NCBI RefSeq assembly: GCF_008087625.1
Contig: NZ_CP042997.1
Coordinates: 1,984,001-2,048,000, forward strand
Direction of reading: 5' to 3'
Source: Aquisphaera giovannonii
Lineage (GTDB): Bacteria; Planctomycetota; Planctomycetia; Isosphaerales; Isosphaeraceae
DNA: 64,000 bases
A model generated the notes under the pieces. It had not been told where the DNA came from. It made no database searches and saw only the letters and a list, made by a program, of their open reading frames with translations. A program made the position numbers and the translations under genes. Below, piece after piece: positions 1-64,000 of this stretch (within the stretch, counting starts at the first letter, position 1; each line of letters begins with the position of its first letter).

Positions 1-94
1 CCGACTCCGCCAGGTCGGCGATCTCGGCCACCAGCTTGCGGATCTGGGTCTTCGTCTGCTCGAGCAGATCGGCATCCACGGTTTCTTGCGGCAT
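1..94 (-). CDS. N-terminal fragment of an unidentified protein
   Basis: Only the first 31 codons lie in the window, starting from ATG at 94 and running off the left edge. The N-terminus begins MPQETVDADLLEQTK and continues as an amphipathic helix with regularly spaced Leu and Ile. An AGGTG upstream of the ATG is an acceptable ribosome binding site. Similar starts are familiar to me from planctomycete proteins that go on into a GAF or efflux-adaptor region, but too little is present to name a family. The reading frame and start look good; the function is unknown. Confidence 0.55.
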   Translation of the reverse strand, partial: MPQETVDADLLEQTKTQIRKLVAEIADLAES

Positions 95-427
95 GGCGGC
101 ACCTGTGGTCAGGAGCGGTTCCGAAGTTGCCTCGCCTCGGCGGGCCCGGACGAGCCACGCGACGCTCGACGGCCGGCTGGGGCGTCTGCGCGCGCTACCA
201 GGCCCAACGGGACGGCAACATTCCTCAACTTCCCGCCGCCCCGCGCCGAGAATCCGCGGCATGCCCGCCCGGCCCCCGACGGCGCGAGCCCATCGGGCGC
301 AGCCTTCCCAGATACCCACGACCAGACCCGAAGTCGGCCGAAATGGGGGCCTTCTGTCGCCGCTCGAGGAGGGGCGCGAAGGGACCGCCGGCCACCGGGG
401 CATGACCGGCGGGGCGGTCGCCTCGGT
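95..427. other. intergenic region without a gene
   Basis: This 333-base gap separates the partial gene at the left edge from the end of the TadG-like gene. No coding frame here has a convincing start or protein-like composition. The only structure I see is the hairpin at 385-412, just past the end of the TadG-like gene. The promoter of the partial left-hand gene should also lie here, but I cannot pick out boxes. Confidence 0.5.
385..412 (-). terminator. hairpin after the Tad-like operon
   Basis: Nine bases at 385-393 (ccgccggcc) pair with 404-412 (gaccggcgg) around a ten-base loop, with one G-U pair. It sits about 15 bases past the stop of the TadG-like gene in the direction of transcription. 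There is no run of U, so it could be a Rho-assisted terminator or an mRNA end-protecting stem. Confidence 0.4.
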
Positions 428-2938
428 TCAGCGGATGAGCGTGATCGGCACGGGGCGGAGGTTCATGATCGTCTGGAAGGCCGTGACGAGCTTCGCCTTC
501 CGCTGATCGAGGGTGCCGATGCACCACTTGAAGCCGTTGGTCGGGTCGCTGGCGCTGGAGGGGAAGACGGTGCCGCCGACGGCGGAGATGCTCTGGAGGA
601 GGGAGACGGAGGAGGTCAGGGTGGACGACGGGGTCTCGAAGATGCCGCCGAACGCCAGGCAATGGATGGTGACCGGCTTCCCCAGCGCCCCGAAGCCGGG
701 ATAGCCCTGATTGGGCGTGAACGGGGTGATCCCGGTGCCGGTCACCGGGTTGCCGCTGTTGTCGTTGCAGATGTTCTGGATCGTCTGGAGCAGGGTCGTC
801 TGGTTGTAGCCCGCGGACGCCAGCGGCTGCCCCGGCTGGATGCGGTAATAGCTGTCGTAGTACGAGCCGGCGTAGAAGCCGTTGGACGGCGTGGAGCCCT
901 GGTTGGCCATCCCGTCGGTCTCGTAGATGATCAGCCGCTGGGCGCCGACGCGGCCGCCGCCCCCCGTGCCCGGGTAGCTGCCGTCGTCGAGCGTGCTGAG
1001 CACCGGGCTGTTGCTGAACTGGTTGTAGGCGAGCATGAAGCCGTAGCTCGAGGCCGTGTTGGAGCACCAGTCGCCGAAGGCCCGCGGCGTCTGGGAGCCG
1101 TTGGCGTCCCAGGGGCGGACGTCGGAGGCGCCGCTGTTGGGCGGGATCCAGAGCGAGTTGATCATCGGCTGCATGTTGTTCGTCAGGCTGTACTGCGCGA
1201 CGTTGAACGCCCCCGTCCCGCTGGCGCCCCCCGAGTAGAGGGGGCGGTTGAACAGGATCATCGAGACGAGGTCGTTGGGGTGGTTGTTCTGGATGTCCTG
1301 GAGCGCCTGGCCGATGCCGATCTTCATCGGGTACATGGAGATGTCGTGGGCCGTCCCGGGCAGGATGCCCGTGTCCGACATGAACTGGACCATGGTCATC
1401 GGGCCGAACCAGAGCCGGTGCCTGGGCCGCTGGGGGTTGTCGTCGTAGGCCATGTAGCGGGTGTCGCTGCCGGACGGCGGCGAGCTGATCTTGACGGTCC
1501 CGAAGGTGTAATCGGGGCCGTAGCTCATCGCCGCGTCCCCAGGCGAATGGATGCTGCCGGACGGATCCCGCCAGGAGCCGATTACGTAGTCGATGTATTC
1601 CTTCCAGAACCGCTGGTTCGCGTCGGTGATCGCCGTGTTCAGGGTCGTGTGCGTGTACGCCGAGGCCGGCACGTCGGTCGGGATCTGGTCGTAGTAGAGG
1701 ATGTTCCCGGAGCGGAGCTGGGGCGGGAACGGGTTGGGGCCGGTGTTCTTGATCCAGGCGAGGATCGCCTTGTAGTTGATCGTGTAGTTGCCCGGCGGGT
1801 CGTTCCAGGCGCCCGACGAGCTCCAGAGCTTCGTGTTGTTGGTGGTGCCGAAGAAATTCTGCCGCCAGTCGTTGGTCGGATCCGGCGGCCAGATGAAGAA
1901 CGTCTTGCCCCAGTACCGCGGCCCCTGGACGTAGCCCTTCAGCGACGCGCCCTGGATGGCCTTGTAGCCGTTGGCCTCGAAGCCCGAGTTCCTGGTCGTG
2001 CTGTTGTAGGCGTCCTTGAGCGTGGCCGCGTAGACCGACGTGGACCCGTACTTCCACAGGTAGGCGTCGCCGCCGGCCCGGTTGGTGCCGTCCAGCGCCG
2101 CGTCGCTGACCGCCGAGAAGGCCGGCGAGGCCGCGTAGCCGCGGCCGTTGAGGTAGAAGTCGTTCACCATCGCCGGCACGCCGAGCGCCGAGACCGAGAT
2201 GTTGCACTTGCCGATCACGGCGTTGCCCGTGAGGGCGTTGGAGCCGTCGGCCGCCGGGCAGAGAAGGTTGGCGTAGTTGGTGTAGTTCGAGTAGTTCTTC
2301 TCGTTGCTGTAGTGTCCGAATTTGGGGTAGACCGTCTCCGGATTGTTCGACGTCATGTAGGGGTTGTTCGGCGCCGACGTGCCGTTGCTCATGTAGCTTT
2401 CGCAGTTCCAGAGGTCGCTCTCGTTGTTCATCGACCCGGAGTAGTCCAGGACGATGGCCACGTCGCGCGGCCGGTGCGCGGCGGTCGCCGTGGCCGAGAC
2501 GCTGAATGCCGAGCGGCCGAAGATCCGGGCGAACGTGGTCGGGCACGACTTGCGGACCGAGACCTGCGTCAGGTTGTAGCTCTCGCCGGGCTGGAGGGTC
2601 ATGGACTGGGCGAAGGCCTTCTTCGTGCCGTCGTAGTGGTACGTCCCGTGCTGGACGGCGACGTCGCCGGAGGTCAGCGGCTGCCCCATGATCGAGAACC
2701 GGGCGGCCGCCGCCTGGGCGTTCGCCGTCGCCGCGTCCAGGTCCTGGGGCATGATCCCGTTGAGGGTCCTCGCCCCGGCCATGGCCGCGACGTCGGCGGC
2801 GCTCTGGCACTCGAGCCGGGCCACGGCGATCCGCCCCACGTCGATGGCCAGGGCGATGGCGCCGCAGAGGGCCACCAGGCTGACCGCCATCATCGGCGCC
2901 ACGGCCCCCCTCCGTCCTCGTGTCCCGTCGGCGAACAT
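428..2938 (-). CDS. TadG-like surface protein with a von Willebrand A domain
   Basis: This 836-residue protein starts with a short basic stretch and one transmembrane helix (about residues 13-35). An Ala-rich TadG-type segment follows (DVGRIAVARLECQSAADVAA), as in Flp pilus assembly proteins. At about 155-165 comes a von Willebrand A domain with the metal-site motif DYSGSMN (DxSxS). The middle is rich in Asn, Tyr, Ser and Gly, as expected outside the cell. In TadG-like proteins the N-terminal helix anchors the protein and the vWA domain is thought to mediate adhesion. It is the last gene of a minus-strand operon behind two TadE-like genes (33-base gap). No pilin, TadA ATPase or secretin gene is in the window, so the role in a pilus is inferred. 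Confidence 0.75.
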   Translation of the reverse strand: MFADGTRGRRGAVAPMMAVSLVALCGAIALAIDVGRIAVARLECQSAADVAAMAGARTLNGIMPQDLDAATANAQAAAARFSIMGQPLTSGDVAVQHGTYHYDGTKKAFAQSMTLQPGESYNLTQVSVRKSCPTTFARIFGRSAFSVSATATAAHRPRDVAIVLDYSGSMNNESDLWNCESYMSNGTSAPNNPYMTSNNPETVYPKFGHYSNEKNYSNYTNYANLLCPAADGSNALTGNAVIGKCNISVSALGVPAMVNDFYLNGRGYAASPAFSAVSDAALDGTNRAGGDAYLWKYGSTSVYAATLKDAYNSTTRNSGFEANGYKAIQGASLKGYVQGPRYWGKTFFIWPPDPTNDWRQNFFGTTNNTKLWSSSGAWNDPPGNYTINYKAILAWIKNTGPNPFPPQLRSGNILYYDQIPTDVPASAYTHTTLNTAITDANQRFWKEYIDYVIGSWRDPSGSIHSPGDAAMSYGPDYTFGTVKISSPPSGSDTRYMAYDDNPQRPRHRLWFGPMTMVQFMSDTGILPGTAHDISMYPMKIGIGQALQDIQNNHPNDLVSMILFNRPLYSGGASGTGAFNVAQYSLTNNMQPMINSLWIPPNSGASDVRPWDANGSQTPRAFGDWCSNTASSYGFMLAYNQFSNSPVLSTLDDGSYPGTGGGGRVGAQRLIIYETDGMANQGSTPSNGFYAGSYYDSYYRIQPGQPLASAGYNQTTLLQTIQNICNDNSGNPVTGTGITPFTPNQGYPGFGALGKPVTIHCLAFGGIFETPSSTLTSSVSLLQSISAVGGTVFPSSASDPTNGFKWCIGTLDQRKAKLVTAFQTIMNLRPVPITLIR

Positions 2939-2971
2939 GGCGATGCAGTCCCCCCCGGGAGGGCCCCCCGG

Positions 2972-3439
2972 TCAGTTGGCCTCGCTGAGCATCATCGAGA
3001 CGATCGTCATGGGCAGCGGGTTGGGCACGATCCCGAACGTCGTCGGCACGATCGGCCTGTAGGTCGCCGTGATCTTCACGGCGATGGCGCCGCCGTAGGG
3101 CGCCTGGTCCCAGCTCCCGATGTTCGCCCCCGTCGCGGGGTTGGCCTGGTAGACCGAGACCGACAGGTTGCTGATCGACTGGCCGGCCATGTACGAGACG
3201 ACGCAGGCCTGGATCTGGGCGGTCGTGACCTCCGGCGTGGACGCGGTCCCGACGACGGCGAGCCTGGCCCCCTCCCTCGCCGCGTTCTCCATCAACTGGC
3301 GGAGCATCACGATCCGCCCATACTCGAAGACGCCGAGGATCCCGAGCAGGAGCACGTTGAGGATCAGGGCGGTCTCCAGGACGGCCGCCCCCCTCCGCGG
3401 ACGCCGCGAGACGGGCCTGGTCCTCGACCTCGGAAACAT
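2972..3439 (-). CDS. TadE-like pseudopilin family protein
   Basis: A 155-residue protein with a basic N-terminus (RPRRGAAVLETALILNVLLL) leading into one hydrophobic helix. This is the TadE pattern: a Glu at the start of the helix (AAVLETALI) and then the EYGRIVMLRQLMENAAREGA segment. TadE and TadF proteins are minor pseudopilins of the Flp/Tad pilus, processed by a prepilin peptidase at the border between the basic leader and the helix. The C-terminal part is predicted to be extracellular beta structure. It lies between another TadE-like gene and the TadG-vWA gene on the same strand and is almost certainly co-transcribed with them. The start at 3439 gives the expected leader length. Confidence 0.78.
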   Translation of the reverse strand: MFPRSRTRPVSRRPRRGAAVLETALILNVLLLGILGVFEYGRIVMLRQLMENAAREGARLAVVGTASTPEVTTAQIQACVVSYMAGQSISNLSVSVYQANPATGANIGSWDQAPYGGAIAVKITATYRPIVPTTFGIVPNPLPMTIVSMMLSEAN

Positions 3440-3515
3440 GGCGATCCCCCGACGCGGGTGAAGCGAGTCGACGCGACGGACCGTCGTCGCGCGGGATGCG
3501 GGCTGTTGCGTGGCC

Positions 3516-4028
3516 CTAGCCCGTGGGCGGCTGGGGCACGGTGGTGGGGAACGGGAAGTTCTTCAGGCTGACCCAGGTCGCCTTGGCGGAGAGGGTCCCG
3601 GCGCCGGAGAGGGTCGGCAGCGCGACCCATCGGACGTCGGCGTAGGGGATGCTCACCTGGATCTCCAGCAGGTCCAGGGCGTCCGCCTGGCTCACGTCCA
3701 CCGCCTTCGCGGTCGAGGGGATGTCGGCGTCGTACACCGTGATCGTGACGGCCAGGTGCTGGGTCCGGGTGCCGGAGGTGTCCCCCAGCGCATTCTTGAC
3801 GTAGTTGAGGGCCACCTGCTGGACCTGGCTGTTCGTCATCAGGCCCGAGCCCGCCTGGCGGGCGGCCTCCCGGGCCCCCGCGTTGAGGAACTGCTGCATC
3901 TCCAGGATCCGGCCCAGCTCCCAGGTTCCGATGAGCATCGTCAGGACGAGCGGCAGGCAGACGGCCATCTCGACCGCCGCGGCCGCCCGCCGATCGCGCC
4001 CCCGGATGCCGGGCCGACGGATCCTCAT
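3516..4028 (-). CDS. TadE-like pseudopilin family protein, first gene of the operon
   Basis: A 170-residue protein with the same plan as its downstream neighbour. It has a basic leader (RGRDRRAAAAVEMAVCLPLV) with the characteristic Glu at the head of a single transmembrane helix, then the TWELGRILEMQQFLNAGARE segment typical of TadE. The remaining 110 residues are probably exposed. It is the promoter-proximal member of the three-gene group at 4028-428 and is 76 bases from the next gene. The leader and helix make membership of the TadE family quite sure. The substrate or structure the group builds is not evident. Confidence 0.78.
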   Translation of the reverse strand: MRIRRPGIRGRDRRAAAAVEMAVCLPLVLTMLIGTWELGRILEMQQFLNAGAREAARQAGSGLMTNSQVQQVALNYVKNALGDTSGTRTQHLAVTITVYDADIPSTAKAVDVSQADALDLLEIQVSIPYADVRWVALPTLSGAGTLSAKATWVSLKNFPFPTTVPQPPTG

Positions 4029-4366
4029 GCCACCTCCCGATCACGCGGGGCCCGTCCCGGGCACCCCCCGGGCGTGAGGCCCCCTGACCAACACTAAGTC
4101 ACGCGCGATCCGCGAGGGGGGCGACGTTGCGAAGAACCACGGACGCTGCCCGCGGGCAACGCGCCGGCCGAGCCGGGTCGACGGGGAGCCACGCCGCCCT
4201 GGACGCCGCCCGTCGGCCCTCGTCCCACGCCGGCGAAGGTCGCGGCGTCCTCGCATCGCGGAGGGGCACGCGCGAGGCTTGCGGAATGCCCCCGGGCCCG
4301 TCAAACTTGGCGCCAGGATCGCTCGCGACCGGACTTCGCCCCCATCCAACGGGAGACCGCATCGCC
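4029..4366. other. divergent intergenic region, probable promoters
   Basis: This 338-base gap lies between the TadE-like operon (leftward) and the small gene at 4367 (rightward), so it must hold promoters for both. Open frames cross it on both strands, but their composition (Arg, Pro and Gly runs) is that of shadow frames. I see no clear -35/-10 pair and no repeat. Confidence 0.45.
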
Positions 4367-4645
4367 ATGGAAATGCCGCAGGTCCGACCCGGCTCCGTCA
4401 GGTCCCCCGAGCCGAAACGCCGCGTCCTCGCCTACTTCGCGAACGCGGCCGAGGGCAACCTCGCCATCCAGCTCCTGACCGCCATCGGCGTCCCCAACGA
4501 TCGGCTCGGGGTCACCCCGCCGGACCGGATGGAGGGCGGCTATGGCATGATCCTTTCCATCGGCTGCACCGACGAGAAGCAGCTCGCGAAGGCGGAGGGC
4601 ACGTGCCGCAAGCTCGGCGCCAGGCTCCACCGCCAGCGGGTCTGA
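4367..4645 (+). CDS. small conserved-looking protein of unknown function
   Basis: A 92-residue protein. The frame stays open further upstream, but the ATG at 4367 is preceded by GGGAGA at a suitable distance, and the sequence becomes protein-like only from there. After about 18 residues it reads RRVLAYFANAAEGNLAIQLL, with alternating hydrophobic strands and helices that suggest a small alpha/beta fold. There is no signal peptide or membrane helix, so it is probably cytosolic. The DUF1080 gene follows 59 bases later on the same strand, so they may share a transcript. I do not recognise the family. Confidence 0.6.
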   Translation: MEMPQVRPGSVRSPEPKRRVLAYFANAAEGNLAIQLLTAIGVPNDRLGVTPPDRMEGGYGMILSIGCTDEKQLAKAEGTCRKLGARLHRQRV

Positions 4646-4704
4646 TCCCGACGGGCCGAGGCCGCGTCTCGCCCCCTGACCCGCGTCGTCGCGGAGGGAA
4701 TCCG

Positions 4705-5553
4705 ATGTACCAGGCCCGCTTCCATGCGCGATCCGCGGCCGCCCGCCTCCTCGCCTTCACCTTCGCGGCGACCTCCTCGGTCGCGGCCGCGGGGGACGAG
4801 CCGGCCGAGCCGCCCTACGCCCGCCAGCTCCCGGAGGTCCGCTCCGGCCCGCCGGCCTTCGCGTTCAACGGCAAGGACCTGGCCGGCTTCTACACCTACC
4901 TGCACGACCACCGCCATGAGGATCCCGACGGCGTCTTCCGCGTCCGCGACGGCGTCCTCGTGGTCTCGGGCCGGGAGTTCGGCGGGATTTCCACCCGGGA
5001 CGAGTACGCGAACTACCACCTGGTGGTGGAATGGCGGTGGGGCGGCAAGACCTGGCCGCCCCGCGAGGGCAACGCCCGGGATTCGGGCATCCTCCTCCAC
5101 GCCGTCGGGCCCGACGACGCGTCCGGCGGCCACTGGATGGAGTCCGTCGAGTGCCAGATCATCGAGGGGGGCACCGGCGACCTCCTCATGGTCGGAGGCC
5201 GCAGCAAGCCGAGGCTGACGTGCGAGGTCCGCACCGGCCCCGACGGCCAGCCTTACTTCGACAAGGGCTCGAAGCCCGTCACCCGCGACTCCGGCCGCTT
5301 CAACTGGTGGGGCCGAGACCCGGAGTGGAAGGATGTGCTCGGCTTCCGCGGTGCCCGGGACGTCGAGAAGCCCCTCGGCGAGTGGAACCGCCTGGAGGTC
5401 GTCTGCGACGGCTCCACGATCACCAACATCCTCAACGGCCGCGTGGTCAACGTCGGCACCAACTCGAGCCACACCCGCGGCAAGATCACCTTCCAGTCCG
5501 AGGGTGCCGAGATCCACTTTCGCAAGATCGAGATACGGCCGCTTTTGCGGTGA
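4705..5553 (+). CDS. secreted DUF1080 (3-keto-disaccharide hydrolase family) protein
   Basis: A 282-residue protein. The ATG at 4705 follows GGAGG at a good spacing. The first 28 residues form a signal peptide ending in Ala-rich sequence. The DUF1080 fold follows: the opening motif AFNGKDLAGFYTYL near residue 55, WRWGG, the central RDSGILLHAVG and WMESVECQIIEG, and the closing RGKITFQSEGAEIHFRKIEI. DUF1080 is a concanavalin-like beta-sandwich very abundant in planctomycetes, and some members hydrolyse 3-keto-glycosides. Length is normal and the gene looks intact. Its last 93 bases recur about 2.1 kb downstream as an isolated fragment, on the far side of the ATPase/DUF4276 pair. Confidence 0.85.
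   Translation: MYQARFHARSAAARLLAFTFAATSSVAAAGDEPAEPPYARQLPEVRSGPPAFAFNGKDLAGFYTYLHDHRHEDPDGVFRVRDGVLVVSGREFGGISTRDEYANYHLVVEWRWGGKTWPPREGNARDSGILLHAVGPDDASGGHWMESVECQIIEGGTGDLLMVGGRSKPRLTCEVRTGPDGQPYFDKGSKPVTRDSGRFNWWGRDPEWKDVLGFRGARDVEKPLGEWNRLEVVCDGSTITNILNGRVVNVGTNSSHTRGKITFQSEGAEIHFRKIEIRPLLR
5461..5553 (+). repeat. 3' end of the DUF1080 gene, left copy of an imperfect direct repeat
   Basis: These 93 bases, the last 30 codons plus the stop of the DUF1080 gene, match 7572-7664 at 81 of 93 positions by my hand alignment. Both copies end at the same TGA and are in the same orientation. The spacing and the genes between them suggest the boundaries of an inserted segment. Confidence 0.8.
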
Positions 5554-5663
5554 CCCGCGAGTCCAGACTCGTCTAGAATACCTGGAATACTTCAGATGCA
5601 GACGTCGCCCGGCGGTTTGAGCTGCCCCTGGCCCGTCGGGCGCGGACGTTCCGGGAGTTCGCC

Positions 5664-6821
5664 GTGACCGCGGTTGATCAGGAGAGCGAGAACGCAAGGC
5701 CGCAGCCCGCCGACCCTCCGGTCCTGCTCGACCACATCACCATCGAGGGATACCGGAGCATCCGCTCACTGGACGCGGTCGAACTGCGGCCCCGCAACGT
5801 CCTGATCGGAGCAAACGGCTCGGGCAAATCGAATTTCCTCTCGGTTTTTAGCTTCCTCAGGTCCATCAGGCAAGGGAAGCTTGCTAGCTACACCGAGAGG
5901 GCGGGCGGCGCCGAAAGGATCCTCCACTTCGGCTCGAAAGTCACCTCGAGCATGAGGTTTGCCCTCACGTTCAAGGGGGGAGTGAACGGGTACCATGCCT
6001 CGCTCTCCCCAACCTCGGAGGACCGATTTTACGTCCATGACGAATTTTGCAGCTTATGGAATAGAAAAACGCACGCATCCCCCCATACGGATCGACTACA
6101 CGGCACGGGCGGCGAAGCGGGTATCAGCGGCCAGCAAGCCCGCGTAGCCCGATGGGTTCAGGGCCACCTCGACAGCTGGCAGAAATATCACTTCCACGAC
6201 ACAGGCGATAGCTCGCCGATGCGAAAGACCGCGTCGGTGAATGACAATCGATCTCTTCGCCCCGATGCGTCGAACCTCGCGGCGTACCTTTACTTCCTGA
6301 AAACCAGCGCTCCTTCGTCGTACCAGTTGATCCGGAAGACGGTACAGAGGGCAGCCCCGTTCTTCGACGACTTCCACCTGGAACCGCTTCGCCTCAATGA
6401 TCAGACGATCCGCCTGGAGTGGATTCACAAATCGAGCGACCAGTATTTCGATGCCGCGTCTCTGTCCGACGGGACCCTCCGGTTCATCTGCCTCAGCACG
6501 CTCTTCGCCCAGCCGATGGAGCATCGACCGTCGATGATCATCGTCGATGAGCCCGAGTTGGGACTGCACCCGTCCGCGATCACGCTGCTGGCCAGCCTGA
6601 TCAAGTCGGCCTCGCGGGAGACTCAGGTCATCGTCTCGACGCAGTCCGCGCTCCTCCTCGACCACTTCGAGCCCGAGGACGTCCTGGTCGCCGACCTGGA
6701 GGACGGTGCAACGACGCTACACCGTCTCGATTCCAACGAACTGGCCGAGTGGCTCGAGGACTATAGCCTGGGCCAGCTCTGGGAGAAGAACCAGTTCGGC
6801 GGGAGGCCCGGCCGTGGCTAG
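5664..6821 (+). CDS. AAA-family (SMC/OLD-like) ATPase of a two-gene cassette
   Basis: A 385-residue ATPase of the AAA_21 / RecF-SMC-like type. It starts at GTG 5664 behind GGGAG. The first strand (ITIEGYRSIRSLD) leads to Walker A at 49-57 (GANGSGKSN). An ABC-type signature (LSDGTLRF) is near 267-274, Walker B near 291-297 (MIIVDEPE) with LGLHPSA after it, and a switch region STQSALLLDHF. This order matches ATPases that partner with nucleases in OLD, Gabija and PARIS-type systems. The DUF4276 gene overlaps its end by 8 bases, so the two are translationally coupled. Stretches such as 6025-6085 are much richer in A and T than neighbouring genes, suggesting acquisition by transfer. The exact family name is unproven. 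Confidence 0.8.
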   Translation: MTAVDQESENARPQPADPPVLLDHITIEGYRSIRSLDAVELRPRNVLIGANGSGKSNFLSVFSFLRSIRQGKLASYTERAGGAERILHFGSKVTSSMRFALTFKGGVNGYHASLSPTSEDRFYVHDEFCSLWNRKTHASPHTDRLHGTGGEAGISGQQARVARWVQGHLDSWQKYHFHDTGDSSPMRKTASVNDNRSLRPDASNLAAYLYFLKTSAPSSYQLIRKTVQRAAPFFDDFHLEPLRLNDQTIRLEWIHKSSDQYFDAASLSDGTLRFICLSTLFAQPMEHRPSMIIVDEPELGLHPSAITLLASLIKSASRETQVIVSTQSALLLDHFEPEDVLVADLEDGATTLHRLDSNELAEWLEDYSLGQLWEKNQFGGRPGRG

Positions 6822-7494
6822 GCTCTTCATCCTCGTCGAGGGGGAGACGGAAGAGACCTTCGTCAACGAGTTGCTGGCCGATCACCTTTGCGCCCGAGGG
6901 TTCCTCAACGTCTCGGCGAAGCTCATGGGCAATGCTCGCCTGAGGTCGAAGAGAGGCGGGGTCAAGTCGTGGCCCTCGGTGCGGACCGAAATCGTCAGGC
7001 ACCTTCGATCCGATCCCGAGGTCTTCGTCAGCACCATGGTCGACTATTACGGCATGCCGTCCGACGGCGACCGAGGATGGCCGGGAAGACGTCGTGCCGC
7101 ATCCCTCCCCTTCGCGGAGAGGGCCATCTCCATCGAGCGAGAGTTGATCGTCAACATCGGGGATGAGATCGGGGACGCGAGGAGGTTCATCCCCTTCGTC
7201 GTGATGCACGAGTTCGAAGCCTATCTCTTCAGCGATTGCGGCCGCATGGCCACGGCCATCGGGCAGGACAACCTCGGGGCTTCCTTCCAGGCGATCCGCG
7301 ATTCCTTCGGGACCCCGGAGGAGATCAACGACTCACCGTCCACTCATCCCTCCAGACGCATCCTGGCCATCTTCCCCGGCTACGAGAAACCTCTGTTCGG
7401 TAACCTCGCGGCGTTGGAGATTGGCCTGGAACGCATCCGCGCGGAATGTCCCCATTTCCGAGCTTGGCTGGAAAGGCTCGAAGGCTTGCTCTGA
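6814..7494 (+). CDS. DUF4276 family protein, partner of the ATPase
   Basis: A 226-residue protein starting at GTG 6814 inside the end of the ATPase gene, with GGGAGG upstream. The N-terminus FILVEGETEETFVNELL (Glu at residue 9) resembles motif 1 of TOPRIM-type domains. MVDYYGMP (Asp 77) and HEFEAYLFSD (132-141) supply further conserved acidic residues, an arrangement I associate with DUF4276. TOPRIM-like partners of AAA ATPases are often nucleases that cut DNA or tRNA, so a nuclease role is a reasonable inference, not a demonstrated one. The coupled start implies a fixed stoichiometry with the ATPase. The gene appears complete. Next downstream comes a fragment of a DUF1080 gene rather than another cassette member. 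Confidence 0.75.
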   Translation: MARLFILVEGETEETFVNELLADHLCARGFLNVSAKLMGNARLRSKRGGVKSWPSVRTEIVRHLRSDPEVFVSTMVDYYGMPSDGDRGWPGRRRAASLPFAERAISIERELIVNIGDEIGDARRFIPFVVMHEFEAYLFSDCGRMATAIGQDNLGASFQAIRDSFGTPEEINDSPSTHPSRRILAIFPGYEKPLFGNLAALEIGLERIRAECPHFRAWLERLEGLL

Positions 7495-7571
7495 ACGCCC
7501 CAAACACCATGGGGCTGTATCATGCCGATTGCGACCATGTGAATCGTGCATGTCCCGACGCCGCGTCCGCG

Positions 7572-7664
7572 AACTCGGCCCACACCCGCGGCAAGATCAC
7601 CTCCCAGTCCGAGGGCGCCGAGATCCAGTTCCGCAAGATCGAGGTTCGGCCCCTGGAGCGGTGA
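7572..7664 (+). pseudogene. isolated 3' fragment of a DUF1080 gene
   Basis: This fragment encodes the last 30 residues of a DUF1080 protein (HTRGKITSQSEGAEIQFRKI, then EVRPLER and stop). No start or upstream domain is attached. Homology to the intact gene begins abruptly at 7572, and the sequence just before it is unrelated. It aligns with 5461-5553 (81 of 93 bases identical), and most differences are silent or conservative. It is either a displaced original gene end left by an insertion or the remnant of a second, tandem DUF1080 gene. Confidence 0.8.
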
Positions 7665-7990
7665 CGGCGTGTCGAACCAGCTCGACCCGCCGGGTCGGGG
7701 AGCCGGCCGGGAGGGGTACCCTGCACGCCGAGGCCGCCGCGCCTATCCTCACCATGAAGGGGGAGTGCTGCCCCGGGGCGACGCGCAAGTCGCCACGCCA
7801 GATTGAGCCGGATCGGGCTGAAGACCGGACCCATGGCGTCGTTCTTAGACATCGCCAGCGACAGCGAGATGCGGACGCCGATCCGTTCGCCTTGTTTCCG
7901 GCCGGCTCGATTTGGTATTAGTCAAGGACCCGCGAAACGTCCCGGGAGCGAAGTCCCGCCTGACATTCACAATCCGATGCCGACCATTGA
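7665..7990. other. intergenic region upstream of the ahcY riboswitch
   Basis: These 326 bases between the DUF1080 fragment and the riboswitch show no credible gene. The frame that continues upstream from ahcY is open here but has no family-like sequence and would run through the riboswitch. The ahcY promoter should lie in its last part, perhaps around the AT-rich patch at 7908-7920, but I cannot assign boxes with confidence. Confidence 0.45.
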
Positions 7991-8075
7991 GGGGCGCTGC
8001 GACGGTACGCAATGGGCGTGCCTGCCAGGCTCGATGGGGCGGCTCCCAACCCCGTACAACGGCGCCCGTTCAACG
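7985..8075 (+). promoter_or_regulatory. S-adenosylhomocysteine (SAH) riboswitch upstream of ahcY
   Basis: The element matches the SAH riboswitch consensus. Stem P1 is formed by 7992-7997 (gggcgc) and 8062-8067 (gcgccc). The conserved GCTGCGAC follows the 5' strand at 7996-8003. Stem P2 pairs 8004-8010 with 8016-8022 (seven pairs, one G-U). The conserved core CCAGGCTCG is at 8025-8033, and AACGGCGCCC closes the structure at 8058-8067. It ends about 20 bases before the ribosome binding site of ahcY. In this class, binding of SAH turns on expression of SAH-recycling genes, so the gene context agrees with the structure. Confidence 0.88.
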
Positions 8076-8093
8076 AATTCGGAGACCCCGAAC

Positions 8094-9515
<1,422 letters not shown>

Positions 9516-9528
9516 TCGGCACGCCGCC

Positions 9529-9553
9529 GCGGCGGGGATCCACGCCCCGCCGC
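9529..9553 (+). terminator. hairpin after ahcY
   Basis: A perfect nine-pair GC stem (9529-9537 with 9545-9553) with a seven-base loop begins 13 bases after the ahcY stop. There is no U tract, as is usual for this GC-rich genome. It is the likely end of the ahcY transcript. Confidence 0.55.
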
Positions 9554-9570
9554 CACCGTCCCCACATCGA

Positions 9571-9610
9571 ATGCGTCCGCCCGAGTCCCCGCGGATTTGG
9601 GCGGACGCAT
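9571..9610. repeat. 12-bp perfect inverted repeat between ahcY and the DUF1015 gene
   Basis: Bases 9571-9582 (atgcgtccgccc) are the exact reverse complement of 9599-9610, with a 16-base spacer. It stands immediately after the ahcY hairpin and 116 bases before the next gene. It may be a second terminator stem, an operator or a dispersed palindromic repeat. No copy of the same arms was noticed elsewhere in the window. Confidence 0.6.
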
Positions 9611-9726
9611 CGTCGTGCGCATCGCCGGGGCGCGGGGATGCTCCCCGGCTCGCCGGCCGCGGCCGGCTCGCGTCGCGACGCCCCCTTCCAGGATCCTGCA
9701 CCCCGAGAAGAGCCCGAGGTCCCGAA

Positions 9727-11028
9727 ATGCCCGAGGTCCGCCCGTTCCGCGGCGTCCGCTACGACGTGGCCCAGATCGGCGCCCTGTCCGACGTCACGGC
9801 CCCGCCCTACGACGTGATCGATCCCGCGCTCCAGGAGAAGCTGTACGAGGACAGCCCGTACAACATCATCCGCCTCGAGCTGAACCGCCCCGAGGCGGGC
9901 GACTCGGAGGCGTCGAATCGCTACACCAGGGCCGCCGGCTTCCTCCGCGACTGGCTCCGCAAGGGCGTCCTCCGCGCCGAGGACCAGCCCGCGCTCTACC
10001 TCTACGAGCAGACGTTCGAGGTCGAGGGCCGGACGCACACGCGCAAGGGCTTCCTGGCGAGGGTCCGGCTGGAGCCCTTCGGCCAGGGCAAGATCTACCC
10101 CCACGAGCAGACGCTCGCCGGCCCGAAGGCCGACCGGCTCTCGCTCTACGAGGCGACCGGCTTCAACCTGAGCCCCGTCTTCGGGCTCTACCCGGACGAG
10201 AAGAACGAGGCCCTGCACGCCCTGGAGGCCCACCTCCGCGACCGGGCGCCGCTGGAGGCGACCGACCACCTGGGCGTGACGAACCGGCTCTGGGTGATCA
10301 CCGAGCCGGCCACCCTGACGGCCGTGCAGGGCTTGATGACCGACCGGCCGGTCTTCATCGCGGACGGCCATCACCGCTACGAGACCGCGCTGAAGTATCG
10401 CGATCGGCTCGAGGAGAAGGGCGAGCTGAAGGGCCCCGACGACCCGGCCAACTTCTGCCTGATGATGCTCGTGAGCATGAGCGACCCGGGCCTCCTGATC
10501 CTGCCGACGCATCGGCTGGTCTCCGGCCTCCCGGGCCTGACGTTCGAGCAACTGGCGGAGAAGCTGGGCCCGGAGTTCGAGGTCCGGAAGGTCGGCGAGG
10601 GGGAGGCCGGCTGCCGCGAGGCCTGGGAGGAGATCGAGGCCGGCGGCGAGCAGGACGTGCTCGGCTTCGGGACCGTGGCCGACGGCGCCTGGGCCCTGGC
10701 CCGGCTGCGCTCGGACGAGGCCATGGACCGCCTGGCGCCGAAGCAGAGCCCGGACTGGCGTGCCCTCGGCGTCAGCGTCCTGCACGTCCTGGCGCTCGAC
10801 CACCTGCTCGGCGGGTCCGGCGGGAAGGCCTCATGCCGGTACGTCCACCTGATCCGCGAGGTGACGGACGATGTGGCGGCCCGCGGCTGCGACCTCGCCT
10901 GCCTGGTGCCGCCGGCCCGCATGGAGCACGTGGAGGCCATCGCCTCCAACCTCGAGACGATGCCCCCCAAGAGCACGTATTTCTACCCGAAGCTCCTCAG
11001 CGGCCTGGTCCTCAACCCGATCCGCTGA
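9727..11028 (+). CDS. DUF1015 family protein
   Basis: A 433-residue cytosolic protein beginning MPEVRPFRGVRYDVAQIGAL. The conserved family signatures are present: TAPPYDVIDPALQ, NIIRLELNRPE, the GKIYPHEQTLAGPKADRL block, FIADGHHRYETALKYRD and the late HVLALDHLLGG. DUF1015 (often grouped with SerC-linked proteins in bacteria and archaea) has no well-established biochemical function; the GHHRYE motif looks like an active or binding site. The ATG at 9727 fits the family N-terminus, although the frame is open further upstream. It follows ahcY after two hairpins, so it is probably transcribed separately. Confidence 0.9.
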   Translation: MPEVRPFRGVRYDVAQIGALSDVTAPPYDVIDPALQEKLYEDSPYNIIRLELNRPEAGDSEASNRYTRAAGFLRDWLRKGVLRAEDQPALYLYEQTFEVEGRTHTRKGFLARVRLEPFGQGKIYPHEQTLAGPKADRLSLYEATGFNLSPVFGLYPDEKNEALHALEAHLRDRAPLEATDHLGVTNRLWVITEPATLTAVQGLMTDRPVFIADGHHRYETALKYRDRLEEKGELKGPDDPANFCLMMLVSMSDPGLLILPTHRLVSGLPGLTFEQLAEKLGPEFEVRKVGEGEAGCREAWEEIEAGGEQDVLGFGTVADGAWALARLRSDEAMDRLAPKQSPDWRALGVSVLHVLALDHLLGGSGGKASCRYVHLIREVTDDVAARGCDLACLVPPARMEHVEAIASNLETMPPKSTYFYPKLLSGLVLNPIR

Positions 11029-11041
11029 GAGGGCGTCGGCC

Positions 11042-12070
11042 TCAGCCCGGGTTGACGGGCGTCGGCGGCGGCGGCGGGGTCCGGTCCGGGGCGGCGGATC
11101 CGTCCTGCCTCTCCTCGAGGGCGGGAGCCTCCAGCTCGGGCCCCTCGGCGGCGGCCGACGAGGGCCGGGGCGGGGCGGGCGAGGCCGACCGGGTCGAGGG
11201 GGTCCACGGCGAGAGCCTGGGCACCTCGGCCCCCGCGCCGGCCGAGCCCGCCGCCGAGGATCGGGACGGGACCCGGGCCCGCACCTGCGGAGGGCCGGCC
11301 ATCGCGGCGGCCGCCTGGGCCTCGCGTCCCCGGAGGCGGGAAAGCGCGGTCGCCGCCGCGTCCCGGACCTCCTCCTTCTTCTCGTAGATGATGCAACGCT
11401 CCAGGACCGTCGCCGCCTCCGGCCCGCCGAGCTGCCCGAGCGCCGTCGCGGCGGCCATCTTCACGTCCTTGGAACTGTCATATTTCAGCGCGTAGACGAG
11501 CGGCGGCACCGCCCGGGGATCGCCGAGCCGGCCGAGCGTGAGGGCACCGTCCTTCCGGCTGGAGGCGTGATGGCTCTGGAGGCGCTGGGCCGCCAGGGCG
11601 ACCGGGTCCAGCGGCGAGGCCTGCGCCGGGGCCGGCTGGGGGACGGCCACGACGCCGGGCTGGGCGACCACCGCCGGCGGCGCCACCACGACCGGGGCGG
11701 CCGGCGCCGACTGCCAGAGCGGGATGGAGACCATCGGCGCCGCCATGAGGCCGAAGGAGAAGAAGCTCGACGACCGGGGGCCCGGCGGCGGGCCGTACCA
11801 CCCGCCCGGCCTGGGTCCGAACCCCCTCGCGAATCCCGGGGCCGCCCGCTGGACCGTCACGCCCCGCTCGAGCGTCCCCCCGGGGCGCTGGATCTGGAGC
11901 TCCCTCTGGTAGAACCCGGGCCCGCGCTCGACCTCGAGGCGCCGCTCGATGGTCCGGCCGCGGGGGCCGGTGATCGTCGCGTCCCGCTCGAGGACGACCT
12001 GAGCCCCGGCCCGGCCCGCGAGGATGCCGCTGGCCGCGGCCAGCAAGGCGAGCCCATCCTTCATCCTCAT
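11042..12070 (-). CDS. exported HEAT-repeat protein
   Basis: A 342-residue protein. The ATG at 12070 has GGAGGT six bases upstream; a longer frame exists but lacks a site. Residues 1-23 are a signal peptide ending in AGRAGA-Q. A segment of charged repeats (RTIERRLEVERG, ELQIQRPGGTLERG) follows, then a Pro/Ala/Val-rich linker. At about 185-270 come HEAT or PBS-lyase type repeats (GALTLGRLGDPRAVPPLVYA, AATALGQLGGPEAATVL, AAATALSRLRGRE). The C-terminal 70 residues are a Pro/Ala/Ser-rich tail. HEAT repeats usually bind other proteins. It is convergent with the DUF1015 gene, with only 13 bases between them. Confidence 0.75.
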   Translation of the reverse strand: MRMKDGLALLAAASGILAGRAGAQVVLERDATITGPRGRTIERRLEVERGPGFYQRELQIQRPGGTLERGVTVQRAAPGFARGFGPRPGGWYGPPPGPRSSSFFSFGLMAAPMVSIPLWQSAPAAPVVVAPPAVVAQPGVVAVPQPAPAQASPLDPVALAAQRLQSHHASSRKDGALTLGRLGDPRAVPPLVYALKYDSSKDVKMAAATALGQLGGPEAATVLERCIIYEKKEEVRDAAATALSRLRGREAQAAAAMAGPPQVRARVPSRSSAAGSAGAGAEVPRLSPWTPSTRSASPAPPRPSSAAAEGPELEAPALEERQDGSAAPDRTPPPPPTPVNPG

Positions 12071-12522
12071 CTCGCACCTCCCTGCGCCGACGCTTCCGTC
12101 CGACCCGTCCGGGCTCCGCCCGCCTCGCCCGGCGGCAATTCTGCTCCGGTCCTCCCTCGCTGGGAAGGTCAAATCCCCGGGGACAACTGCATCACTGCAT
12201 GAACCATCTAAATCGGACATCCGGACAATGGCGCGCAGATTGCTCAAAAAGGTTCAACGCATTTCGGGGAAAAGCGCCAAATCTTTCGGGTAAGCCGCGG
12301 CCATCTTGCTGTTCGACAGCGCTTGCGTGGTTATGATAATCCGGGATGTCGTGCTTTCTCAGTGACAATCTCGCCGGCTAACGTCGATGACGTCAGGCAG
12401 AATGGATTGTCGTCTCAGGAAGGAGGGCTGCCGTGGAACCTGGCCGAGCCGGATCCGAGGCCCGCGAATCCTTGACGCTGGAGTTAAAGAGCCTGCGATG
12501 GCCGTCGCCGGGGTCGGAGACG
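12071..12522. other. AT-richer divergent intergenic region
   Basis: This 452-base gap separates the HEAT-repeat gene (leftward) from the zinc-ribbon gene (rightward). Its middle (about 12160-12380) is clearly richer in A and T than the coding sequence around it, as expected of promoter DNA. A possible rightward promoter is TTCGAC at about 12315 followed after 17 bases by GATAAT, but the match is partial. A 21-codon basic frame at 12228-12293 lacks a ribosome binding site and is not called. Confidence 0.45.
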
Positions 12523-12780
12523 ATGGATCAGCCGTCGTGCCCCGAATGCGCATCCTTGCTGGACCTCAACCAGCCCGACGAGGAGTCTCCCGGGGAGTTC
12601 TTGGCGATCTGCTCGTCGTGCCGGCTGTGGTACCTGCTGGGGGGGCCGAGCGAGGAGGGGGAGATGCTCCTCCTGGAGCTGCCTTCCCTGGCGGCCGTCC
12701 TCAAGATGGCCCGCGGGTCTGAGCAGGGCGGCTCCGGCAGGAGGGTGCCGGGTCGCGCCCGCAACCCCCGCGCCCGATGA
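12523..12780 (+). CDS. small zinc-ribbon-like protein
   Basis: An 85-residue protein. The ATG at 12523 is the start that places the conserved-looking part at the N-terminus; a longer frame from 12433 is possible. Two Cys pairs (CPEC at residues 6-9 and CSSC near 29-32) with 20-odd residues between them form a probable zinc ribbon. Around them are acidic and hydrophobic residues (LDLNQPDEESPGEFLAI, LWYLLGG). The C-terminus is Arg/Gly/Pro-rich. It is convergent with the RNase R gene (24 bases between stops). I know no specific family; binding to nucleic acid or protein is the usual role of such ribbons. Confidence 0.55.
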   Translation: MDQPSCPECASLLDLNQPDEESPGEFLAICSSCRLWYLLGGPSEEGEMLLLELPSLAAVLKMARGSEQGGSGRRVPGRARNPRAR

Positions 12781-12804
12781 CGGCACCCGCCGCGGGGGCG
12801 GGGC

Positions 12805-15129
12805 TCAGCGCTTCTTCTTCTTCCCCCCCTTCCGGGGCGACGGCTTGGCCTTCCGGCCCGCCTTGCGCTTCTCCCGGGCCGCACCGTCGCGCGGGACGGA
12901 CTTGGCGGCCGGGGGGGCGGACGGTCGGCTCCGGCGATCGAGGCTGGCGCGGTTGCGCTGGGGGGGGAGATGCTCCTCCTCCGGCGACGGCGCCGGCCCG
13001 CGGCCCCCGGCGGGCCGCGAGTCCTCGAGGACGAGGTCCAGGACCCGCCGGTCCACGTCGACGTGCGAGACCACCACGCCGATCCGGTCCCCCAGGCGAT
13101 GGCGCCGGCCCGTGGACCGCCCGACGAGGGTGTGCGTGTCGCCCTCGAGGTAGTAGTAGTCGTCGGCCAGGCTGGTGACGTGGACCAGGCCCTCGACCGG
13201 GAATTCGACCAGCCGGCAGAAGAGCCCGAAGTCCTCGACGCCCACGACGATGGCGTGGTACGCGGACCCGACCTTCTCCTTCAGGTAGGTCAGCAGCTTC
13301 ACGCGGATCACCTCGCGCTCGGCGGCCTCGGCGCGGCGGGCCGTCCGCGTGCAGTGCTCGCCCAGGGCGAAGAGCTCGTCGATGTGGGCCTTCGGCTTCT
13401 TGCCGGCGAGGATGGCCAGGACCTGGCGGTGGACCTGGAGGTCGGGGTAGCGCCGGATCGGCGAGGTGAAGTGGCAGTAGTCCTCGCTGGCGAGTGCGTA
13501 GTGGCCCTCGTGCTCGGGGGTGTAGACCGCCTGCTTCATGCTCCGCAGGAGGCCGAAGTGGACGGCGTACTCCTCCGGGGTGCCGCGGGTTTCCCGCAGG
13601 ATCCGCTGGAGCTCGAAGCGGCTCTGGGGCAGCTCCAGGGACAGCCCCAGGCTGCGGGCGAACTCGGCGAACTGGTCGAGCTTGTGCGGCTCCGGGTCGG
13701 CGTGCACGCGGCGGAGGGCCGGGGCGTGGTGCTCCTTCAGGAACGAGGCCACGGCCTCGTTGGCCGCGATCATGAAGTCCTCGATCACCTGGTGGCTCTC
13801 GTCGTTGACCGCGAGGTGGGCCCCCTGCACGGCGCCGTCGGGGCCCAGCTCGATCTCGACCTCGGGGAGCGAGAGCTCCAGGCCGCCGCGGGCCATGCGC
13901 CTCCGCCGGAGGATCTTCGCCAGCTCGAGCATCCGGCCGAGCATGGCCGCCACCGGCCCCGGCACCCCCTCGTGCTCGGCCCGCGGGGCGTTCATCACGG
14001 CCATCGCCTGCTCGTAGCTGAAGCGCCGGTCCACGCGGATCGCCGACCGGGCGAACCGCTTGCCGGTGAGGATCCCGTCGGCGTCGAACTCCATGAGCGC
14101 GCTGACCGTGTAGCGGACGTGCCCGGCCTGGAGGCTGGCCAGGCTGTTCGAGAGGACCTCCGGCAGCATCGGGATGACGCGGTCCGGGAGGTAGACGCTC
14201 GTCCCGCGGTCCCGGGCGGAGCGGTCCAGCTCGGTCGAGCCCCGCACGAAGTGGGAGACGTCGGCGATGTGGACGCCCAGGCTCCAGTAGCCCCGCTCGT
14301 CGCGGGAGAGCGAGATGGCGTCGTCGAAGTCCCGCGCCGTGGCCGGGTCGATCGTGACGGTCAGGATCTCGCGGAAGTCCTCCCGCCCGGTGATGTCGTC
14401 CTCGGAGAAGCGGCGGGCCTGCTCGCGGGCCTCCTCGAGGACGCCGGCGTCGAAGGTGTCCGGGATGTTGAAGGCCCGGATGACCGAGAGCGTGTCCACC
14501 CCCGGGGCGCCCCGGGGGCCGATCAGCTCCGTGATCACCCCCTCGCCCTCGCGGTCGGCGGTGGGGTAGCGGACGATCTCCAGGGCCACCTTGTCGCCGG
14601 GCTTGGCCCCCTTGGCCCCCGGGTCGCCGACGTAGATCGGGTCGTTGAAGGTGGTGCCGTCGATCGCGACGTAGCCGGACCGGCCGGACTCCTGGTACGT
14701 CCCCACGAACAGGCCGGAGGCGCGGGCGAGGATCTGGACGATCCGCCCCTCCGCGTTCATCCCGGGCTGCTTGGGCCGCTTGACGACCTTCACGACGACC
14801 TCGTCGCCGCTCGACGCGTCGCCGGCCGAGTCCGGCGAGACGTAGATCTGCTCCGAGCGGTCGCCCGACTGGTGGGGCCGGACGAAGCCGAAGCCCCGGG
14901 ACGACCGGCGGAAGATGCCGACGATCGCGTCCGAGTGGTCGGGCCGCGACAGGGTCCTGTCCTTGTGGACGTCGAGCTTCCCCTGCTTGACGAGCCTCTT
15001 GACCTGGTCGCGGAAGGCCGGGTAGTCGTCGGTCCCGACCGACAGCCGTCGCGACATCGCCTTCAGCGTGATCGGCCGGTAATCCGGCGCGGCGACGAGC
15101 CGCAGGACTTGCTCGGAGAAGTCGGCCAT
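12805..15129 (-). CDS. rnr: ribonuclease R (3'-5' exoribonuclease, RNB family)
   Basis: A 774-residue enzyme degrading structured RNA from the 3' end in the cytosol. It has an N-terminal winged-helix region (1-70), then a cold-shock domain with GIFRRSSRGFGFVRP. The RNB catalytic domain carries the metal-binding aspartates in TIDPATARDFDDAISLSRD, followed by GVHIADVSHFV. Downstream are the DRRFSYEQA and HFTSPIRRYPDLQVHR blocks, and an S1 domain near 625-705. The C-terminus is a Lys/Arg-rich tail (GRKAKPSPRKGGKKKKR), common in RNase R. Length is normal and no key residue is missing. It is on the same strand as the ATPase genes upstream, 93 bases away, but functionally unrelated to them. Confidence 0.95.
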   Translation of the reverse strand: MADFSEQVLRLVAAPDYRPITLKAMSRRLSVGTDDYPAFRDQVKRLVKQGKLDVHKDRTLSRPDHSDAIVGIFRRSSRGFGFVRPHQSGDRSEQIYVSPDSAGDASSGDEVVVKVVKRPKQPGMNAEGRIVQILARASGLFVGTYQESGRSGYVAIDGTTFNDPIYVGDPGAKGAKPGDKVALEIVRYPTADREGEGVITELIGPRGAPGVDTLSVIRAFNIPDTFDAGVLEEAREQARRFSEDDITGREDFREILTVTIDPATARDFDDAISLSRDERGYWSLGVHIADVSHFVRGSTELDRSARDRGTSVYLPDRVIPMLPEVLSNSLASLQAGHVRYTVSALMEFDADGILTGKRFARSAIRVDRRFSYEQAMAVMNAPRAEHEGVPGPVAAMLGRMLELAKILRRRRMARGGLELSLPEVEIELGPDGAVQGAHLAVNDESHQVIEDFMIAANEAVASFLKEHHAPALRRVHADPEPHKLDQFAEFARSLGLSLELPQSRFELQRILRETRGTPEEYAVHFGLLRSMKQAVYTPEHEGHYALASEDYCHFTSPIRRYPDLQVHRQVLAILAGKKPKAHIDELFALGEHCTRTARRAEAAEREVIRVKLLTYLKEKVGSAYHAIVVGVEDFGLFCRLVEFPVEGLVHVTSLADDYYYLEGDTHTLVGRSTGRRHRLGDRIGVVVSHVDVDRRVLDLVLEDSRPAGGRGPAPSPEEEHLPPQRNRASLDRRSRPSAPPAAKSVPRDGAAREKRKAGRKAKPSPRKGGKKKKR

Positions 15130-15222
15130 GCTGTCTCCCCGGTCTCGGTGGTCAAGGAAGCGGCGGTCGCATGCCCATCAAGCATATCCCGCGCCCCGGC
15201 GGCCGGGGAGCGGATCCGGACG

Positions 15223-16023
15223 TCAGGCCGCCACGACGTCCATCTGGAACTCGCGGGCGGCGAGCGAGACCTCCCGCGATCCGGCCCGGGGCAGGCCCTC
15301 GGCGTAGGCGATCAGCAGCGCCATGTCCGCGAGCCGGTTCAGCCTGCGGGGCAGGCCGTCGGCCGACCGGTGCAGCGCGGGGAGGGCGTCGTCGGTGAAC
15401 AGGGGGGATGTCGCACCGGCGGCGGACAGCCGCCCCAGGACGTAGGCCGCGGACTCGTGCTCGGCCAGCGGCCCCAGCAGGCAGCGGGCGGCGAGCCGAT
15501 CGCCGAGCGAATCCGGGAGCCTCAGCATCAACTCCCCGGACCCGACCAGGAGGAAGGTCAGGTCGGGCGGCCCGCTCGTCGCGAAGTTCAGCAGCAATCG
15601 GAGGCCTTCGAAGGTCTCCGCGTCCCGGATCAGGTGGGCATCGTCCACCACGATCAGGGCCCGACGCCCGGCGCGGGCCTCGGCGGCGAGGTGGTCCCGC
15701 AGGCGGAGCACCTCCGAGGCCGCCCCCGGCCCGGGGGCCGGCCCGGCGAGCTCCGCCGCGATCAGCCCCAGCAGCTCGGGGGCGGGCAGGGGGGGGAAGG
15801 CGACGTGGACCGTCCTCATCCCGAGCTCGGCGGCCACCCGGCGTGCGATCAGCGACTTGCCCGCCCCGACGGGGCCGAACAGCGCGGCCGGCCCCAGGCC
15901 GTGCTCCAGCCCGTAGCGGAGGCGGCGGATCGTCGACTCGCGGCTGGGCAGCGCGACGTACGCCGCCGGGTCCACGGTCTCGCCGAACGGGCGGGCCCGC
16001 AGGCCCAGATGCTCCTCGTACAC
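15223..16023 (-). CDS. ExeA-type AAA ATPase
   Basis: A 266-residue ATPase of the ExeA / GspA / MshM type. The opening YEEHLGLRARPFGETVDP is typical of this family. Walker A is GPVGAGKS near residues 50-57, Walker B is RALIVVDDAH near 121-130, and the Sensor segment is LTFLLVGSGEL. The C-terminal lid has GLPRRLNRLADMALLIAYAEG. In planctomycetes and other bacteria such ATPases often lie in exopolysaccharide gene groups. Here it is 39 bases downstream of a CpsD-like gene on the same strand. It lacks the C-terminal peptidoglycan-binding domain of true ExeA. Probable role: energising or organising an envelope export machine. Confidence 0.8.
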   Translation of the reverse strand: MYEEHLGLRARPFGETVDPAAYVALPSRESTIRRLRYGLEHGLGPAALFGPVGAGKSLIARRVAAELGMRTVHVAFPPLPAPELLGLIAAELAGPAPGPGAASEVLRLRDHLAAEARAGRRALIVVDDAHLIRDAETFEGLRLLLNFATSGPPDLTFLLVGSGELMLRLPDSLGDRLAARCLLGPLAEHESAAYVLGRLSAAGATSPLFTDDALPALHRSADGLPRRLNRLADMALLIAYAEGLPRAGSREVSLAAREFQMDVVAA

Positions 16024-16062
16024 GGCCCCTCCATCCCCGGGACACGCGGCGACGCCCCGCGA

Positions 16063-16935
16063 CTAGACGAACGTCTCCGCCAGGCCGAGCAGGGGGATGC
16101 CGGCGTCGACCAGGGCCTCCCGCGCCCGGAGGATCGACCGCTCGCCCGCCATGCTCGGGTTGTGGACCAGGATCGCGGCGTCCGCCGAGCGGTGCGGCAC
16201 GGCGGCGCTGAGGCCGGTGAAGATCGGGCTGCCGTCGATCAGGACCAGGTCGAACTCGCGGCGAATCCTGGCCATCGCGCAGGACCACCCGGCGCCCGCC
16301 AGGAACTCCCGCGGCCGGGCCACCGGGGCCCGCAGGGGGAGGATCCAGAGGTGGTCGTCCCGGGACTCGAGGATCGCGTCGGCGAGGGCATGGCCCCCGT
16401 CCACCACGTCGTCGAGGCCGACGGCCGGCATGAGGCCGAGGGACCGCGCGAGCATCGGCCCGGCCAGGTCGCCGTCCACCAGGACGGTCCGCCCCCCCCG
16501 GCGGGCCAGGGCCCTGGACAGGGTCAGCACCAGGGTGGTCCGGCCCTCGGCGCGGTGGCAGCTCGCGAAGAGCAGCACTCGGGTGTTGTGCCGGTCCCTC
16601 GCCTCGATGAGCCGGTCGGCCATCTGCTCGAAGCGGTCGCCCCAGCGACGCTCGAGGAGCTGGACGACGGCCGGCCACCGGAGCTCGACGCTCTCGCCGC
16701 GATCGGCGTCGTCGAGCCCTCGTCCCGGCCCCGCGGGCGCGTGGCGCGCGATCACGCGGCCGTCCACCATCTCGATCCGCGCCCCGACATGGCCGGGGCC
16801 GGCCGGGACGCGGGCGGGCTCCGGCGCGGGGCTTCCCTCGCGGGGTGGCCAGTGGGGGACCGGAGGCACCGGCCCGCCCGCCTCGCGCGGCACCCGGGCG
16901 AAGGCCCGGGACAGGGCCTCGTCAACTTCCCTCAT
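16063..16935 (-). CDS. CpsD/CapB-like P-loop ATPase with a variant Walker A
   Basis: A 290-residue protein related to the cytoplasmic ATPase of polysaccharide chain-length systems (bacterial tyrosine kinases, MinD-like fold). After a Pro-rich region, residues about 140-160 read LLFASCHRAEGRTTLVLTLS, where the usual GEGKS/T is AEGRTT, with Arg in place of the catalytic Lys. Walker A' (TVLVDGDLAGP) and the Walker B region (FDLVLIDGSP) are present. There is no Tyr-rich C-terminal tail, so autophosphorylation as in Wzc is unlikely. The start ATG at 16935 overlaps the end of the upstream gene by 14 bases; an ExeA-type ATPase gene follows. Role in polysaccharide synthesis is inferred from the family and partner. 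Confidence 0.75.
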   Translation of the reverse strand: MREVDEALSRAFARVPREAGGPVPPVPHWPPREGSPAPEPARVPAGPGHVGARIEMVDGRVIARHAPAGPGRGLDDADRGESVELRWPAVVQLLERRWGDRFEQMADRLIEARDRHNTRVLLFASCHRAEGRTTLVLTLSRALARRGGRTVLVDGDLAGPMLARSLGLMPAVGLDDVVDGGHALADAILESRDDHLWILPLRAPVARPREFLAGAGWSCAMARIRREFDLVLIDGSPIFTGLSAAVPHRSADAAILVHNPSMAGERSILRAREALVDAGIPLLGLAETFV

Positions 16936-17428
16936 GGGGCTTCTCCTCGTGGCTGTCGTCCGGCAGCAGGTAGCCGGGGAAGACGACCGTGGCCTCGTCC
17001 GCCGCCCTGCCGATCGCCTCGACGGAGAGCAGGACCGCCGGCGCCACGCGGGCCGCGGCATGGCCCGTCCATCCGCCACCTTCGGCCCGTTGCGGGGCGG
17101 GCCGGGGCGAATCGGCGAGCCTCGCCGTGGCGGCGCGGATCATCCGCACGGCCCCCCCGGCATCGCAGAGGCCGATCGCGACCATCGGGGCGATCGCCGC
17201 CAGCGCACAGCAGGCGAATTTCACCTCGCGCTTGAGCCTGCGCCGGACGCGACGGTCCCGCGCTTCGCCGCGGGGCGGGGGGGGGCCGGTCCGCGGGGCG
17301 TCCAGCGGGGCGAGGTCGGTCGCCCTCGGGACCCGGATGAGGACCGGGAACGCGGCGGATGGATCGAGGCCGGCCGTCGGCCGGGATGTCGGCCAGGTCG
17401 TTGGAGGGAGAGCCTGGGTCTGGATCAT
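16922..17428 (-). CDS. hypothetical protein with a membrane segment, upstream of the CpsD-like gene
   Basis: A 168-residue protein starting at ATG 17428, with GGGAG eight bases upstream; ATG 17443 is less well placed. A Pro-rich N-terminal third and a basic stretch (RDRRVRRRLKREVKF) precede a hydrophobic segment (ACCALAAIAPMVAIGL) that may span or touch the membrane. An amphipathic region follows, and the C-terminus is acidic and His-rich. It overlaps the CpsD-like gene by 14 bases, so the two are coupled. Its position suggests a role with the CpsD-like ATPase, for example as anchor, but it has no recognisable Wzz domain. Family unknown. Confidence 0.55.
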   Translation of the reverse strand: MIQTQALPPTTWPTSRPTAGLDPSAAFPVLIRVPRATDLAPLDAPRTGPPPPRGEARDRRVRRRLKREVKFACCALAAIAPMVAIGLCDAGGAVRMIRAATARLADSPRPAPQRAEGGGWTGHAAARVAPAVLLSVEAIGRAADEATVVFPGYLLPDDSHEEKPHEGS

Positions 17429-17868
17429 GGCTGCGACTCCCACCCGTGCGGGTCCACACGAAGCTCGGGGTGCGATTCAGTCCGCCTGTCGGGCTTGCGC
17501 CCCGGGTCGTTCGGGTCGTGCGGCGGGGGCGCCGATGGTCGGCCCCCGACGGCCCGCGTCTCACACCCTCTAGATCGTCCCGCACCGAGGCAAACTTGAA
17601 CGACCGTGACGGAAATATGGAAACCGAAGAGTCGTCCGGGGCCGCGCGCCTCCGGCCCGGCATCCCAGCCGCCACGACCCCTCGGGAAGGACGATCCGTC
17701 AGGATCGACGCGGCCCGCGGGGCCGGCAGGTGCGGGACTTCCGGGGACGACCGGGCCGTGAAATGGAATCGGCCCCGCCCGCGGGGAAATCCCGCGGGCG
17801 GGGCCGTGTGAGGGGAGGCGAGGGGCTCGCGCGGAGGCCGGCCAATCCGTCGGCCGGCGTCGGGGCGA
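17429..17868. other. intergenic region with a strong hairpin
   Basis: These 440 bases lie between the start of the CpsD-linked operon and the end of the transglutaminase-like gene. No gene is supported. The right part holds the hairpin at 17770-17806. The left part should hold the promoter of the 17428-15223 operon; AT-richer sequence at 17590-17630 is the best location, but boxes are not clear. Confidence 0.45.
17770..17806 (-). terminator. 16-pair hairpin after the transglutaminase-like gene
   Basis: Bases 17770-17785 pair perfectly with 17791-17806 (cggccccgcccgcggg and its complement) around a five-base loop. It begins about 60 bases past the stop of the minus-strand gene at 17869. On that strand the stem is followed by GATTCCATTT, a weak U-rich stretch. 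This is one of the strongest stems in the window. Confidence 0.7.
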
Positions 17869-19437
17869 TCAACGGCCGAAGAAGCGGAAGAAGCCGCGGC
17901 GTGAGCCGCCGCTGCCGCCGCCGTCGTTCGCCATCGCGTTGTTCGAGGCGGGCGCGGACCGGCGGCCCTCATACTCGAGCACGGGGCGGAACTGCGGCGG
18001 CGCCGAGGCGAAGCGGAAGCGGTCGCCGCCGTTGGCCATGTCCAGGGCCCGCACGTTCGCCTCGGTGACGTAGGGGTTGTGGCCCTGCCACACCGTCTGC
18101 ACGACCTCGAGGACGTTCAGCGGGGCGAAGAGGGCCTCGCCGCCGACCGAGACCCAGTCCGCCGCGCCGGGGTTGGTCTCGTCGACCTGGCCGTCCAGAC
18201 CGTAGACGATGTTGTACTCGTAGAGGATCACGCGGTCCTTGTCGTCGGCGCCGTTGAGCATCGAACCGGAGTTGGTGTGGAGCTCCAGCTTGACGTTCAC
18301 CGCCCGCTCGCCGCGGCCGGGGATGGCCTTGAACTGGGCGACGTACTTGTAGATGCCCTGATTCCAGACCTCGTTGATGGTCCCGCGGGGGGGGAAGGCC
18401 CTCATGTTGCCGAGCAGCGCCTGCTTCTGGCCGCGGATGTGGGTTTCCAGCATGGCGTGGACGCGGGGCGCCTTCCAGTCGCACTCGTCGGGGCCGGGGC
18501 GGGGGGGCCCGGGCGGGATGTCGGTCGCGTAGTCGCCGATCCGGTGATTCAGGTGGTTCTCGCCGAGCTCGGCCCAGAGGGCCTTCAGCTCATCCTTGGT
18601 GAGCCCCGTCCCGGGGGCGGGGACCGGCTCGTTCATCAGGATCGAGGCGACCGCGCCACCGAGGCAGTGGCCGGGCCAGCGGCTGATGTCCTTGTTCTGG
18701 CTGTTCACCGCCTCCCACCACCGGGCGGAGGTGCCGAAGAGCTGGTCGTACTTGAGCAGGGGGGAGGGGGTCTGGAAGATCGTGACCTCGTTCCCCTTCT
18801 CCTTGTTCGGGCCCGTCCAGGTCAGGTCGTCGTAGAGGTTCGGGAACCACGTGGCGTCGTCGCCGGCGGGGGGCAGGGTCTCGAGCCGGCCGTCGGGGCC
18901 CGCGAGCACGATGTCCTCGCCCGGGGGGATGTAGCCGCCGGGCTGCCGGATCAACTGGTCGTCGCCGCGGACCATCGTGTAGTCGATGTCGACGCGGCCG
19001 TTCCCGCCGGCCCAGGGCTCGTGGATCGAGTCGGCCTTCGTCGGCCAGTAGTAGAAGTTCCAGGGCTTCCTCGCGCTCTGCGCCGCCTGGACGAACTTCG
19101 TCTCGACGGTGAACGGCTTGTCGGCGCCCTTCACCTTGAACGTGTACCAGCCCTGCTGGTCCTGCCCGATGTCCTCGCCGTTGGATCGCGCCTTCTGATT
19201 GGGGCCGCTGGGGCCCTTCAGCTCCACGACCTTGCCCGACGTGGTGGAGATCGTCAGGCTACCGCCGAAGCGAGTGGGAATGTACACACCGTAAGGATGC
19301 TCGCCGGACTGCCTCTCCAGCGAGCCTCCTAGCGGAACCGGAGTGACTCGGTCCGCGGCTCGTGCGCCGGCCGTCATCCCCAGGAGGGTGACGGCCGCCC
19401 CGATGACCGAGAGACCGAGTCGGTTGCCACTTCGCAT
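17869..19437 (-). CDS. exported transglutaminase-elicitor-like protein
   Basis: A 522-residue protein. The ATG at 19437 follows GGGAGG and opens a signal peptide (LGLSVIGAAVTLLGMTAGA) cleaved after ARA. The first third looks like a beta-rich binding domain (YGVYIPTRFGGSLTI, QQGWYTFKVKGADKPF). Near residue 260 is SRWPGHCLGGAVASILMNEP, a Cys embedded like the active-site Cys of transglutaminase elicitors. Later TINEVWNQGIYKYVAQF resembles another block of that family. The C-terminus is low-complexity (Gly, Ser, Arg, Phe). Transglutaminase elicitors cross-link Gln to Lys side chains; some act on cell walls. The assignment rests on these two blocks only. A strong hairpin follows the gene. Confidence 0.5.
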   Translation of the reverse strand: MRSGNRLGLSVIGAAVTLLGMTAGARAADRVTPVPLGGSLERQSGEHPYGVYIPTRFGGSLTISTTSGKVVELKGPSGPNQKARSNGEDIGQDQQGWYTFKVKGADKPFTVETKFVQAAQSARKPWNFYYWPTKADSIHEPWAGGNGRVDIDYTMVRGDDQLIRQPGGYIPPGEDIVLAGPDGRLETLPPAGDDATWFPNLYDDLTWTGPNKEKGNEVTIFQTPSPLLKYDQLFGTSARWWEAVNSQNKDISRWPGHCLGGAVASILMNEPVPAPGTGLTKDELKALWAELGENHLNHRIGDYATDIPPGPPRPGPDECDWKAPRVHAMLETHIRGQKQALLGNMRAFPPRGTINEVWNQGIYKYVAQFKAIPGRGERAVNVKLELHTNSGSMLNGADDKDRVILYEYNIVYGLDGQVDETNPGAADWVSVGGEALFAPLNVLEVVQTVWQGHNPYVTEANVRALDMANGGDRFRFASAPPQFRPVLEYEGRRSAPASNNAMANDGGGSGGSRRGFFRFFGR

Positions 19438-20025
19438 GCTGCCTCCCAATGGCCGTGCTGATTAGGTCGCGCCGTGACCTTCTTGGCCGCTCCGCGGATC
19501 CAGCGAACGCCCGTGTTCTCTGGATGAACCGTGTGAGTTCATCTTACCAAGGTCAGCGCCTCTCCCTCAAAGTACCCAACCATGGTTCGGCTTCGAAGAC
19601 GGCGGCGGTGGATACCAAGTGGATCTCGGCCGTCGGCCAGGCTCTGGAAACCCGGCAAAGCCCCTAGAGTTCCCCAACTCAACAGAACGTGGAGTTTCTC
19701 AAGTTCTGTAAATCGCCCGATGGGAGATGCCGATAACCACCACTGGCCACCCCTGGGGTGGAGAGCGAGAGTCGGCCATGACGACCGGCTTGAGGCTTCC
19801 ACCACCGAATAGAGGCCCTTGTGACGTGCCTTCGCGGGGGACCGCGTGGCATGGTTCACCGCCCGACCTCACTGGGGGAGGGCACGGTGGACGACGATAG
19901 GGACGGTGGTGTTGGTGATCGGACGTTGTCCAGCATCGGCCGTGCCGAACCATCAGGGGATCGTCAGCTTACCGACTCGATCGAGACGTCGACCGACAAC
20001 CTCACTCTTCACAGAGGACATCGCG
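19438..20025. other. long, AT-richer intergenic region
   Basis: This 588-base gap between the transglutaminase-like gene (leftward) and the repeat protein (rightward) has visibly lower GC than the coding regions. Open frames (for example 19539-19859 on the minus strand) give no recognisable protein. It probably holds both promoters and could include the remains of a lost gene. I see no hairpin, repeat or RNA gene. Confidence 0.45.
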
Positions 20026-20775
20026 ATGACCAGTGCGGTTCTTGTTCTTGCCTTGGGTCTGTCAGGACAAAGCCCACAGGCTTATCCTGCCGCCCAGGCC
20101 CCGGCCAAGGTCGCCCCGGCCCCGCAGGCCCCGGCCAAGGTCGCCCCCGCGCCCCAGGCCCCGGCCAAGGTCGCCCCCGCGCCCCAGGCCCCGGCCAAGA
20201 TCGCGCCGGCCCCGCAGGCCCCGGCCAAGATCGCCCCGGCGCCCCAGGCCCCGGCCAAGATCGCCCCGGCCCCGCAGGCCCCGGCGAAGATCGCCCCGGC
20301 CCCGCAGGCCCCGGCCAAGATCGCGCCGGCCCCGCAGGCCCCGGCGAAGATCGCCCCGGCCCCGCAGGCCCCGGCCAAGATCGCGCCGGCCCCGCAGGCC
20401 CCGGCCAAGATCGCGCCGGCCCCGCAGGCCCCGGCGAAGATCGCCCCGGCCCCGCAGGCCCCGGCCAAGATCGCGCCGGCCCCGCAGGCCCCGGCGAAGA
20501 TCGCCCCGGCCCCGCAGGCCCCGGCGAAGATCGCCCCGGCCCCGCAGGCCCCGGCCAAGATCGCCCCGGCCCCGCAGGCCCCGGCGAAGATCGCGCCGGC
20601 CCCGCAGGCCCCGGCGAAGATCGCCCCGGCCCCGCAGGCCCCGGCGAAGGTCGCCCCGGCCCCGCAGGCCCCGGCGAAGGTCGCCCCGGCGCCCCAGGCT
20701 CCGGCGAAGGTCGTGCCCGCCCCCCAGGTGAGCCCGGCCCCTTACGCCCCGGCCAAGGCCGCTCCCCAGTCGTGA
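20026..20775 (+). CDS. exported Pro/Ala/Lys repeat protein
   Basis: A 249-residue protein. The ATG at 20026 follows AGAGGA, and its first 20 residues (MTSAVLVLALGLSGQSPQAY) look like a short signal peptide; a longer frame upstream is less likely. From residue 26 the protein is 21 copies of the ten-residue unit APAKIAPAPQ. The outer three copies at each end have Val for Ile, and the last is degenerate. The product should be an extended, positively charged, polyproline-like rod, as in TonB spacers or cell-wall binding proteins. No other domain is present. Two hairpins follow. Function unknown; the array makes copy number likely to vary between strains. Confidence 0.7.
   Translation: MTSAVLVLALGLSGQSPQAYPAAQAPAKVAPAPQAPAKVAPAPQAPAKVAPAPQAPAKIAPAPQAPAKIAPAPQAPAKIAPAPQAPAKIAPAPQAPAKIAPAPQAPAKIAPAPQAPAKIAPAPQAPAKIAPAPQAPAKIAPAPQAPAKIAPAPQAPAKIAPAPQAPAKIAPAPQAPAKIAPAPQAPAKIAPAPQAPAKIAPAPQAPAKVAPAPQAPAKVAPAPQAPAKVVPAPQVSPAPYAPAKAAPQS
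20101..20730 (+). repeat. 30-bp minisatellite, 21 tandem copies
   Basis: Twenty near-identical 30-base units run without spacers from 20101 to 20700, and a twenty-first, degenerate unit ends at 20730. Variation is confined to a few sites (ccggcc/ccggcg, atc/gtc, gccccgg/gcgccgg, cccgcag/gccccag). In the middle, two variants alternate, giving a 60-base higher-order unit (for example 20281-20340 and 20341-20400). The unit length is a multiple of three and contains no stop in any frame, so all six frames are open. This pattern comes from slippage or unequal crossing-over. Confidence 0.95.
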
Positions 20776-20794
20776 CCCCTGCCTCGAGCTGAAA

Positions 20795-20833
20795 CGGCCC
20801 CGCCCCGTCGGCATCATCCGACGGGCCGGGCCG
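20795..20833 (+). terminator. hairpin after the repeat protein gene
   Basis: Eight bases (20804-20811, cccgtcgg) pair with 20818-20825. An outer stem pairs 20795-20800 with 20828-20833. It begins 20 bases after the stop of the repeat protein gene and is the likely transcript end. Confidence 0.55.
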
Positions 20834-20852
20834 CTTCCCATCCGAGACAGGT

Positions 20853-20894
20853 ATCGAAGGCGACGAACCCCGGACGGGGCTCGTCGCCTTCGAT
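20853..20894. terminator. perfect 14-pair hairpin between convergent genes
   Basis: Bases 20853-20866 (atcgaaggcgacga) are the exact reverse complement of 20881-20894, and the 14-base loop is itself partly self-complementary (cccc/gggg). It lies between the repeat protein gene and the end of the MerR-B12 gene, so it could terminate transcription from both sides. Confidence 0.55.
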
Positions 20895-20987
20895 GCGTTT
20901 CGAACCCGCCCGGCCCCGACCGGGGCCCGCACGCGGCGCTCATCATGGTGCCGGGTCGCGGCCCACGGCCCGCCCGCGGTCCCCCCA

Positions 20988-22061
20988 TCATTCCGCGCGC
21001 GAGCCCTTGGCTTGCGGCTCCGACTCGGCCCGCGGGGCCGCGTCACCGCCCGCCCGACTCGACATCCACCGGCGCCACTGGGCCTCGAGGGCGGGGGCGG
21101 CGTCCCGGATGGGGCCGGGCAGGGGTATCAGGCCGTAGCCCCTGGCCAGCGACTGATAGTTCACGATGCTTCGACCGCCCACGAAGACGGGCACCTCCGT
21201 GATGACCTTCAGCTCCTGGAACCGCTTCTTGATGTTCCGCGAGAGGGTGAAGGAGAGCGCCAGCGCCGACGGCCCGAGCTCGCGGACCGCCTCGCGATAC
21301 TCGCGGACCGGCAGGTCGGTCCCGAGGTTGAGCACGCGCCAACCGCGGAGCTGCATCACGAGGTTGAGCAGGAGGACGCCGCCCTCGTGGCGATCCCCCT
21401 GGACGGTCCCGATGACCAGGCATCCCTGCGAGCGGGGATCGTCCCGCCGCGTCGCCTCGATCAGGCCGTGCAGCTTCCTCCGCAGGAAGACCGTGATCAG
21501 CCGCTCCTTGTAGACGGGATAGGCGCGTCGGAACCAGCCCTCGCCGGCCTCGACCAGGCCGGGCTCGATCACCTGGTCGACGACGTCGACCGGCTCGAGC
21601 CCCTCGCAGAGGCGCTCGAACTCGCGCTCGGCCCCTTCGATATCCCCCCCTACGAGCAGGTCCACGAGGCCATCCGCCGCGCCACCCGCACCCTCCACGA
21701 CCCCCGGAGCCGCGGCCGGCAGGCCTCCGTCGTGATGGTCGAGGTTCCACCCGGCGATCACCCGCCCCACCGACTGATCGGTCGCCCGCCGGACGCGGGC
21801 CAGTTGGTTCAGGGTCCGGACCTGTTCGCTGCTATACCGACGATGCCCCGAGGCGGTCCGCTCGGGGACGGGGAATCCGTAACGCCTCTCCCAGACGCGC
21901 AGGGTATGGCAACTGATCCCCGTCAGCTTGGAGACGGCCGCGATCGAATAGCCGGGGCAGCTCTCGGCGTCGGCCTCGCCCAGCGGCACGGAGGGCCGCA
22001 CCGCGTCCGCGGCGGCTTCGCCGCGAGGGCCACTTTCGATGGATTCGGATGGAGTGTCCAC
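20988..22061 (-). CDS. MerR-family regulator with a cobalamin-binding domain
   Basis: A 357-residue regulator. An N-terminal MerR winged helix (YSIAAVSKLTGISCHTLRVW, then ERRYGFPVPERTASGHRRYS) covers about residues 37-105. A helical bundle follows, then a B12-binding Rossmann domain with GDRHEGG at about 229-235, LRGWRVLNLGTDLP and a C-terminal FVGGRSIVNY. This is the plan of the CarH / LitR light- or B12-responsive repressors. In CarH the bundle carries W-x9-EH; here the matching segment WFRRAYPVYKER has Glu but Arg where the second His-type residue stands, so the photochemistry may differ. The DxH of the lower axial ligand site is kept. No carotenoid genes are nearby. Confidence 0.85.
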   Translation of the reverse strand: MDTPSESIESGPRGEAAADAVRPSVPLGEADAESCPGYSIAAVSKLTGISCHTLRVWERRYGFPVPERTASGHRRYSSEQVRTLNQLARVRRATDQSVGRVIAGWNLDHHDGGLPAAAPGVVEGAGGAADGLVDLLVGGDIEGAEREFERLCEGLEPVDVVDQVIEPGLVEAGEGWFRRAYPVYKERLITVFLRRKLHGLIEATRRDDPRSQGCLVIGTVQGDRHEGGVLLLNLVMQLRGWRVLNLGTDLPVREYREAVRELGPSALALSFTLSRNIKKRFQELKVITEVPVFVGGRSIVNYQSLARGYGLIPLPGPIRDAAPALEAQWRRWMSSRAGGDAAPRAESEPQAKGSRAE

Positions 22062-22419
22062 GTTCGGTTGTCCCGCGATGGGAGCGTCGAGCTCGACGCA
22101 GCCGCGGGGCTCGCACCCAGGTCACCTTTCACTATAGCCCCTCCCCGGCCGACCGCAAGGACCCCGAGCCTCCGGCGTCCGGACCGCAACCCGTGGGAGG
22201 CTTGGCGGCGGGGCCTCGTTCCGCGAGTCGCCCGGGGATGTTGCTCGCGTGCACCATGCCCGCGTCCGTCGCGATCGCGACCTAGCTTTCCAGTGGATGG
22301 CCGGCGCCGCTCGCCTCCACCGGAAGCCCAAGGCCTCGCCGCGACCACGATCGCTGCGGCCGTTTGACCGCCGCGGCGGCAGGCGGGCCGTCCCCATCCC
22401 CGTTCGCCCAAGGAGCCCG
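22062..22419. other. divergent intergenic region
   Basis: This 358-base gap lies between the MerR-B12 regulator (leftward) and the matrixin gene (rightward) and must contain both promoters. If the regulator autoregulates, its operator should be here. I find no clear promoter boxes, palindrome or small gene. Confidence 0.4.
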
Positions 22420-23889
22420 ATGATGCTCAGTGGCCTCGTCACGTCTCGATTCCCAAGGAAGTCGACGCCGCCGTCGCGTCGTGCACGCCCCCGGATCGAA
22501 GGACTCGAGGACCGGCTCGTCCTGTACTCCACGCTGGGTGCCCAGTGGGTGTACGCGAGCCGGATCACGTACAGCTTCGTCCCCGACGGGGCCAACGTCG
22601 GCGGCTATTGCAGCTCGCTGTTCGCCACCCTCAACGCGAAGTACGCGACGGCCACCTGGCAGCTCCAGTTCCAGAAGGCCGCCGCGGTCTGGCAGGCGGT
22701 CGCCGGCATCAACCTCTGCCAGGTCGGCGACGACGGGAGCCCGCTGGGGGCCGACGGCGACCAGCAGGGCGACCCCCGCTTCGGGGACATCCGGTTCAGC
22801 GCGGTCCCGCAAGGCTCGGGGACGCTGGCCATCTGCCTGACTCCCCCCCCGGTCAACGGCGGGAGCGAAGCGGGCGACGTCGTCTTCAACTCGACGTCGA
22901 ACTGGGGGATCAACACCAACTACGACCTGGAGACCGTGGCGATCCACGAGTTCGGGCACGCGCTGGGCCTCGGCCACTCGGCGATCCAGGCCGCTTGCAT
23001 GTACGCCTACTACAACGGCGGCAAGCAGTCCCTGAATACCGACGACGTCAACGGCATGCAGTCCGTGTGGGGCCCCACGAAGTCGGACGTCTTCAACAGC
23101 AACGGCCGGAGCAATGGGCTCTTCACCTCCGCGGCGAACCTCAACGGCTACATCGGCTCCAACGGCCAGGCCGCGATCCCGAACCTCACCATCGGCAAGA
23201 CCGGGCAGTCGGAGTGGTTCAGCGTCACGGTCCCCTCGACCACGACCGGCACGTTCGTGGCCACGGTCCAGTCGACGGGCCTCAGCATCCTGAGCCCCAA
23301 GCTCCAGGTCCTCACGCCCTCGCTCACCCTCCTCGGGAGCGTGGCCTCCGCCAATTATGGGGACACGGTGAGCCTGACGCTCGGAGGGGTCAAGGCCGGG
23401 GCGACGTACCTCATCCGCGTCAGCGGCAACAACTCCGGATCCGCGTTCGGCGGCTTCGGCCTCCTGCTCAATTTCGGTTCCGGGTACCAGCCGCCGATCA
23501 GCCCGCCGAACACGATGGTGCCGCAGCAGGCCGACCAGGGCGGCGGGAGTATGGGCGAGCACGCCGACACCGTCACCCTGGGGGGCAACGTCTATTACGG
23601 CGACGCCCTCGAGGCCTCCGCCCTCCGCGGCACCTGGTACGCGGCCGCGAGGCCGTCCGCGAGCCCCCCGGCGCAGACGCACACGGCGATCGCGATCGCG
23701 GCGATCGGCCCGGACTTCTGGGGGTCGCGATTCCCCGCGAGCGCGGGCGAGGATGCCCCGGCCCCGTCGACCGCTCCGGCGGTGCCCGTCTCCGTCATCG
23801 AGGCGAGCCCCCGATGGACCCGCCGGGCGACCGACGCCGCGATCGCCTCCTGGAGGACGCCCGGGCTGCTCGACTGGCTCGGGGCCTGA
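22420..23889 (+). CDS. secreted matrixin-type zinc metalloprotease
   Basis: A 489-residue protein. ATG 22420 follows AAGGAG. Instead of a classical signal peptide, the N-terminus has a basic stretch and RPRIEGLEDRLVL at about residues 23-35, like the planctomycete extracellular N-terminal motif. The protease domain (40-215) carries the zinc site HEFGHALGLGH (176-186, His 176, 180, 186; catalytic Glu 177) and a Met-turn at ACMYAYY. Residues 225-390 form a beta-rich domain resembling pre-peptidase C-terminal domains (WFSVTVPSTTTGTFVATVQS). The rest is a variable tail. It probably cleaves proteins outside the cell. The large surface protein gene follows on the same strand. Confidence 0.88.
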   Translation: MMLSGLVTSRFPRKSTPPSRRARPRIEGLEDRLVLYSTLGAQWVYASRITYSFVPDGANVGGYCSSLFATLNAKYATATWQLQFQKAAAVWQAVAGINLCQVGDDGSPLGADGDQQGDPRFGDIRFSAVPQGSGTLAICLTPPPVNGGSEAGDVVFNSTSNWGINTNYDLETVAIHEFGHALGLGHSAIQAACMYAYYNGGKQSLNTDDVNGMQSVWGPTKSDVFNSNGRSNGLFTSAANLNGYIGSNGQAAIPNLTIGKTGQSEWFSVTVPSTTTGTFVATVQSTGLSILSPKLQVLTPSLTLLGSVASANYGDTVSLTLGGVKAGATYLIRVSGNNSGSAFGGFGLLLNFGSGYQPPISPPNTMVPQQADQGGGSMGEHADTVTLGGNVYYGDALEASALRGTWYAAARPSASPPAQTHTAIAIAAIGPDFWGSRFPASAGEDAPAPSTAPAVPVSVIEASPRWTRRATDAAIASWRTPGLLDWLGA

Positions 23890-24014
23890 TCCCCGGTCCA
23901 GGCCGGTCCGAGGCCGCTTCGCGGCAACCCTGGCGTGCGGAGGGCCTGCGGGCCGTCCCTCACCCCTCTCGATGCCCACGCCAGAGACCGCCCGCCCCTA
24001 TTCATGGTGCCCCG

Positions 24015-26621
24015 ATGAGCCGTACACGACGCCCTCGACCTGTGCAAGGTTTCCCCGGCTGGACGACGGGACGGCTCGAGCCGCGTCACCTGCCGTCCGC
24101 GACGGCCTTGACCGCCCCCTGGCCCTTCGCCGGAGGCGCCGGGGCGACCGCCGCGGGGGCACCGGTCGCCGCCGAGGACCTGGTGCCTTCCTCGGCGGCC
24201 GCCACGGTCATCGTCGCCAGCCCGGCCGACCATTCCCAGATCCGGATCCCGCTCACTCAGATCACCGTGACGTTCCCCGAAGAGGCCGATTTCCTCTGGG
24301 GGGAGGGTGCCGTCGAGCTCCAGCGGGTCGGGCCGGACGGCTCCGCGTCGACCTACATCGGCCTGGCCGACATGCCCCTCCCGGGCTTCGATGGGGACGG
24401 CACGACGGCGACCATCCAGTTGGATTCGCCGCTCCCGGCGGGCCATTACCGCCTGGTCCTCGCCGCCAACACGGCCGAGTCCTTCTGGTTCGGCTCGGGC
24501 CTGTGGGACTCGTCGGAGGACCAGGTCCTGTCCGACTTCACGGTCGCCTCGCAGGGAGCGACCCTGGACGCCGCGACCGACCTCGGCGTCGTCGGCGGCG
24601 ACGTCACGACGGTCTCGAACAGCCTCGATCTCGCCGCCCGGAACGACGTGCAGCTCTACAAGCTGACGCTCGCCAGCGGGCAGGAGTGGAGGCTGGGGAT
24701 CCAGGTCGACGCGCAGTCCATTGGCAGCGGCCTGCTGCCGGCGCTGGCGCTCTTCGACGCCTCGGGGAACGTCATCCAGGTCCGGAACGACGGCACGGGA
24801 CGCCCCCTCGCCCCCAACGACCCGTACCTGTTCGCCAGGCTTAGTGCGGGCACGTATTACGTCGGCGTGTCGGGGGCGTGGAACCTCCCGGGGCAGGCGG
24901 GCGGATACGACCCGGTCTCCGGGACGATGGGCACCTCCGGGGTGCCGCAGGAGGGCGGGGCGTATCGATTGAGCCTGGTCGCCGACGCGATCGACGCCCC
25001 GACGGCGGTGACGGGCTTCAGCCTCCACTGGGCGGACCCCCTCGATCCCAGCCCGACCACGCTGACGGTCGCATTCTCCGGGCCGATCGACGGCCAGAGC
25101 CTCCTGAGCTGGAAGCCGCTCTTCGCGGTAGACGGCAGCGGGCGGCAATGGCCGCTGATCCCCGTGGGCTACGACGAGGGGCTCAGCCAGGTCACCTTCG
25201 CCTTCGATGGGCCGACCCCGGCGGGCTCGTACACGCTCGTGGATCCGGCGGGCGGGCTGACGGACCTCGTGGGAGACGTCCCGGTCGCGACGGGGCTCCC
25301 GGCGGGCGTCCTCGCCACCTGGACCGTGGGGGACAGGCCGACCGCGCCCGGGGAGGACGACCTCGGGGTGATCTGGCCGTCGCAGGCCGGAGGGAAATCG
25401 GGCGTCATCCACCTGGTCCCCGGCGAATCGAGGTCGCTGCGGGTCGTGGTCCCCGTCGGCGATCTCTATTCGATCATCAAGGAGGTCAGCGGCGGGGCGG
25501 TGCAGGTCACCCGGCTGGGCCAGGACGGGGCCGAAGTCGACCAATCGACCGGGACCAAGACGCTTGCCTTCCTCGAGCCGGGGGTCTATCTCCTCACCTT
25601 CCGGGCGACGGGGGACCAGGCCGCGACGATCAGCTGGAGCATCCGCGGGGAGCCGCTCGACCCGGACTCGCTCGTCAACAACGGCGTGGGACAGTCGCCC
25701 GCCCTCACGCTCCGGATCGCGGGCACGCCCTTCGGGGTCCTGACCCCGGAGAGCCCGCCGGCGCAGCCGGCCGTGGCGACCTCGGGCCCGGCGCTCCTCG
25801 ATCCGCAACCCTTCGCGGGCGGCCGGTCGTCCGGCCCGGACGCCGCGGCCGAGAGCGCCGGGCCGCGGGTGATCCTCGCGGCGAGGGCCCAGGAGCCGCC
25901 CCGTGCGGCCTTCCTCGCCGGCAGCCTGCCGATCAGCCTGGACAGCGGGCTGGCGGGGCGGCCGGACGCCCTGGGCGGGCCGCAGGGCGTCGCGGACGCG
26001 CAGTCCGGCCGCGGGCTCGTCGCCCAGGCGCAGCAGGCGGGGACGCTCGGGAATCGCTTCGCGTATCCGTGGGACGAGGCCGCGAAGCCGGGCGCAGAGC
26101 CCGACTCGGAGGATGCCGACCCGGCCCCGGCCGTCGGCCAGCCGTCGGCGGCAGGGCCGAGGGTCGCCGCGGGCGAGGAGGTCGTCCTCGCGTCCCAGGA
26201 CGCGGACGCCCTCGCGATACGCCGGGCCGACCGGGTCGCCGAGCTGGCGGGCTCGCTCTTCCGGTGGCTCCTGCCGAGATCGACGGCCGACGACGAGGCC
26301 CGGGGCGATGCGGGACTATCCGCCGCATCCGCGGGTTCGGTATCCGTCGCCCTCTCGCCCGCCGGGGATGCGGACGGGGCGAAGGACGGCGGGCTGCCGC
26401 TGGGCTCCGGCCGCATCGAGCGGGCCGAGATGGTCGTGCCCATCGGCGTCCTGGTGGCCGCCGCGGGCGTGCACCGGCTCCGGCAGCTCGTCGCGCGTTG
26501 GTGGCGCCGTCCCGTGGCCAGGCACACCCCGGCACCGCACGGCCTGCCGGGCCGGCCGCACCGGAAGCGGGCGGGGAGGCCGCGGCACTCGGCCTCCTGC
26601 GGGCGAGGGCGGGCGTCCTGA
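24015..26621 (+). CDS. large surface protein with PPC-like and Ig-like domains
   Basis: An 868-residue protein. The ATG at 24015 puts the planctomycete-type sorting motif TGRLEPRHLPSATA at residues 18-31. Residues about 55-165 look like an Ig-like domain (VIVASPADHSQIRIPLTQIT). Next comes a PPC-like domain (LYKLTLASGQEWRLGIQ through FARLSAGTYYVGVSG), then two or three further beta-sandwich segments up to about 560. The remainder is Ala/Gly/Pro-rich linker. Near the C-terminus a hydrophobic stretch (MVVPIGVLVAAAGVHRL) followed by Arg residues may be a membrane anchor. It probably sits on the cell surface. It follows the matrixin gene by 125 bases and is convergent with the Tat-exported protein gene. 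Confidence 0.72.
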   Translation: MSRTRRPRPVQGFPGWTTGRLEPRHLPSATALTAPWPFAGGAGATAAGAPVAAEDLVPSSAAATVIVASPADHSQIRIPLTQITVTFPEEADFLWGEGAVELQRVGPDGSASTYIGLADMPLPGFDGDGTTATIQLDSPLPAGHYRLVLAANTAESFWFGSGLWDSSEDQVLSDFTVASQGATLDAATDLGVVGGDVTTVSNSLDLAARNDVQLYKLTLASGQEWRLGIQVDAQSIGSGLLPALALFDASGNVIQVRNDGTGRPLAPNDPYLFARLSAGTYYVGVSGAWNLPGQAGGYDPVSGTMGTSGVPQEGGAYRLSLVADAIDAPTAVTGFSLHWADPLDPSPTTLTVAFSGPIDGQSLLSWKPLFAVDGSGRQWPLIPVGYDEGLSQVTFAFDGPTPAGSYTLVDPAGGLTDLVGDVPVATGLPAGVLATWTVGDRPTAPGEDDLGVIWPSQAGGKSGVIHLVPGESRSLRVVVPVGDLYSIIKEVSGGAVQVTRLGQDGAEVDQSTGTKTLAFLEPGVYLLTFRATGDQAATISWSIRGEPLDPDSLVNNGVGQSPALTLRIAGTPFGVLTPESPPAQPAVATSGPALLDPQPFAGGRSSGPDAAAESAGPRVILAARAQEPPRAAFLAGSLPISLDSGLAGRPDALGGPQGVADAQSGRGLVAQAQQAGTLGNRFAYPWDEAAKPGAEPDSEDADPAPAVGQPSAAGPRVAAGEEVVLASQDADALAIRRADRVAELAGSLFRWLLPRSTADDEARGDAGLSAASAGSVSVALSPAGDADGAKDGGLPLGSGRIERAEMVVPIGVLVAAAGVHRLRQLVARWWRRPVARHTPAPHGLPGRPHRKRAGRPRHSASCGRGRAS

Positions 26622-26631
26622 GCCCGCGGAC

Positions 26632-26658
26632 GCCCGGCCCGGCCGGATCGGGCCGGGC
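26632..26658. terminator. bidirectional hairpin between convergent genes
   Basis: Ten perfect pairs (26632-26641 with 26649-26658, gcccggcccg and complement) surround a seven-base loop. An outer stem pairs 26622-26628 with 26665-26671. It lies between the stops of the surface protein gene and the Tat-exported protein gene and probably serves both. Confidence 0.6.
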
Positions 26659-26674
26659 TCGGCTCGCGGGCCGC

Positions 26675-27694
26675 TCAGGCGAACCAGGGCCGCTCGCGGT
26701 TCCTCGACCGCTTCAGGGCCTTCACGGCGATCTCGACGTCGGCGGCGAGCTGGAAGTCGAACATGCCCGCGACGACGAAGTCCGCGCCGTGCTGGAAGGC
26801 GTGGCTGATGCCGACCTGGGCCGGGATGGCCCCCGCCGCCATGACCTTGAAGGCGAACCAGGGCTTCTTCACCCCCTTCATGAACGCCTCGGTCCGGTCC
26901 GGGTGGAGGTCGAAGATGTTGTCGTGATAGCGCTCGTGGTCGTTGCTGGAGCCCGCGTACCAGCACCACTCCTCGCGCCTCTCGGCGGGCGTGGCGGACC
27001 AGTAGTTGTCCGGGTGGAACGTCTTGACGTAGAAATCGTTGGCGATGCCGCCCTTCTCGCAGGCGATGGGCGTCTGGAGGGAATGGCTGCCCACGCCCGC
27101 GGGGACTCCGGCCATCTTGATGAGATCGATGGTCCGGCCGATGACGTCCACCTGGTTGTTCATGGTCAGGTGGTCGGTCCTCTCGCCGTGCCCATAGAGG
27201 GCCTCGACGCCGAGGTCCACGAGCTGCTTGACCTGCCCCCTGACCTGAGCCGGGTCCAGCGGGTCGACGTTGAGGCAGACGAGCATCTGCATCTTGCCGC
27301 CCCGCTCCCTGCGGTAGCGGACGATGTGCTCGACGCACGACGGATCGACCTGGATCATGTTGACGCCGGAGTGCTCGGCCAGCTCCAGCGTGTCCAGGAT
27401 CCGGTCGTCGGTGTTGTACTCCCGCAGCAGGCGGGAGACGTACAGCAGGTCGCGGCTGTGCGCCCAGCCGCCGAACAGGTTGCCGCCCAGCAGCAGCCGG
27501 CTGATGGTCAGCTCGCCGACCTGCCCGCAGGGGAGCGATTCCCCCCGGTAGGGGGCATGCCGCTCCCTCCCCCGGCCCCCGTCGTCCCGGGCCGCCTGGA
27601 GCGACTTCTCCTCGAGGCTCAGCATCGCCCCCGCGCCCACGGCCCCGAGCACGGCCGAGCTCATGAAACGTCGTCGATCTGTGTGTTCTGCCAT
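26675..27694 (-). CDS. Tat-exported protein, probable TIM-barrel fold
   Basis: A 339-residue protein starting at ATG 27694. The N-terminus MAEHTDRRRFMSSAVLG is a twin-arginine signal, so it should be exported folded, often with a cofactor. The sequence continues ISRLLLGGNLFGGWAHSRDL, DTLELAEHSGVNMIQVDP, MQMLVCLNVDP and GVEALYGHGERTD. This alternation of strands and helices is like an aldo/keto reductase or related barrel. The tail has FKVMAAGAIPAQVGISHAF, HGADFVVAGMFDFQ. It belongs to a family common in planctomycetes but without known activity. The longer upstream frame is not used because it would bury the Tat signal. The lipoprotein gene is divergent. Confidence 0.65.
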   Translation of the reverse strand: MAEHTDRRRFMSSAVLGAVGAGAMLSLEEKSLQAARDDGGRGRERHAPYRGESLPCGQVGELTISRLLLGGNLFGGWAHSRDLLYVSRLLREYNTDDRILDTLELAEHSGVNMIQVDPSCVEHIVRYRRERGGKMQMLVCLNVDPLDPAQVRGQVKQLVDLGVEALYGHGERTDHLTMNNQVDVIGRTIDLIKMAGVPAGVGSHSLQTPIACEKGGIANDFYVKTFHPDNYWSATPAERREEWCWYAGSSNDHERYHDNIFDLHPDRTEAFMKGVKKPWFAFKVMAAGAIPAQVGISHAFQHGADFVVAGMFDFQLAADVEIAVKALKRSRNRERPWFA

Positions 27695-27903
27695 CGTGAG
27701 GTCCTTTGGCAAGTGCTCCCCAGCGTCGGGGAGCCGGTCGCGGGCGATGAGGCGGGGCCCGCTTGCGCGAGTATGGTCACGCATCGGGGCCGGGGCAAGG
27801 GCGACGCCGACACCCGCCGCGGATTGTGAACCTATCGGGCCGACGCTAGAATCGGCGCGAGGGCATGCGACGGGGGCCGGCGCCGCGGTCACGAGGGCCA
27901 CCC

Positions 27904-29250
27904 ATGGGACGACATCGAGTCTTGCCGTCGATCGCGATCGGCGCGGCCCTCCTCTCGTGCGCCGGCTGCGGGACACCTCTGCTCGTCCAGGTCGCGACCG
28001 AGATCCACGCCGACGGCCGCTGCGATCGGACCATCTGGCAGCCCGAGAAGGAGCTGCTGCCCGGGGAGGCGGCGACCGTCGGATGGCGGGCGAGGTGGGC
28101 CCGTCTCGAGCCGGTCGAGGTCCCCCCGGCGCTGCGGGACGTCGCCCCCCACCCGGATCACAAGTACTTCCTGGCCTCCGGGACCTTCCCGGGCGCGGAC
28201 GCGATCCCGGAGCACTACGCGCGGGCCGCCCCGGAGGTCCCGGGGGTCGGCGCGAGCGTCCTCACGCGGGCCTACGCCCGGCGCGACCTCGGCTTCGTCG
28301 TCGAGCACGACTGGCGGGAGACCGTCACGGACGTCGTCCGCCGCGACGACTTCCTCCGGGCCCGGGACGAGCTGCTGGACCGCGGCCTGCCGATGCTCGC
28401 CGAGGCCATCGACGAGGTGTACGGCAGGGACTTCGACGCGACCCGCCTGCGAGCTTACGTCGGCCGCGAGGGCCGCGCGTTCCTGGAGAAGGCCGCGGCG
28501 GCCTACTTCGACGTCGGCTCGCGACACCTCGGGTGGGAGGAGGCGAGGGTCGAGTACGCCCGGGCCGCCCTCGAATTCGGCCTCGACCTGTTCGACTCCG
28601 CCGGGACACTCCTCGACGCCGAGGAGGCGGGCTCGCGGTTCCGGGACTACCTGCGTCACCGCCTCGCCCTCGGGATCCGCCATCGCGACGGCTCCCGCCT
28701 GACGGCGAAGGAGCTCGACGGAATCCTCTCGCCGGGGGGCAGCTCACCCTACGCGTCGAGGGCCGAGGCCTACGTGAAGGCCCACGAGGGGGCGCTGAAG
28801 CGGCTCGCGGGCCCGCTGATGCGGATGACGGGCCACTACCGATCCTGGCTCCCGTCCTCCTCGTTCGGGGCCCAGCCGATCCGCTTCGCGTTCGGGATCC
28901 GACTGCCCGGCGAGGTCATCGAGACCAACGGGAAGGCCGACGGGAAGGGGGGGACGTGCTGGACGTTCTCGGGCGAGGACATCTACCCATCGGGCTACAC
29001 GATGGCCGCACGCAGCCTGGCCATCGACGAGGACGCGCAGCGGCTGGCCCTGGGGCGCGTCGCCATCGCCGACCGCCGCCAGGCAGCAAGCCTGGCCGCC
29101 CTGCTCGGGGACAGCGAGCCGCTGCGGAGGCTCGTCATCCGGGTCCGCGAGGCGAGAGACCCGGGCCCGCTGAAGTCGTACGTCGCGGATACGGCGGCGG
29201 AGCGGGCCCGCCTCCAGGCGCTCCGCCGGCTGCTCGGCATCGCCGAGTGA
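27904..29250 (+). CDS. lipoprotein of unknown function
   Basis: A 448-residue protein. The ATG at 27904 opens a lipoprotein signal with lipobox LLSCAGC and Cys near residue 23, so it should be attached to a membrane facing the periplasm. The mature part is rich in Arg, Asp, Glu and Ala, mostly helical, and begins with a short beta segment (VQVATEIHADGRCDRTIW). A conserved-looking block near 330-375 reads FAFGIRLPGEVIETNG and then WTFSGEDIYPSGYTM. I recognise no family. It is divergent from the Tat-exported protein gene and convergent with the small membrane protein gene. Confidence 0.7.
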   Translation: MGRHRVLPSIAIGAALLSCAGCGTPLLVQVATEIHADGRCDRTIWQPEKELLPGEAATVGWRARWARLEPVEVPPALRDVAPHPDHKYFLASGTFPGADAIPEHYARAAPEVPGVGASVLTRAYARRDLGFVVEHDWRETVTDVVRRDDFLRARDELLDRGLPMLAEAIDEVYGRDFDATRLRAYVGREGRAFLEKAAAAYFDVGSRHLGWEEARVEYARAALEFGLDLFDSAGTLLDAEEAGSRFRDYLRHRLALGIRHRDGSRLTAKELDGILSPGGSSPYASRAEAYVKAHEGALKRLAGPLMRMTGHYRSWLPSSSFGAQPIRFAFGIRLPGEVIETNGKADGKGGTCWTFSGEDIYPSGYTMAARSLAIDEDAQRLALGRVAIADRRQAASLAALLGDSEPLRRLVIRVREARDPGPLKSYVADTAAERARLQALRRLLGIAE

Positions 29251-29277
29251 AACGGGGGCCCGGGCGCTCGGCCGCGA

Positions 29278-29745
29278 TCAGGACGGCCCCGGTTCGCCGC
29301 GCCCACCTTCCGCGTCGCGCGACCGCTCGGCGTGCCGCCTCGCCTCCTCGCGGATCGACTCCATGGACTCCCGGATGATCCGCTTCCGGTGGCGGCGCGC
29401 GTAGGCCCGGGTGGCCGACAGGTCCGCGAGGGCCAGCATCAGCAGCCCCACGATCAGACCCAGGACGGCGATCCAGACGGTCAGGAAGCGGATGCTCGGC
29501 CCGCGACGCGGGGAGATGTCGAGGAACGAGCCGACGAAGACCAGGCCGGCGATCAGGGCGAGGATGCCGATCCCGAGCCGCCGGCGAAGGTCCTGCCGGG
29601 CGAAGTGCAGCCGGTCCGGCTCGGCGAGGTCGTCCTCGCGGGCCCGCAGCTCATACCACTCGCGCAGCGCCAGGAACACGGCAATCAGCCCGAGGCCGGC
29701 CGCAAGGGCGAGGCTCGCGGTGGGATAGTGCTGGGCCGGGGTCAT
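29278..29745 (-). CDS. small membrane protein with three predicted helices
   Basis: A 155-residue protein with hydrophobic helices at about 10-26 (LALAAGLGLIAVFLAL), 57-75 (IGILALIAGLVFVGSFL) and 87-109 (LTVWIAVLGLIVGLLML). The C-terminal 45 residues are strongly charged (YARRHRKRIIRESMESIREE) and probably cytoplasmic. It lies 20 bases downstream of a Ser/Thr kinase gene on the same strand, so the two are likely one operon, and it may be a partner or substrate of the kinase. The family is not known to me. Confidence 0.7.
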   Translation of the reverse strand: MTPAQHYPTASLALAAGLGLIAVFLALREWYELRAREDDLAEPDRLHFARQDLRRRLGIGILALIAGLVFVGSFLDISPRRGPSIRFLTVWIAVLGLIVGLLMLALADLSATRAYARRHRKRIIRESMESIREEARRHAERSRDAEGGRGEPGPS

Positions 29746-29765
29746 CGTGATTCCAGTCCGCGAGG

Positions 29766-31232
29766 TCAGTACGCGTCCAGCCGGGTGATCTGCTGCTCGA
29801 TCTGGTCCGATTTCCGCCCGATCTCCAGGATGGCGTCACGCAATTCCGAGGCCCGGACCTGGTCCCTGGGGAAGGTCCGGGACATCACGAGCATGGGCGA
29901 GCCCAGGACGTGCCGGATGGACAGGCTGCCGTAGGTCAGCCTGGCGTTCATGGCTAGCGCGGCGCCGTAGTGCCGGGGCTCGGCGGGCCCGCAGACGGAG
30001 AAGACCGTCAGGAACCGCTCGCCGCGGCTGCCGTCGTTGACCTCGACGAGGACCTCCTGGAGCCGCTCCCCCTGGCTCTGGGGGAGGATGATCCGGAAGC
30101 TCTCGCGGCTCCCCTGGAGGAAGCAGTCCAGCCCCCGGACGCTCTCCCTGATCAGCTCCTCGGTGTCGCGGAGATGCTGGACGACCCGGCGGAGCTCCTC
30201 GGCGAGCTCCTGCGCGGAGGCGTAGCGGTCCGCCGGGGACTTCGCCAGGCAGCGTTCGATGACCGCGATGAGCGGCTCCGGCATGCCGGGCACGACCGGC
30301 CGCAGGTCGGGGACCGGCTGGGCCTGGTGCAGCCGGATCAGGGAGCGGATGTTCCCGGAGGCGAACGGCAGCAGGCCGGAGACGAGGTAGTAGATCATGA
30401 CCCCGGCGGCGTAGATGTCGGACTGGCGGCTCGCCGTCCTGCCGCCGAACAGCTCCGGGGCCATGAACGTGGGCGTCCCGGCCAGCCGATCCGCGGTCAG
30501 CCCGACGAGGCTCTGGGCCAGGCCGAAGTCCGCGAGCTTGGCGTGGCCGTCCGGCGTGAGGAGCACGTTGGCCGGCTTCACGTCCCGGTGGATGAGCCCC
30601 GACCGATGGGCCGCCTCCAGGGCCAGGGCGACCTGGCGGACCAGGCGGGCCGCCTTGGCCGGCCGGAACGGGCCGTTGCGGATCAGGCAGTCGCGCAGGC
30701 TGACCGCCCCGTCCACGTACTCCATCTCGATGAAGTGATAGCCCCGCTCGGTCCCCAGGTTGTGGATCATCACCACGTGGGGATGGACGAGGTTGGCCGC
30801 GGCGCGGGCCTCGGCCCAGAACTGGCCGCGATGGGACGAGTGGCGGGCCATCATCCTCGGGCTCATGATCTTGACCGCGGAGACGCGCCCCAGGCCGAGG
30901 TGGCGGGCCCGGTAGACCCGCCCCATGGACCCGCGGCCCACCTCGGAGAGGATCTGGTAATTCGCGATCGTCCTGTCCAGCAGCGGGGCCCAGAACTCCT
31001 CCGCCTCGGCGTCCGGCCGCGACGGCGCCGTCTCCTCGCCGGCCGGCGAGGCGAACTGCCCGGTCCCGTGGATGCTCAGGATGTCGATGCCGTCGATCGC
31101 CTCGGGCCCCGGGGGATTCGCCCCGGGGGGGGCGACGGGCCGGACGAGGCCCGCCTGTCCGTCCGCGCGGGGCGGCCGGCCGGGTGCGGCGACGGGTAGG
31201 GATGCGGATTGAGGCGCCAGGCCCTGCGACAT
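29766..31232 (-). CDS. Ser/Thr protein kinase (Hanks type)
   Basis: A 488-residue kinase. Start 31232 (ATG) is preferred over 31238 because of AGGT at better spacing. After a Pro/Ala-rich leader, the catalytic domain runs from about 90 to 355: glycine loop VGRGSMGRVY, catalytic Lys in SAVKIM, HRDVKPANVLL with the catalytic Asp, DFGLAQ, and TPTFMAPELFGGR. All essential residues are present, so it should be active. The C-terminal 120 residues have no membrane helix and form a separate domain (FRIILPQSQGERLQEVLVEV). It is followed by a small membrane protein gene. Targets are unknown; such kinases are numerous in planctomycetes. Confidence 0.9.
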   Translation of the reverse strand: MSQGLAPQSASLPVAAPGRPPRADGQAGLVRPVAPPGANPPGPEAIDGIDILSIHGTGQFASPAGEETAPSRPDAEAEEFWAPLLDRTIANYQILSEVGRGSMGRVYRARHLGLGRVSAVKIMSPRMMARHSSHRGQFWAEARAAANLVHPHVVMIHNLGTERGYHFIEMEYVDGAVSLRDCLIRNGPFRPAKAARLVRQVALALEAAHRSGLIHRDVKPANVLLTPDGHAKLADFGLAQSLVGLTADRLAGTPTFMAPELFGGRTASRQSDIYAAGVMIYYLVSGLLPFASGNIRSLIRLHQAQPVPDLRPVVPGMPEPLIAVIERCLAKSPADRYASAQELAEELRRVVQHLRDTEELIRESVRGLDCFLQGSRESFRIILPQSQGERLQEVLVEVNDGSRGERFLTVFSVCGPAEPRHYGAALAMNARLTYGSLSIRHVLGSPMLVMSRTFPRDQVRASELRDAILEIGRKSDQIEQQITRLDAY

Positions 31233-31442
31233 GACCATGGACCTGCGTTCTGCCCGCAGGTTCCTGCTTTGGGGGATCAGTGGAACTCTCGGCGGCCGTC
31301 CGGCCGCATGGCAAGGGAGGGAGAGCGGGGAGGGTGTGGCCGGCTCGTCGACCTGCTCTGCCTATACATTATAGTCGACGGCCGGGCCGGGGCTTCCGCC
31401 GTGTTGCCCCGAATGCACGCAAACCCTTCCCGCATCCCGAAT

Positions 31443-31473
31443 TAAAAAAGCCACGCCCGTTGCGGGGCGTGGC
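31443..31473 (-). terminator. Rho-independent terminator after gnd
   Basis: Read on the minus strand, a stem (gccacgccc with gggcgtggc, short loop) is followed at once by TTTTTTAAT. This is the only textbook intrinsic terminator in the window. It lies 60 bases past the stop of gnd and ends the HAD-PFP-gnd operon. Confidence 0.92.
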
Positions 31474-31532
31474 CGGCTTCGTGGGACTGTCGCGGGGAAC
31501 GGCGAGGCCACCGGGGCGGGCTCGCCGCCCGC

Positions 31533-32999
<1,467 letters not shown>

Positions 33000-33031
33000 G
33001 AACTGGTTCCCCTGGATCTCGGTTTGAGGGT

Positions 33032-34327
33032 TCATCCCTCGCGGTAGGTCTGAGGCACGTAGGGAGGGAGCTTCTTCCCCGCGAAGGCCCGCGCGATGCG
33101 CGCGAATCGGGGCAGCCCGCGGACGGTCGGCACGCTGACCCAGTCCTCGCCGATGAGCGGCTGCGCGTACTCGAGGAAGGCGTCGGTGACGTCGACCCTC
33201 GAGGGGGCGATCCATTCCTTCGGGAAGAACCGCTCGGAGTTGGCGACGGTGGCCAGCGGGACCTTGTCCAGGTGGATGTTGTAGCCGGCCCGCCCGCGGT
33301 CGCGGAGCAGGGTGGCCATCCAGCCGTTGCCCTCCGTCATCGCGACCTCGACGGCGTGGCGGCCGACGGCGTAGGCCTCGTCCAGGTCGATCACGCTCGC
33401 GTAGGCGATGGCGTTCCTCTGGTCGGTCCCCGGGACCTGCCCCCGCGCCTTGCCCGGGACGGGGAACTTCAGGGTGTTCAGGTAGTTCACCACGATCTGC
33501 GCCACGGTCTGCTGGCTGGAGCTGAACTGGACGTGGCCGAAGTTGTCGCGGATCGTGCCGAGCTCGCCGACGTCGAAGCCCTCGCTGACGACGACGATGC
33601 AGCGGCCGTCGGACTCGAGCTGCCGCAGGACGTTCTCGCCGAGCTGCTGGAGCGTCAGGCCGGACTCGGTCAGGTAGATCTGGATGGGCATCGTCCGCTC
33701 GGGATCCGCGAGCCGGGCGGCGGCCGGGATGAAGCCGATCTTCCGGCCCATGGCCTGGATCACGAGGACCGGGTCGGCCGGGGCGGAGCCGGAGTTCTCC
33801 TCGTTGGCCTGGCGGACGTAGTGGGCGTAGTAGCGGGCGACCGAGCCGTAGCCGGGCGAGTGGTCCAGCAGCTTGAACTCGCCGTCGCCGAGGTCGTTGT
33901 CGATCGTCTTGGGGACGCCCGTCGCCACGAGGTCCAGCCCGCGGTCCTGCGCGAGCCGGCTGACCTTGTGGGCGGTGTCCTGGGAGTCGTTCCCGCCGAT
34001 GTAGAAGAAGTAGCCGACGTCGTGGGCCCGGAAGACCTCGACGACGCGCTCGAAGTCCTGGTCCTGGCCCTTCTTGAGCTTGTAGCGGCAGGTGCCGATG
34101 CCGCCCGCCGCGGGGGAGGTCCGCAGAAGGGCGATCTCCTCCTCCGACGTCGCGGAGAGGTCGAGCAGCTCCTCCTTGAGGATGCCCTCGATCCCGAAGT
34201 GGCCCGCGTAGACGTGGCCGAAGGTCCCGGGGTGCCGGCGGCAGCCCTCGACGATCCCCCGCAGGGAGTTGTTGATGACGCAGGTGGGGCCGCCCGACTG
34301 GGCGACGACGACGTTGCGAGCGGCCAT
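33032..34327 (-). CDS. pfp: 6-phosphofructokinase, pyrophosphate-dependent type
   Basis: A 431-residue phosphofructokinase. The N-terminus [20 protein letters not shown] and the motif [10 protein letters not shown] are typical of the family. The Lys in PKTIDND marks the pyrophosphate-using type, which lets the reaction run in both directions. At the phosphate site the sequence reads [11 protein letters not shown] instead of GGDGS (ATP type) or GGDDS (classical PPi type), a variant seen in some PFK lineages. The substrate region includes [18 protein letters not shown]. It sits between a HAD phosphatase gene (57 bases upstream) and gnd (32 bases downstream), on one transcript. Donor specificity is inferred from motifs. 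Confidence 0.9.
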
Positions 34328-34384
34328 GGTTCGACCGGTCCTCCGGTTCTTTCCGGGTTCGGTTGGGGATCGCGGCGACGCGGC

Positions 34385-35284
34385 TCAGCGGTCCTTCCAC
34401 GGGGGCGAGTCGGGCAGCAGCGACCGGAACCGGGCGACCTGCCTGTCCATGTAGGCCCCCGCGTAGTCCTCGTTCAGGAACTTCGGCAGGGCCTCCTCGA
34501 AGAAACGCTGCCACGACTCGTCCTCGAACCCGGGGTCGATCGGGTAGAAGAGGACGCCGTTGGCCGTCGCGGCGTCCATGTCGCCCGGGGCGTCGCCGAC
34601 CATGAGGATGCGATGCGGCTCGTACCGGCCGACGGCGGCCAGGGCGAGGTGCTCCTTCTTGCTGCCGAGCTCCTGCCCGGCGATCAGGCCGACGTAGGGC
34701 GTCAGGCCGTGCTCGGACCATTCCCGCTCCAGGGCCTCGCCCGGGGTCGCGGAGACGACCATCACGTCGGCCTTGCCCTTCATGCTCTCGAGCGACTCGC
34801 GGACGAAGGGGAAGGGGGGGACGTCGTGGACGACCTCGCCGATCGTCCGGTTCACGGCCTCGGACCACTCGAGCGCCTGCGCCAGGTCGGCATCGCCCGT
34901 CGCCGCCGCCTCGGCCTTGAGCGTCGGATTGGAGAGCTTCGTCTCCCGGGCGATCCAGCCGCGGACCCCCGCCAGCGGCGGCAGCGGGACGTGCCGCCGC
35001 AGCACCTCGGGCCGCTCGGCCAGCAGGTCGAAGGTCATGGTCAGCGCCGGGAAGCGGTTGATGCCCCGCCACCGGGAATAGAGGTTCACGAACTCCGCCG
35101 CCTCACGGGCGTACTTGGAGATCGCGGCCAGGCTGTAAAACCGGATGATGTTCGGGATGAAGCATTCCTTGTGCTTCACCTCCATCGTGTCGAACGCGCA
35201 GCCGTCGCTGTCGATGCCGATGAAGAAGTCGTTGGACTTGGCGAACTGGCGGAGGGCGAGCTGGGGGTCGTGCGGCGCGGCCAT
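34385..35284 (-). CDS. HAD-superfamily hydrolase
   Basis: A 299-residue HAD-like phosphatase. ATG 35284 follows AAGGA. Motif I is [17 protein letters not shown] (nucleophile and general acid aspartates), motif [13 protein letters not shown], motif III the Lys in GSKKEHLA, and motif [14 protein letters not shown]. The large cap insert between residues 40 and 150 should set the substrate. As first gene of the operon with pfp and gnd, it probably acts on a sugar phosphate, perhaps to control carbon flow between glycolysis and the pentose phosphate pathway; that is inference from position. The enzyme has all four motifs and should be active. Confidence 0.85.
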
Positions 35285-35539
35285 CTCTTCGTCCTTTCCC
35301 GATCGGCTCGGCGCGTCCGGTCGCGCACCGAGCCTTCCATCCTGTCGTCCAGGCCTGTCCCCTCGCAAGGGGATCGCGGGCCGCCCGCGCCGGCCGGGCG
35401 AATTGAGGAGCGGTCGCGCTTCTGGTAGGATACGATCGATTTGTACCGTGGGCGCATGATGTCCCGGGGGCGGCGGAGATCGGGGCCGGCGACGCGCGGA
35501 GACGCCCCGCGGCGCGGGCGGCCGGCGGAGGGCGAATCG

Positions 35540-36877
35540 ATGGCGACATCAGACCGGCCGAAGTCCAGGGAGAGCCCCCCGGCCGACCTCGTCGCCACCA
35601 TCCGCGCCTCGGGCGTCCTGCCGGAGAGGCTGCTCGACGAGATCCGCGCCCGGATGGTCCGCGGCGAATACCCCACCGAACCCTCGGCCCTGGCCGAGCG
35701 GCTGACGCGGGACGGCCACCTCACCCAGTACCAGACCCGGCGACTCCTCGCCGGCAAGCCGCACGGGATGCTGGTGGGCCGGTACATCATCCTGGACCGG
35801 ATCGGCTCCGGGTCCATGGGCCGCGTCTACAAGGCCCATCACCAGATGATGGACCGGGTGGTCGCCCTCAAGATCATCGCGCCGGAGATCGCCTCCAACG
35901 AGAAGGTCGTGGCGCGGTTCCAGCGGGAGATGAAGCTGGTCGGCCGGCTCGACCACCCCAACGTGGTCCGCGCCTTCGACGCCGACCAGATCAACAAGGT
36001 CCTCTACATCGTCATGGAGTACGTCCCCGGCCAGAGCCTGGGCGATCGGCTCCGGCAGGGGCCGATCCCGGCGCCGGAGATGTTCGAGTACGCCGCGCAG
36101 GCGGCCATGGGGCTCGCCCACGCGCACTCGCAGGGCATGGTGCACCGCGACATCAAGCCGTCGAACATCCTGGTCACCGACGACCGCCGCGTGAAGATCC
36201 TGGACCTGGGGCTCGGCGTGCTCATGGAGGCGGACGACCACGCCACGTTCGCCACCGCGGACGGGATCGCCGTGGGCACGGTGGACTACATGTCCCCGGA
36301 GCAGGCCCTCGGGCGCGAGGTGGACGGGCGGAGCGACCTGTTCAGCCTCGGCTGCGCGATGTTCCACCTGATGACCGGCAAGCTCGCCTTCCCGGGCGAC
36401 AACCCGATCGACCGACTCGGCCGGCGGCTCAACTCCAAGCCGACGCCCATCACCGACCACATCCCGGACTTCCCTTCGAGCGCCGGGCGGGTCCTCGAGA
36501 AGCTCATGGCCCTGAAGCCGGCCGACCGGTTCTCCTCCGCCGCCGAGGCCGCCGAGGCGCTCCAGGCCGTGATCCGGCCGCGTTCGAAGCCCTCGCCCGC
36601 CGCCCGGCCGACGCCCGCCGGCGCCGCCGCCGAGCCCTCGCGCAAGGCCGCCCCCGGGGCGGAGCCGATCCCCGCGCCCCTCGCGGCGATCGCCACGTCG
36701 GAGTCCGCGCCGCCGGCCGCCCCCCTCGCCGCGATCCCGGCAAGGCCCTTCCCCGGCTGGTTCGCCCCCCTCGCCCGGCTCGCCGAGCGCAGCCCCGCCG
36801 CGCTGCTCATGGCCTTCGCCGGGGCCCTCGCCTTCACCTTCGGCGTGGGGGTGGGGCTGGGGTACCTGCTGAAGTAA
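35540..36877 (+). CDS. membrane-anchored Ser/Thr protein kinase
   Basis: A 445-residue kinase starting at ATG 35540 behind GGAGG. The leader region holds LTQYQTRRLLAGKP (61-74), a block found before planctomycete kinase domains. The catalytic domain (about 80-345) has the glycine loop IGSGSMGRVY, Lys in VVALKI (111), HRDIKPSNILV, and GTVDYMSPEQAL. In place of DFG the sequence reads DLGLG, a frequent variant in this phylum. A Pro/Ala linker (350-410) leads to one C-terminal transmembrane helix (LLMAFAGALAFTFGVGVGLG), so the kinase faces the cytoplasm and is tail-anchored. It is divergent from the HAD-pfp-gnd operon across a 255-base gap. Confidence 0.88.
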   Translation: MATSDRPKSRESPPADLVATIRASGVLPERLLDEIRARMVRGEYPTEPSALAERLTRDGHLTQYQTRRLLAGKPHGMLVGRYIILDRIGSGSMGRVYKAHHQMMDRVVALKIIAPEIASNEKVVARFQREMKLVGRLDHPNVVRAFDADQINKVLYIVMEYVPGQSLGDRLRQGPIPAPEMFEYAAQAAMGLAHAHSQGMVHRDIKPSNILVTDDRRVKILDLGLGVLMEADDHATFATADGIAVGTVDYMSPEQALGREVDGRSDLFSLGCAMFHLMTGKLAFPGDNPIDRLGRRLNSKPTPITDHIPDFPSSAGRVLEKLMALKPADRFSSAAEAAEALQAVIRPRSKPSPAARPTPAGAAAEPSRKAAPGAEPIPAPLAAIATSESAPPAAPLAAIPARPFPGWFAPLARLAERSPAALLMAFAGALAFTFGVGVGLGYLLK

Positions 36878-36918
36878 GGCGCATGACGTAGCCCCCGGGA
36901 CGACCCCCTCCGTTTCGT

Positions 36919-37051
36919 AGGGTGCGTCTCGACGCACCGGACCGCCGCGGGATCGCGAATGGCCCCGGACCTGACGCAAGCCGGGGCGCATCATCCCTCA
37001 TCGCCGCATCGTCTCCATGACGCGGCGGTCCGGTACGTCCAGACGCACCCT
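36919..37051. repeat. palindromic, MITE-like element
   Basis: The ends of this 133-base stretch are inverted repeats. Bases 36919-36949 (agggtgcgtctcgacgcacc, then ggaccgccgcg) match the reverse complement of 37021-37051 with three differences in 31. The left arm is itself a near-palindrome (ggtgcgtc-tc-gacgcacc). The 71-base interior has no gene. It lies between the kinase gene and the TIGR01777 gene. Elements with GGTGCGTC/GACGCACC cores occur dispersed in some bacterial genomes; a non-autonomous transposable origin is inferred. Confidence 0.6.
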
Positions 37052-37124
37052 TCAGTCGACGATGCCTCAAGCGCGGCGTGCCCCTCCGCCAGAACCATTC
37101 ACCGACAAGACGGGGCGTCGCCTC

Positions 37125-38159
37125 TCAATGATGCGCGTGCGAGCGGGATGCCTCCGGCACCGGCTTGTGCTCGGCCGTCGTGCTGATCACGTGCTTCGGC
37201 CTGGCCAGGACGTCGCGGAGCGCCTCGGCGAGGTCCGGGTGCTTGAAGGTGTAGCCGAGGGCCTGGGCCCGCACGGGGAGGACCTTCTGGCCGGAGGCGA
37301 CCACCTCGGCGACGTCGCCCAGGAGGAGCTTGAGCATGGCGTCCGGCGGGCCGAAGGGGAGGTAGACGCGCCAGAAGGCGTAGGGCTTCCACAGCGCGTT
37401 CGACAGGGCCTTCGAAAACTCGGCGTTTCGGACCGGGTGGGGGGACGTGCCGTTGATCGGGCCGGCGGCCGCGTCGTTCTCGATCGCCAGCTTGAAGAGG
37501 CCGACGATGTCCTCGATGTGGATCCAGCTCATCCACTGCTGGCCGGTCGCCGGGCCGAGCTTGCCGCCGCTGCCGATCGGGGCCCCGGGCCCCAGCTTGA
37601 AGATCGGCTTCATCACCGCGAGCGCGCCGCCGCTGGGCGCGAGGACGATGCCGATCCGGACGATCGCCCGCCGCACGCCGAGCTCCTCCACCGGCTCCGA
37701 GGCGTGCTCCCACTCGCGGCAGACGACCGAGAGGAAGTCGGTGCCCGACGGGGAGGATTCGGTGAGGTCCTCGTCGCCGTGAGGGCCGTAATAGCCGATC
37801 GCGGAGGCCTGCACCAGCGCCTTCGGCCGTTCCTTCGCGATCCGGATCGCCTCCACGACGTGATCGGTGCCGTGGACGCGGCTGTCCCGGATCTTCCGCT
37901 TGATCTCCGCGTTCCAGCGCTCGGCGAACAGGTTGTGGCCCGCCAGGTTGACGACGACGTCGCAGCCGTCCACCTCGGCCTGCCAGTCCCCGGCCGTGCC
38001 CGGGTCGCCCTGGACGACGCGGCAGGGGCGATACTCGCGCCGCCGTCGCACCTCGTTGGCGTGCCTCGAGAGGATGATCGGCTGGTGCCCCGCCTCCAGG
38101 AGCTGCGCCGCGAGCCCGCGGCCGATCAGGCCCGAGCCCCCCGTGATGAACACCTTCAT
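37125..38159 (-). CDS. TIGR01777 family epimerase/dehydratase-like protein (YfcH type)
   Basis: A 344-residue extended short-chain dehydrogenase. ATG 38159 gives the proper N-terminus MKVFITGGSGLIGRGLAAQL, with the NAD(P) loop GGSGLIG; GGAGG stands upstream. Further family blocks are VVNLAGHNLFAERWN, LVQASAIGYYGPHG, RIGIVLAPSGGALAVMKPIF, MSWIHIEDIVGLF and PINGTSPHPVRNAEF. The catalytic Tyr is in SAIGYYG. Homologues include YfcH and the plant SulA-type protein; the substrate is not established. Residues after 330 are a short His-rich tail. It is divergent from the alpha/beta hydrolase operon. Confidence 0.88.
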   Translation of the reverse strand: MKVFITGGSGLIGRGLAAQLLEAGHQPIILSRHANEVRRRREYRPCRVVQGDPGTAGDWQAEVDGCDVVVNLAGHNLFAERWNAEIKRKIRDSRVHGTDHVVEAIRIAKERPKALVQASAIGYYGPHGDEDLTESSPSGTDFLSVVCREWEHASEPVEELGVRRAIVRIGIVLAPSGGALAVMKPIFKLGPGAPIGSGGKLGPATGQQWMSWIHIEDIVGLFKLAIENDAAAGPINGTSPHPVRNAEFSKALSNALWKPYAFWRVYLPFGPPDAMLKLLLGDVAEVVASGQKVLPVRAQALGYTFKHPDLAEALRDVLARPKHVISTTAEHKPVPEASRSHAHH

Positions 38160-38467
38160 GTCGCCCCCCCCCTCCGTCGAATGCCGATACGACCGATCTG
38201 TCCCCCGGCTCCCGCCGCGAGGCCGCTCGCCGCGACGGCCCCTCATCATTCAGGCCGCTCATGCCGCTCGTCAAGGATCTCGTGAATCTTCGCGGGATTC
38301 CCGATGAATCGGCCCCATGATCTTGGCTCGCGTGAAGTTACGATGAACAATCGCCCCCGGCGGTTGGCCCCGCGGCGACTTCGTGGTAAGGTCGAGTCGA
38401 GGCTGAGCACGATGTTGTAGGACACGCCTTTGCCCCCTTCCAGAGGCACCTGGAGCTCCGGTCCACC
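38160..38467. other. divergent intergenic region
   Basis: This 308-base gap between the TIGR01777 gene (leftward) and the alpha/beta hydrolase operon (rightward) should contain both promoters. The central part (38270-38350) is richer in A and T. No gene, hairpin or clear promoter pair is visible. Confidence 0.4.
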
Positions 38468-39346
38468 ATGCCACCGAACGTCCGCGACTGGTTCGACCTG
38501 CCTCGATTGCTGAGCAAGTACAAGCGGCGCGCCCCGCTCGTCCTCGTCAACGGCCTCGCCGAGCAGCCCGAGAGCTGGTTCGCCAACAGGACCCACCTGA
38601 CGCGGAACTTCGACCTGAAGGTCCCCGACATCCTCGTCTACGACGGCGACGCCCTCCACCGGCACATCGACGCCGGCGGCGAGGTGACGGTGGATTACCT
38701 CGCCGGCCGGCTCGCCACCTACCTCGACGAGTTCGTCCAGCGGCCGCCGTATCACCTCGTCGGCTCGAGCCTGGGCTGCCAGGTCATCCTCACCTACGCG
38801 GCGAGGCATCCGGAGCGGGTGGCCCGGATGGTCCTGATCGCCCCGTCCGGCTTCCACGGCGACGAGAACCTGCCGGCCATGGAGGGCGTCCGGCGGAGCC
38901 AGTACGACACCCTGGTGAAGTCGGTCTTCCACAGCGGCCGATTCGCCTCCGACGACCTCGTCCGCGCGTTCGAGCACAAGTTCCACGACCGCAGGTGGAA
39001 GAAGGGGGTCCTCAGGACCCTCCGCGGCACGGTGGGCCACTCGGTCGCGTCCCTCCTGCCGGGCGTCTCGCAGCCGACCCTCGTCATCTGGGGCGCGGAG
39101 GACAGGGTCCTCTCGGACGTCCCCGGCGCGATCCGGGCGGCCGCCCGGATGCCGCAGGTCCGCCAGGTGGTCATCCCCGGCTGCGGCCACGCCCCGCAGA
39201 TCGAGAAGGCCGGCCTCGTCAACCAGCTCGTGATCGCCTACCTCAAGGACAAGCTCCGGTCCATCCCCCCGGCCCTGGAGCCGCGGCGATACCTCGCGCA
39301 GGTCGAGCGGCGGGGGGTGGCCCTCGCCCGGGCCGGCGCCCGATGA
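38468..39346 (+). CDS. alpha/beta hydrolase
   Basis: A 292-residue hydrolase. The oxyanion-hole strand is APLVLVNGLAEQPESW, the nucleophile elbow is HLVGSSLGCQVIL (Ser in GSSLG), the acid is in VIWGAEDRVL, and the catalytic His is in PGCGHAPQIEKA. The triad is therefore complete. Substrates in this family range from esters to C-C bonds. It overlaps the next gene by four bases (ATGA), and the GH3 gene follows, so it acts with an acyl-activating enzyme. It could release or edit an acyl product, by inference from position. No signal peptide is present. Confidence 0.88.
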   Translation: MPPNVRDWFDLPRLLSKYKRRAPLVLVNGLAEQPESWFANRTHLTRNFDLKVPDILVYDGDALHRHIDAGGEVTVDYLAGRLATYLDEFVQRPPYHLVGSSLGCQVILTYAARHPERVARMVLIAPSGFHGDENLPAMEGVRRSQYDTLVKSVFHSGRFASDDLVRAFEHKFHDRRWKKGVLRTLRGTVGHSVASLLPGVSQPTLVIWGAEDRVLSDVPGAIRAAARMPQVRQVVIPGCGHAPQIEKAGLVNQLVIAYLKDKLRSIPPALEPRRYLAQVERRGVALARAGAR

Positions 39347-39921
39347 GCGACTTCGGCCTCTTCTTCGGCAAGTTCCTCCGCCAGGGGACGGCCATCGCCA
39401 GCCTCGCCCCGAGCAGCCCCTGGCTGTCGCGGGCGACCGTCCGGGAGGTCGACTGGGCGACCGCCCGGGTCGTCGTCGAGCTCGGCGCGGGGACGGGCCC
39501 GATCACCCGCGTCCTCGCCGAGCGGGCGCCCGACGCCTGCCGCGTGGTCGTCCTGGAGCGCGACCCTGACTTCGCCCGGCTCCTCCGCGAGCGCTTCTCC
39601 GGGCGCCCCAACCTGGACGTGGTCGAGGGCGACGTCCGCGACCTCGCCGCGATCCTCGCCGACCGGGGCGTCACGCGGGCCGACGCGATCGTCTCCGGCC
39701 TGCCCGTCCCGTCGTTCCCCGCGGACCTGACGCGCTCGCTCTTCCGCGACGTGGGCCGGCTGCTCCCGGACGGCGGCCTCTACAGCCAGATCACCGAGCT
39801 GCCCTGGGTGTACTGGAGGTTCTACCGCCGCTTCTTCGAGGACGTCCGTTTCGCCTTCGAGCCGCGGAACCTGCCCCCGGCGGGGGCCTACTTCTGCCGC
39901 GGCGTCAAGCCCCTGGACTGA
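39343..39921 (+). CDS. SAM-dependent methyltransferase (phospholipid N-methyltransferase-like)
   Basis: A 192-residue methyltransferase. The SAM-binding motif is VVVELGAGTGPITRVLAERA, followed by VVVLERDPDFARLL and LDVVEGDVRDLAAIL. The later part reads DAIVSGLPVPSFPADL and GLYSQITELPWVYWRFYRRF. The N-terminus (FFGKFLRQGTAIASLAPSSP) and the SGLP motif resemble small PmtA-type phospholipid N-methyltransferases and related rRNA dimethylase-like enzymes. The start codon overlaps the stop of the alpha/beta hydrolase gene (ATGA), and the GH3 gene begins six bases after its stop. The substrate is not evident; a lipid amine fits the motif pattern and neighbours. Confidence 0.8.
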   Translation: MSDFGLFFGKFLRQGTAIASLAPSSPWLSRATVREVDWATARVVVELGAGTGPITRVLAERAPDACRVVVLERDPDFARLLRERFSGRPNLDVVEGDVRDLAAILADRGVTRADAIVSGLPVPSFPADLTRSLFRDVGRLLPDGGLYSQITELPWVYWRFYRRFFEDVRFAFEPRNLPPAGAYFCRGVKPLD

Positions 39922-39927
39922 CCGACG

Positions 39928-41529
39928 ATGGCCCCGACATCGACGGGTCGCGAACCCTCGGCCCTGCTCGCCGCGATCACCGGCTCCCCGATCGTCCGGG
40001 GGCTCGTCAACGCCGGCTTCGTCGCGAGATCGAGGCGACGGCACGCCGCCGTCCGGTCGCTCCGCCCGGCGGAGGTCCAGGAGCGGGTGCTGCGGCGGCT
40101 CGTCCGGAAGGCCCGCGACACCCGCTTCGGCCGCGACCACGGTTTCGGCCGGATCGAGGGCGTCGCGGGCTATCAGGCCGCCGTCCCCCTCCGGACCTAC
40201 GAGGCCCTCTGGGGGGACTACCTCCGCGACCGCTACCCGATCCTCGACGACGTGACCTGGCCGGGCCGCATCCCCTACTTCGCGCTCACGAGCGGCACCA
40301 CGCAGGGGGCGACGAAGTACATCCCCGTCTCGCGCGAGATGGTGGCCTCCAACCGCAAGGCCGCGGAGACGATGCTCGCCTTCCACGTCGCGTCGCGCGG
40401 GCGATCGCGGCTGTTCCACGGGCGGATGTTCTTCCTGGGCGGGACGACGCAACTGGAGGAGCCCGCGCCCGGGGTCAGGCAGGGGGACCTCAGCGGCATC
40501 GCGGCGCTGGAAGTCGAGCCGGCCTCCCGAGCCTACACGTTCCCGCCCCTGGAGCTCGCCCTCGAGTCGGACTGGGACCGGAAGCTCTCCGCGCTCGCCG
40601 AGCGGGGCGTCCGCGAGCGGATCACGCTCGTCAGCGGCGTGCCGAGCTGGCTCCTCATGCTGTTCCGCCGCGTGCTCGAGATCAGCGGCAAGGCGACGAT
40701 CGGCGAGGCCTGGCCGGAGCTGGAGCTCGTCGTCCACGGCGGCGTCAAGTTCGACCCCTACGCGGAGGCCTTCCGGGCGATCCTCGGCCGCCCCGACATC
40801 CGCCTCCAGGACGCCTACGCCTGCTCGGAGGGCTTCATCGCCTTCGGCGACCCGGGCACGGGCCACCTGCGGCTGGCCCTGGACCACGGCCTCTTCTACG
40901 AGTTCGTGCCGGTCGAGGAGCTGGACGCCCCTTCTCCGACGAGGCATTGGCTCGCCGACGTCCGGGCGGGGGTCAATTACGCGGTCGTCGTCTCGACGTG
41001 CGCCGGGCTCTGGTCCCACGTCATCGGGGACACGGTCCGGTTCGAGTCCGTCGACCCGCCCCTGATCACGTTCACCGGCCGGACCCGGTACACGCTGTCG
41101 GCCTTCGGGGAGCACCTGATCAACGAGGAGGTGGAGGGGGCGGTCGCGGTCGCGGCGGCGGCCTGCGGGGCATCGGCGGGGGACTGGCACGTCGGGCCGG
41201 TCTTCCGGGGCGAGCTCGGCTTCCACCAGTATGTGGTAGAGTTCGTCGGAGATCCGCCCGATCCGGACGAGTTCCGGAGGCGGCTCGACGCCGACCTGTC
41301 GCGTCGGAACGCCGACTACCTGGCCCACCGGGCCGAGGGCGTCGGGCTGCCGCTCCCCGCGCTGATCGTCGCGCGGGAGGGCTCCTTCGCATCCTGGATG
41401 CGGGCGAGGGGGAAGCTGGGCGGCCAGAACAAGGTGCCGAGGATGGATTCCGGGGGGAAGCTGACGGCCGACCTGGTGGAGTATCTGCAGGGCCAGGGCC
41501 TGATCGAGCGCGAGGTCGCCGCGGGCTGA
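39928..41529 (+). CDS. GH3-family acyl-adenylating enzyme
   Basis: A 533-residue member of the GH3 superfamily (adenylate-forming enzymes related to plant auxin-amino acid synthetases). The ATP-binding motif is ALTSGTTQGATKYIPV, with further blocks LVSGVPSWLLMLFRR, YACSEGFIAFGDPGTG, GLWSHVIGDTVRFES and a C-terminal domain with HQYVVEFVG. Plant GH3 enzymes join carboxylic acids to amino acids; bacterial members are little studied. It is the third gene of a tightly packed operon with a hydrolase and a methyltransferase. An acyl carrier protein gene faces it 37 bases away, so it may charge an acyl group onto the carrier or onto an amine. Confidence 0.85.
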   Translation: MAPTSTGREPSALLAAITGSPIVRGLVNAGFVARSRRRHAAVRSLRPAEVQERVLRRLVRKARDTRFGRDHGFGRIEGVAGYQAAVPLRTYEALWGDYLRDRYPILDDVTWPGRIPYFALTSGTTQGATKYIPVSREMVASNRKAAETMLAFHVASRGRSRLFHGRMFFLGGTTQLEEPAPGVRQGDLSGIAALEVEPASRAYTFPPLELALESDWDRKLSALAERGVRERITLVSGVPSWLLMLFRRVLEISGKATIGEAWPELELVVHGGVKFDPYAEAFRAILGRPDIRLQDAYACSEGFIAFGDPGTGHLRLALDHGLFYEFVPVEELDAPSPTRHWLADVRAGVNYAVVVSTCAGLWSHVIGDTVRFESVDPPLITFTGRTRYTLSAFGEHLINEEVEGAVAVAAAACGASAGDWHVGPVFRGELGFHQYVVEFVGDPPDPDEFRRRLDADLSRRNADYLAHRAEGVGLPLPALIVAREGSFASWMRARGKLGGQNKVPRMDSGGKLTADLVEYLQGQGLIEREVAAG

Positions 41530-41565
41530 GCCCGCAGCACGCGGCGGTCGCGGGTCCCGAACCGG

Positions 41566-41820
41566 TCAGGCGGCGCGGGTCTTCTCGGCGACGAGGTCGG
41601 CGATCTGGCGGATCGAGTCGAGGTGGTCCACCCCGGCCTCGTGGGCCTCGACGGTGATGTTGTAGTGGTCCTCGAGGAACGTCACCAGCTTCAGCGTGGT
41701 GATCGAGTCCAGGATGCCCCCGGTGATCAGGGGGGTTTGATCGGTCAGCTCGGCGGGGTCCTCCCCGGGGAGGAACTCGTCGAGGATATAGGCGTGTACG
41801 GTCTTCTCGATACCTTCCAT
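41566..41820 (-). CDS. acyl carrier protein
   Basis: An 84-residue acidic, helical protein. The phosphopantetheine attachment site is GGILDSITTLKLV with Ser 39. The helix arrangement (EKTVHAYILDEFLPGED, VTFLEDHYNITVEAHEAG, LDSIRQIADLVAEK) is that of stand-alone carrier proteins of specialised pathways rather than the housekeeping fatty acid ACP, which has the motif GADSLD. It is convergent with the GH3 gene, and the neighbouring enzymes suggest it carries the acyl group they process. No ketosynthase or phosphopantetheinyl transferase is in the window. Confidence 0.9.
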   Translation of the reverse strand: MEGIEKTVHAYILDEFLPGEDPAELTDQTPLITGGILDSITTLKLVTFLEDHYNITVEAHEAGVDHLDSIRQIADLVAEKTRAA

Positions 41821-42057
41821 GACACCCTCTGGGACGGACTCCGGGACGTGCGCAGGTCCCTGCGCGTAAGGGGCTGCGGCACGTTATGAATTCCTGCCAC
41901 TTTGGTCAATCTCGGGTTTTCGCTGATGGTCCCCTCCTGATCTGCCGATTCCGTAGGGTAAGCACGGCGGCCCGCCCTCCGCCCTCCATCGTCCGCTGCG
42001 CATGGCCGGACGGTGCGAGGCAGCCGGACGGGTTCCATTCTCCGAGGTGCCCGGCTC

Positions 42058-42798
42058 ATGATCGCAGGGATGCCACATGCCCGCCCCCGGCGTCCGTCCA
42101 CGGCCCTCGCCGTGGCGGCCCTGGTCCTTTGCCTTGCCCCTGGTTGCGCGCAGCATTCGCGTCGCAAGGAGGTGGACCGGATCCCGGACAGGGGGGTGAT
42201 CGATCCGGCGCAGCCGCGCGAGCTGGACAAGACGACGATGCCGCGCTACGTGATCGAGCCGCCGGATGAGCTCGACGTCACGATCCGGCCGGCCCCGCCG
42301 GACTGGATCCAGAACAGCATCGTCGTCCAGCAGGACGGGATGATCGACCTCGGCTTCGCCGGCGAGGTCTACGTCGTGGGCCTCAGCGTCGGCGAGGCGG
42401 AGCACCGGATCGCCCAGGAGCTGAACGCCGCGGCGGCGAGGCAGGGGCAGAAGCCGGAGCAGCCCTACAAGGTCTCGGTCCGGGTCACCAATCCGCAGAG
42501 CAAGTTCTATTACGTGATGGGCACGGTGAACTCGCAGGGCCGGTTCCCGATCAAGGGGAACGAGACGGCCCTGGACGCCATCCTCCTGGCGGGGCTGAAG
42601 TCGAACAGCCTTCCGGAGAAGAGCTACCTGGTCCGCCCCCACCCGCCGGGGCAGCCCGACACGGTCCTCAAGATCGACTGGTGCGCCATCCGCGAGCGGG
42701 GCGACACCCTCACCAACTACCAGCTCCTCCCCGGCGACCGCATCGTCGTCCCGGGGACGAAGCCGCCCGGCCTGATCTCCACGCTGATCGGCCAGTGA
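42058..42798 (+). CDS. polysaccharide export (Wza-type) lipoprotein
   Basis: A 246-residue protein. ATG 42058 leads to a lipoprotein signal with lipobox CLAPGC and Cys 30. The polysaccharide biosynthesis/export domain follows: PRYVIEPPDELDVTIRP near residue 60, VVQQDGMIDLGFAGEVYV, GLSVGEAEHRIAQEL, then a SLBB-like segment (YYVMGTVNSQGRFPIKGN, ALDAILLAGL), ending with LLPGDRIVVPG. Such proteins form the outer-membrane channel for exopolysaccharide. It probably works with the CpsD-like and ExeA-type ATPases at 15-17 kb, though 25 kb separates them. The protein is short compared with full-length Wza, having one SLBB repeat. It is convergent with the permease gene. Confidence 0.85.
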   Translation: MIAGMPHARPRRPSTALAVAALVLCLAPGCAQHSRRKEVDRIPDRGVIDPAQPRELDKTTMPRYVIEPPDELDVTIRPAPPDWIQNSIVVQQDGMIDLGFAGEVYVVGLSVGEAEHRIAQELNAAAARQGQKPEQPYKVSVRVTNPQSKFYYVMGTVNSQGRFPIKGNETALDAILLAGLKSNSLPEKSYLVRPHPPGQPDTVLKIDWCAIRERGDTLTNYQLLPGDRIVVPGTKPPGLISTLIGQ

Positions 42799-42805
42799 CC
42801 GCCGT

Positions 42806-44200
42806 TCAGGCGTCGATCCGGTTGGGCATCGGGACGACGGGCGTGAGCATGCCGATCTTGGCAGTGATGTAGTACACCACGAAACCAACAACAAACGCAG
42901 CGACGGGCGCGGCCGGGACATCAGGGATTGCCTCCTGCCACTTGTGCAGGTTGGGCATAACGCCGACAAAAAACCCCAGAGCCCATGCGATCCAACCGGC
43001 CGGGTTGAATCCCGCCCGCGGCCCACTCCAGCGATTGCCGGCCAGCAGATAGTCGGCGACCATTGCCCCGCAGATCGGTCCGAATGACGCGCCGATGATG
43101 CCGAAGACGACCGGCAGCTTCCCCGCGATCCCCGTGATCGCCAGGGCCATGCTTACGATCGCCCCGATTCCCACCGAGATGAACGGGTTCACCCTCGGCA
43201 TGACGGTCTTGAAACTGTTAGCCGCGATAAACGACGAGAAGCAGGCTCCAGGGAAGGACGCCAGCGTCAGGCCGATCATGATTGCTTTGTAGAGGCTGGG
43301 CGAAAGCTTCGTCGCCAGGGCATCGGTGACCTGCAGGGTATCCACGGCATCGTTTGAGGCCGGAACTTGAAGGGCGCCGCTGGCGAGGGCCCCGGCAAGA
43401 GCGATAGCCGCGATGCCCATGGTGAGGACGATGGCCCCAATGATGCCGACGTATCCGCCCATCTGGACATCATTGGCATCGCGGCTGTTCGTGCCGAAAT
43501 CCACTCCAGCGGCGCCTGCGGTGGCGAAGAAGCCGACGACGATCGAGACCGTCACCAGGATCGACCATAGGGCCCCCGCGGTGTCGGTAGGCGTGGGAAC
43601 CGGGAGCTTGAAGCCGCTCGCCGAGCCCGCGAAAAGCGCCAGGGCGATGATCAGCACAGCGAAGGGGATCAGCGGCAGATAGGTCGCGACCTTTGCGACG
43701 TACTGGATTCCCTTGAGGCCCACGAATGCCGCGAGAGCAGTCCAGATCACGCAAAGCGTGTAGAAGAGGCCGGTGTCGCCGCCGAATGCCTTGCTGAGTG
43801 CGCCGGACGAGAAAAAGGCGTTCACCCCCAACCATCCGAACTGCAGGGCCCCCATCAGGAAGCCAGGCATGAGGAGTCCGCCCACGGTCCCGAATGTGGA
43901 TGTCCCGACGACGTAGAGGGGCAGGCCCGTCTTTAGCCCGAGCAGGCCGGGCACCACATAGAAAAGGAAGTGGCAAATGAGGGCCGCGAGAACGATACCG
44001 ACCAGAGTGGGCATCAGGCCGCCGGTCAGCAGGCCGCGAGCCGCGTTCGAGTTCCAGAACGCGAACCAGAGGAAGACACCCGCGTACGTCGGCGCCGTGT
44101 TCTTGTACCAGGGCGCCCGGTTCGACGGCGGGTTGGGGCTCGCGCTGGCGATGTAGTCCGGGAGGGAGCCGGGCGCGGTGGTCGTGGTCGGTGTGCTCAT
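42806..44200 (-). CDS. NCS1-family permease (cytosine/purine permease-like)
   Basis: A 464-residue membrane protein with about 12 hydrophobic helices. The N-terminus NRAPWYKNTAPTYAGVFLWF is the NCS1 opening motif, and the family continues with GLPLYVVGTSTFGTVGG, then FNPAGWIAWALGFFVGVMP. NCS1 transporters import nucleobases and related compounds with Na+ or H+. ATG 44200 matches the family start; a longer frame is not used. A good sigma-70-type promoter lies at 44262-44290. Third-position use is less GC-biased than in neighbours (for example 42850-42900), which hints at horizontal acquisition. Substrate is not predictable; no nucleobase catabolic gene is adjacent. Confidence 0.88.
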   Translation of the reverse strand: MSTPTTTTAPGSLPDYIASASPNPPSNRAPWYKNTAPTYAGVFLWFAFWNSNAARGLLTGGLMPTLVGIVLAALICHFLFYVVPGLLGLKTGLPLYVVGTSTFGTVGGLLMPGFLMGALQFGWLGVNAFFSSGALSKAFGGDTGLFYTLCVIWTALAAFVGLKGIQYVAKVATYLPLIPFAVLIIALALFAGSASGFKLPVPTPTDTAGALWSILVTVSIVVGFFATAGAAGVDFGTNSRDANDVQMGGYVGIIGAIVLTMGIAAIALAGALASGALQVPASNDAVDTLQVTDALATKLSPSLYKAIMIGLTLASFPGACFSSFIAANSFKTVMPRVNPFISVGIGAIVSMALAITGIAGKLPVVFGIIGASFGPICGAMVADYLLAGNRWSGPRAGFNPAGWIAWALGFFVGVMPNLHKWQEAIPDVPAAPVAAFVVGFVVYYITAKIGMLTPVVPMPNRIDA

Positions 44201-44261
44201 GATGTCTGTCTGCGCGGAAAACGGGAGAGGCGAGGGGGTTTCGGCCGGTACGCTTGGGAGC

Positions 44262-44290
44262 ATCAGACAACGCCCCGGGAGCAGTGTCAA
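44262..44290 (-). promoter_or_regulatory. sigma-70-type promoter of the NCS1 permease gene
   Basis: On the minus strand a perfect -35 box TTGACA (44285-44290) and a -10 box TCTGAT (44262-44267, four of six) are separated by 17 bases. The start of transcription should be near 44255, giving a leader of about 55 bases. It is the best promoter match I found in the window. Confidence 0.7.
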
Positions 44291-44358
44291 GGGCCTACCC
44301 GCGCGGCGTCCGCCGGCCCCGAAAGCGGCCCGGAGAGCCCGCCGAATCGCCCCCGGCA

Positions 44359-45054
44359 TCACGCGAAAACGCGGGCGATCAGGAACGCCGCGGCCGCCGC
44401 TGCCCCGCCGATCAGCGCCGTCTGGAGGGCGCTCCGCCAGGGCCTCGTCCCGGTGAATCGGCCCTTCACGTAGCCGAAGACGCTCAGGGCCGCGATCGTG
44501 ACCGTCACGGAGACGGGCAGCGCGGCCGAGGCCGTGGGTAAGACCATGTAGGGCGAGAGGGGGATCAGGCCGCCGACGATGTACGCCCCCGCGATCGTCA
44601 GGGCGCTGCTCAGCGCCCGCCTCGGGTCCGGCTCCTCCAGGTTGAGCTCGAACCGCATCATGAAGTCCACCCACGCATCGGGCCGCTCGCGGAACGAGCG
44701 CAGGACGGGGGCGATCTCGGCCTCGGTCAGCCCGTACTCCCGGAAGACGGCGGAGACCTCGTCCTCCTCGGCCTGGGGGACGACCTCCACCTCGCGCTCC
44801 TCGCGGGCCTTCTCGCTGGCGTAGTGCTCGGCGTCGCTGCGGGCCGCGAGGTAACCCCCCAGGCCCATGGCGATGGACCCGGCCGCGATTTCGGCGAGGC
44901 CGGCGGTGACGATGATCGAGGTCGCCACGGCCGTGCTCGACAGCCCCGCCGCCAGCGCGAACGGGACGGTCAGCCCGTCGGACATGCCGATCACGATGTC
45001 CCGGACCGTCTCGCCGGCGGTGAAATGATGCTCCTCGTGGACCGGCCTGTGCAT
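44359..45054 (-). CDS. VIT1/CCC1-family metal transporter
   Basis: A 231-residue membrane protein. The N-terminus EEHHFTAGETVRDIVIGMSD leads into the family motif GLTVPFALAAGLS. Next come EIAAGSIAMGLGGYLAARSD and the metal-binding cytoplasmic helices with EREVEVVPQAEEDEV. Two helix pairs close the protein. Members of the VIT1/CCC1 family move Fe2+ or Mn2+ out of the cytosol. ATG 45054 is the start that keeps the His/Glu-rich N-terminus; a longer frame from 45108 is Arg-rich and less likely. It lies 19 bases after a small membrane protein gene on the same strand, probably one operon. Confidence 0.88.
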   Translation of the reverse strand: MHRPVHEEHHFTAGETVRDIVIGMSDGLTVPFALAAGLSSTAVATSIIVTAGLAEIAAGSIAMGLGGYLAARSDAEHYASEKAREEREVEVVPQAEEDEVSAVFREYGLTEAEIAPVLRSFRERPDAWVDFMMRFELNLEEPDPRRALSSALTIAGAYIVGGLIPLSPYMVLPTASAALPVSVTVTIAALSVFGYVKGRFTGTRPWRSALQTALIGGAAAAAAFLIARVFA

Positions 45055-45073
45055 GTCGGGCTCCCGTCGGTCG

Positions 45074-45589
45074 TCAGCGGCGATCCTCCCCCGCCGCGCG
45101 ACGGGCATCCCGCTCGAACCAGTTGTCGAGATAGTAATGTCCGCCCCTCCGCCACGCGAGGTAGCTCGCGATGAGGTACGCCGGGATGAAGGCGGGGCCC
45201 CACCGCTCGACCTGGCGGACGTGGGCCTGCTCGTGGTCGCGCAGGACGTCCAGCATGAAGGCCGAGCGGCCCAGGATCACGTGGCCCAGGGTCATCGCCT
45301 CGAAGCCGCAGCGGCCGCCGAACCAGCGGGAGAACCCGCCGTGGAATTCCAGCGCCCCCCGGCGGACCCTGGCCCCGCCCCCGGAGGCCAGCGTGAGGAG
45401 CCCCGCGAGGAGCCCCAGCGACGTGGTCGGGCTGGCCCAGGCGTAGCAGGCGACCCGCCGCGCGAACCGGCGGCCGCGCCCTCGGTCCGCCCCCGGGCCG
45501 GGGCGTGCCCCGGGCCCGGCCGTGTGCGGTCCCCGGCGCCGATCCGGCTCGCGATGCCCCCTGCTGCGTCCCCGCGGTCTGGCGCCCAT
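45074..45589 (-). CDS. hypothetical membrane protein with an HExxH motif
   Basis: A protein of up to 171 residues; the first 45 are Arg/Pro/Gly-rich and the true start may lie inside them. A hydrophobic segment (SLGLLAGLLTLASGGG) is followed by FHGGFSRWFGGRCGFEAMTL and LDVLRDHEQAHVRQVERWGP. HEQAH fits the HExxH pattern of zinc peptidases, with a further hydrophobic stretch after it (AFIPAYLIASYLAW) and an aromatic C-terminus. It could be a small membrane metalloprotease, but no third ligand is obvious and activity is unproven. It is upstream of the VIT1-like gene by 19 bases. Confidence 0.6.
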   Translation of the reverse strand: MGARPRGRSRGHREPDRRRGPHTAGPGARPGPGADRGRGRRFARRVACYAWASPTTSLGLLAGLLTLASGGGARVRRGALEFHGGFSRWFGGRCGFEAMTLGHVILGRSAFMLDVLRDHEQAHVRQVERWGPAFIPAYLIASYLAWRRGGHYYLDNWFERDARRAAGEDRR

Positions 45590-45680
45590 CGCGTGAATCC
45601 CCGGCGTTGTGATACGTTCTGGAATCCGACCTGATCGCTCCCGCCGGGCCGCCGGCCTCCTCCAGGAACCCTATGATCCC

Positions 45681-47168
45681 GTGAGCGACATCCCGCCGAT
45701 CCTTCGCGATGAGCTCTCTCGGCCGGCCCCCGAACGGCGGGGCTGGCGGTGGACCATCGCCCCGGCCTATGCGAGCCTCTTCATCTGGATCCCGCTGCTC
45801 GACCCCGTCGGCGGGCTCGTCGGCCGCGGGGCGGAGCCCTTCGTGGTCTTCCTCGCCGCCATCCCCGCGCTCCTCGCCTGCGTCTTCCTGCTCTATTATC
45901 CCGCCGCGATCCTCGGCTTCCAGTCGGGGCGGGGGATCGCCGCAGTGACCTCCGCGACGCTCGGCACGACGGGCTCCGAGTGGATCGTCGGCGTCCTCGG
46001 CGGGCTCGGCGGCCTGCTCGTCTACGCGATGTCGATCGATTCGGCCGTCCGGCTGACGATGCTCGGGCTGATGCTCTGCGGCCTGGTGGGCCCCGCAAGC
46101 CTCCAGGGCTGGTCCGTCGGCCCCGTCAACCTGGGACCGCCGATCTCGATCCTGACCGCCGCCTTCTGGATCTACGTGACGGGCACGGCCATCCTCCTCC
46201 GCCTGGCGAGCGTCGTCCGGGCGATGATGCAGGTGTACACGCCGGTGGCGATCGCGCTCGTCGGCGTCACGGCCCTGCTGACCTTCCGCGGCCTGGTCCG
46301 GGCCCGATTCGACCCGCACGCGGCCGTGATGGCGATGGGCGTCGAGCCGGCGTCGCCGGTCGCCGCGGGGCTCCTCGTCGCGCAGCTCCTCGGCTGCGCC
46401 TTCGCCTTCTCCGGCCTCCTCGGCGCCGACTGGGGGCGATCGGTCCGCGATCGCCTGGATCTCCTGCACGGGGCGCGGATCGGCATCCTGGGCGCGGGCT
46501 GGTTCGCCATGATCGCGGTCCCGGCGGCCGTCGCCGGCGCCCTGGGCACCGACGCGGCCGCCGTGCTGCCGCCGAAGGGGGCCCCGCCGCTGCTGGTGCC
46601 GGGGACCTACCACGCCGCGATCTACGGGGGCATCGGCGGCACGGTCGGGGGGGCCATCCTGATGCTCCTCGGGCTGGCCACCCTGGCCCCCGCCTGCTAT
46701 GCGATCTGGCTGTTCGGGCAACGCCTCGCCCATCACTCGGGCGTCCTCCGCCTCTCGACCTGGACGTGGATCGGCGGTGCCCTCGCGCTCGCCCTGATCG
46801 CCACCGGCTTCGCCGGCGACTCGATCTTCCTCCTGGAGATCCTGGGCGCCCTGTTCACCCCGGTGGCCGGGACGCTCTTCGTCGAGATGATCCGGTCCGG
46901 CGGCGAGCTCCGGGGGATCCGCCCGGGGATTAATCCGGCCGGCCTGGTCGCCTGGATCATCGGCCTGGCCGTCGGCCTCATCCCGACCGGCCAGGCGCTC
47001 TTCCTCGGCGAAGGGCACCTGGGCCGGCTCCAGCCGGCGTGCTTCCTCGCCTTCGCCGCGGCGGCCGCGACCTACGCCATCCTCTCGGCCGCCGGCTGGG
47101 AGGCTCCGCTTGCGGCGATCCCGGACGCCCCCGCCGAGGAAGCCCGGCCGCCGGCCGCTCCCCTGTAG
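45681..47168 (+). CDS. NCS1-like permease, divergent
   Basis: A protein of about 495 residues with roughly 12 hydrophobic helices. The start is uncertain; GTG 45681 (VSDIPPILRDEL) is preferred to GTG 45609. The segment GWRWTIAPAYASLFIWIPLL corresponds to the NCS1 opening motif. GIRPGINPAGLVAWIIGLAV near the C-terminus matches GFNPAGWIAWALGFF of the permease at 42806-44200. It is therefore a distant relative of that protein with a more GC-rich, native-looking codon use. Substrate unknown. It is divergent from the HExxH/VIT1 operon, with a gap of under 100 bases. Confidence 0.75.
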   Translation: MSDIPPILRDELSRPAPERRGWRWTIAPAYASLFIWIPLLDPVGGLVGRGAEPFVVFLAAIPALLACVFLLYYPAAILGFQSGRGIAAVTSATLGTTGSEWIVGVLGGLGGLLVYAMSIDSAVRLTMLGLMLCGLVGPASLQGWSVGPVNLGPPISILTAAFWIYVTGTAILLRLASVVRAMMQVYTPVAIALVGVTALLTFRGLVRARFDPHAAVMAMGVEPASPVAAGLLVAQLLGCAFAFSGLLGADWGRSVRDRLDLLHGARIGILGAGWFAMIAVPAAVAGALGTDAAAVLPPKGAPPLLVPGTYHAAIYGGIGGTVGGAILMLLGLATLAPACYAIWLFGQRLAHHSGVLRLSTWTWIGGALALALIATGFAGDSIFLLEILGALFTPVAGTLFVEMIRSGGELRGIRPGINPAGLVAWIIGLAVGLIPTGQALFLGEGHLGRLQPACFLAFAAAAATYAILSAAGWEAPLAAIPDAPAEEARPPAAPL

Positions 47169-47395
47169 TAGCCTGTCCATGTGCACGTGCGGGGGAGCGA
47201 AGGAGGCATCCGCGCAGGCCGGAACATGGGGACGTCCGGGAGATGGGCCCGTCCAGGTCGAGCCGACCGGCCACGCCGCGCGGGGCCCGGCCTGGGGCGG
47301 GAGCCTGAAGTTTTCGTGGGAACCGGGGCCGCGTTGGCCCGCCGACCGCGGCCGCGCCATCGAGGCGGCGCCACGCCCAGTCGCCTCGGCGGTCG

Positions 47396-47752
47396 TCACG
47401 GCCGCTTCGGCTCGGAAAGCTTGAGCGGGCTCCCGCGGAAGTCAGACACTTCCTCCGGATCCTGGACCGTTCGCTTCTGGGGCGTCTGGTCGTCCAGGCG
47501 GGGCTGCTTGCGCGTCTTTTCCGCCGGGACCGGCGACGGCGAGATCCCGACCGGCTTCTCCGGCTTCGAGCCCGGGGACGTCGGGCGCGGGTCAAGCTTG
47601 CCGCCCCCGGGGACCTGCTCGTAGGATCTCCCGACCTCGGCGGGCGGCTCCTCGGGCGACCACCCGGTCAGCCCGCCCGAGAGCGCCGCGCGGGCCTCCA
47701 GGGCGTCGAGCGTGGCCCGGAATCGACGATTGCGGCGATGTGGACTCATCAT
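47396..47752 (-). CDS. small secreted protein with planctomycete sorting motif
   Basis: A 118-residue protein. ATG 47752 has GGAGGG eight bases upstream; ATGs at 47758 and 47749 are alternatives. The N-terminus RRNRRFRATLDALEARAALS has the Leu-Glu-x-Arg motif of planctomycete extracellular proteins. The remainder (GGLTGWSPEEPPAEVGRSYE onward) is Pro/Lys/Asp-rich and probably disordered. No enzymatic domain is present. It is divergent from the ECF sigma factor gene. A function in the cell envelope is likely but not specified. Confidence 0.6.
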   Translation of the reverse strand: MMSPHRRNRRFRATLDALEARAALSGGLTGWSPEEPPAEVGRSYEQVPGGGKLDPRPTSPGSKPEKPVGISPSPVPAEKTRKQPRLDDQTPQKRTVQDPEEVSDFRGSPLKLSEPKRP

Positions 47753-47944
47753 GACCATTTCCCTCCTTCGATCCTCGGCTCGGGATGTCGGGCCGGGTCA
47801 CGTACCGGCCGTCCCCCGAGGGGGTGATGAGCGCACGAGGGGCGATCGTCCACAGGCGCGGGGGGAAATTCCGCGGAGGCCCCGCGGCCGGGCCGCGGAT
47901 ATCATGTCGTCGGGACGGGAGCCGAGCCCGCCGGGAGGGGGCCC

Positions 47945-48586
47945 ATGACTGGCGATGACGACGACGAGGCCCTGGTCGCCCGTGCCGACGGCGGCGACCC
48001 GTCGGCGCTGGCCGAGCTCTTCGAGCGGCACCGGCGGCGGCTGCGGCACATGGTCCAGTTGAGGCTGGACCCGCGGCTCCGCGGGCGGGTGGATGCCTCG
48101 GACGTGTTGCAGGAGGCCTATCTCGACCTCGTCCGCCAGTTCCCCGCCTACCGCGAGAAGGCGGACCTTCCGCCGTTCCTGTGGCTGCGGCTGCTGACCG
48201 GTCGTCGGCTGCTCCGGGTTCACCGCCGGCACCTCGGGGCGGCGATTCGCGACGCGGGCCGGGAGGTCTCGATCCACGGCGGCGCGGCGCCCGGGGCCGA
48301 CTCCGGGTCGCTGGCCGAGCACCTGGTCGGCCGTCTGACCACGGCCAGCCGGGCGTTCGACCGCGAGGAGCGACGCCGGCTGCTCCAGCGGGCCCTCGAC
48401 TCGCTCGACCCGCTGGACCGCGAGGTGCTCGCTCTGCGTCATTTCGAGGGTCTGACCAACGGCGAGGCCGCCGCGGTGCTGGGCCTCTCCAAGACGGCGG
48501 CCTGCAACCGCTACGTGCGCGCCCTGGCCCGGCTCCAGGAGGCGACCCGCGACGTGCCGGGCCTGCTCGACGAACCTGCCGGATGA
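47945..48586 (+). CDS. ECF-type RNA polymerase sigma factor
   Basis: A 213-residue sigma factor. Region 2 includes ALAELFERHRRRLRHMVQLR and the -10 recognition segment DASDVLQEAYLDLVRQFPAY. Region 4 has LDPLDREVLALRHFEGLTNG and the helix-turn-helix EAAAVLGLSKTAACNRYVRA. The spacer between them is longer than in typical ECF factors, as in the planctomycete-specific sigma groups. There is no anti-sigma gene; instead the kinase-TPR gene follows after 134 bases on the same strand. Such sigma-kinase pairs are frequent in planctomycetes, so the kinase may control the sigma factor, although that is inferred. Confidence 0.9.
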   Translation: MTGDDDDEALVARADGGDPSALAELFERHRRRLRHMVQLRLDPRLRGRVDASDVLQEAYLDLVRQFPAYREKADLPPFLWLRLLTGRRLLRVHRRHLGAAIRDAGREVSIHGGAAPGADSGSLAEHLVGRLTTASRAFDREERRRLLQRALDSLDPLDREVLALRHFEGLTNGEAAAVLGLSKTAACNRYVRALARLQEATRDVPGLLDEPAG

Positions 48587-48720
48587 CCGGCCTGGGCCGA
48601 AATCGCCAGATTAAGGTTTGACCCGCGCGGTCCTACGTGGGATGAACGGTGGCGGTGCCCCGGCGCGCGGTCGCCGGGTCCGTCCCTTGTCCTTATCCTC
48701 GGAGAGCCTGGGGGAAGCCC

Positions 48721-51700
48721 ATGGACGCGACGGAATCAGGGCCCAGCCCGGTCGGTCCCCTGGTGGAGGAGTTCCTGGAGCGTCGTCGCCTCGGCGAACG
48801 GCCGACCCTCGAGGAGTTCGTCGCGAGGTTCCCCGAGCTGGAGGCGGAGATCCGCCGGGTCTTCCCCGCCCTGGGGCTGCTCGAGGAGCTGGGCCCCGGC
48901 ACCGTCGGGGCGGGCGCGACGACCGCCGACGGCCCGGTGGGCGATGCCGGGCCGTCATCCGAGAGGCTGGGCGACTTCCGCATCCTCCGCGAGATCGGCC
49001 GGGGCGGGATGGGGGTGGTGTACGAGGCCGAGCAGGGCTCGCTGGGCCGGCGGGTGGCCCTCAAGGTGCTGCCGCCCGGGCGGCTCGCGGGCGAGGAGCC
49101 GTTGCGCCGGTTCGAGCGCGAGGCCCAGGCCGCCGCGCGGCTGCACCACACCAACATCGTGCCCGTCTTCGGCTCGGGGCGCGAGCAGGGTTGCGCCTAC
49201 TACGTGATGCAGCTGATCCGGGGCCGCGGGCTCGACCGGGTCATCGAGGAGCTGGCGCGGTTGCGCCGATCCCTCGGGGCGCCGGCCGATGGCGAGGCCA
49301 CCGTGGCCGGGCACGACCCCGAAGAGGCCCCGCAGCCCGGGGCGATCGCCCGTTCGATGCTGTCGGGCCGCTTCGAGAAGGCCGACGGCCCGCCGGGTGG
49401 GGCCGACGCCGCCGACGCGCCGACGCCCCCGCCGGCCGAGTCCGAGGCCGGTGCCGCGAGCGACTCGGTCTCGACGAGCACCGCCAGCGACCTGCACCTG
49501 GCCCGCGGCGTGGCGCGGGTGGGCATCCAGGTGGCCGAGGCGCTGGCGTACGCCCACCGCCAGGGCGTCCTCCATCGCGACATCAAGCCCTCGAACCTGC
49601 TGCTCGACGAGGCGGGCGACGTCTGGGTGGCCGACTTCGGCCTCGCCAAGTTGGCCGAGGGGGACGACCTGACCCACACCGGCGAGGTCGTCGGCACCCT
49701 CCGCTACATGGCGCCCGAGCGGTTCCGGGGCGAGGGGGACGGGCGATCCGATCAGTACTCCCTGGGCCTGACCCTCTACGAGCTGCTGGCGTTGCGCCCG
49801 GCGTTCGACGCGCCCGACCGCGCCCGGCTCGTCCGCCTCGTGATGGAGGGGGATCCGCCCCCGCTGCGCAAGGTCGCGCCGTCGGTCCCGGCCGACCTGG
49901 CGACGATCGTCGCCAAGGCGATGTCCCGGAGGCCCGAGGACCGCTACCCCACGGCCGGGGCCCTGGCCGACGACCTGCGGCGGTGGCGCGACGGTTCGCC
50001 GATCTCCGCCCGGCCCGTCGGGCCGCTGGAGCGGCTGGCGAAGTGGGCGCGCCGGAACCCGGCGCTGGCGGCCTCGACCGGGGTGGCCATCGGGCTGGCC
50101 GCCAGCCTGATCGCGGCCCTGGCCATCAGCAACGTCCGCATCCGCGCCGCGTTCGGCCGCGCCGAGTCGGCCCTGGAACGGGCGAAGGTCTCGGCCCGCC
50201 AGGCCGAGCAGGTCATCGCCTTCCTCACCGAGGACATCCTGGGCCAGGCCGATCCGGAGGTGAACCCCGTCCGAGACAACCTGACCGTTGAGGAGGCGCT
50301 GGACAGGGCCGGCGACCGGATCGGGCACCGCTTCGAGGGCGAGCCCGAGGTCGATGCGGAGATCCGCTACGCGATCGGCCGGATGTATCACCAGCGTGGT
50401 CGCAACCAAAAGGCCGAACCCCACCTGCGACAGGCCTGGGAGACCCTGGGCCGTGCGGCCGGCCCCGAGGACCCGAGGACGCTGAGGGCCCGCCTGTATT
50501 TCGCGGTGGCGCTCCAGAATTTGCAGCGTTACGAGGAAGCCGAAGGCCATCTTCGCGAACTCCTTCGAAGCCCCGACGAACCCCGGCGCATCCTCGTAAT
50601 CCAGAGTCATCTTGCGGACCTCTTTTGGGAGACGGGCAAGCTGGAAGAGGCCGAGGCCCTGCAACGCCGGCTCGTCGAGGGCTTCGGGGAGACAGACGGT
50701 CCCCAGGCCGAGATGACCTTGACCATGCGGCTCTTCCTAGCCAGAGTCCTCTCCTCTCGGGGCGCCCTCGACGAGGCGGAGGCGATTCTGCGGGACGTCG
50801 TCGAGATCCGTCGCCGAACCTGCGAGCCCCAGGCGCCGCCCCGGCTCGGGGCGCAGCGTCAGCTCGCCAGCTTCCTGAACGCGCAAGGCCGGTTCGCCGA
50901 GGCCGAGCCGATCCTCCGCGAGACCCTGGAGGGGTATGACCAGGTCTACGGCCCCGATCACCCCCACACGCTCACGACACTGGGCAGCCTCGTCATCTCG
51001 CTCTGGCGACTCGGCCGGTTCGCCGAGGCCGAGCCGCTGTCACGACGAAGCTGTGACGCCTGGATGCGGACCCAGGGCCCCGATCATCCATTAGGGCTCT
51101 CGGCGATGAGCGTCCGGGCGCTACTCATGATGGACCGAGGCGAGTTCGACCGGGCCGAGCCCCTGCTCCGGGAGGTCCTCCACACCCGCGAGCGGATTCA
51201 GGGGCCGGAGCACTTCGACACCGCCATCGCGGCAATGAACCTGGGTCGGGCTTGCCGATTCCGGGGCCAGCCCGCCCAGGCCGCGGCCCTCTGCCGGCGG
51301 GGCCTGGAGACCCTCCGATCGAAGCTCGGCCCGGACCACCCGACGACGAGGACGGCCGCCGACATACTCGCCGGGTGCCTGCTCGACGCAGGGCGGGCCC
51401 CCGAGGCGGTCGCGATGCTCGAGGGCGGCGTGCGCGAGCGGCCGGAGGATCCGTCAGCCCTCGTGAGGCTGGCCCTATCGCTGCTGGCCTCCGGCGACGA
51501 GGCGGGCTACCGGGCGCGTTGTGCCGAGGGCCTGGGTCGCCTCGCCGACCCGGCGGGCCCGGACGCCGTCGAGGTCCTTCGTGCCGGCCTGCTCGTGTCC
51601 GGGGCCATCGACCCGGCCCGGGCGGTGGCGACGGCCGAGGCCGCGGCGGCCCGCGAGCCGAAGGCCGCCGAACGCCGGTTCCTCCTGGGCCTGGCGCTGC

Positions 51701-52020
51701 TCCGCGCCGACCGCCTCGGCGAGGCCGTCGACCGGCTGACCGAGGCGGCGGACCTCGACCCGACGTGGACCTCGGTGGCGCAGGCCCGGGCCGCCGCCGC
51801 GATCGCCTGCGCCCGGCTCGGTCGCGAGGCCGAGGCCCTCGCGTGGGTCGCCCGCGCGAGCGATCGCCGCGGCGACCCCGCCCGGCGGATCCCCGCGGGC
51901 TGGGTGCTCACGCCGGCCGCGTCCTGGCGGGACCGCCTGGTGCTGGACCGCCTGACCCGCGAGGCCGCCGCCCTCGCCCTCGACCCGCTCGTCCCGGCCA
52001 ACCCGTTCGCCCCGGGTTGA
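48721..52020 (+). CDS. Ser/Thr protein kinase with TPR repeats
   Basis: A 1099-residue protein starting at ATG 48721. Residues 10-60 are an acidic leader. The kinase domain begins at about 85 with IGRGGMGVVYEAEQ and Lys 115 (RRVALKVL). It is interrupted at about 190-258 by a low-complexity insert (Asp, Ala, Pro, Ser), then resumes with HRDIKPSNLLLDEAG and VADFGLAKLAEGDD, ending near 430. One transmembrane helix follows (ALAASTGVAIGLAASLIAAL). The C-terminal half (about 540-1060) consists of tetratricopeptide repeats (EEAEGHLRELLRS, FAEAEPILRETLEGY). All catalytic residues are present. It follows the ECF sigma gene. The TPR part is on the other side of the membrane from the kinase. Confidence 0.92.
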   Translation: MDATESGPSPVGPLVEEFLERRRLGERPTLEEFVARFPELEAEIRRVFPALGLLEELGPGTVGAGATTADGPVGDAGPSSERLGDFRILREIGRGGMGVVYEAEQGSLGRRVALKVLPPGRLAGEEPLRRFEREAQAAARLHHTNIVPVFGSGREQGCAYYVMQLIRGRGLDRVIEELARLRRSLGAPADGEATVAGHDPEEAPQPGAIARSMLSGRFEKADGPPGGADAADAPTPPPAESEAGAASDSVSTSTASDLHLARGVARVGIQVAEALAYAHRQGVLHRDIKPSNLLLDEAGDVWVADFGLAKLAEGDDLTHTGEVVGTLRYMAPERFRGEGDGRSDQYSLGLTLYELLALRPAFDAPDRARLVRLVMEGDPPPLRKVAPSVPADLATIVAKAMSRRPEDRYPTAGALADDLRRWRDGSPISARPVGPLERLAKWARRNPALAASTGVAIGLAASLIAALAISNVRIRAAFGRAESALERAKVSARQAEQVIAFLTEDILGQADPEVNPVRDNLTVEEALDRAGDRIGHRFEGEPEVDAEIRYAIGRMYHQRGRNQKAEPHLRQAWETLGRAAGPEDPRTLRARLYFAVALQNLQRYEEAEGHLRELLRSPDEPRRILVIQSHLADLFWETGKLEEAEALQRRLVEGFGETDGPQAEMTLTMRLFLARVLSSRGALDEAEAILRDVVEIRRRTCEPQAPPRLGAQRQLASFLNAQGRFAEAEPILRETLEGYDQVYGPDHPHTLTTLGSLVISLWRLGRFAEAEPLSRRSCDAWMRTQGPDHPLGLSAMSVRALLMMDRGEFDRAEPLLREVLHTRERIQGPEHFDTAIAAMNLGRACRFRGQPAQAAALCRRGLETLRSKLGPDHPTTRTAADILAGCLLDAGRAPEAVAMLEGGVRERPEDPSALVRLALSLLASGDEAGYRARCAEGLGRLADPAGPDAVEVLRAGLLVSGAIDPARAVATAEAAAAREPKAAERRFLLGLALLRADRLGEAVDRLTEAADLDPTWTSVAQARAAAAIACARLGREAEALAWVARASDRRGDPARRIPAGWVLTPAASWRDRLVLDRLTREAAALALDPLVPANPFAPG

Positions 52021-52087
52021 TGCGGCGTCCCGCCTCACTGCCGAAGAGGATGCGGGGGACCTACCGGGAGGGACTCCAGGTCGCCTC

Positions 52088-53509
52088 TCACGGGCCCGAG
52101 TCGGCCGAAGGGGCCTCGTCCCTCGGGCGAGGCGCGATCTGGGCGAGGACGCCGTTCACGCCTTCCATCACGGTGTCCTCGACCCGATCCGACCAGGGGG
52201 AGGGGAGGCCGTAGTAGACCATCGCGCCGCCGCCCTCGTAGCCGCCTTCCTTCAGGACGCGGAGGGAGGGGATGTACGCCATCACGTCGTTGCAGTAGGC
52301 CGCGACCCAGGTCGGCGATGCGCCCCCCTCCTTCTTGATCCGGATCGCGTAATCGACGGTCGCCTCGCCGCCCAGGAAGACCCACCGCAGCTCGTCGAGC
52401 CCCCACGCCTGGACCGGATAGGGATAGTCGGGCGGGAGCTTGCCCAGCTCCTCGAACCGCTCCAGCAGCCGGCGGGCGCGGGCGGCGACGAAGCGGTCGC
52501 TCGACTTGGCGTCGGCCTCCACCTGGGCCCGCGTCGGCAGCGTGGCGAAGGCGAGGCTCACCTCCTTGTACGCGCTCCGCAGCGGGCCCTCGATGCGCCT
52601 CAACGGCTTCTCCAGGGCCGCGGCGACGGCATCCGCCATGGCCATGCCGTGCCTCTCCGCCAGCTCGTCCGAGCGCCGAGGCACCGGGTTCTGGTCGGCG
52701 CCGCAGCCGGCCACGTACATGGCCTGGGTGCCCGGCATCCGCTTCTCGATCGCCGCCGACGCATGCCCGGCCCAGTCGCCGCTGACCTTGTAGCCGTCCA
52801 GGACCGTGCAGTGGCAGGCGTACACATAAAGGACCGCCCGCCGCTTGCCTTCGAAGTCGCTCGCGACGAGCACCGGGACGTCGTGGTCCACCGGGCCCTT
52901 GAGCTGCCCCTTCTCGCGGAGGGCGGGCACGTCCTTCTCCGGGTTGTTCCGCCGGTTCACGGCGAACTCGCAACGGCCGCCGCCCCAGGACAGGCTCCCG
53001 GGCGAGAGGTCGTCGAAGGACTGGCCGACCACGTCCGCGACGATCGTCTCGAGGAGCCTCGTGTAGTCGGCGATCCGCCGCCGCTGGTCGTCGTCGAGCG
53101 GGTACATCGTGTCCAGGTTCCGGCCGACCACCGGCGCGCTGTGCGTGTGCGAGCACGCCAGGACGATCCGGTCCCGCTCCAGCCCGTGCTTCCGGCGGAT
53201 CGCGTCCCGGATCCGCTCCGAGAGGTCGCGGCTGATCCCGCAGACGTCGATCGTCACCAGGACGGCCCGCTGGCCCAGCGGGTCCTCGAGCGCCAACGCC
53301 TTGACCCAGATGTCCTGGTCCACACCCTCCGACGGATGGTTCCGCGCCGCGTAGCCGGCGAGCCAGATCGGCTCCTTGGGGGTGATCGCCGCCCGCCCCG
53401 TGCCGACCTTCCAGCCGTCGCCGAGCGCCTCCGGCGCGCCGGCGAGCAGGGCGACCAGCGCGAGCCCGAAGAGACTGCCGAACGTCCTGCAAGCGTCAGT
53501 CGACCTCAT
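52088..53509 (-). CDS. exported neutral/alkaline ceramidase-like protein
   Basis: A 473-residue protein. ATG 53509 has GAGGT eight bases upstream; 53515 is the alternative. A signal peptide (LFGLALVALLAGAPEALG) is followed by the family opening GWKVGTGRAAITPKEPIWLA. Further blocks are VLVTIDVCGISRDLSERIRD, IVLACSHTHSAPV with zinc-type His residues, VYACHCTVLDGY and MYVAGCGADQNP. This is the N-terminal ceramidase domain, which in known members hydrolyses the amide bond of ceramide. Planctomycetes have many such proteins of unproven substrate. It lacks the C-terminal Ig-like domain of full ceramidases. It is convergent with the kinase-TPR gene. Confidence 0.85.
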   Translation of the reverse strand: MRSTDACRTFGSLFGLALVALLAGAPEALGDGWKVGTGRAAITPKEPIWLAGYAARNHPSEGVDQDIWVKALALEDPLGQRAVLVTIDVCGISRDLSERIRDAIRRKHGLERDRIVLACSHTHSAPVVGRNLDTMYPLDDDQRRRIADYTRLLETIVADVVGQSFDDLSPGSLSWGGGRCEFAVNRRNNPEKDVPALREKGQLKGPVDHDVPVLVASDFEGKRRAVLYVYACHCTVLDGYKVSGDWAGHASAAIEKRMPGTQAMYVAGCGADQNPVPRRSDELAERHGMAMADAVAAALEKPLRRIEGPLRSAYKEVSLAFATLPTRAQVEADAKSSDRFVAARARRLLERFEELGKLPPDYPYPVQAWGLDELRWVFLGGEATVDYAIRIKKEGGASPTWVAAYCNDVMAYIPSLRVLKEGGYEGGGAMVYYGLPSPWSDRVEDTVMEGVNGVLAQIAPRPRDEAPSADSGP

Positions 53510-53740
53510 GAGCATGGACCTCACTGCGCGGCCGGGGGACGATGCGATGGCGGCTCGAGCCGCCCGGCCCACCAGGTTAACCGCTCCCGGCCGTCGAGGC
53601 AGCCCCGCGGTTGACGACGCTCCGGGCCTCGGGGCAGGCCCCCCGCGGGAGTGTTGCCCGCCGCCCGATCGCCCGCTAGACTCGGAGGCCGCCATAACGA
53701 CGATTGTCCGAGACCCTCATCCGCGCCACGGTCCACCGCC

Positions 53741-56700
53741 ATGATGCACGCCCCTTTCCTCCTCGCGGCCGCGATCACCGCCCTGGGCGTCGGCCCGACG
53801 CCCGAAGATTTGCGGATGGAGCCGATCAACGGCCGCTGGTATCGCGTCGAACCGGCGAGGGAGGTCACGCTGCGATGGAGCCGCCCGGCGAAGCCCACGC
53901 CCGCCCCGCTGCGCTTCGTGATCCGCGACTACGAGGGCGTCGAGGAGGCGTCCGGCACGATCACCCCCGCGGGCGACGGCTCCCTGGCGCTCAGCCGGCC
54001 CTTCGCGCGGGGATATCACGAGGTCGAGTTCCCGTCCCTCAAGCGACACTTCGGCCTGATCGCCGCGCCGGCGTTCGCGGGCAAGGCGGACCCGTTCTTT
54101 GCGATCGACGCCGGCCTGACCTGGCTGACGCCCGAAGACCGCGTGCGAGGGGCCCTGATCGCGGAGGCCCGCGACTGCGGCATCGCCCTGATCCGCGAGC
54201 GGCTCCGCTGGGCGGCGATCGAGCCCGAGAAGGGCCGCCCGTCGTGGGACCGGGACGGCCGAGCCGACGCACTCCGCCGGTCCTACTGTCGCGCCGGGTT
54301 GCCGATCCTGGAGCTGGCCCATGACGCGCCGGAGTGGGCGGGCCGCTGGGGGGTCTATCCGTTCGACCTCGCCGCGACGGCCGAATCCTGGCGCGAGATC
54401 GGCAAGCACTGGGGGCCGGCGTGGGGCGGCGTCGAGCTCTGGAATGAGCCCGACATCCAGTTCGGCGGCGACTGGCCGGCGGACCAGTACGCCGCGTTCG
54501 GCAAGGCCGCGTCGTACGGGCTCCACGCCGCCGGGGTCGAGGCGCCGGTCGTGGCCGGCGTGATCGCGAACTACAGCCCGGACTTCATGGAGACCCTCGC
54601 GGCCAACGGCCTGGTCGAGCGGGCCGAGGCGTTCAGCTTCCACGACTACGGCCCGGCGCTCGACCTGGAGGCGAAGGCCGCCCGGTTCCGCGACTGGCTG
54701 CGGACCGCCGGCCGGCCCGACATGCCCCTCTGGCTGACCGAGTGCGGCTGGCCCTGGACGCGAGGGACCGAGCGGGCATCGGCAGAGGAGGACCGCAAGA
54801 GCGCCGCCGAGATCGCCGCCAAGGCGATCGAGGCCCGCGCCTGCGGCGTCGCCCGGCACTTCCCGTTCGTCCTCCCCTTCTACGAGGAGAACGCCAAGAA
54901 CTTCGGCATGACCGACCGCCAGGGCTCGCCCATGCGCTCGCTCGCCGCCTACGCCCAGGCGATCCGGGCCCTGGCCGGCCTCGAGTACCTCGGCGACCTC
55001 AAGCTCGAGGAGCCGGGCCTCGGCCGGGCCCGCGTCTTCGGCGACGGCTCGACGGCCGTCGTCACGCTCTACGCGACGAAGTCGAACGTCCTGGTGAAGC
55101 TCCCGGGCGTGACGATCAGCCGCGTCGAAGGCGCGGACGGCCGGGCCTTGAAGACGGGTGACGACGAGTCGTTCACCATCCCCGACGGCCTGGCGTTCGC
55201 CTGGGTCGACCGCGGGACGTTCGGCGACCGCCTCGACGCCAGGACGCGTGCCATGTCCCTGAAGCCGATGAAGGCGGAGTCCCGTGGCAAGTCCTCGCCG
55301 ATCGTCCTCCGCCCGCATCTCGACCCCGCCGAGGCCCTCCCGTTCCCGTCCGGCTATCGGGTCAAGGATGCGAGCCGGAACTCCGCCGAATGGGCCGTCG
55401 AGGTCTTCAACCTGGGCGAGAGGCCGGAGTCGATCGACCTGACGCTGGAGCTCGACGGGGCGAAGACCGAGGAGCCGACCAGGCGGATCCAGAGCCCGCC
55501 TCACTCGAAGGCCGTCGCGACGTGGCCGATCAACCTGACCGGCTCATTCGCCGGCTTCCGCCCGGTCCGCGCCTCCCTGAAGGCGGAAGGGGCCTCGGGC
55601 CTGCTGGACCGGGCCGAGTTCCGGGTCGCGGGCGAGCCCACGCTGGAGGCCGCCCTCGCCGGCCTCAACCATCCCACGAGGCTGCCGATCGAGGACCTCG
55701 CGCGATGGTCGCCGAAGATCAGCGCGGGAGGCGTCGTGACGTTCGAGCCGCTCCCGCCGGGCGGCTGCCGGCTGAACATCGCGAAGCACCCGGCCCCCGA
55801 CCGCTGGGCCTACCCGGAGTTCCGCCTCCCCGACGGGGTCCCGCTGCGGAATGCCCGGGGCCTCGTCCTCCGCGCCCGGTGCGAGAAGCCCGCCCAGGTG
55901 CGGGCCTTCCTCTGGGAGGGGGACACGGGGGTCGGCTACCTGACGCAGTCCCCGATCATCCCGGCCGACGGCGCCTGGCACGTCGCGCGGGTCGCGTTCG
56001 ATCGCCTGGCCCTCAGCTCCGCCAACGCCCCGGACCCGAACGACCGCCTGGACCTGGACAGCGTCCGGCGGATCAGCCTGGGGATGAACCACGAGCAGGA
56101 GTCCAACGCCCTCGAGATCAGCGACCTCTACGTCGAGTGGCCCGGCGACTCGCTCCAGGCTCTCTGGGAGGACCTCGAGAAGGACGACACCGAGGCGAGC
56201 CGCGCGCTGCTGACCCTCTCGACGAGGCCGGCGGACGCCGTCGCCTTCCTCGACGAGCACCTCAAGCCGCTCAAGCTCGACGCCGTCCACCTCAAGGCGT
56301 ACCTGATGCGGTTGGCCAGCCCGAACGAGGTCCTCGCGAGGAAGGCCTTCGAGGACCTCGAATACTTCGACCCCCGGCTGGCGATGGACCTCCCCTCGCT
56401 CATGGAGAAGACCACGGAGACGCCGGCACGCCAGCGGCTGGTCGAGGTGCTCAGCGGCCGGGATCGCGGGTCCCTCATGGAGAAGAAAGTTGAGCTGCGA
56501 AAATACAACGACTACTACAACTTCTTCGCCGACAACGGCTCCTGGTGGGCCGAGAAGGACCTCTCCAAGGTCAACACGATGCGATGGGGCCTGGAGAAGC
56601 GCAAGTGGACCCGCGCCGTCCGGGCGATCGCCCTGCTCGAGCACATCGGCACGCCCGAGGCCCGCGCACTCCTCAAGGACCTGGCCTCCGGCCACCCCGA

Positions 56701-56761
56701 CGCCCAGCCCACCCGGGCCGCGGCGGAGGCGCTGCGGCGACTCGAAGAGAAGGGGCGGTAG
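53741..56761 (+). CDS. exported glycosidase-like protein with a C-terminal helical-repeat domain
   Basis: A 1006-residue protein starting at ATG 53741, with a short signal peptide (residues 1-18). A beta domain (35-110) precedes a TIM barrel (110-420). The barrel carries the clan GH-A pair: VELWNEPDIQF (Glu 236, acid/base) and WLTECGWPW (Glu 334, nucleophile). A beta-rich part follows (420-790). The last 170 residues (LDEHLKPLKLDAVHLKAYLM to GTPEARALLKDLASGHP) match the helical tail found at the end of planctomycete WD40 and similar proteins. It should cut a polysaccharide outside the cell; the specific GH family is not certain. It is divergent from the ceramidase-like gene. Confidence 0.8.
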   Translation: MMHAPFLLAAAITALGVGPTPEDLRMEPINGRWYRVEPAREVTLRWSRPAKPTPAPLRFVIRDYEGVEEASGTITPAGDGSLALSRPFARGYHEVEFPSLKRHFGLIAAPAFAGKADPFFAIDAGLTWLTPEDRVRGALIAEARDCGIALIRERLRWAAIEPEKGRPSWDRDGRADALRRSYCRAGLPILELAHDAPEWAGRWGVYPFDLAATAESWREIGKHWGPAWGGVELWNEPDIQFGGDWPADQYAAFGKAASYGLHAAGVEAPVVAGVIANYSPDFMETLAANGLVERAEAFSFHDYGPALDLEAKAARFRDWLRTAGRPDMPLWLTECGWPWTRGTERASAEEDRKSAAEIAAKAIEARACGVARHFPFVLPFYEENAKNFGMTDRQGSPMRSLAAYAQAIRALAGLEYLGDLKLEEPGLGRARVFGDGSTAVVTLYATKSNVLVKLPGVTISRVEGADGRALKTGDDESFTIPDGLAFAWVDRGTFGDRLDARTRAMSLKPMKAESRGKSSPIVLRPHLDPAEALPFPSGYRVKDASRNSAEWAVEVFNLGERPESIDLTLELDGAKTEEPTRRIQSPPHSKAVATWPINLTGSFAGFRPVRASLKAEGASGLLDRAEFRVAGEPTLEAALAGLNHPTRLPIEDLARWSPKISAGGVVTFEPLPPGGCRLNIAKHPAPDRWAYPEFRLPDGVPLRNARGLVLRARCEKPAQVRAFLWEGDTGVGYLTQSPIIPADGAWHVARVAFDRLALSSANAPDPNDRLDLDSVRRISLGMNHEQESNALEISDLYVEWPGDSLQALWEDLEKDDTEASRALLTLSTRPADAVAFLDEHLKPLKLDAVHLKAYLMRLASPNEVLARKAFEDLEYFDPRLAMDLPSLMEKTTETPARQRLVEVLSGRDRGSLMEKKVELRKYNDYYNFFADNGSWWAEKDLSKVNTMRWGLEKRKWTRAVRAIALLEHIGTPEARALLKDLASGHPDAQPTRAAAEALRRLEEKGR

Positions 56762-56803
56762 GCCCGATCGCGGATGGCGAGCCGGGCTCCCGCGGGCCGT
56801 CCC

Positions 56804-58195
56804 TCATGCGCCTCGCGATCGCGGCCCGCTCCACCGGTCGGCTCGGTCGAGGCCGCGGACGACGCCTTCGCGATCGAGGGCTTGAGCGGCTTCCGCCTCC
56901 GCGGCGTCCTCAACGGTTCCCTGACCGCGGGCCCGATCCGGGACCCTCCGGGGCGCCCCGGCGGACAATGCGATGCCCGCCATCGCGACCGCGGCCACGA
57001 GCGCGACCACGCCGGGCCATCCGCCGCGCTGCCAGGCCCAGCCGCCGCAGGAGCCGAACACGCTCGAGCCCATGTAGTAGAAGAGCAGGTACAGCGACGA
57101 CGCGTGGCCGTTCGCGGACCTCGCCAGCCGGCCGACGGTCCCGCTGGCGACCGAGTGCGCGGTGAAGTAGCCGACCGTCAGCAGCGAGATCCCGGCCCCC
57201 ACGGCGACCAGCGGCGCCGCGAGCGTGCAGGCGATCCCCGCCAGCATCAGGGCGAAGCCCGAGGCCAGCAAGGCGCGGCTGCCCAGCCGGTCCGCGAGGA
57301 TGCCGCCCCAGGACGAGGAGACCATCCCGAAGCCTTAGGTGAGGAAGAGGAGGCTCGCCGCCGTCGGGCTCAATCCGTAGGGGGGGCCCGTCAATCGGAA
57401 CGTCGCGTAGTTGAACGTGCAGACGAACGCGCTGGTGAGCAGGAAGCCGATCAAGAAGAGCCGGAGGAGGCCCCGGTCCCGGAGCAGCGCCCCGAAGACG
57501 CGCAGCTCGCGGGGCAGGCTCAGCCCCGCGGGCCGGCGAGCATGCCGGGGGCGGGGCAGCAGGAGCAGGAAGCCGACCGCGGCGGCCGCACAGGCGACCC
57601 CGAAGAGGACCATGCTCGTCCGCCAGGTGAGCCACCCGGTCAGGAGCCCCATGCCCACCCGGCCGGACATCCCGCCGAACGCCGTGCCCCCCACGTAGAG
57701 GCCCATCGCCCGGCCCAGGTGCCTCGGATCGATCTCCTCCGCCAGGTGCGCCATGGCCACCGCCGGGACGCCGCCCAGGACGAACCCCTCCAGGGCCCTC
57801 GCGGCGAGCACCCCATGCCAGCTCGGCGACAGCCCGGTCGCGATGTTCATCGCGGCCGCCGAGGCCATCGAGGCGAACATGAAGGCTCGGCGATCGAACG
57901 CCTGCGAGACGCCCCCGGAGGCGACGATCGCCAGGGAGAGCGTCCCCGTCGTCAGCGAGAGCGCCAGCGAGCTGGCCGCGGGCGTGACCGAGAAGGACTC
58001 GGCGAACGTCGGCAGCAGCGGCTGCACGCAGTAGATCAGGCCGAACGTGGCGAAGCCCGCCAGGAAGAGCGCCAGCGACGCGCGGCGGTACTCGGGTGAG
58101 CCCAGGGCAATCCACTCGCCGGCCGGGCCCTCCTCCGCGGATCTCGCGGCGGGCCCCGGGCACGGGCGTTCGAGGACGGGCGATCGGGAAGTCAT
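56804..58195 (-). pseudogene. MFS efflux transporter (YnfM type) interrupted by an in-frame stop
   Basis: The gene starts at ATG 58195 (AGGAG ten bases upstream) and reads as an MFS transporter: RRASLALFLAGFATFGLIY, LALSLTTGTLSLAIVASGG, LVGGTAFGGMSGR-type motifs and eight helices. At 57335-57337 codon 287 is TAA (LLFLT, stop, GFGMVSSSWGG). The frame then continues without shift through the remaining helices (LADRLGSRALLASGFALM, SLYLLFYYMGSSVFGSCGG) to 56804. The position is usually Tyr in the family as I recall it, so a single base change would explain the stop. It is either a recent pseudogene, a sequencing error, or readthrough. A LysR gene is divergent. Confidence 0.85.
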
Positions 58196-58248
58196 GGTCA
58201 TTCTTCTCCTGGTCGCATTCTCGCCGCCTCCCCGCTATTCGTCCAAGA

Positions 58249-58254
58249 TATAAT
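58249..58254 (+). promoter_or_regulatory. possible -10 box of the LysR/MFS divergent promoter region
   Basis: A perfect TATAAT lies 32 bases before the LysR start in the 90-base gap between the divergent MFS and LysR genes. There is no -35 match at the usual distance. The surrounding AT-rich patch (58236-58260) could hold a LysR-type T-N11-A operator. The call is tentative. Confidence 0.4.
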
Positions 58255-58285
58255 AGGAATGGCCACCATACGAAACGGAGATACC

Positions 58286-59182
58286 ATGGAGCTGAGGCAC
58301 ATCCGCTACTTCCTGGCGGTCGCGGAGGAGGGCAACTTCACGAGGGCCGCGGCGAGGCTGGGGATCGGGCAGCCGCCGCTCAGCCAGCAGATCAAGGACC
58401 TGGAGCGGGAGGTGGGGGTCCGGCTCTTCCATCGCGTGCCTCGCGGCGCGGAGCTCACCGCGGCCGGGCTGTCGTTCCTGGCGAGCGTGCGGGACCTCCC
58501 CGGGCGTGCGGAGGACGCCATCCGGACGGCCCGGCGGGCCGATCGGGGCGAGATCGGCAACCTCACGCTCGGGGTGACCGGCTCCGTGGCCTTGAACCCG
58601 AGGATCCCGGCCATCATCCGGGCGTTCCGCCGGGCGTATCCGCACGTCGAGCTGAGGATGCAGGAGGCGAACTCGGTCGAGCTCTACGACGCCCTGCGCG
58701 ACCTGCGGCTGGACGTGGCGATCCTGCGGCCGCACGCGGCATCGCCGGAGGGGCTGGAGGTGACCCGCCTGGAGGACGAGGCTCTGATCGCGGCCCTCCC
58801 CGCCGACCATCCGGCGGTCCGGGGCCGGGGCGCGATCGACCTGGCGGCCCTCCGCGACGAGCCGTTCATCCTCGCGCCGAGGGACGCCGGCACGAGCCTG
58901 AGGACGGCCGTCTTCGCCGCGTGCCAGGCCGCCGGGTTCGACCCGCGGCCCGGCCCCTCCGCGCCCCACATCGCCTCGATCCTCTCGCTGGTCGGGGCCG
59001 AGCTCGGGGTGTCGCTCGTGCCGGCCGCGCTGAAGCAGCTCAGCGTGCAGGGCGTCGCCTTCCGCCCCCTCGCCGGCGGCTCCGCGACCATCGGCCTGGC
59101 CATCGCCCGCCGCCGCGGCGACACCGCGGCCACGACGCTGAACTTCGTGCGGCAGGCGCTCGACCCGGGCGACCTCCGGTAG
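58286..59182 (+). CDS. LysR-family transcriptional regulator
   Basis: A 298-residue regulator. ATG 58286 gives the classical N-terminus MELRHIRYFLAVAEEGNFTR, with ACGGAG upstream. The helix-turn-helix covers about residues 16-60 (AAARLGIGQPPLSQQIKDLE), followed by the linker helix and the two-lobed effector domain (LTLGVTGSVALNPRIPAIIR, LDVAILRPH, GAELGVSLVPAAL). It is divergent from the interrupted MFS gene, the normal arrangement for a LysR protein controlling the exporter beside it. Many relatives respond to aromatic acids, but the effector cannot be told. The regulator appears intact although its likely target is broken. Confidence 0.93.
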   Translation: MELRHIRYFLAVAEEGNFTRAAARLGIGQPPLSQQIKDLEREVGVRLFHRVPRGAELTAAGLSFLASVRDLPGRAEDAIRTARRADRGEIGNLTLGVTGSVALNPRIPAIIRAFRRAYPHVELRMQEANSVELYDALRDLRLDVAILRPHAASPEGLEVTRLEDEALIAALPADHPAVRGRGAIDLAALRDEPFILAPRDAGTSLRTAVFAACQAAGFDPRPGPSAPHIASILSLVGAELGVSLVPAALKQLSVQGVAFRPLAGGSATIGLAIARRRGDTAATTLNFVRQALDPGDLR

Positions 59183-59245
59183 GCAGGGCCGCGGACGCCG
59201 TCGCGAGCAAGCCGCCGACGATCGACGCGATTCGGCTCGACGCCC

Positions 59246-59275
59246 TTGACTCGGCTCCCCCGCACCGATACTAAT
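59246..59275 (+). promoter_or_regulatory. probable promoter of the gene at 59328
   Basis: A -35 box TTGACT (59246-59251, five of six) and a -10 box ACTAAT (59270-59275, four of six) are separated by 18 bases, about 50 bases before the start codon. A GGGGGG ribosome binding site follows. The match is reasonable for this GC-rich background. Confidence 0.55.
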
Positions 59276-59327
59276 CTGACATCTGTAGGACACAGGCAAC
59301 ACGTTCCCGGCAAGGGGGGATTGGCTC

Positions 59328-61106
59328 ATGGGCGTCGCATCTTTGCTACTCGCCATCCTGGTTCAGGTGCCGCCCGCCGGGCCCGCGGATGCCGGGGGCC
59401 GCGGGGGGCCGGCGACGCGCCCGATCGCGGGGCGGATCGTGGACGCGAAGGGGATGCCGGTCGGTGGCGCCACCGTGTTCCAGTCCGGCGATGCCCCGGC
59501 GCGGACCGAGGCGTCGTCCGACGCGAAGGGCCGGTTCCGGCTGGAGGGCGTCGCGGCGGCGGACACCTTCGTCTTCGCCCGCGCGAAGGGGTTCCGGTTC
59601 GCCGGGCGGGGCGTGAAGGAGGGCGAGGGCGAGGTCACGATCACGATGGCCCGCGAGGGCGAGCCGCCGGCCGCGAGGGTGGCCACCCTCGCCCCCGGGG
59701 CCGCGGCCGATCGGGAGGCCGCGGCGGCACGCCGGCTGATCGACGGGTACGCGGCGAAGGTGTTTAAGGGAGGCGACACGGGCGCCAAGGTCCAGGTCCT
59801 GCAGGTCCTCGCTCGGCTCGACCCGATGCGGACGCTCGAGCTGACCGAGGGTGAGGCCGTGTCGGAGCCCTACCTCAAGGGCATGGTCCGGATGCTGGCC
59901 TCCACGGCCCTGCTCGAATCCAGCCCCGAGGACGCCCTGACCGTGGCGGAGGCGATCGACGAGCCGTCGGGCAAGGTCCTCGCCCTGCTGAAGGCCGCCG
60001 ACGCCACCCCGGCGGCCGAGAAGACGAAGAGGCTGGAGCTGCTGGACCGGGCGATCGTCGGCGCGAAGGCCGCGCGCGAGCCGACCGGCATCCGCGACAT
60101 CCTCCTGGGACAGGTCGCCGAGCGCTGGCTCGACATGGGCCTGGCCGAGAAGGGCAGGGCCCTGCTGCGCGAGATCCAGCCCGACGTCGAGCGGCTGCCC
60201 GACGCGGCCTTCGGCGGGTACGCGAAGGGGGCGTTCGCCGAGGAGCTCTGCCAGATTGACCTCGACGCGGCACTGAGGCTGACGAAGGGCCTGACGGACC
60301 CGTCCGAGCTGGACAGGCACCACGGGAACATCGCCCACGAGCTCGCGGGCAAGGACCCCGAGGCCGCCGAGCGTGTGCTCGGCATGGTCAAGTCCCCGTA
60401 CCAGCACGACCAGTACGTCGTCCGGGTCGTGCATCGGATGGCATCCGTGGACCTGCCGCGGGCACGCCGGGTGGCCGCGACGGCCGTCGACGCCGTCATC
60501 CGCGGATACGCCCTCGGCATGGGTGCGCTCGGCCTGGCCGTCGCCAAGAAGACCGACGACGCGATCGCCCTCCTGCGCGAGGCGATGGACGTCCTCGACA
60601 CGGCCGGGGAGTACGGGCGGTCGCCGACGCGGAGCCCTTGCGACCGCGCCAGCACCTGCGCCGCGCTCGTGTCCGTGGCCGAGCGGATCCACCCCGACCT
60701 CGTCCCGGAGACCTTCTGGCGGGCCCTCTCGCTGCGATCGCCGGGGGGTCCCGGAGGTGCCGACGGCCCGGACGCGTTCTGCGACTACCGGGCCGGGCTC
60801 CTGCTGACGCGATTCGATCGGGGCGTGGCCCGGACGCTCGTGGAGCGGCGGTTGAGGGCGGGGACGGTGGGCGAACGCGGGCTCGCCTACGCGGCGGCCG
60901 CCGTGATCGACCCGGCATGGGCGGTGCAGCTCGTGGAAGGCCTGGCCGAGGATGCCGACCTCAGGCCTCAGGGCGAGAAGAACTCCGCCCGCCTCGCGGC
61001 GGCGGCCGCGCTGTCGCGGCGCGGCGAGGCCCGGTGGACGTACCTACAGAGCCGCTACGCCTACCTGTGGGTCGCCGACACCGAGGACATCGCCACCGAC
61101 CTGTGA
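59328..61106 (+). CDS. large exported protein with a carboxypeptidase-regulatory-like domain
   Basis: A 592-residue protein. ATG 59328 opens a short signal peptide (MGVASLLLAILVQVPPAGPA). Residues about 32-110 form a carboxypeptidase regulatory-like (Ig-type) domain: GRIVDAKGMPVGGATVFQ, DAKGRFRLEGVAA. The remaining 470 residues are alpha-helical and repetitive in character (MRTLELTEGEAVSEPYLKGM, DLDAALRLTKGLTDP, AERVLGMVKSPYQHDQYVV), like TPR or other solenoid repeats. I do not recognise the family. A probable promoter lies upstream, and the gene seems to be transcribed alone. A periplasmic scaffold or sensor role is a guess from the architecture. Confidence 0.72.
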   Translation: MGVASLLLAILVQVPPAGPADAGGRGGPATRPIAGRIVDAKGMPVGGATVFQSGDAPARTEASSDAKGRFRLEGVAAADTFVFARAKGFRFAGRGVKEGEGEVTITMAREGEPPAARVATLAPGAAADREAAAARRLIDGYAAKVFKGGDTGAKVQVLQVLARLDPMRTLELTEGEAVSEPYLKGMVRMLASTALLESSPEDALTVAEAIDEPSGKVLALLKAADATPAAEKTKRLELLDRAIVGAKAAREPTGIRDILLGQVAERWLDMGLAEKGRALLREIQPDVERLPDAAFGGYAKGAFAEELCQIDLDAALRLTKGLTDPSELDRHHGNIAHELAGKDPEAAERVLGMVKSPYQHDQYVVRVVHRMASVDLPRARRVAATAVDAVIRGYALGMGALGLAVAKKTDDAIALLREAMDVLDTAGEYGRSPTRSPCDRASTCAALVSVAERIHPDLVPETFWRALSLRSPGGPGGADGPDAFCDYRAGLLLTRFDRGVARTLVERRLRAGTVGERGLAYAAAAVIDPAWAVQLVEGLAEDADLRPQGEKNSARLAAAAALSRRGEARWTYLQSRYAYLWVADTEDIATDL

Positions 61107-61595
61107 ACGGACGCGGCCGCCGAGACGCCTCTCCAGTTGTCCCTGAGCGGAGGGGCAGGGGAGTGCCCTCGGCCGGCGCCGTCACCCGGCCCGTCCCCCG
61201 TCGGACCCACCCGACGCGGGGCCGCCCGCGACTCGCCGCCCGAACCCGCCAGGGATCGGGTCGCGTCCTCCGCTGAACTCAAGGGCCGATTTTGGCCTTC
61301 CGGGCGGGACGCTTCCCCCAGACCGCCGATCTTGCCTCCGAAGGATGGCAAGCGGGGCCCGTCGTCGCGATCTTGGCGGCCCCGTCGCCGCGATGCACGG
61401 CCCGGCGCCGGAACTCCCTCACGAACTCGTCGGCGAGGTCCGACTGTATTCCGATGGGACGGTATTCAGCCCGCTGATACCGAGGGACGTGCACGTCGGC
61501 GAGGCCCCTGGCCGGGGCGCCGGGGTGCTCGACCACTCCCTCCCGGGCCCGCGGCGCCCGGGCGCATTCGGAACTCGACATGGAGGTCATCGACC
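61107..61595. other. intergenic region before parB
   Basis: This 489-base gap between the exported protein gene and parB has open frames on both strands, but none gives a recognisable protein or a good start. No ParA-type gene is present, and I did not find a parS-like palindrome (TGTTTCACGTGAAACA type). The parB promoter is likely to be in the right-hand part, around 61440-61480 where A and T are more frequent. Confidence 0.45.
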
Positions 61596-62477
61596 GTGAA
61601 TAAGCGACGCCTGGGCCGAGGGCTGGAAGCCCTGCTGGGGCACGAGGAAGGTGGATTCGAACCCGGCTCGCTCGAGGCCTCGGAGCTCGTCCACGTCGCC
61701 GTGGACCAGGTGGACCCGAACCCCTACCAGCCGCGGCGGGTCTTCCCGCCGTCCGAGATCGCCTCGCTGGCCGAGTCCCTCCGCCAGCATGGGATGCTCC
61801 AGCCCATCCTCGTCCGGGCGATGGGCGACCGCTACCAGCTCATCGCCGGCGAACGCCGGCTGCGGGCCAGCATCGAGGCCCAGCTCCACGAGATCCCCGC
61901 CCGGGTCATGGACCTGGACGACCAGCGCGTCTTCGAGCTGGCGATGGTGGAGAACCTCCAGCGTGAGGACCTCAACGCCGTGGACAAGGCCACGGCCTTC
62001 AAGGATTACCTCGGCCGCTACGGCGGGACCCAGGAGGAGCTCGCCGGCCGGCTCGGCCTCGACCGCTCCACGGTGTCCAACTTCATCCGCCTCCTGGAAT
62101 TGCCGGAGGAGGTCCTGGGCGCCGTCCGCAACGGCGAGATCAGCCAGGGGCACGCCCGCGCCCTGCTCCCGCTCCCCGACGAGGAGAGCCGGATCGTCGC
62201 CTGCCGTCGGGTCATCGCGGAAGGCCTCTCCGTCCGCCAGACCGAGGCCCTGGTCGCCACGGGCATCCCGACCCCCGCGAAGACGCGGGTCCGCCGCGAC
62301 CCGGCACACGCCCCCGAGAAGCAGCCCCACCTGATCGAGCTCGAGCAGCACCTCCACCAGCGGTTCGGCACCGCGGTCCTCATCCGCGCCCGGACCCCGG
62401 ATCGTGGACAGATCATCATCGACTACAACAACCGGGATGAATTCGAGCGGGTGACGTCGATGATCCGCGGCTCGTGA
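61596..62477 (+). CDS. parB: ParB/Spo0J-type chromosome partitioning protein
   Basis: A 293-residue protein starting at GTG 61596, with GGAGGT nine bases upstream. The N-terminus KRRLGRGLEALLG is typical of ParB. Next comes the ParB/Srx nuclease-like CTPase domain with the NPYQPRRVFPPSEIASLAES block and the GERR signature (YQLIAGERRLRAS). The KorB-like helix-turn-helix has QEELAGRLGLDRSTVSNFIR. The C-terminal dimerisation domain (HLIELEQHLHQRFG to IIIDYNN) is complete. ParB binds parS and spreads as a CTP-dependent clamp; usually ParA is encoded next to it, but not here. A terminator-like hairpin follows. Confidence 0.95.
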   Translation: MNKRRLGRGLEALLGHEEGGFEPGSLEASELVHVAVDQVDPNPYQPRRVFPPSEIASLAESLRQHGMLQPILVRAMGDRYQLIAGERRLRASIEAQLHEIPARVMDLDDQRVFELAMVENLQREDLNAVDKATAFKDYLGRYGGTQEELAGRLGLDRSTVSNFIRLLELPEEVLGAVRNGEISQGHARALLPLPDEESRIVACRRVIAEGLSVRQTEALVATGIPTPAKTRVRRDPAHAPEKQPHLIELEQHLHQRFGTAVLIRARTPDRGQIIIDYNNRDEFERVTSMIRGS

Positions 62478-62489
62478 GGCCGCAATCGG

Positions 62490-62537
62490 CGCGGGCCGGC
62501 TTCGCCTCGCGCGAAGTCCGGCCCGCGTGATCTTTTG
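62490..62537 (+). terminator. terminator-like hairpin after parB
   Basis: Sixteen bases (62490-62505, cgcgggccggcttcgc) pair with 62511-62527 with one bulged base and a five-base loop. TGATCTTTT follows the stem, giving a short U tract. It begins 12 bases after the parB stop and is probably an intrinsic terminator. Confidence 0.75.
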
Positions 62538-62905
62538 TGCACATAAGACACCCGCGAATGCAGGAATCGGGCTTCCCGTTCTCCGGCGACGACGCCCCGA
62601 TTGAGAACGGCGCTCGTCGCTTTTCGAACGGTGATGATTGCGGGCAATTCGCCGTTTCTTCACGTAAACAACGAAGCTCCTAGGAGGTATCGACGCGACC
62701 TTCGATCCTGGCGCGTTTGGTACCTATCTTGCTTCCGCAGATGGCCACTCATCGAATACAGCCGGGACTGACTTGCGGATAGCCCTCGCGCCCCGACGGG
62801 GCGGGGGACGAGCCCGGCGTCGGAGGAACGCGCAGGCCGGACCTCGTGACGTCGCGAGAGTCATCCCGGAGAGATTTCCTAGCAATCGACAACCAGGTGC
62901 TGCCC
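62538..62905. other. intergenic region with AT-rich promoter-like sequence
   Basis: These 368 bases between the parB terminator and the histidine-kinase-like gene are clearly less GC-rich than the genes beside them, especially 62620-62760. No gene is supported. The promoter of the 62906 gene is probably in this part, but I cannot assign boxes. A frame open from 62846 might extend the downstream gene. Confidence 0.4.
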
Positions 62906-63700
62906 ATGAGTCCGCGACCGCATGATGGACCTGCGGAAGGAGGACTAATATGTTCGTTGACACGGCTCGTGCAGGATGAGCGTCAGGTCGACCAGCTCCG
63001 AGAGACGCTGAGCTGCTTCAGCCATCGCTGCCGCAACATCCTCAACGGCATGAAGATGAGCCTCTATTTCGTGCGACGGTCGGCGTCCGGCTCGCTCCCC
63101 CCGTGGTGGGAGGAGCTGGAGGCGAGCTACGGGGGGATGGAGCGACTCTTCGACCACCTTCAGACGATCTACCGGCCGATGCCCCTCTCGGCGATCGAGG
63201 CGAAGGTCGGGTCGCTCATCCGCGACCTCGGCGCGACGTGGGGCGACCGGTTCGCCGCCTCCGGCCGGGTGCTGGAGCTGGCGCCGCCCGCCACCGAGGC
63301 GACCGGCTCGTTCGACCCGATGCGGCTCAGCATGGGGCTGGAGGCCTTCCTCCGCTGGAGGAGCGCGGACATGCCCCCCGGCTGGCGGGCCCGCCTGGAG
63401 TGGCGGACCGAGAAAGGGCGGTTCCAGGCCTGCTGGCAGGAAGCGGGCGGCCCGGAGCCGCCGCCGGGAGCCCCGCCCGAGGCCGCCGACGCAGGCCATG
63501 CCGCCCCCGCCCCGCCGGATACGCTCGCCCTGCCGCTCCTGACCCGGGTCGTCGCGGCGCACCGGGGGACGCTCTCCTGGTCGCGCTCGCCGGGCCTCCG
63601 GGTCGAGTTCGGATGGCCGCTCGCGGAGCCGGCCGCGGCGGCCCCCGCCGGCGTCAGGGTCGGCCGCTCTCCCTTGACCGCCGGGCGGGGGCCGGCTTAG
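62906..63700 (+). CDS. histidine-kinase-like protein lacking clear catalytic motifs
   Basis: A protein of 264 residues from ATG 62906 (AGGTG six bases upstream); GTG 62846 is an alternative. Residues about 30-95 resemble a DHp dimerisation helix pair, with FSHRCRNILNGMKMSLYFV where His kinases have their phospho-acceptor His and an Asn-rich continuation. The C-terminal part (GLEAFLRWRSADMPPGWRAR to PLLTRVVAAHRGTLSWSRS) follows the GHKL ATPase fold, but the G-box glycines and the N-box are weak. It may be a degenerate kinase or phosphotransfer protein. No response regulator is adjacent. The family is uncertain. Confidence 0.6.
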   Translation: MSPRPHDGPAEGGLICSLTRLVQDERQVDQLRETLSCFSHRCRNILNGMKMSLYFVRRSASGSLPPWWEELEASYGGMERLFDHLQTIYRPMPLSAIEAKVGSLIRDLGATWGDRFAASGRVLELAPPATEATGSFDPMRLSMGLEAFLRWRSADMPPGWRARLEWRTEKGRFQACWQEAGGPEPPPGAPPEAADAGHAAPAPPDTLALPLLTRVVAAHRGTLSWSRSPGLRVEFGWPLAEPAAAAPAGVRVGRSPLTAGRGPA

Positions 63701-63718
63701 GATGCGTCTGCCGTCTCG

Positions 63719-63793
63719 CGGGGTGTAGCGCAGCCTGGTTAGCGCGCCTGCCTTGGGAGCAGGAGGTCACCAGTTCGAATCTGGTCACCCCGA
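63719..63793 (+). tRNA. tRNA-Pro (anticodon TGG)
   Basis: A complete cloverleaf of 75 bases can be folded. The acceptor stem pairs cggggtg (63719-63725) with caccccg (63786-63792), with discriminator A at 63793. The anticodon stem cctgc/gcagg encloses the loop cttggga with anticodon TGG. The T arm has ttcgaat, and the D arm agcgcagcctggttagcg. The C1-G72 pair is typical of tRNA-Pro. The 3' CCA is not encoded. It lies between the His-kinase-like gene and rpiA. Confidence 0.96.
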
Positions 63794-63886
63794 TTCTCGC
63801 CATGAACGGGCGGACGTACGAAGGACGAGGCCCGCACGGCGGGGCCTTCGTCGCCGATCGAGTCACTTTGGGCGGGGTACTTTGCG

Positions 63887-64000
63887 GTGGCCAGCATCGA
63901 GGAACCCGCCAAGGAACGGGCGGCGCGGGAGGCGGCCGGGCTCGTCCAGTCGGGGATGACCGTCGGGCTGGGCTCCGGCACGACGGCGGCGATCCTGGTC
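63887..64000 (+). CDS. rpiA: ribose-5-phosphate isomerase A, N-terminal part
   Basis: The first 38 codons lie in the window, and the gene continues to the right. GTG 63887 is the probable start. The sequence KERAAREAAGLVQSGMTVGL followed by GSGTTAAILV is the N-terminal phosphate-binding block of RpiA (GLGSGTTA). The enzyme interconverts ribose 5-phosphate and ribulose 5-phosphate in the cytosol, the step after gnd in the pentose phosphate pathway, though gnd is 30 kb away. No good ribosome binding site is seen, so the start may need adjustment. Confidence 0.85.
   Translation, partial: MASIEEPAKERAAREAAGLVQSGMTVGLGSGTTAAILV

Follow-up and report, generated by a model that had tools for sequence, protein, structure and literature searches.

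ABC-type ATPases and TOPRIM domains are brought together in several described systems. In the OLD nucleases both lie in one chain, and according to a review, class 4, or PARIS, consists of OLD proteins divided between two genes (PMC10568477). The two PARIS components are the AriA ATPase and the AriB TOPRIM tRNase, which the ATPase restrains and lets go in response to an anti-restriction trigger. GajA of the Gabija system has the ATPase and TOPRIM functions in common with OLD nucleases and is encoded next to the GajB helicase. HEC-04, or IbfA, also combines an ABC ATPase with a TOPRIM domain, but as one fused protein, and it reportedly protects against T4 and T5 (PMC12111858). Finally, a survey of BREX and related systems describes dyads of OLD-ABC and TOPRIM proteins inside restriction-like operons and calls them backup suicidal effectors (PMC12839542).

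The name HEC stands for Hma embedded candidates (PMC10855318), Hma being a system composed of a helicase, a methylase and an ATPase (PMC8565338). Antiviral activity has been reported for several HECs, HEC-06 among them (PMC12988326). As for HEC-01, the available text of a paper on Desulfovibrio piger lists it among detected systems only (PMC12724379).

A candidate defence pair of the HEC-01 type

We analysed a gene pair in a 64,000-nucleotide stretch of the Aquisphaera giovannonii genome, hereafter the window (Table 1). Both genes match HEC-01 models best and nearly over their full lengths: gene A matches HEC-01A (PDLC04175, E 2.6e-139, residues 22-382) and gene B matches HEC-01B (PDLC04188, E 1.6e-70, residues 1-225). 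The corresponding Pfam families are AAA_21 for A (E 2.2e-30) and DUF4276 for B (E 9.4e-47), with an additional weak match of B to OLD-like_TOPRIM restricted to residues 2-23 (E 0.037). As in HEC-01, the gene for the HEC-01A ATPase adjoins that for HEC-01B, and here the two genes overlap. By these profile matches, the pair is the PADLOC candidate defence system HEC-01, and the window copy is an ordinary member of a family that is catalogued as a candidate, without an explanation. No paper in the collection searched mentions DUF4276. Since HEC-01 is catalogued and the ATPase-TOPRIM theme is known, the window pair adds to a known system.

Table 1. Positions of the gene pair, its motifs, its flanks and the other pairs of the same genome
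Feature	Position	Strand	Basis and remarks
Gene A, SMC/Rad50/OLD-like ABC-type ATPase, HEC-01A	5664..6821	+	385 aa, GTG start; PADLOC PDLC04175, Pfam AAA_21, structure model
Gene B, DUF4276 protein, predicted TOPRIM nuclease, HEC-01B	6814..7494	+	226 aa; start taken at GTG 6814, open frame listed as 6706-7494; PADLOC PDLC04188, Pfam DUF4276, structure model
Walker A motif GANGSGKS (Lys55) of A	5808..5831	+	sequence; G49, G54 and K55 invariant in 45/45 rows
VEGETEE motif of B (Glu9, Glu13)	6835..6855	+	E9, G10, T12 and E13 in 58/58 rows; aligns with the OLD VEGxxE motif
8-base overlap, end of A and start of B	6814..6821	+	read directly off the sequence
Upstream flank, DUF1080 / 3-keto-disaccharide hydrolase gene	4705..5553	+	Pfam PF06439, E 8.3e-31; orthologues in relatives
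Diverged duplicate of the DUF1080 3' end, rest of the gene absent	7572..7664	+	87.1% over 93 bases with 5461-5553, E 2e-26
Downstream flank, S-adenosylhomocysteine hydrolase (SAHH) gene	8094..9515	+	Pfam PF05221, E 2.6e-147
Other ATPase + DUF4276 pairs of the same genome	L111 8096-9873; L112 8652-10528; L113 7018-8784		unrelated places; nearest 41% identical to B

The pair differs from Hma-embedded systems, Gabija, the OLD nucleases, HEC-04 and PARIS in its arrangement or in its best models. Hma-embedded systems lie between the Hma helicase, methylase and ATPase genes, whereas no Hma gene stands beside the window pair; neither does a GajB gene, and the single chain of the OLD nucleases is replaced by two overlapping genes. 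The likeness to the BREX dyads lies in the common ATPase-TOPRIM design. PARIS has the same two-gene design, but the match of A to the AriA model (E 2.3e-30) is far behind that to HEC-01A. Among the PADLOC models, a library that we take to include those of AriB, gene B matches five HEC-01B models only (E up to 1), so that AriA and AriB are not the best models for the pair.

The original prediction, made from the letters alone, held that the genes overlap by 8 bases and that the pair is richer in A and T than its neighbours. The overlap can be read directly, and the base composition agrees: the GC contents of A and B are 0.61 and 0.62, compared with 0.70 for the DUF1080 gene and 0.66 for the SAHH gene, and the corresponding GC3 values are 0.79 and 0.81 versus 0.94 and 0.97. 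The pair of A. insulae has similarly low GC3 values (0.78 and 0.77). As this trait is common to both pairs, it would reflect the make-up of the genes themselves more than a recent arrival at this site.

Predicted folds and conserved residues of the two proteins

The structure model of A has a pLDDT of 93.3. Among its best 50 matches to solved structures, SMC/Rad50 heads reach Z scores of 18.7-21.6, and retron PtuA chains also occur. Protein A is predicted to be an SMC/Rad50-head-like ATPase devoid of a coiled coil. The Walker A motif, with the Lys55 singled out in the original prediction, and the D295-E296 pair are invariant in all 45 aligned rows, and the C-terminus of A is conserved as well.

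The fold search for TOPRIM proposed with the original prediction was performed with a model of B (pLDDT 92.1, with residues 42-47 below 50). Z scores of at least 8 were obtained for four OLD C-terminal regions (6nk8, 8.9; 6njx, 8.4; 6njv, 8.3; 6njw, 8.0), aligned over 163-176 residues with rmsd values of 4.5-4.6, and for PH0156 (2p62, 8.8). Gabija chains follow with Z scores up to 7.7, then the PARIS chains 8ux9 (7.4) and 8v46 (7.0), which in our reading of their lengths are AriB, and retron Eco8 (6.4); the first unrelated protein is at 6.3. A plain Foldseek search yielded two matches under E 0.001, both of them OLD proteins. Z scores of 8-9 are modest, and according to the comparison tool's own note values near 8 can reflect a common arrangement.

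Because of these modest scores we added a sequence-profile test. We aligned the 58-row DUF4276 alignment with 21 OLD rows, a selected set, as the motif was near its expected place in 24 of 30 loci and 21 of these sequences were long enough. In local mode hhalign gave 31.1 for the real alignments, whereas none of 40 column shuffles exceeded 15.9 and the reversed alignment reached 15.3. In global mode the real value was 29.6, the reversed one 2.4, and 39 of the 40 shuffles stayed at or below 4.2, with a single shuffle at 125.9 that we take for an artefact, its cause being unexplained. Given this outlier, we rely on the local mode. The DUF4276 alignment had no hhalign match to a single OLD-like plasmid protein annotated as 'ATP-dependent endonuclease', and solved structures searched by sequence gave nothing useful, whether the query was B, the 58-row profile or either of two distant copies. 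In fold and profile, then, B appears to have the TOPRIM and helical domains of OLD nucleases; a likeness to TOPRIM had been proposed from its VEGETEE start and further conserved acids.

The alignment suggests which residues could be catalytic. In the global hhalign alignment, the VEGxxE motif of the OLD rows pairs with E9 and E13 of B, a T-x-E pattern of theirs with E133/E135, and one of their conserved lysines with K192. The match of B to the OLD TOPRIM domain and helical region includes its Glu, Glu and Lys positions. We read these residues as the counterparts of E400, E404, T506/E508 and K562 of the Burkholderia pseudomallei OLD protein, residues reported to act in metal binding and cleavage (PMC6755086). 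All five residues of B are invariant in the 58 rows, and B is predicted to be a metal-dependent nuclease with E9, E13, E133/E135 and K192 as would-be catalytic residues. The putative metal site differs in one respect. The OLD TOPRIM site comprises a Glu and a DxD motif; B has the invariant Glu9 but lacks one Asp of DxD. Asp77, present in 57 of the 58 rows, is the sole Asp of the region; the position of the other one is taken by M75 or Y79. It corresponds to the second Asp according to hhalign and to the first according to the end of the strand in the model, which leaves one Asp either way.

PH0156, an uncharacterised Pyrococcus horikoshii protein (2p62_A), is as near to the B model as the OLD regions are (Z 8.8 over 168 residues). 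Judging by the model it may be a solved relative of B; the sequence searches did not link the two.

Spread of the pair, restriction-gene neighbours and possible roles

A scan of a genome collection yielded 70 DUF4276 loci from many phyla. In 68 of them B is preceded by an A match, fragments included; locus L049 is cut by a contig end, and L064 has no A match upstream of B. Both genes are intact in 51 loci, among them the window copy and another one from the same genome (L002), and the gap between the stop of A and the start of B ranges from -8 to +21 bases in 50 of them and is 156 bases in the remaining one. The window's own genome has four DUF4276 matches, the other three also following an ATPase-like frame. 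More widely, DUF4276 occurs in 26 of 45 genomes of this bacterial family (E 0.001; one to six matches each, 23 genomes above the curated cut-off), with none in the other 19 or in 14 control genomes. Matches were also found on 12 plasmid records; on the 11 plasmid stretches viewed, the gene preceding DUF4276 bears the annotation AAA family ATPase in nine cases and that of a hypothetical protein, similar in size, in two. The phage records searched contained no match to the pair, and two loci are on viral contigs, one of them a fragment. Of 72 B genes, 14 are not intact and full-length, in some cases owing to contig ends or possible assembly errors. In a tree of the 51 pairs, phylum labels change 24 times (minimum 16), compared with a mean of 33.8 after shuffling and with none of 200 shuffles as low. 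The labels are thus clustered yet mixed, which suggests from the sequences that the pair has spread between phyla over longer times.

The survey of neighbours that had been proposed to check the prediction showed that some homologous pairs are embedded in restriction operons or adjoin them. Seven of the 70 loci (L005, L008, L011, L014, L052, L067 and L068) have type I restriction genes as neighbours of the pair. The order HsdM-HsdS-A-B-HsdR is complete in L008 and is also found in L068, with other frames separating HsdS from A; in the remaining five, part of the order is missing, in several owing to contig ends. In addition, a type ISP enzyme is encoded beside the pair in L007 and a DNA methylase in L048. 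Four of the 11 plasmid stretches have methylase/helicase operons around the pair: two near-identical Aeromonas media plasmids (WYL, SNF2, A, B, methylase), an Ideonella plasmid (helicase, methylase, A, B, Mrr) and an A. veronii plasmid (methylase, A, B, helicase). In the other 61 genome loci, no adjoining restriction gene was recognised with 16 query proteins and family scans of some neighbours, a non-exhaustive set, and several neighbours are ordinary metabolic genes.

We also compared near and far genes with the PADLOC models. Of 127 near neighbours, three were dropped for a length limit, and five of the remaining 124 match type I specificity models (among the best 25 of 130 families). The far set, 127 genes drawn at random from 146, has four matches to mad3, two to DndA/SspA and one to retron reverse-transcriptase models, and no specificity model among the best 25 of 50 families. 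The difference between the two sets is small. In a Poribacteria contig, a gene for an AAA_15-type ATPase follows the pair (L020:8809-10338).

The reading that we consider probable is a split OLD-type defence module, with A as the sensor ATPase and B as the TOPRIM nuclease, and probably abortive. Its basis is the co-occurrence of the two genes, their predicted folds, the conserved would-be catalytic residues and the restriction context of some relatives. Protein A would pair up around ATP and serve as sensor and clamp, restraining B. On sensing infection, for instance through a phage anti-restriction protein or the state of foreign DNA, A would switch on B, which would cut nucleic acid, DNA or tRNA, and stop the infection and probably the cell as well. 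In this scheme we infer complex formation, trigger, substrate and cell death. The original prediction of an ATPase-TOPRIM pair of the defence type agrees with the predicted folds and profiles, and given the PADLOC listing and the restriction operons around some homologues, a defence role is likely. If true, it would widen the ATPase-plus-TOPRIM theme and give a testable function to DUF4276, which databases still label a domain of unknown function and which many genomes of this bacterial family contain.

Two special cases of this module can be distinguished, each of them possible without being the expected outcome. In the first, the pair would guard restriction enzymes in the manner of PARIS or PrrC: a phage anti-restriction protein would disable the enzymes, and B would then cleave tRNA or another RNA. 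The place of the pair in L008 and L068 is the slot of DarTG2 between hsdS and hsdR in EPEC (PMC12255303), PrrC is described as being kept silent by the type I enzyme linked to it and set off by an anti-restriction factor of the phage (PMC2610378), and AriB as a TOPRIM two-metal tRNase (PMC12409363). However, most of the loci and the window itself have no recognised restriction gene beside the pair, and the likeness of B to OLD DNases is no smaller than that to the PARIS chains. In the second case, A would recognise unusual or foreign DNA and B would degrade or nick it, as in OLD or Gabija. The best fold matches of B are the C-terminal regions of OLD proteins, which are reported to be DNases (PMC6755086), and A resembles Rad50/SMC heads. 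Nevertheless, fold similarity does not fix the substrate, and B has one DxD Asp only.

A broader form of the guard idea is more doubtful still. Across their wide distribution, DUF4276 pairs might play the part of PrrC with a TOPRIM protein: as movable guards they would settle between hsdS and hsdR or between methylase and helicase genes, and once phage anti-restriction proteins disable the host enzyme, a one-Asp TOPRIM nuclease would be freed and stop translation or replication. Free-standing copies such as that of the window would guard restriction enzymes encoded elsewhere. The guard idea can be tested directly thanks to the slot that the pair occupies in some restriction operons; this slot and the TOPRIM assignment of DUF4276, with its single DxD Asp, deserve to be followed up.

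The site in the window and in related genomes

According to the original prediction, the pair is flanked on either side by a copy of a host gene end, as expected of a mobile defence cassette. The second copy of the DUF1080 end is indeed present downstream of B, its similarity to the first stopping upstream. These two ends are the sole matches in the window's genome under E 1e-3, and the second is about equally distant from the first and from the A. insulae end (78 and 76 of 90 positions). Nevertheless, the mobile cassette itself is weakly supported. The regions of 18 relatives, including A. insulae, contain no second DUF1080 end at E 1e-4 (three of them have less than 3.2 kb after the gene), and no recombinase frame lies between the two repeats in the window.

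The gene orders in the genus point instead to one neighbourhood that was kept while its far flank was rearranged. In A. insulae (G002, locus L003), the DUF1080 gene, another gene, the pair and GGT follow in a row. In a further genome (G001, locus L114), the pair faces GGT, the DUF1080 side being lost at a contig end. The window's genome has kept the DUF1080 side, and its GGT gene is at C1:1651052, about 340 kb off. Thus, one neighbourhood of the pair seems to have been kept across three genomes of the genus. L126 and L134 have the DUF1080 gene facing GGT and no match to A or B. The far flank in the window is a rearrangement junction: the sequence resembles the SAHH region of G002 only from 7984 onwards, and the junction between B and the SAHH gene (7495-7983) contains the second DUF1080 end. 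We considered one simple inversion, but the genome's own GGT region does not match the SAHH region of G002, and we therefore describe the flank only as rearranged.

The constancy of this neighbourhood, together with the matches on plasmids, would also suit a toxin-antitoxin or DNA-maintenance pair that is retained by chromosomes and plasmids but plays no part against viruses. We regard this as unlikely, as the pair is repeatedly placed inside or beside restriction operons and DUF4276 is distributed patchily in the family, a pattern usual for defence. That the pair serves sugar or SAM metabolism with its direct neighbours, the DUF1080 and SAHH genes, both metabolic, is scarcely credible and already disfavoured, since these genes do not travel with it (GGT, not SAHH, follows the pair in A. 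insulae) and the DUF1080-orthologue regions of 17 of the 18 relatives contain no match to A or B.

Two frames next to the pair in the related genomes may be mentioned. The frame between the DUF1080 gene and the pair of A. insulae (L003:5253-6740) codes for 495 residues that look like a membrane protein to the eye; it has no Pfam match at E 1e-10. In G001, a frame just upstream of the pair (L114:11560-12702) reads like an IS630-type transposase. Within the window, three of 40 other proteins match defence models (PD-T4-6, mad6, C3a189 and MkoA, among the best 25 of 32 families), and we take them for ordinary serine/threonine kinases.
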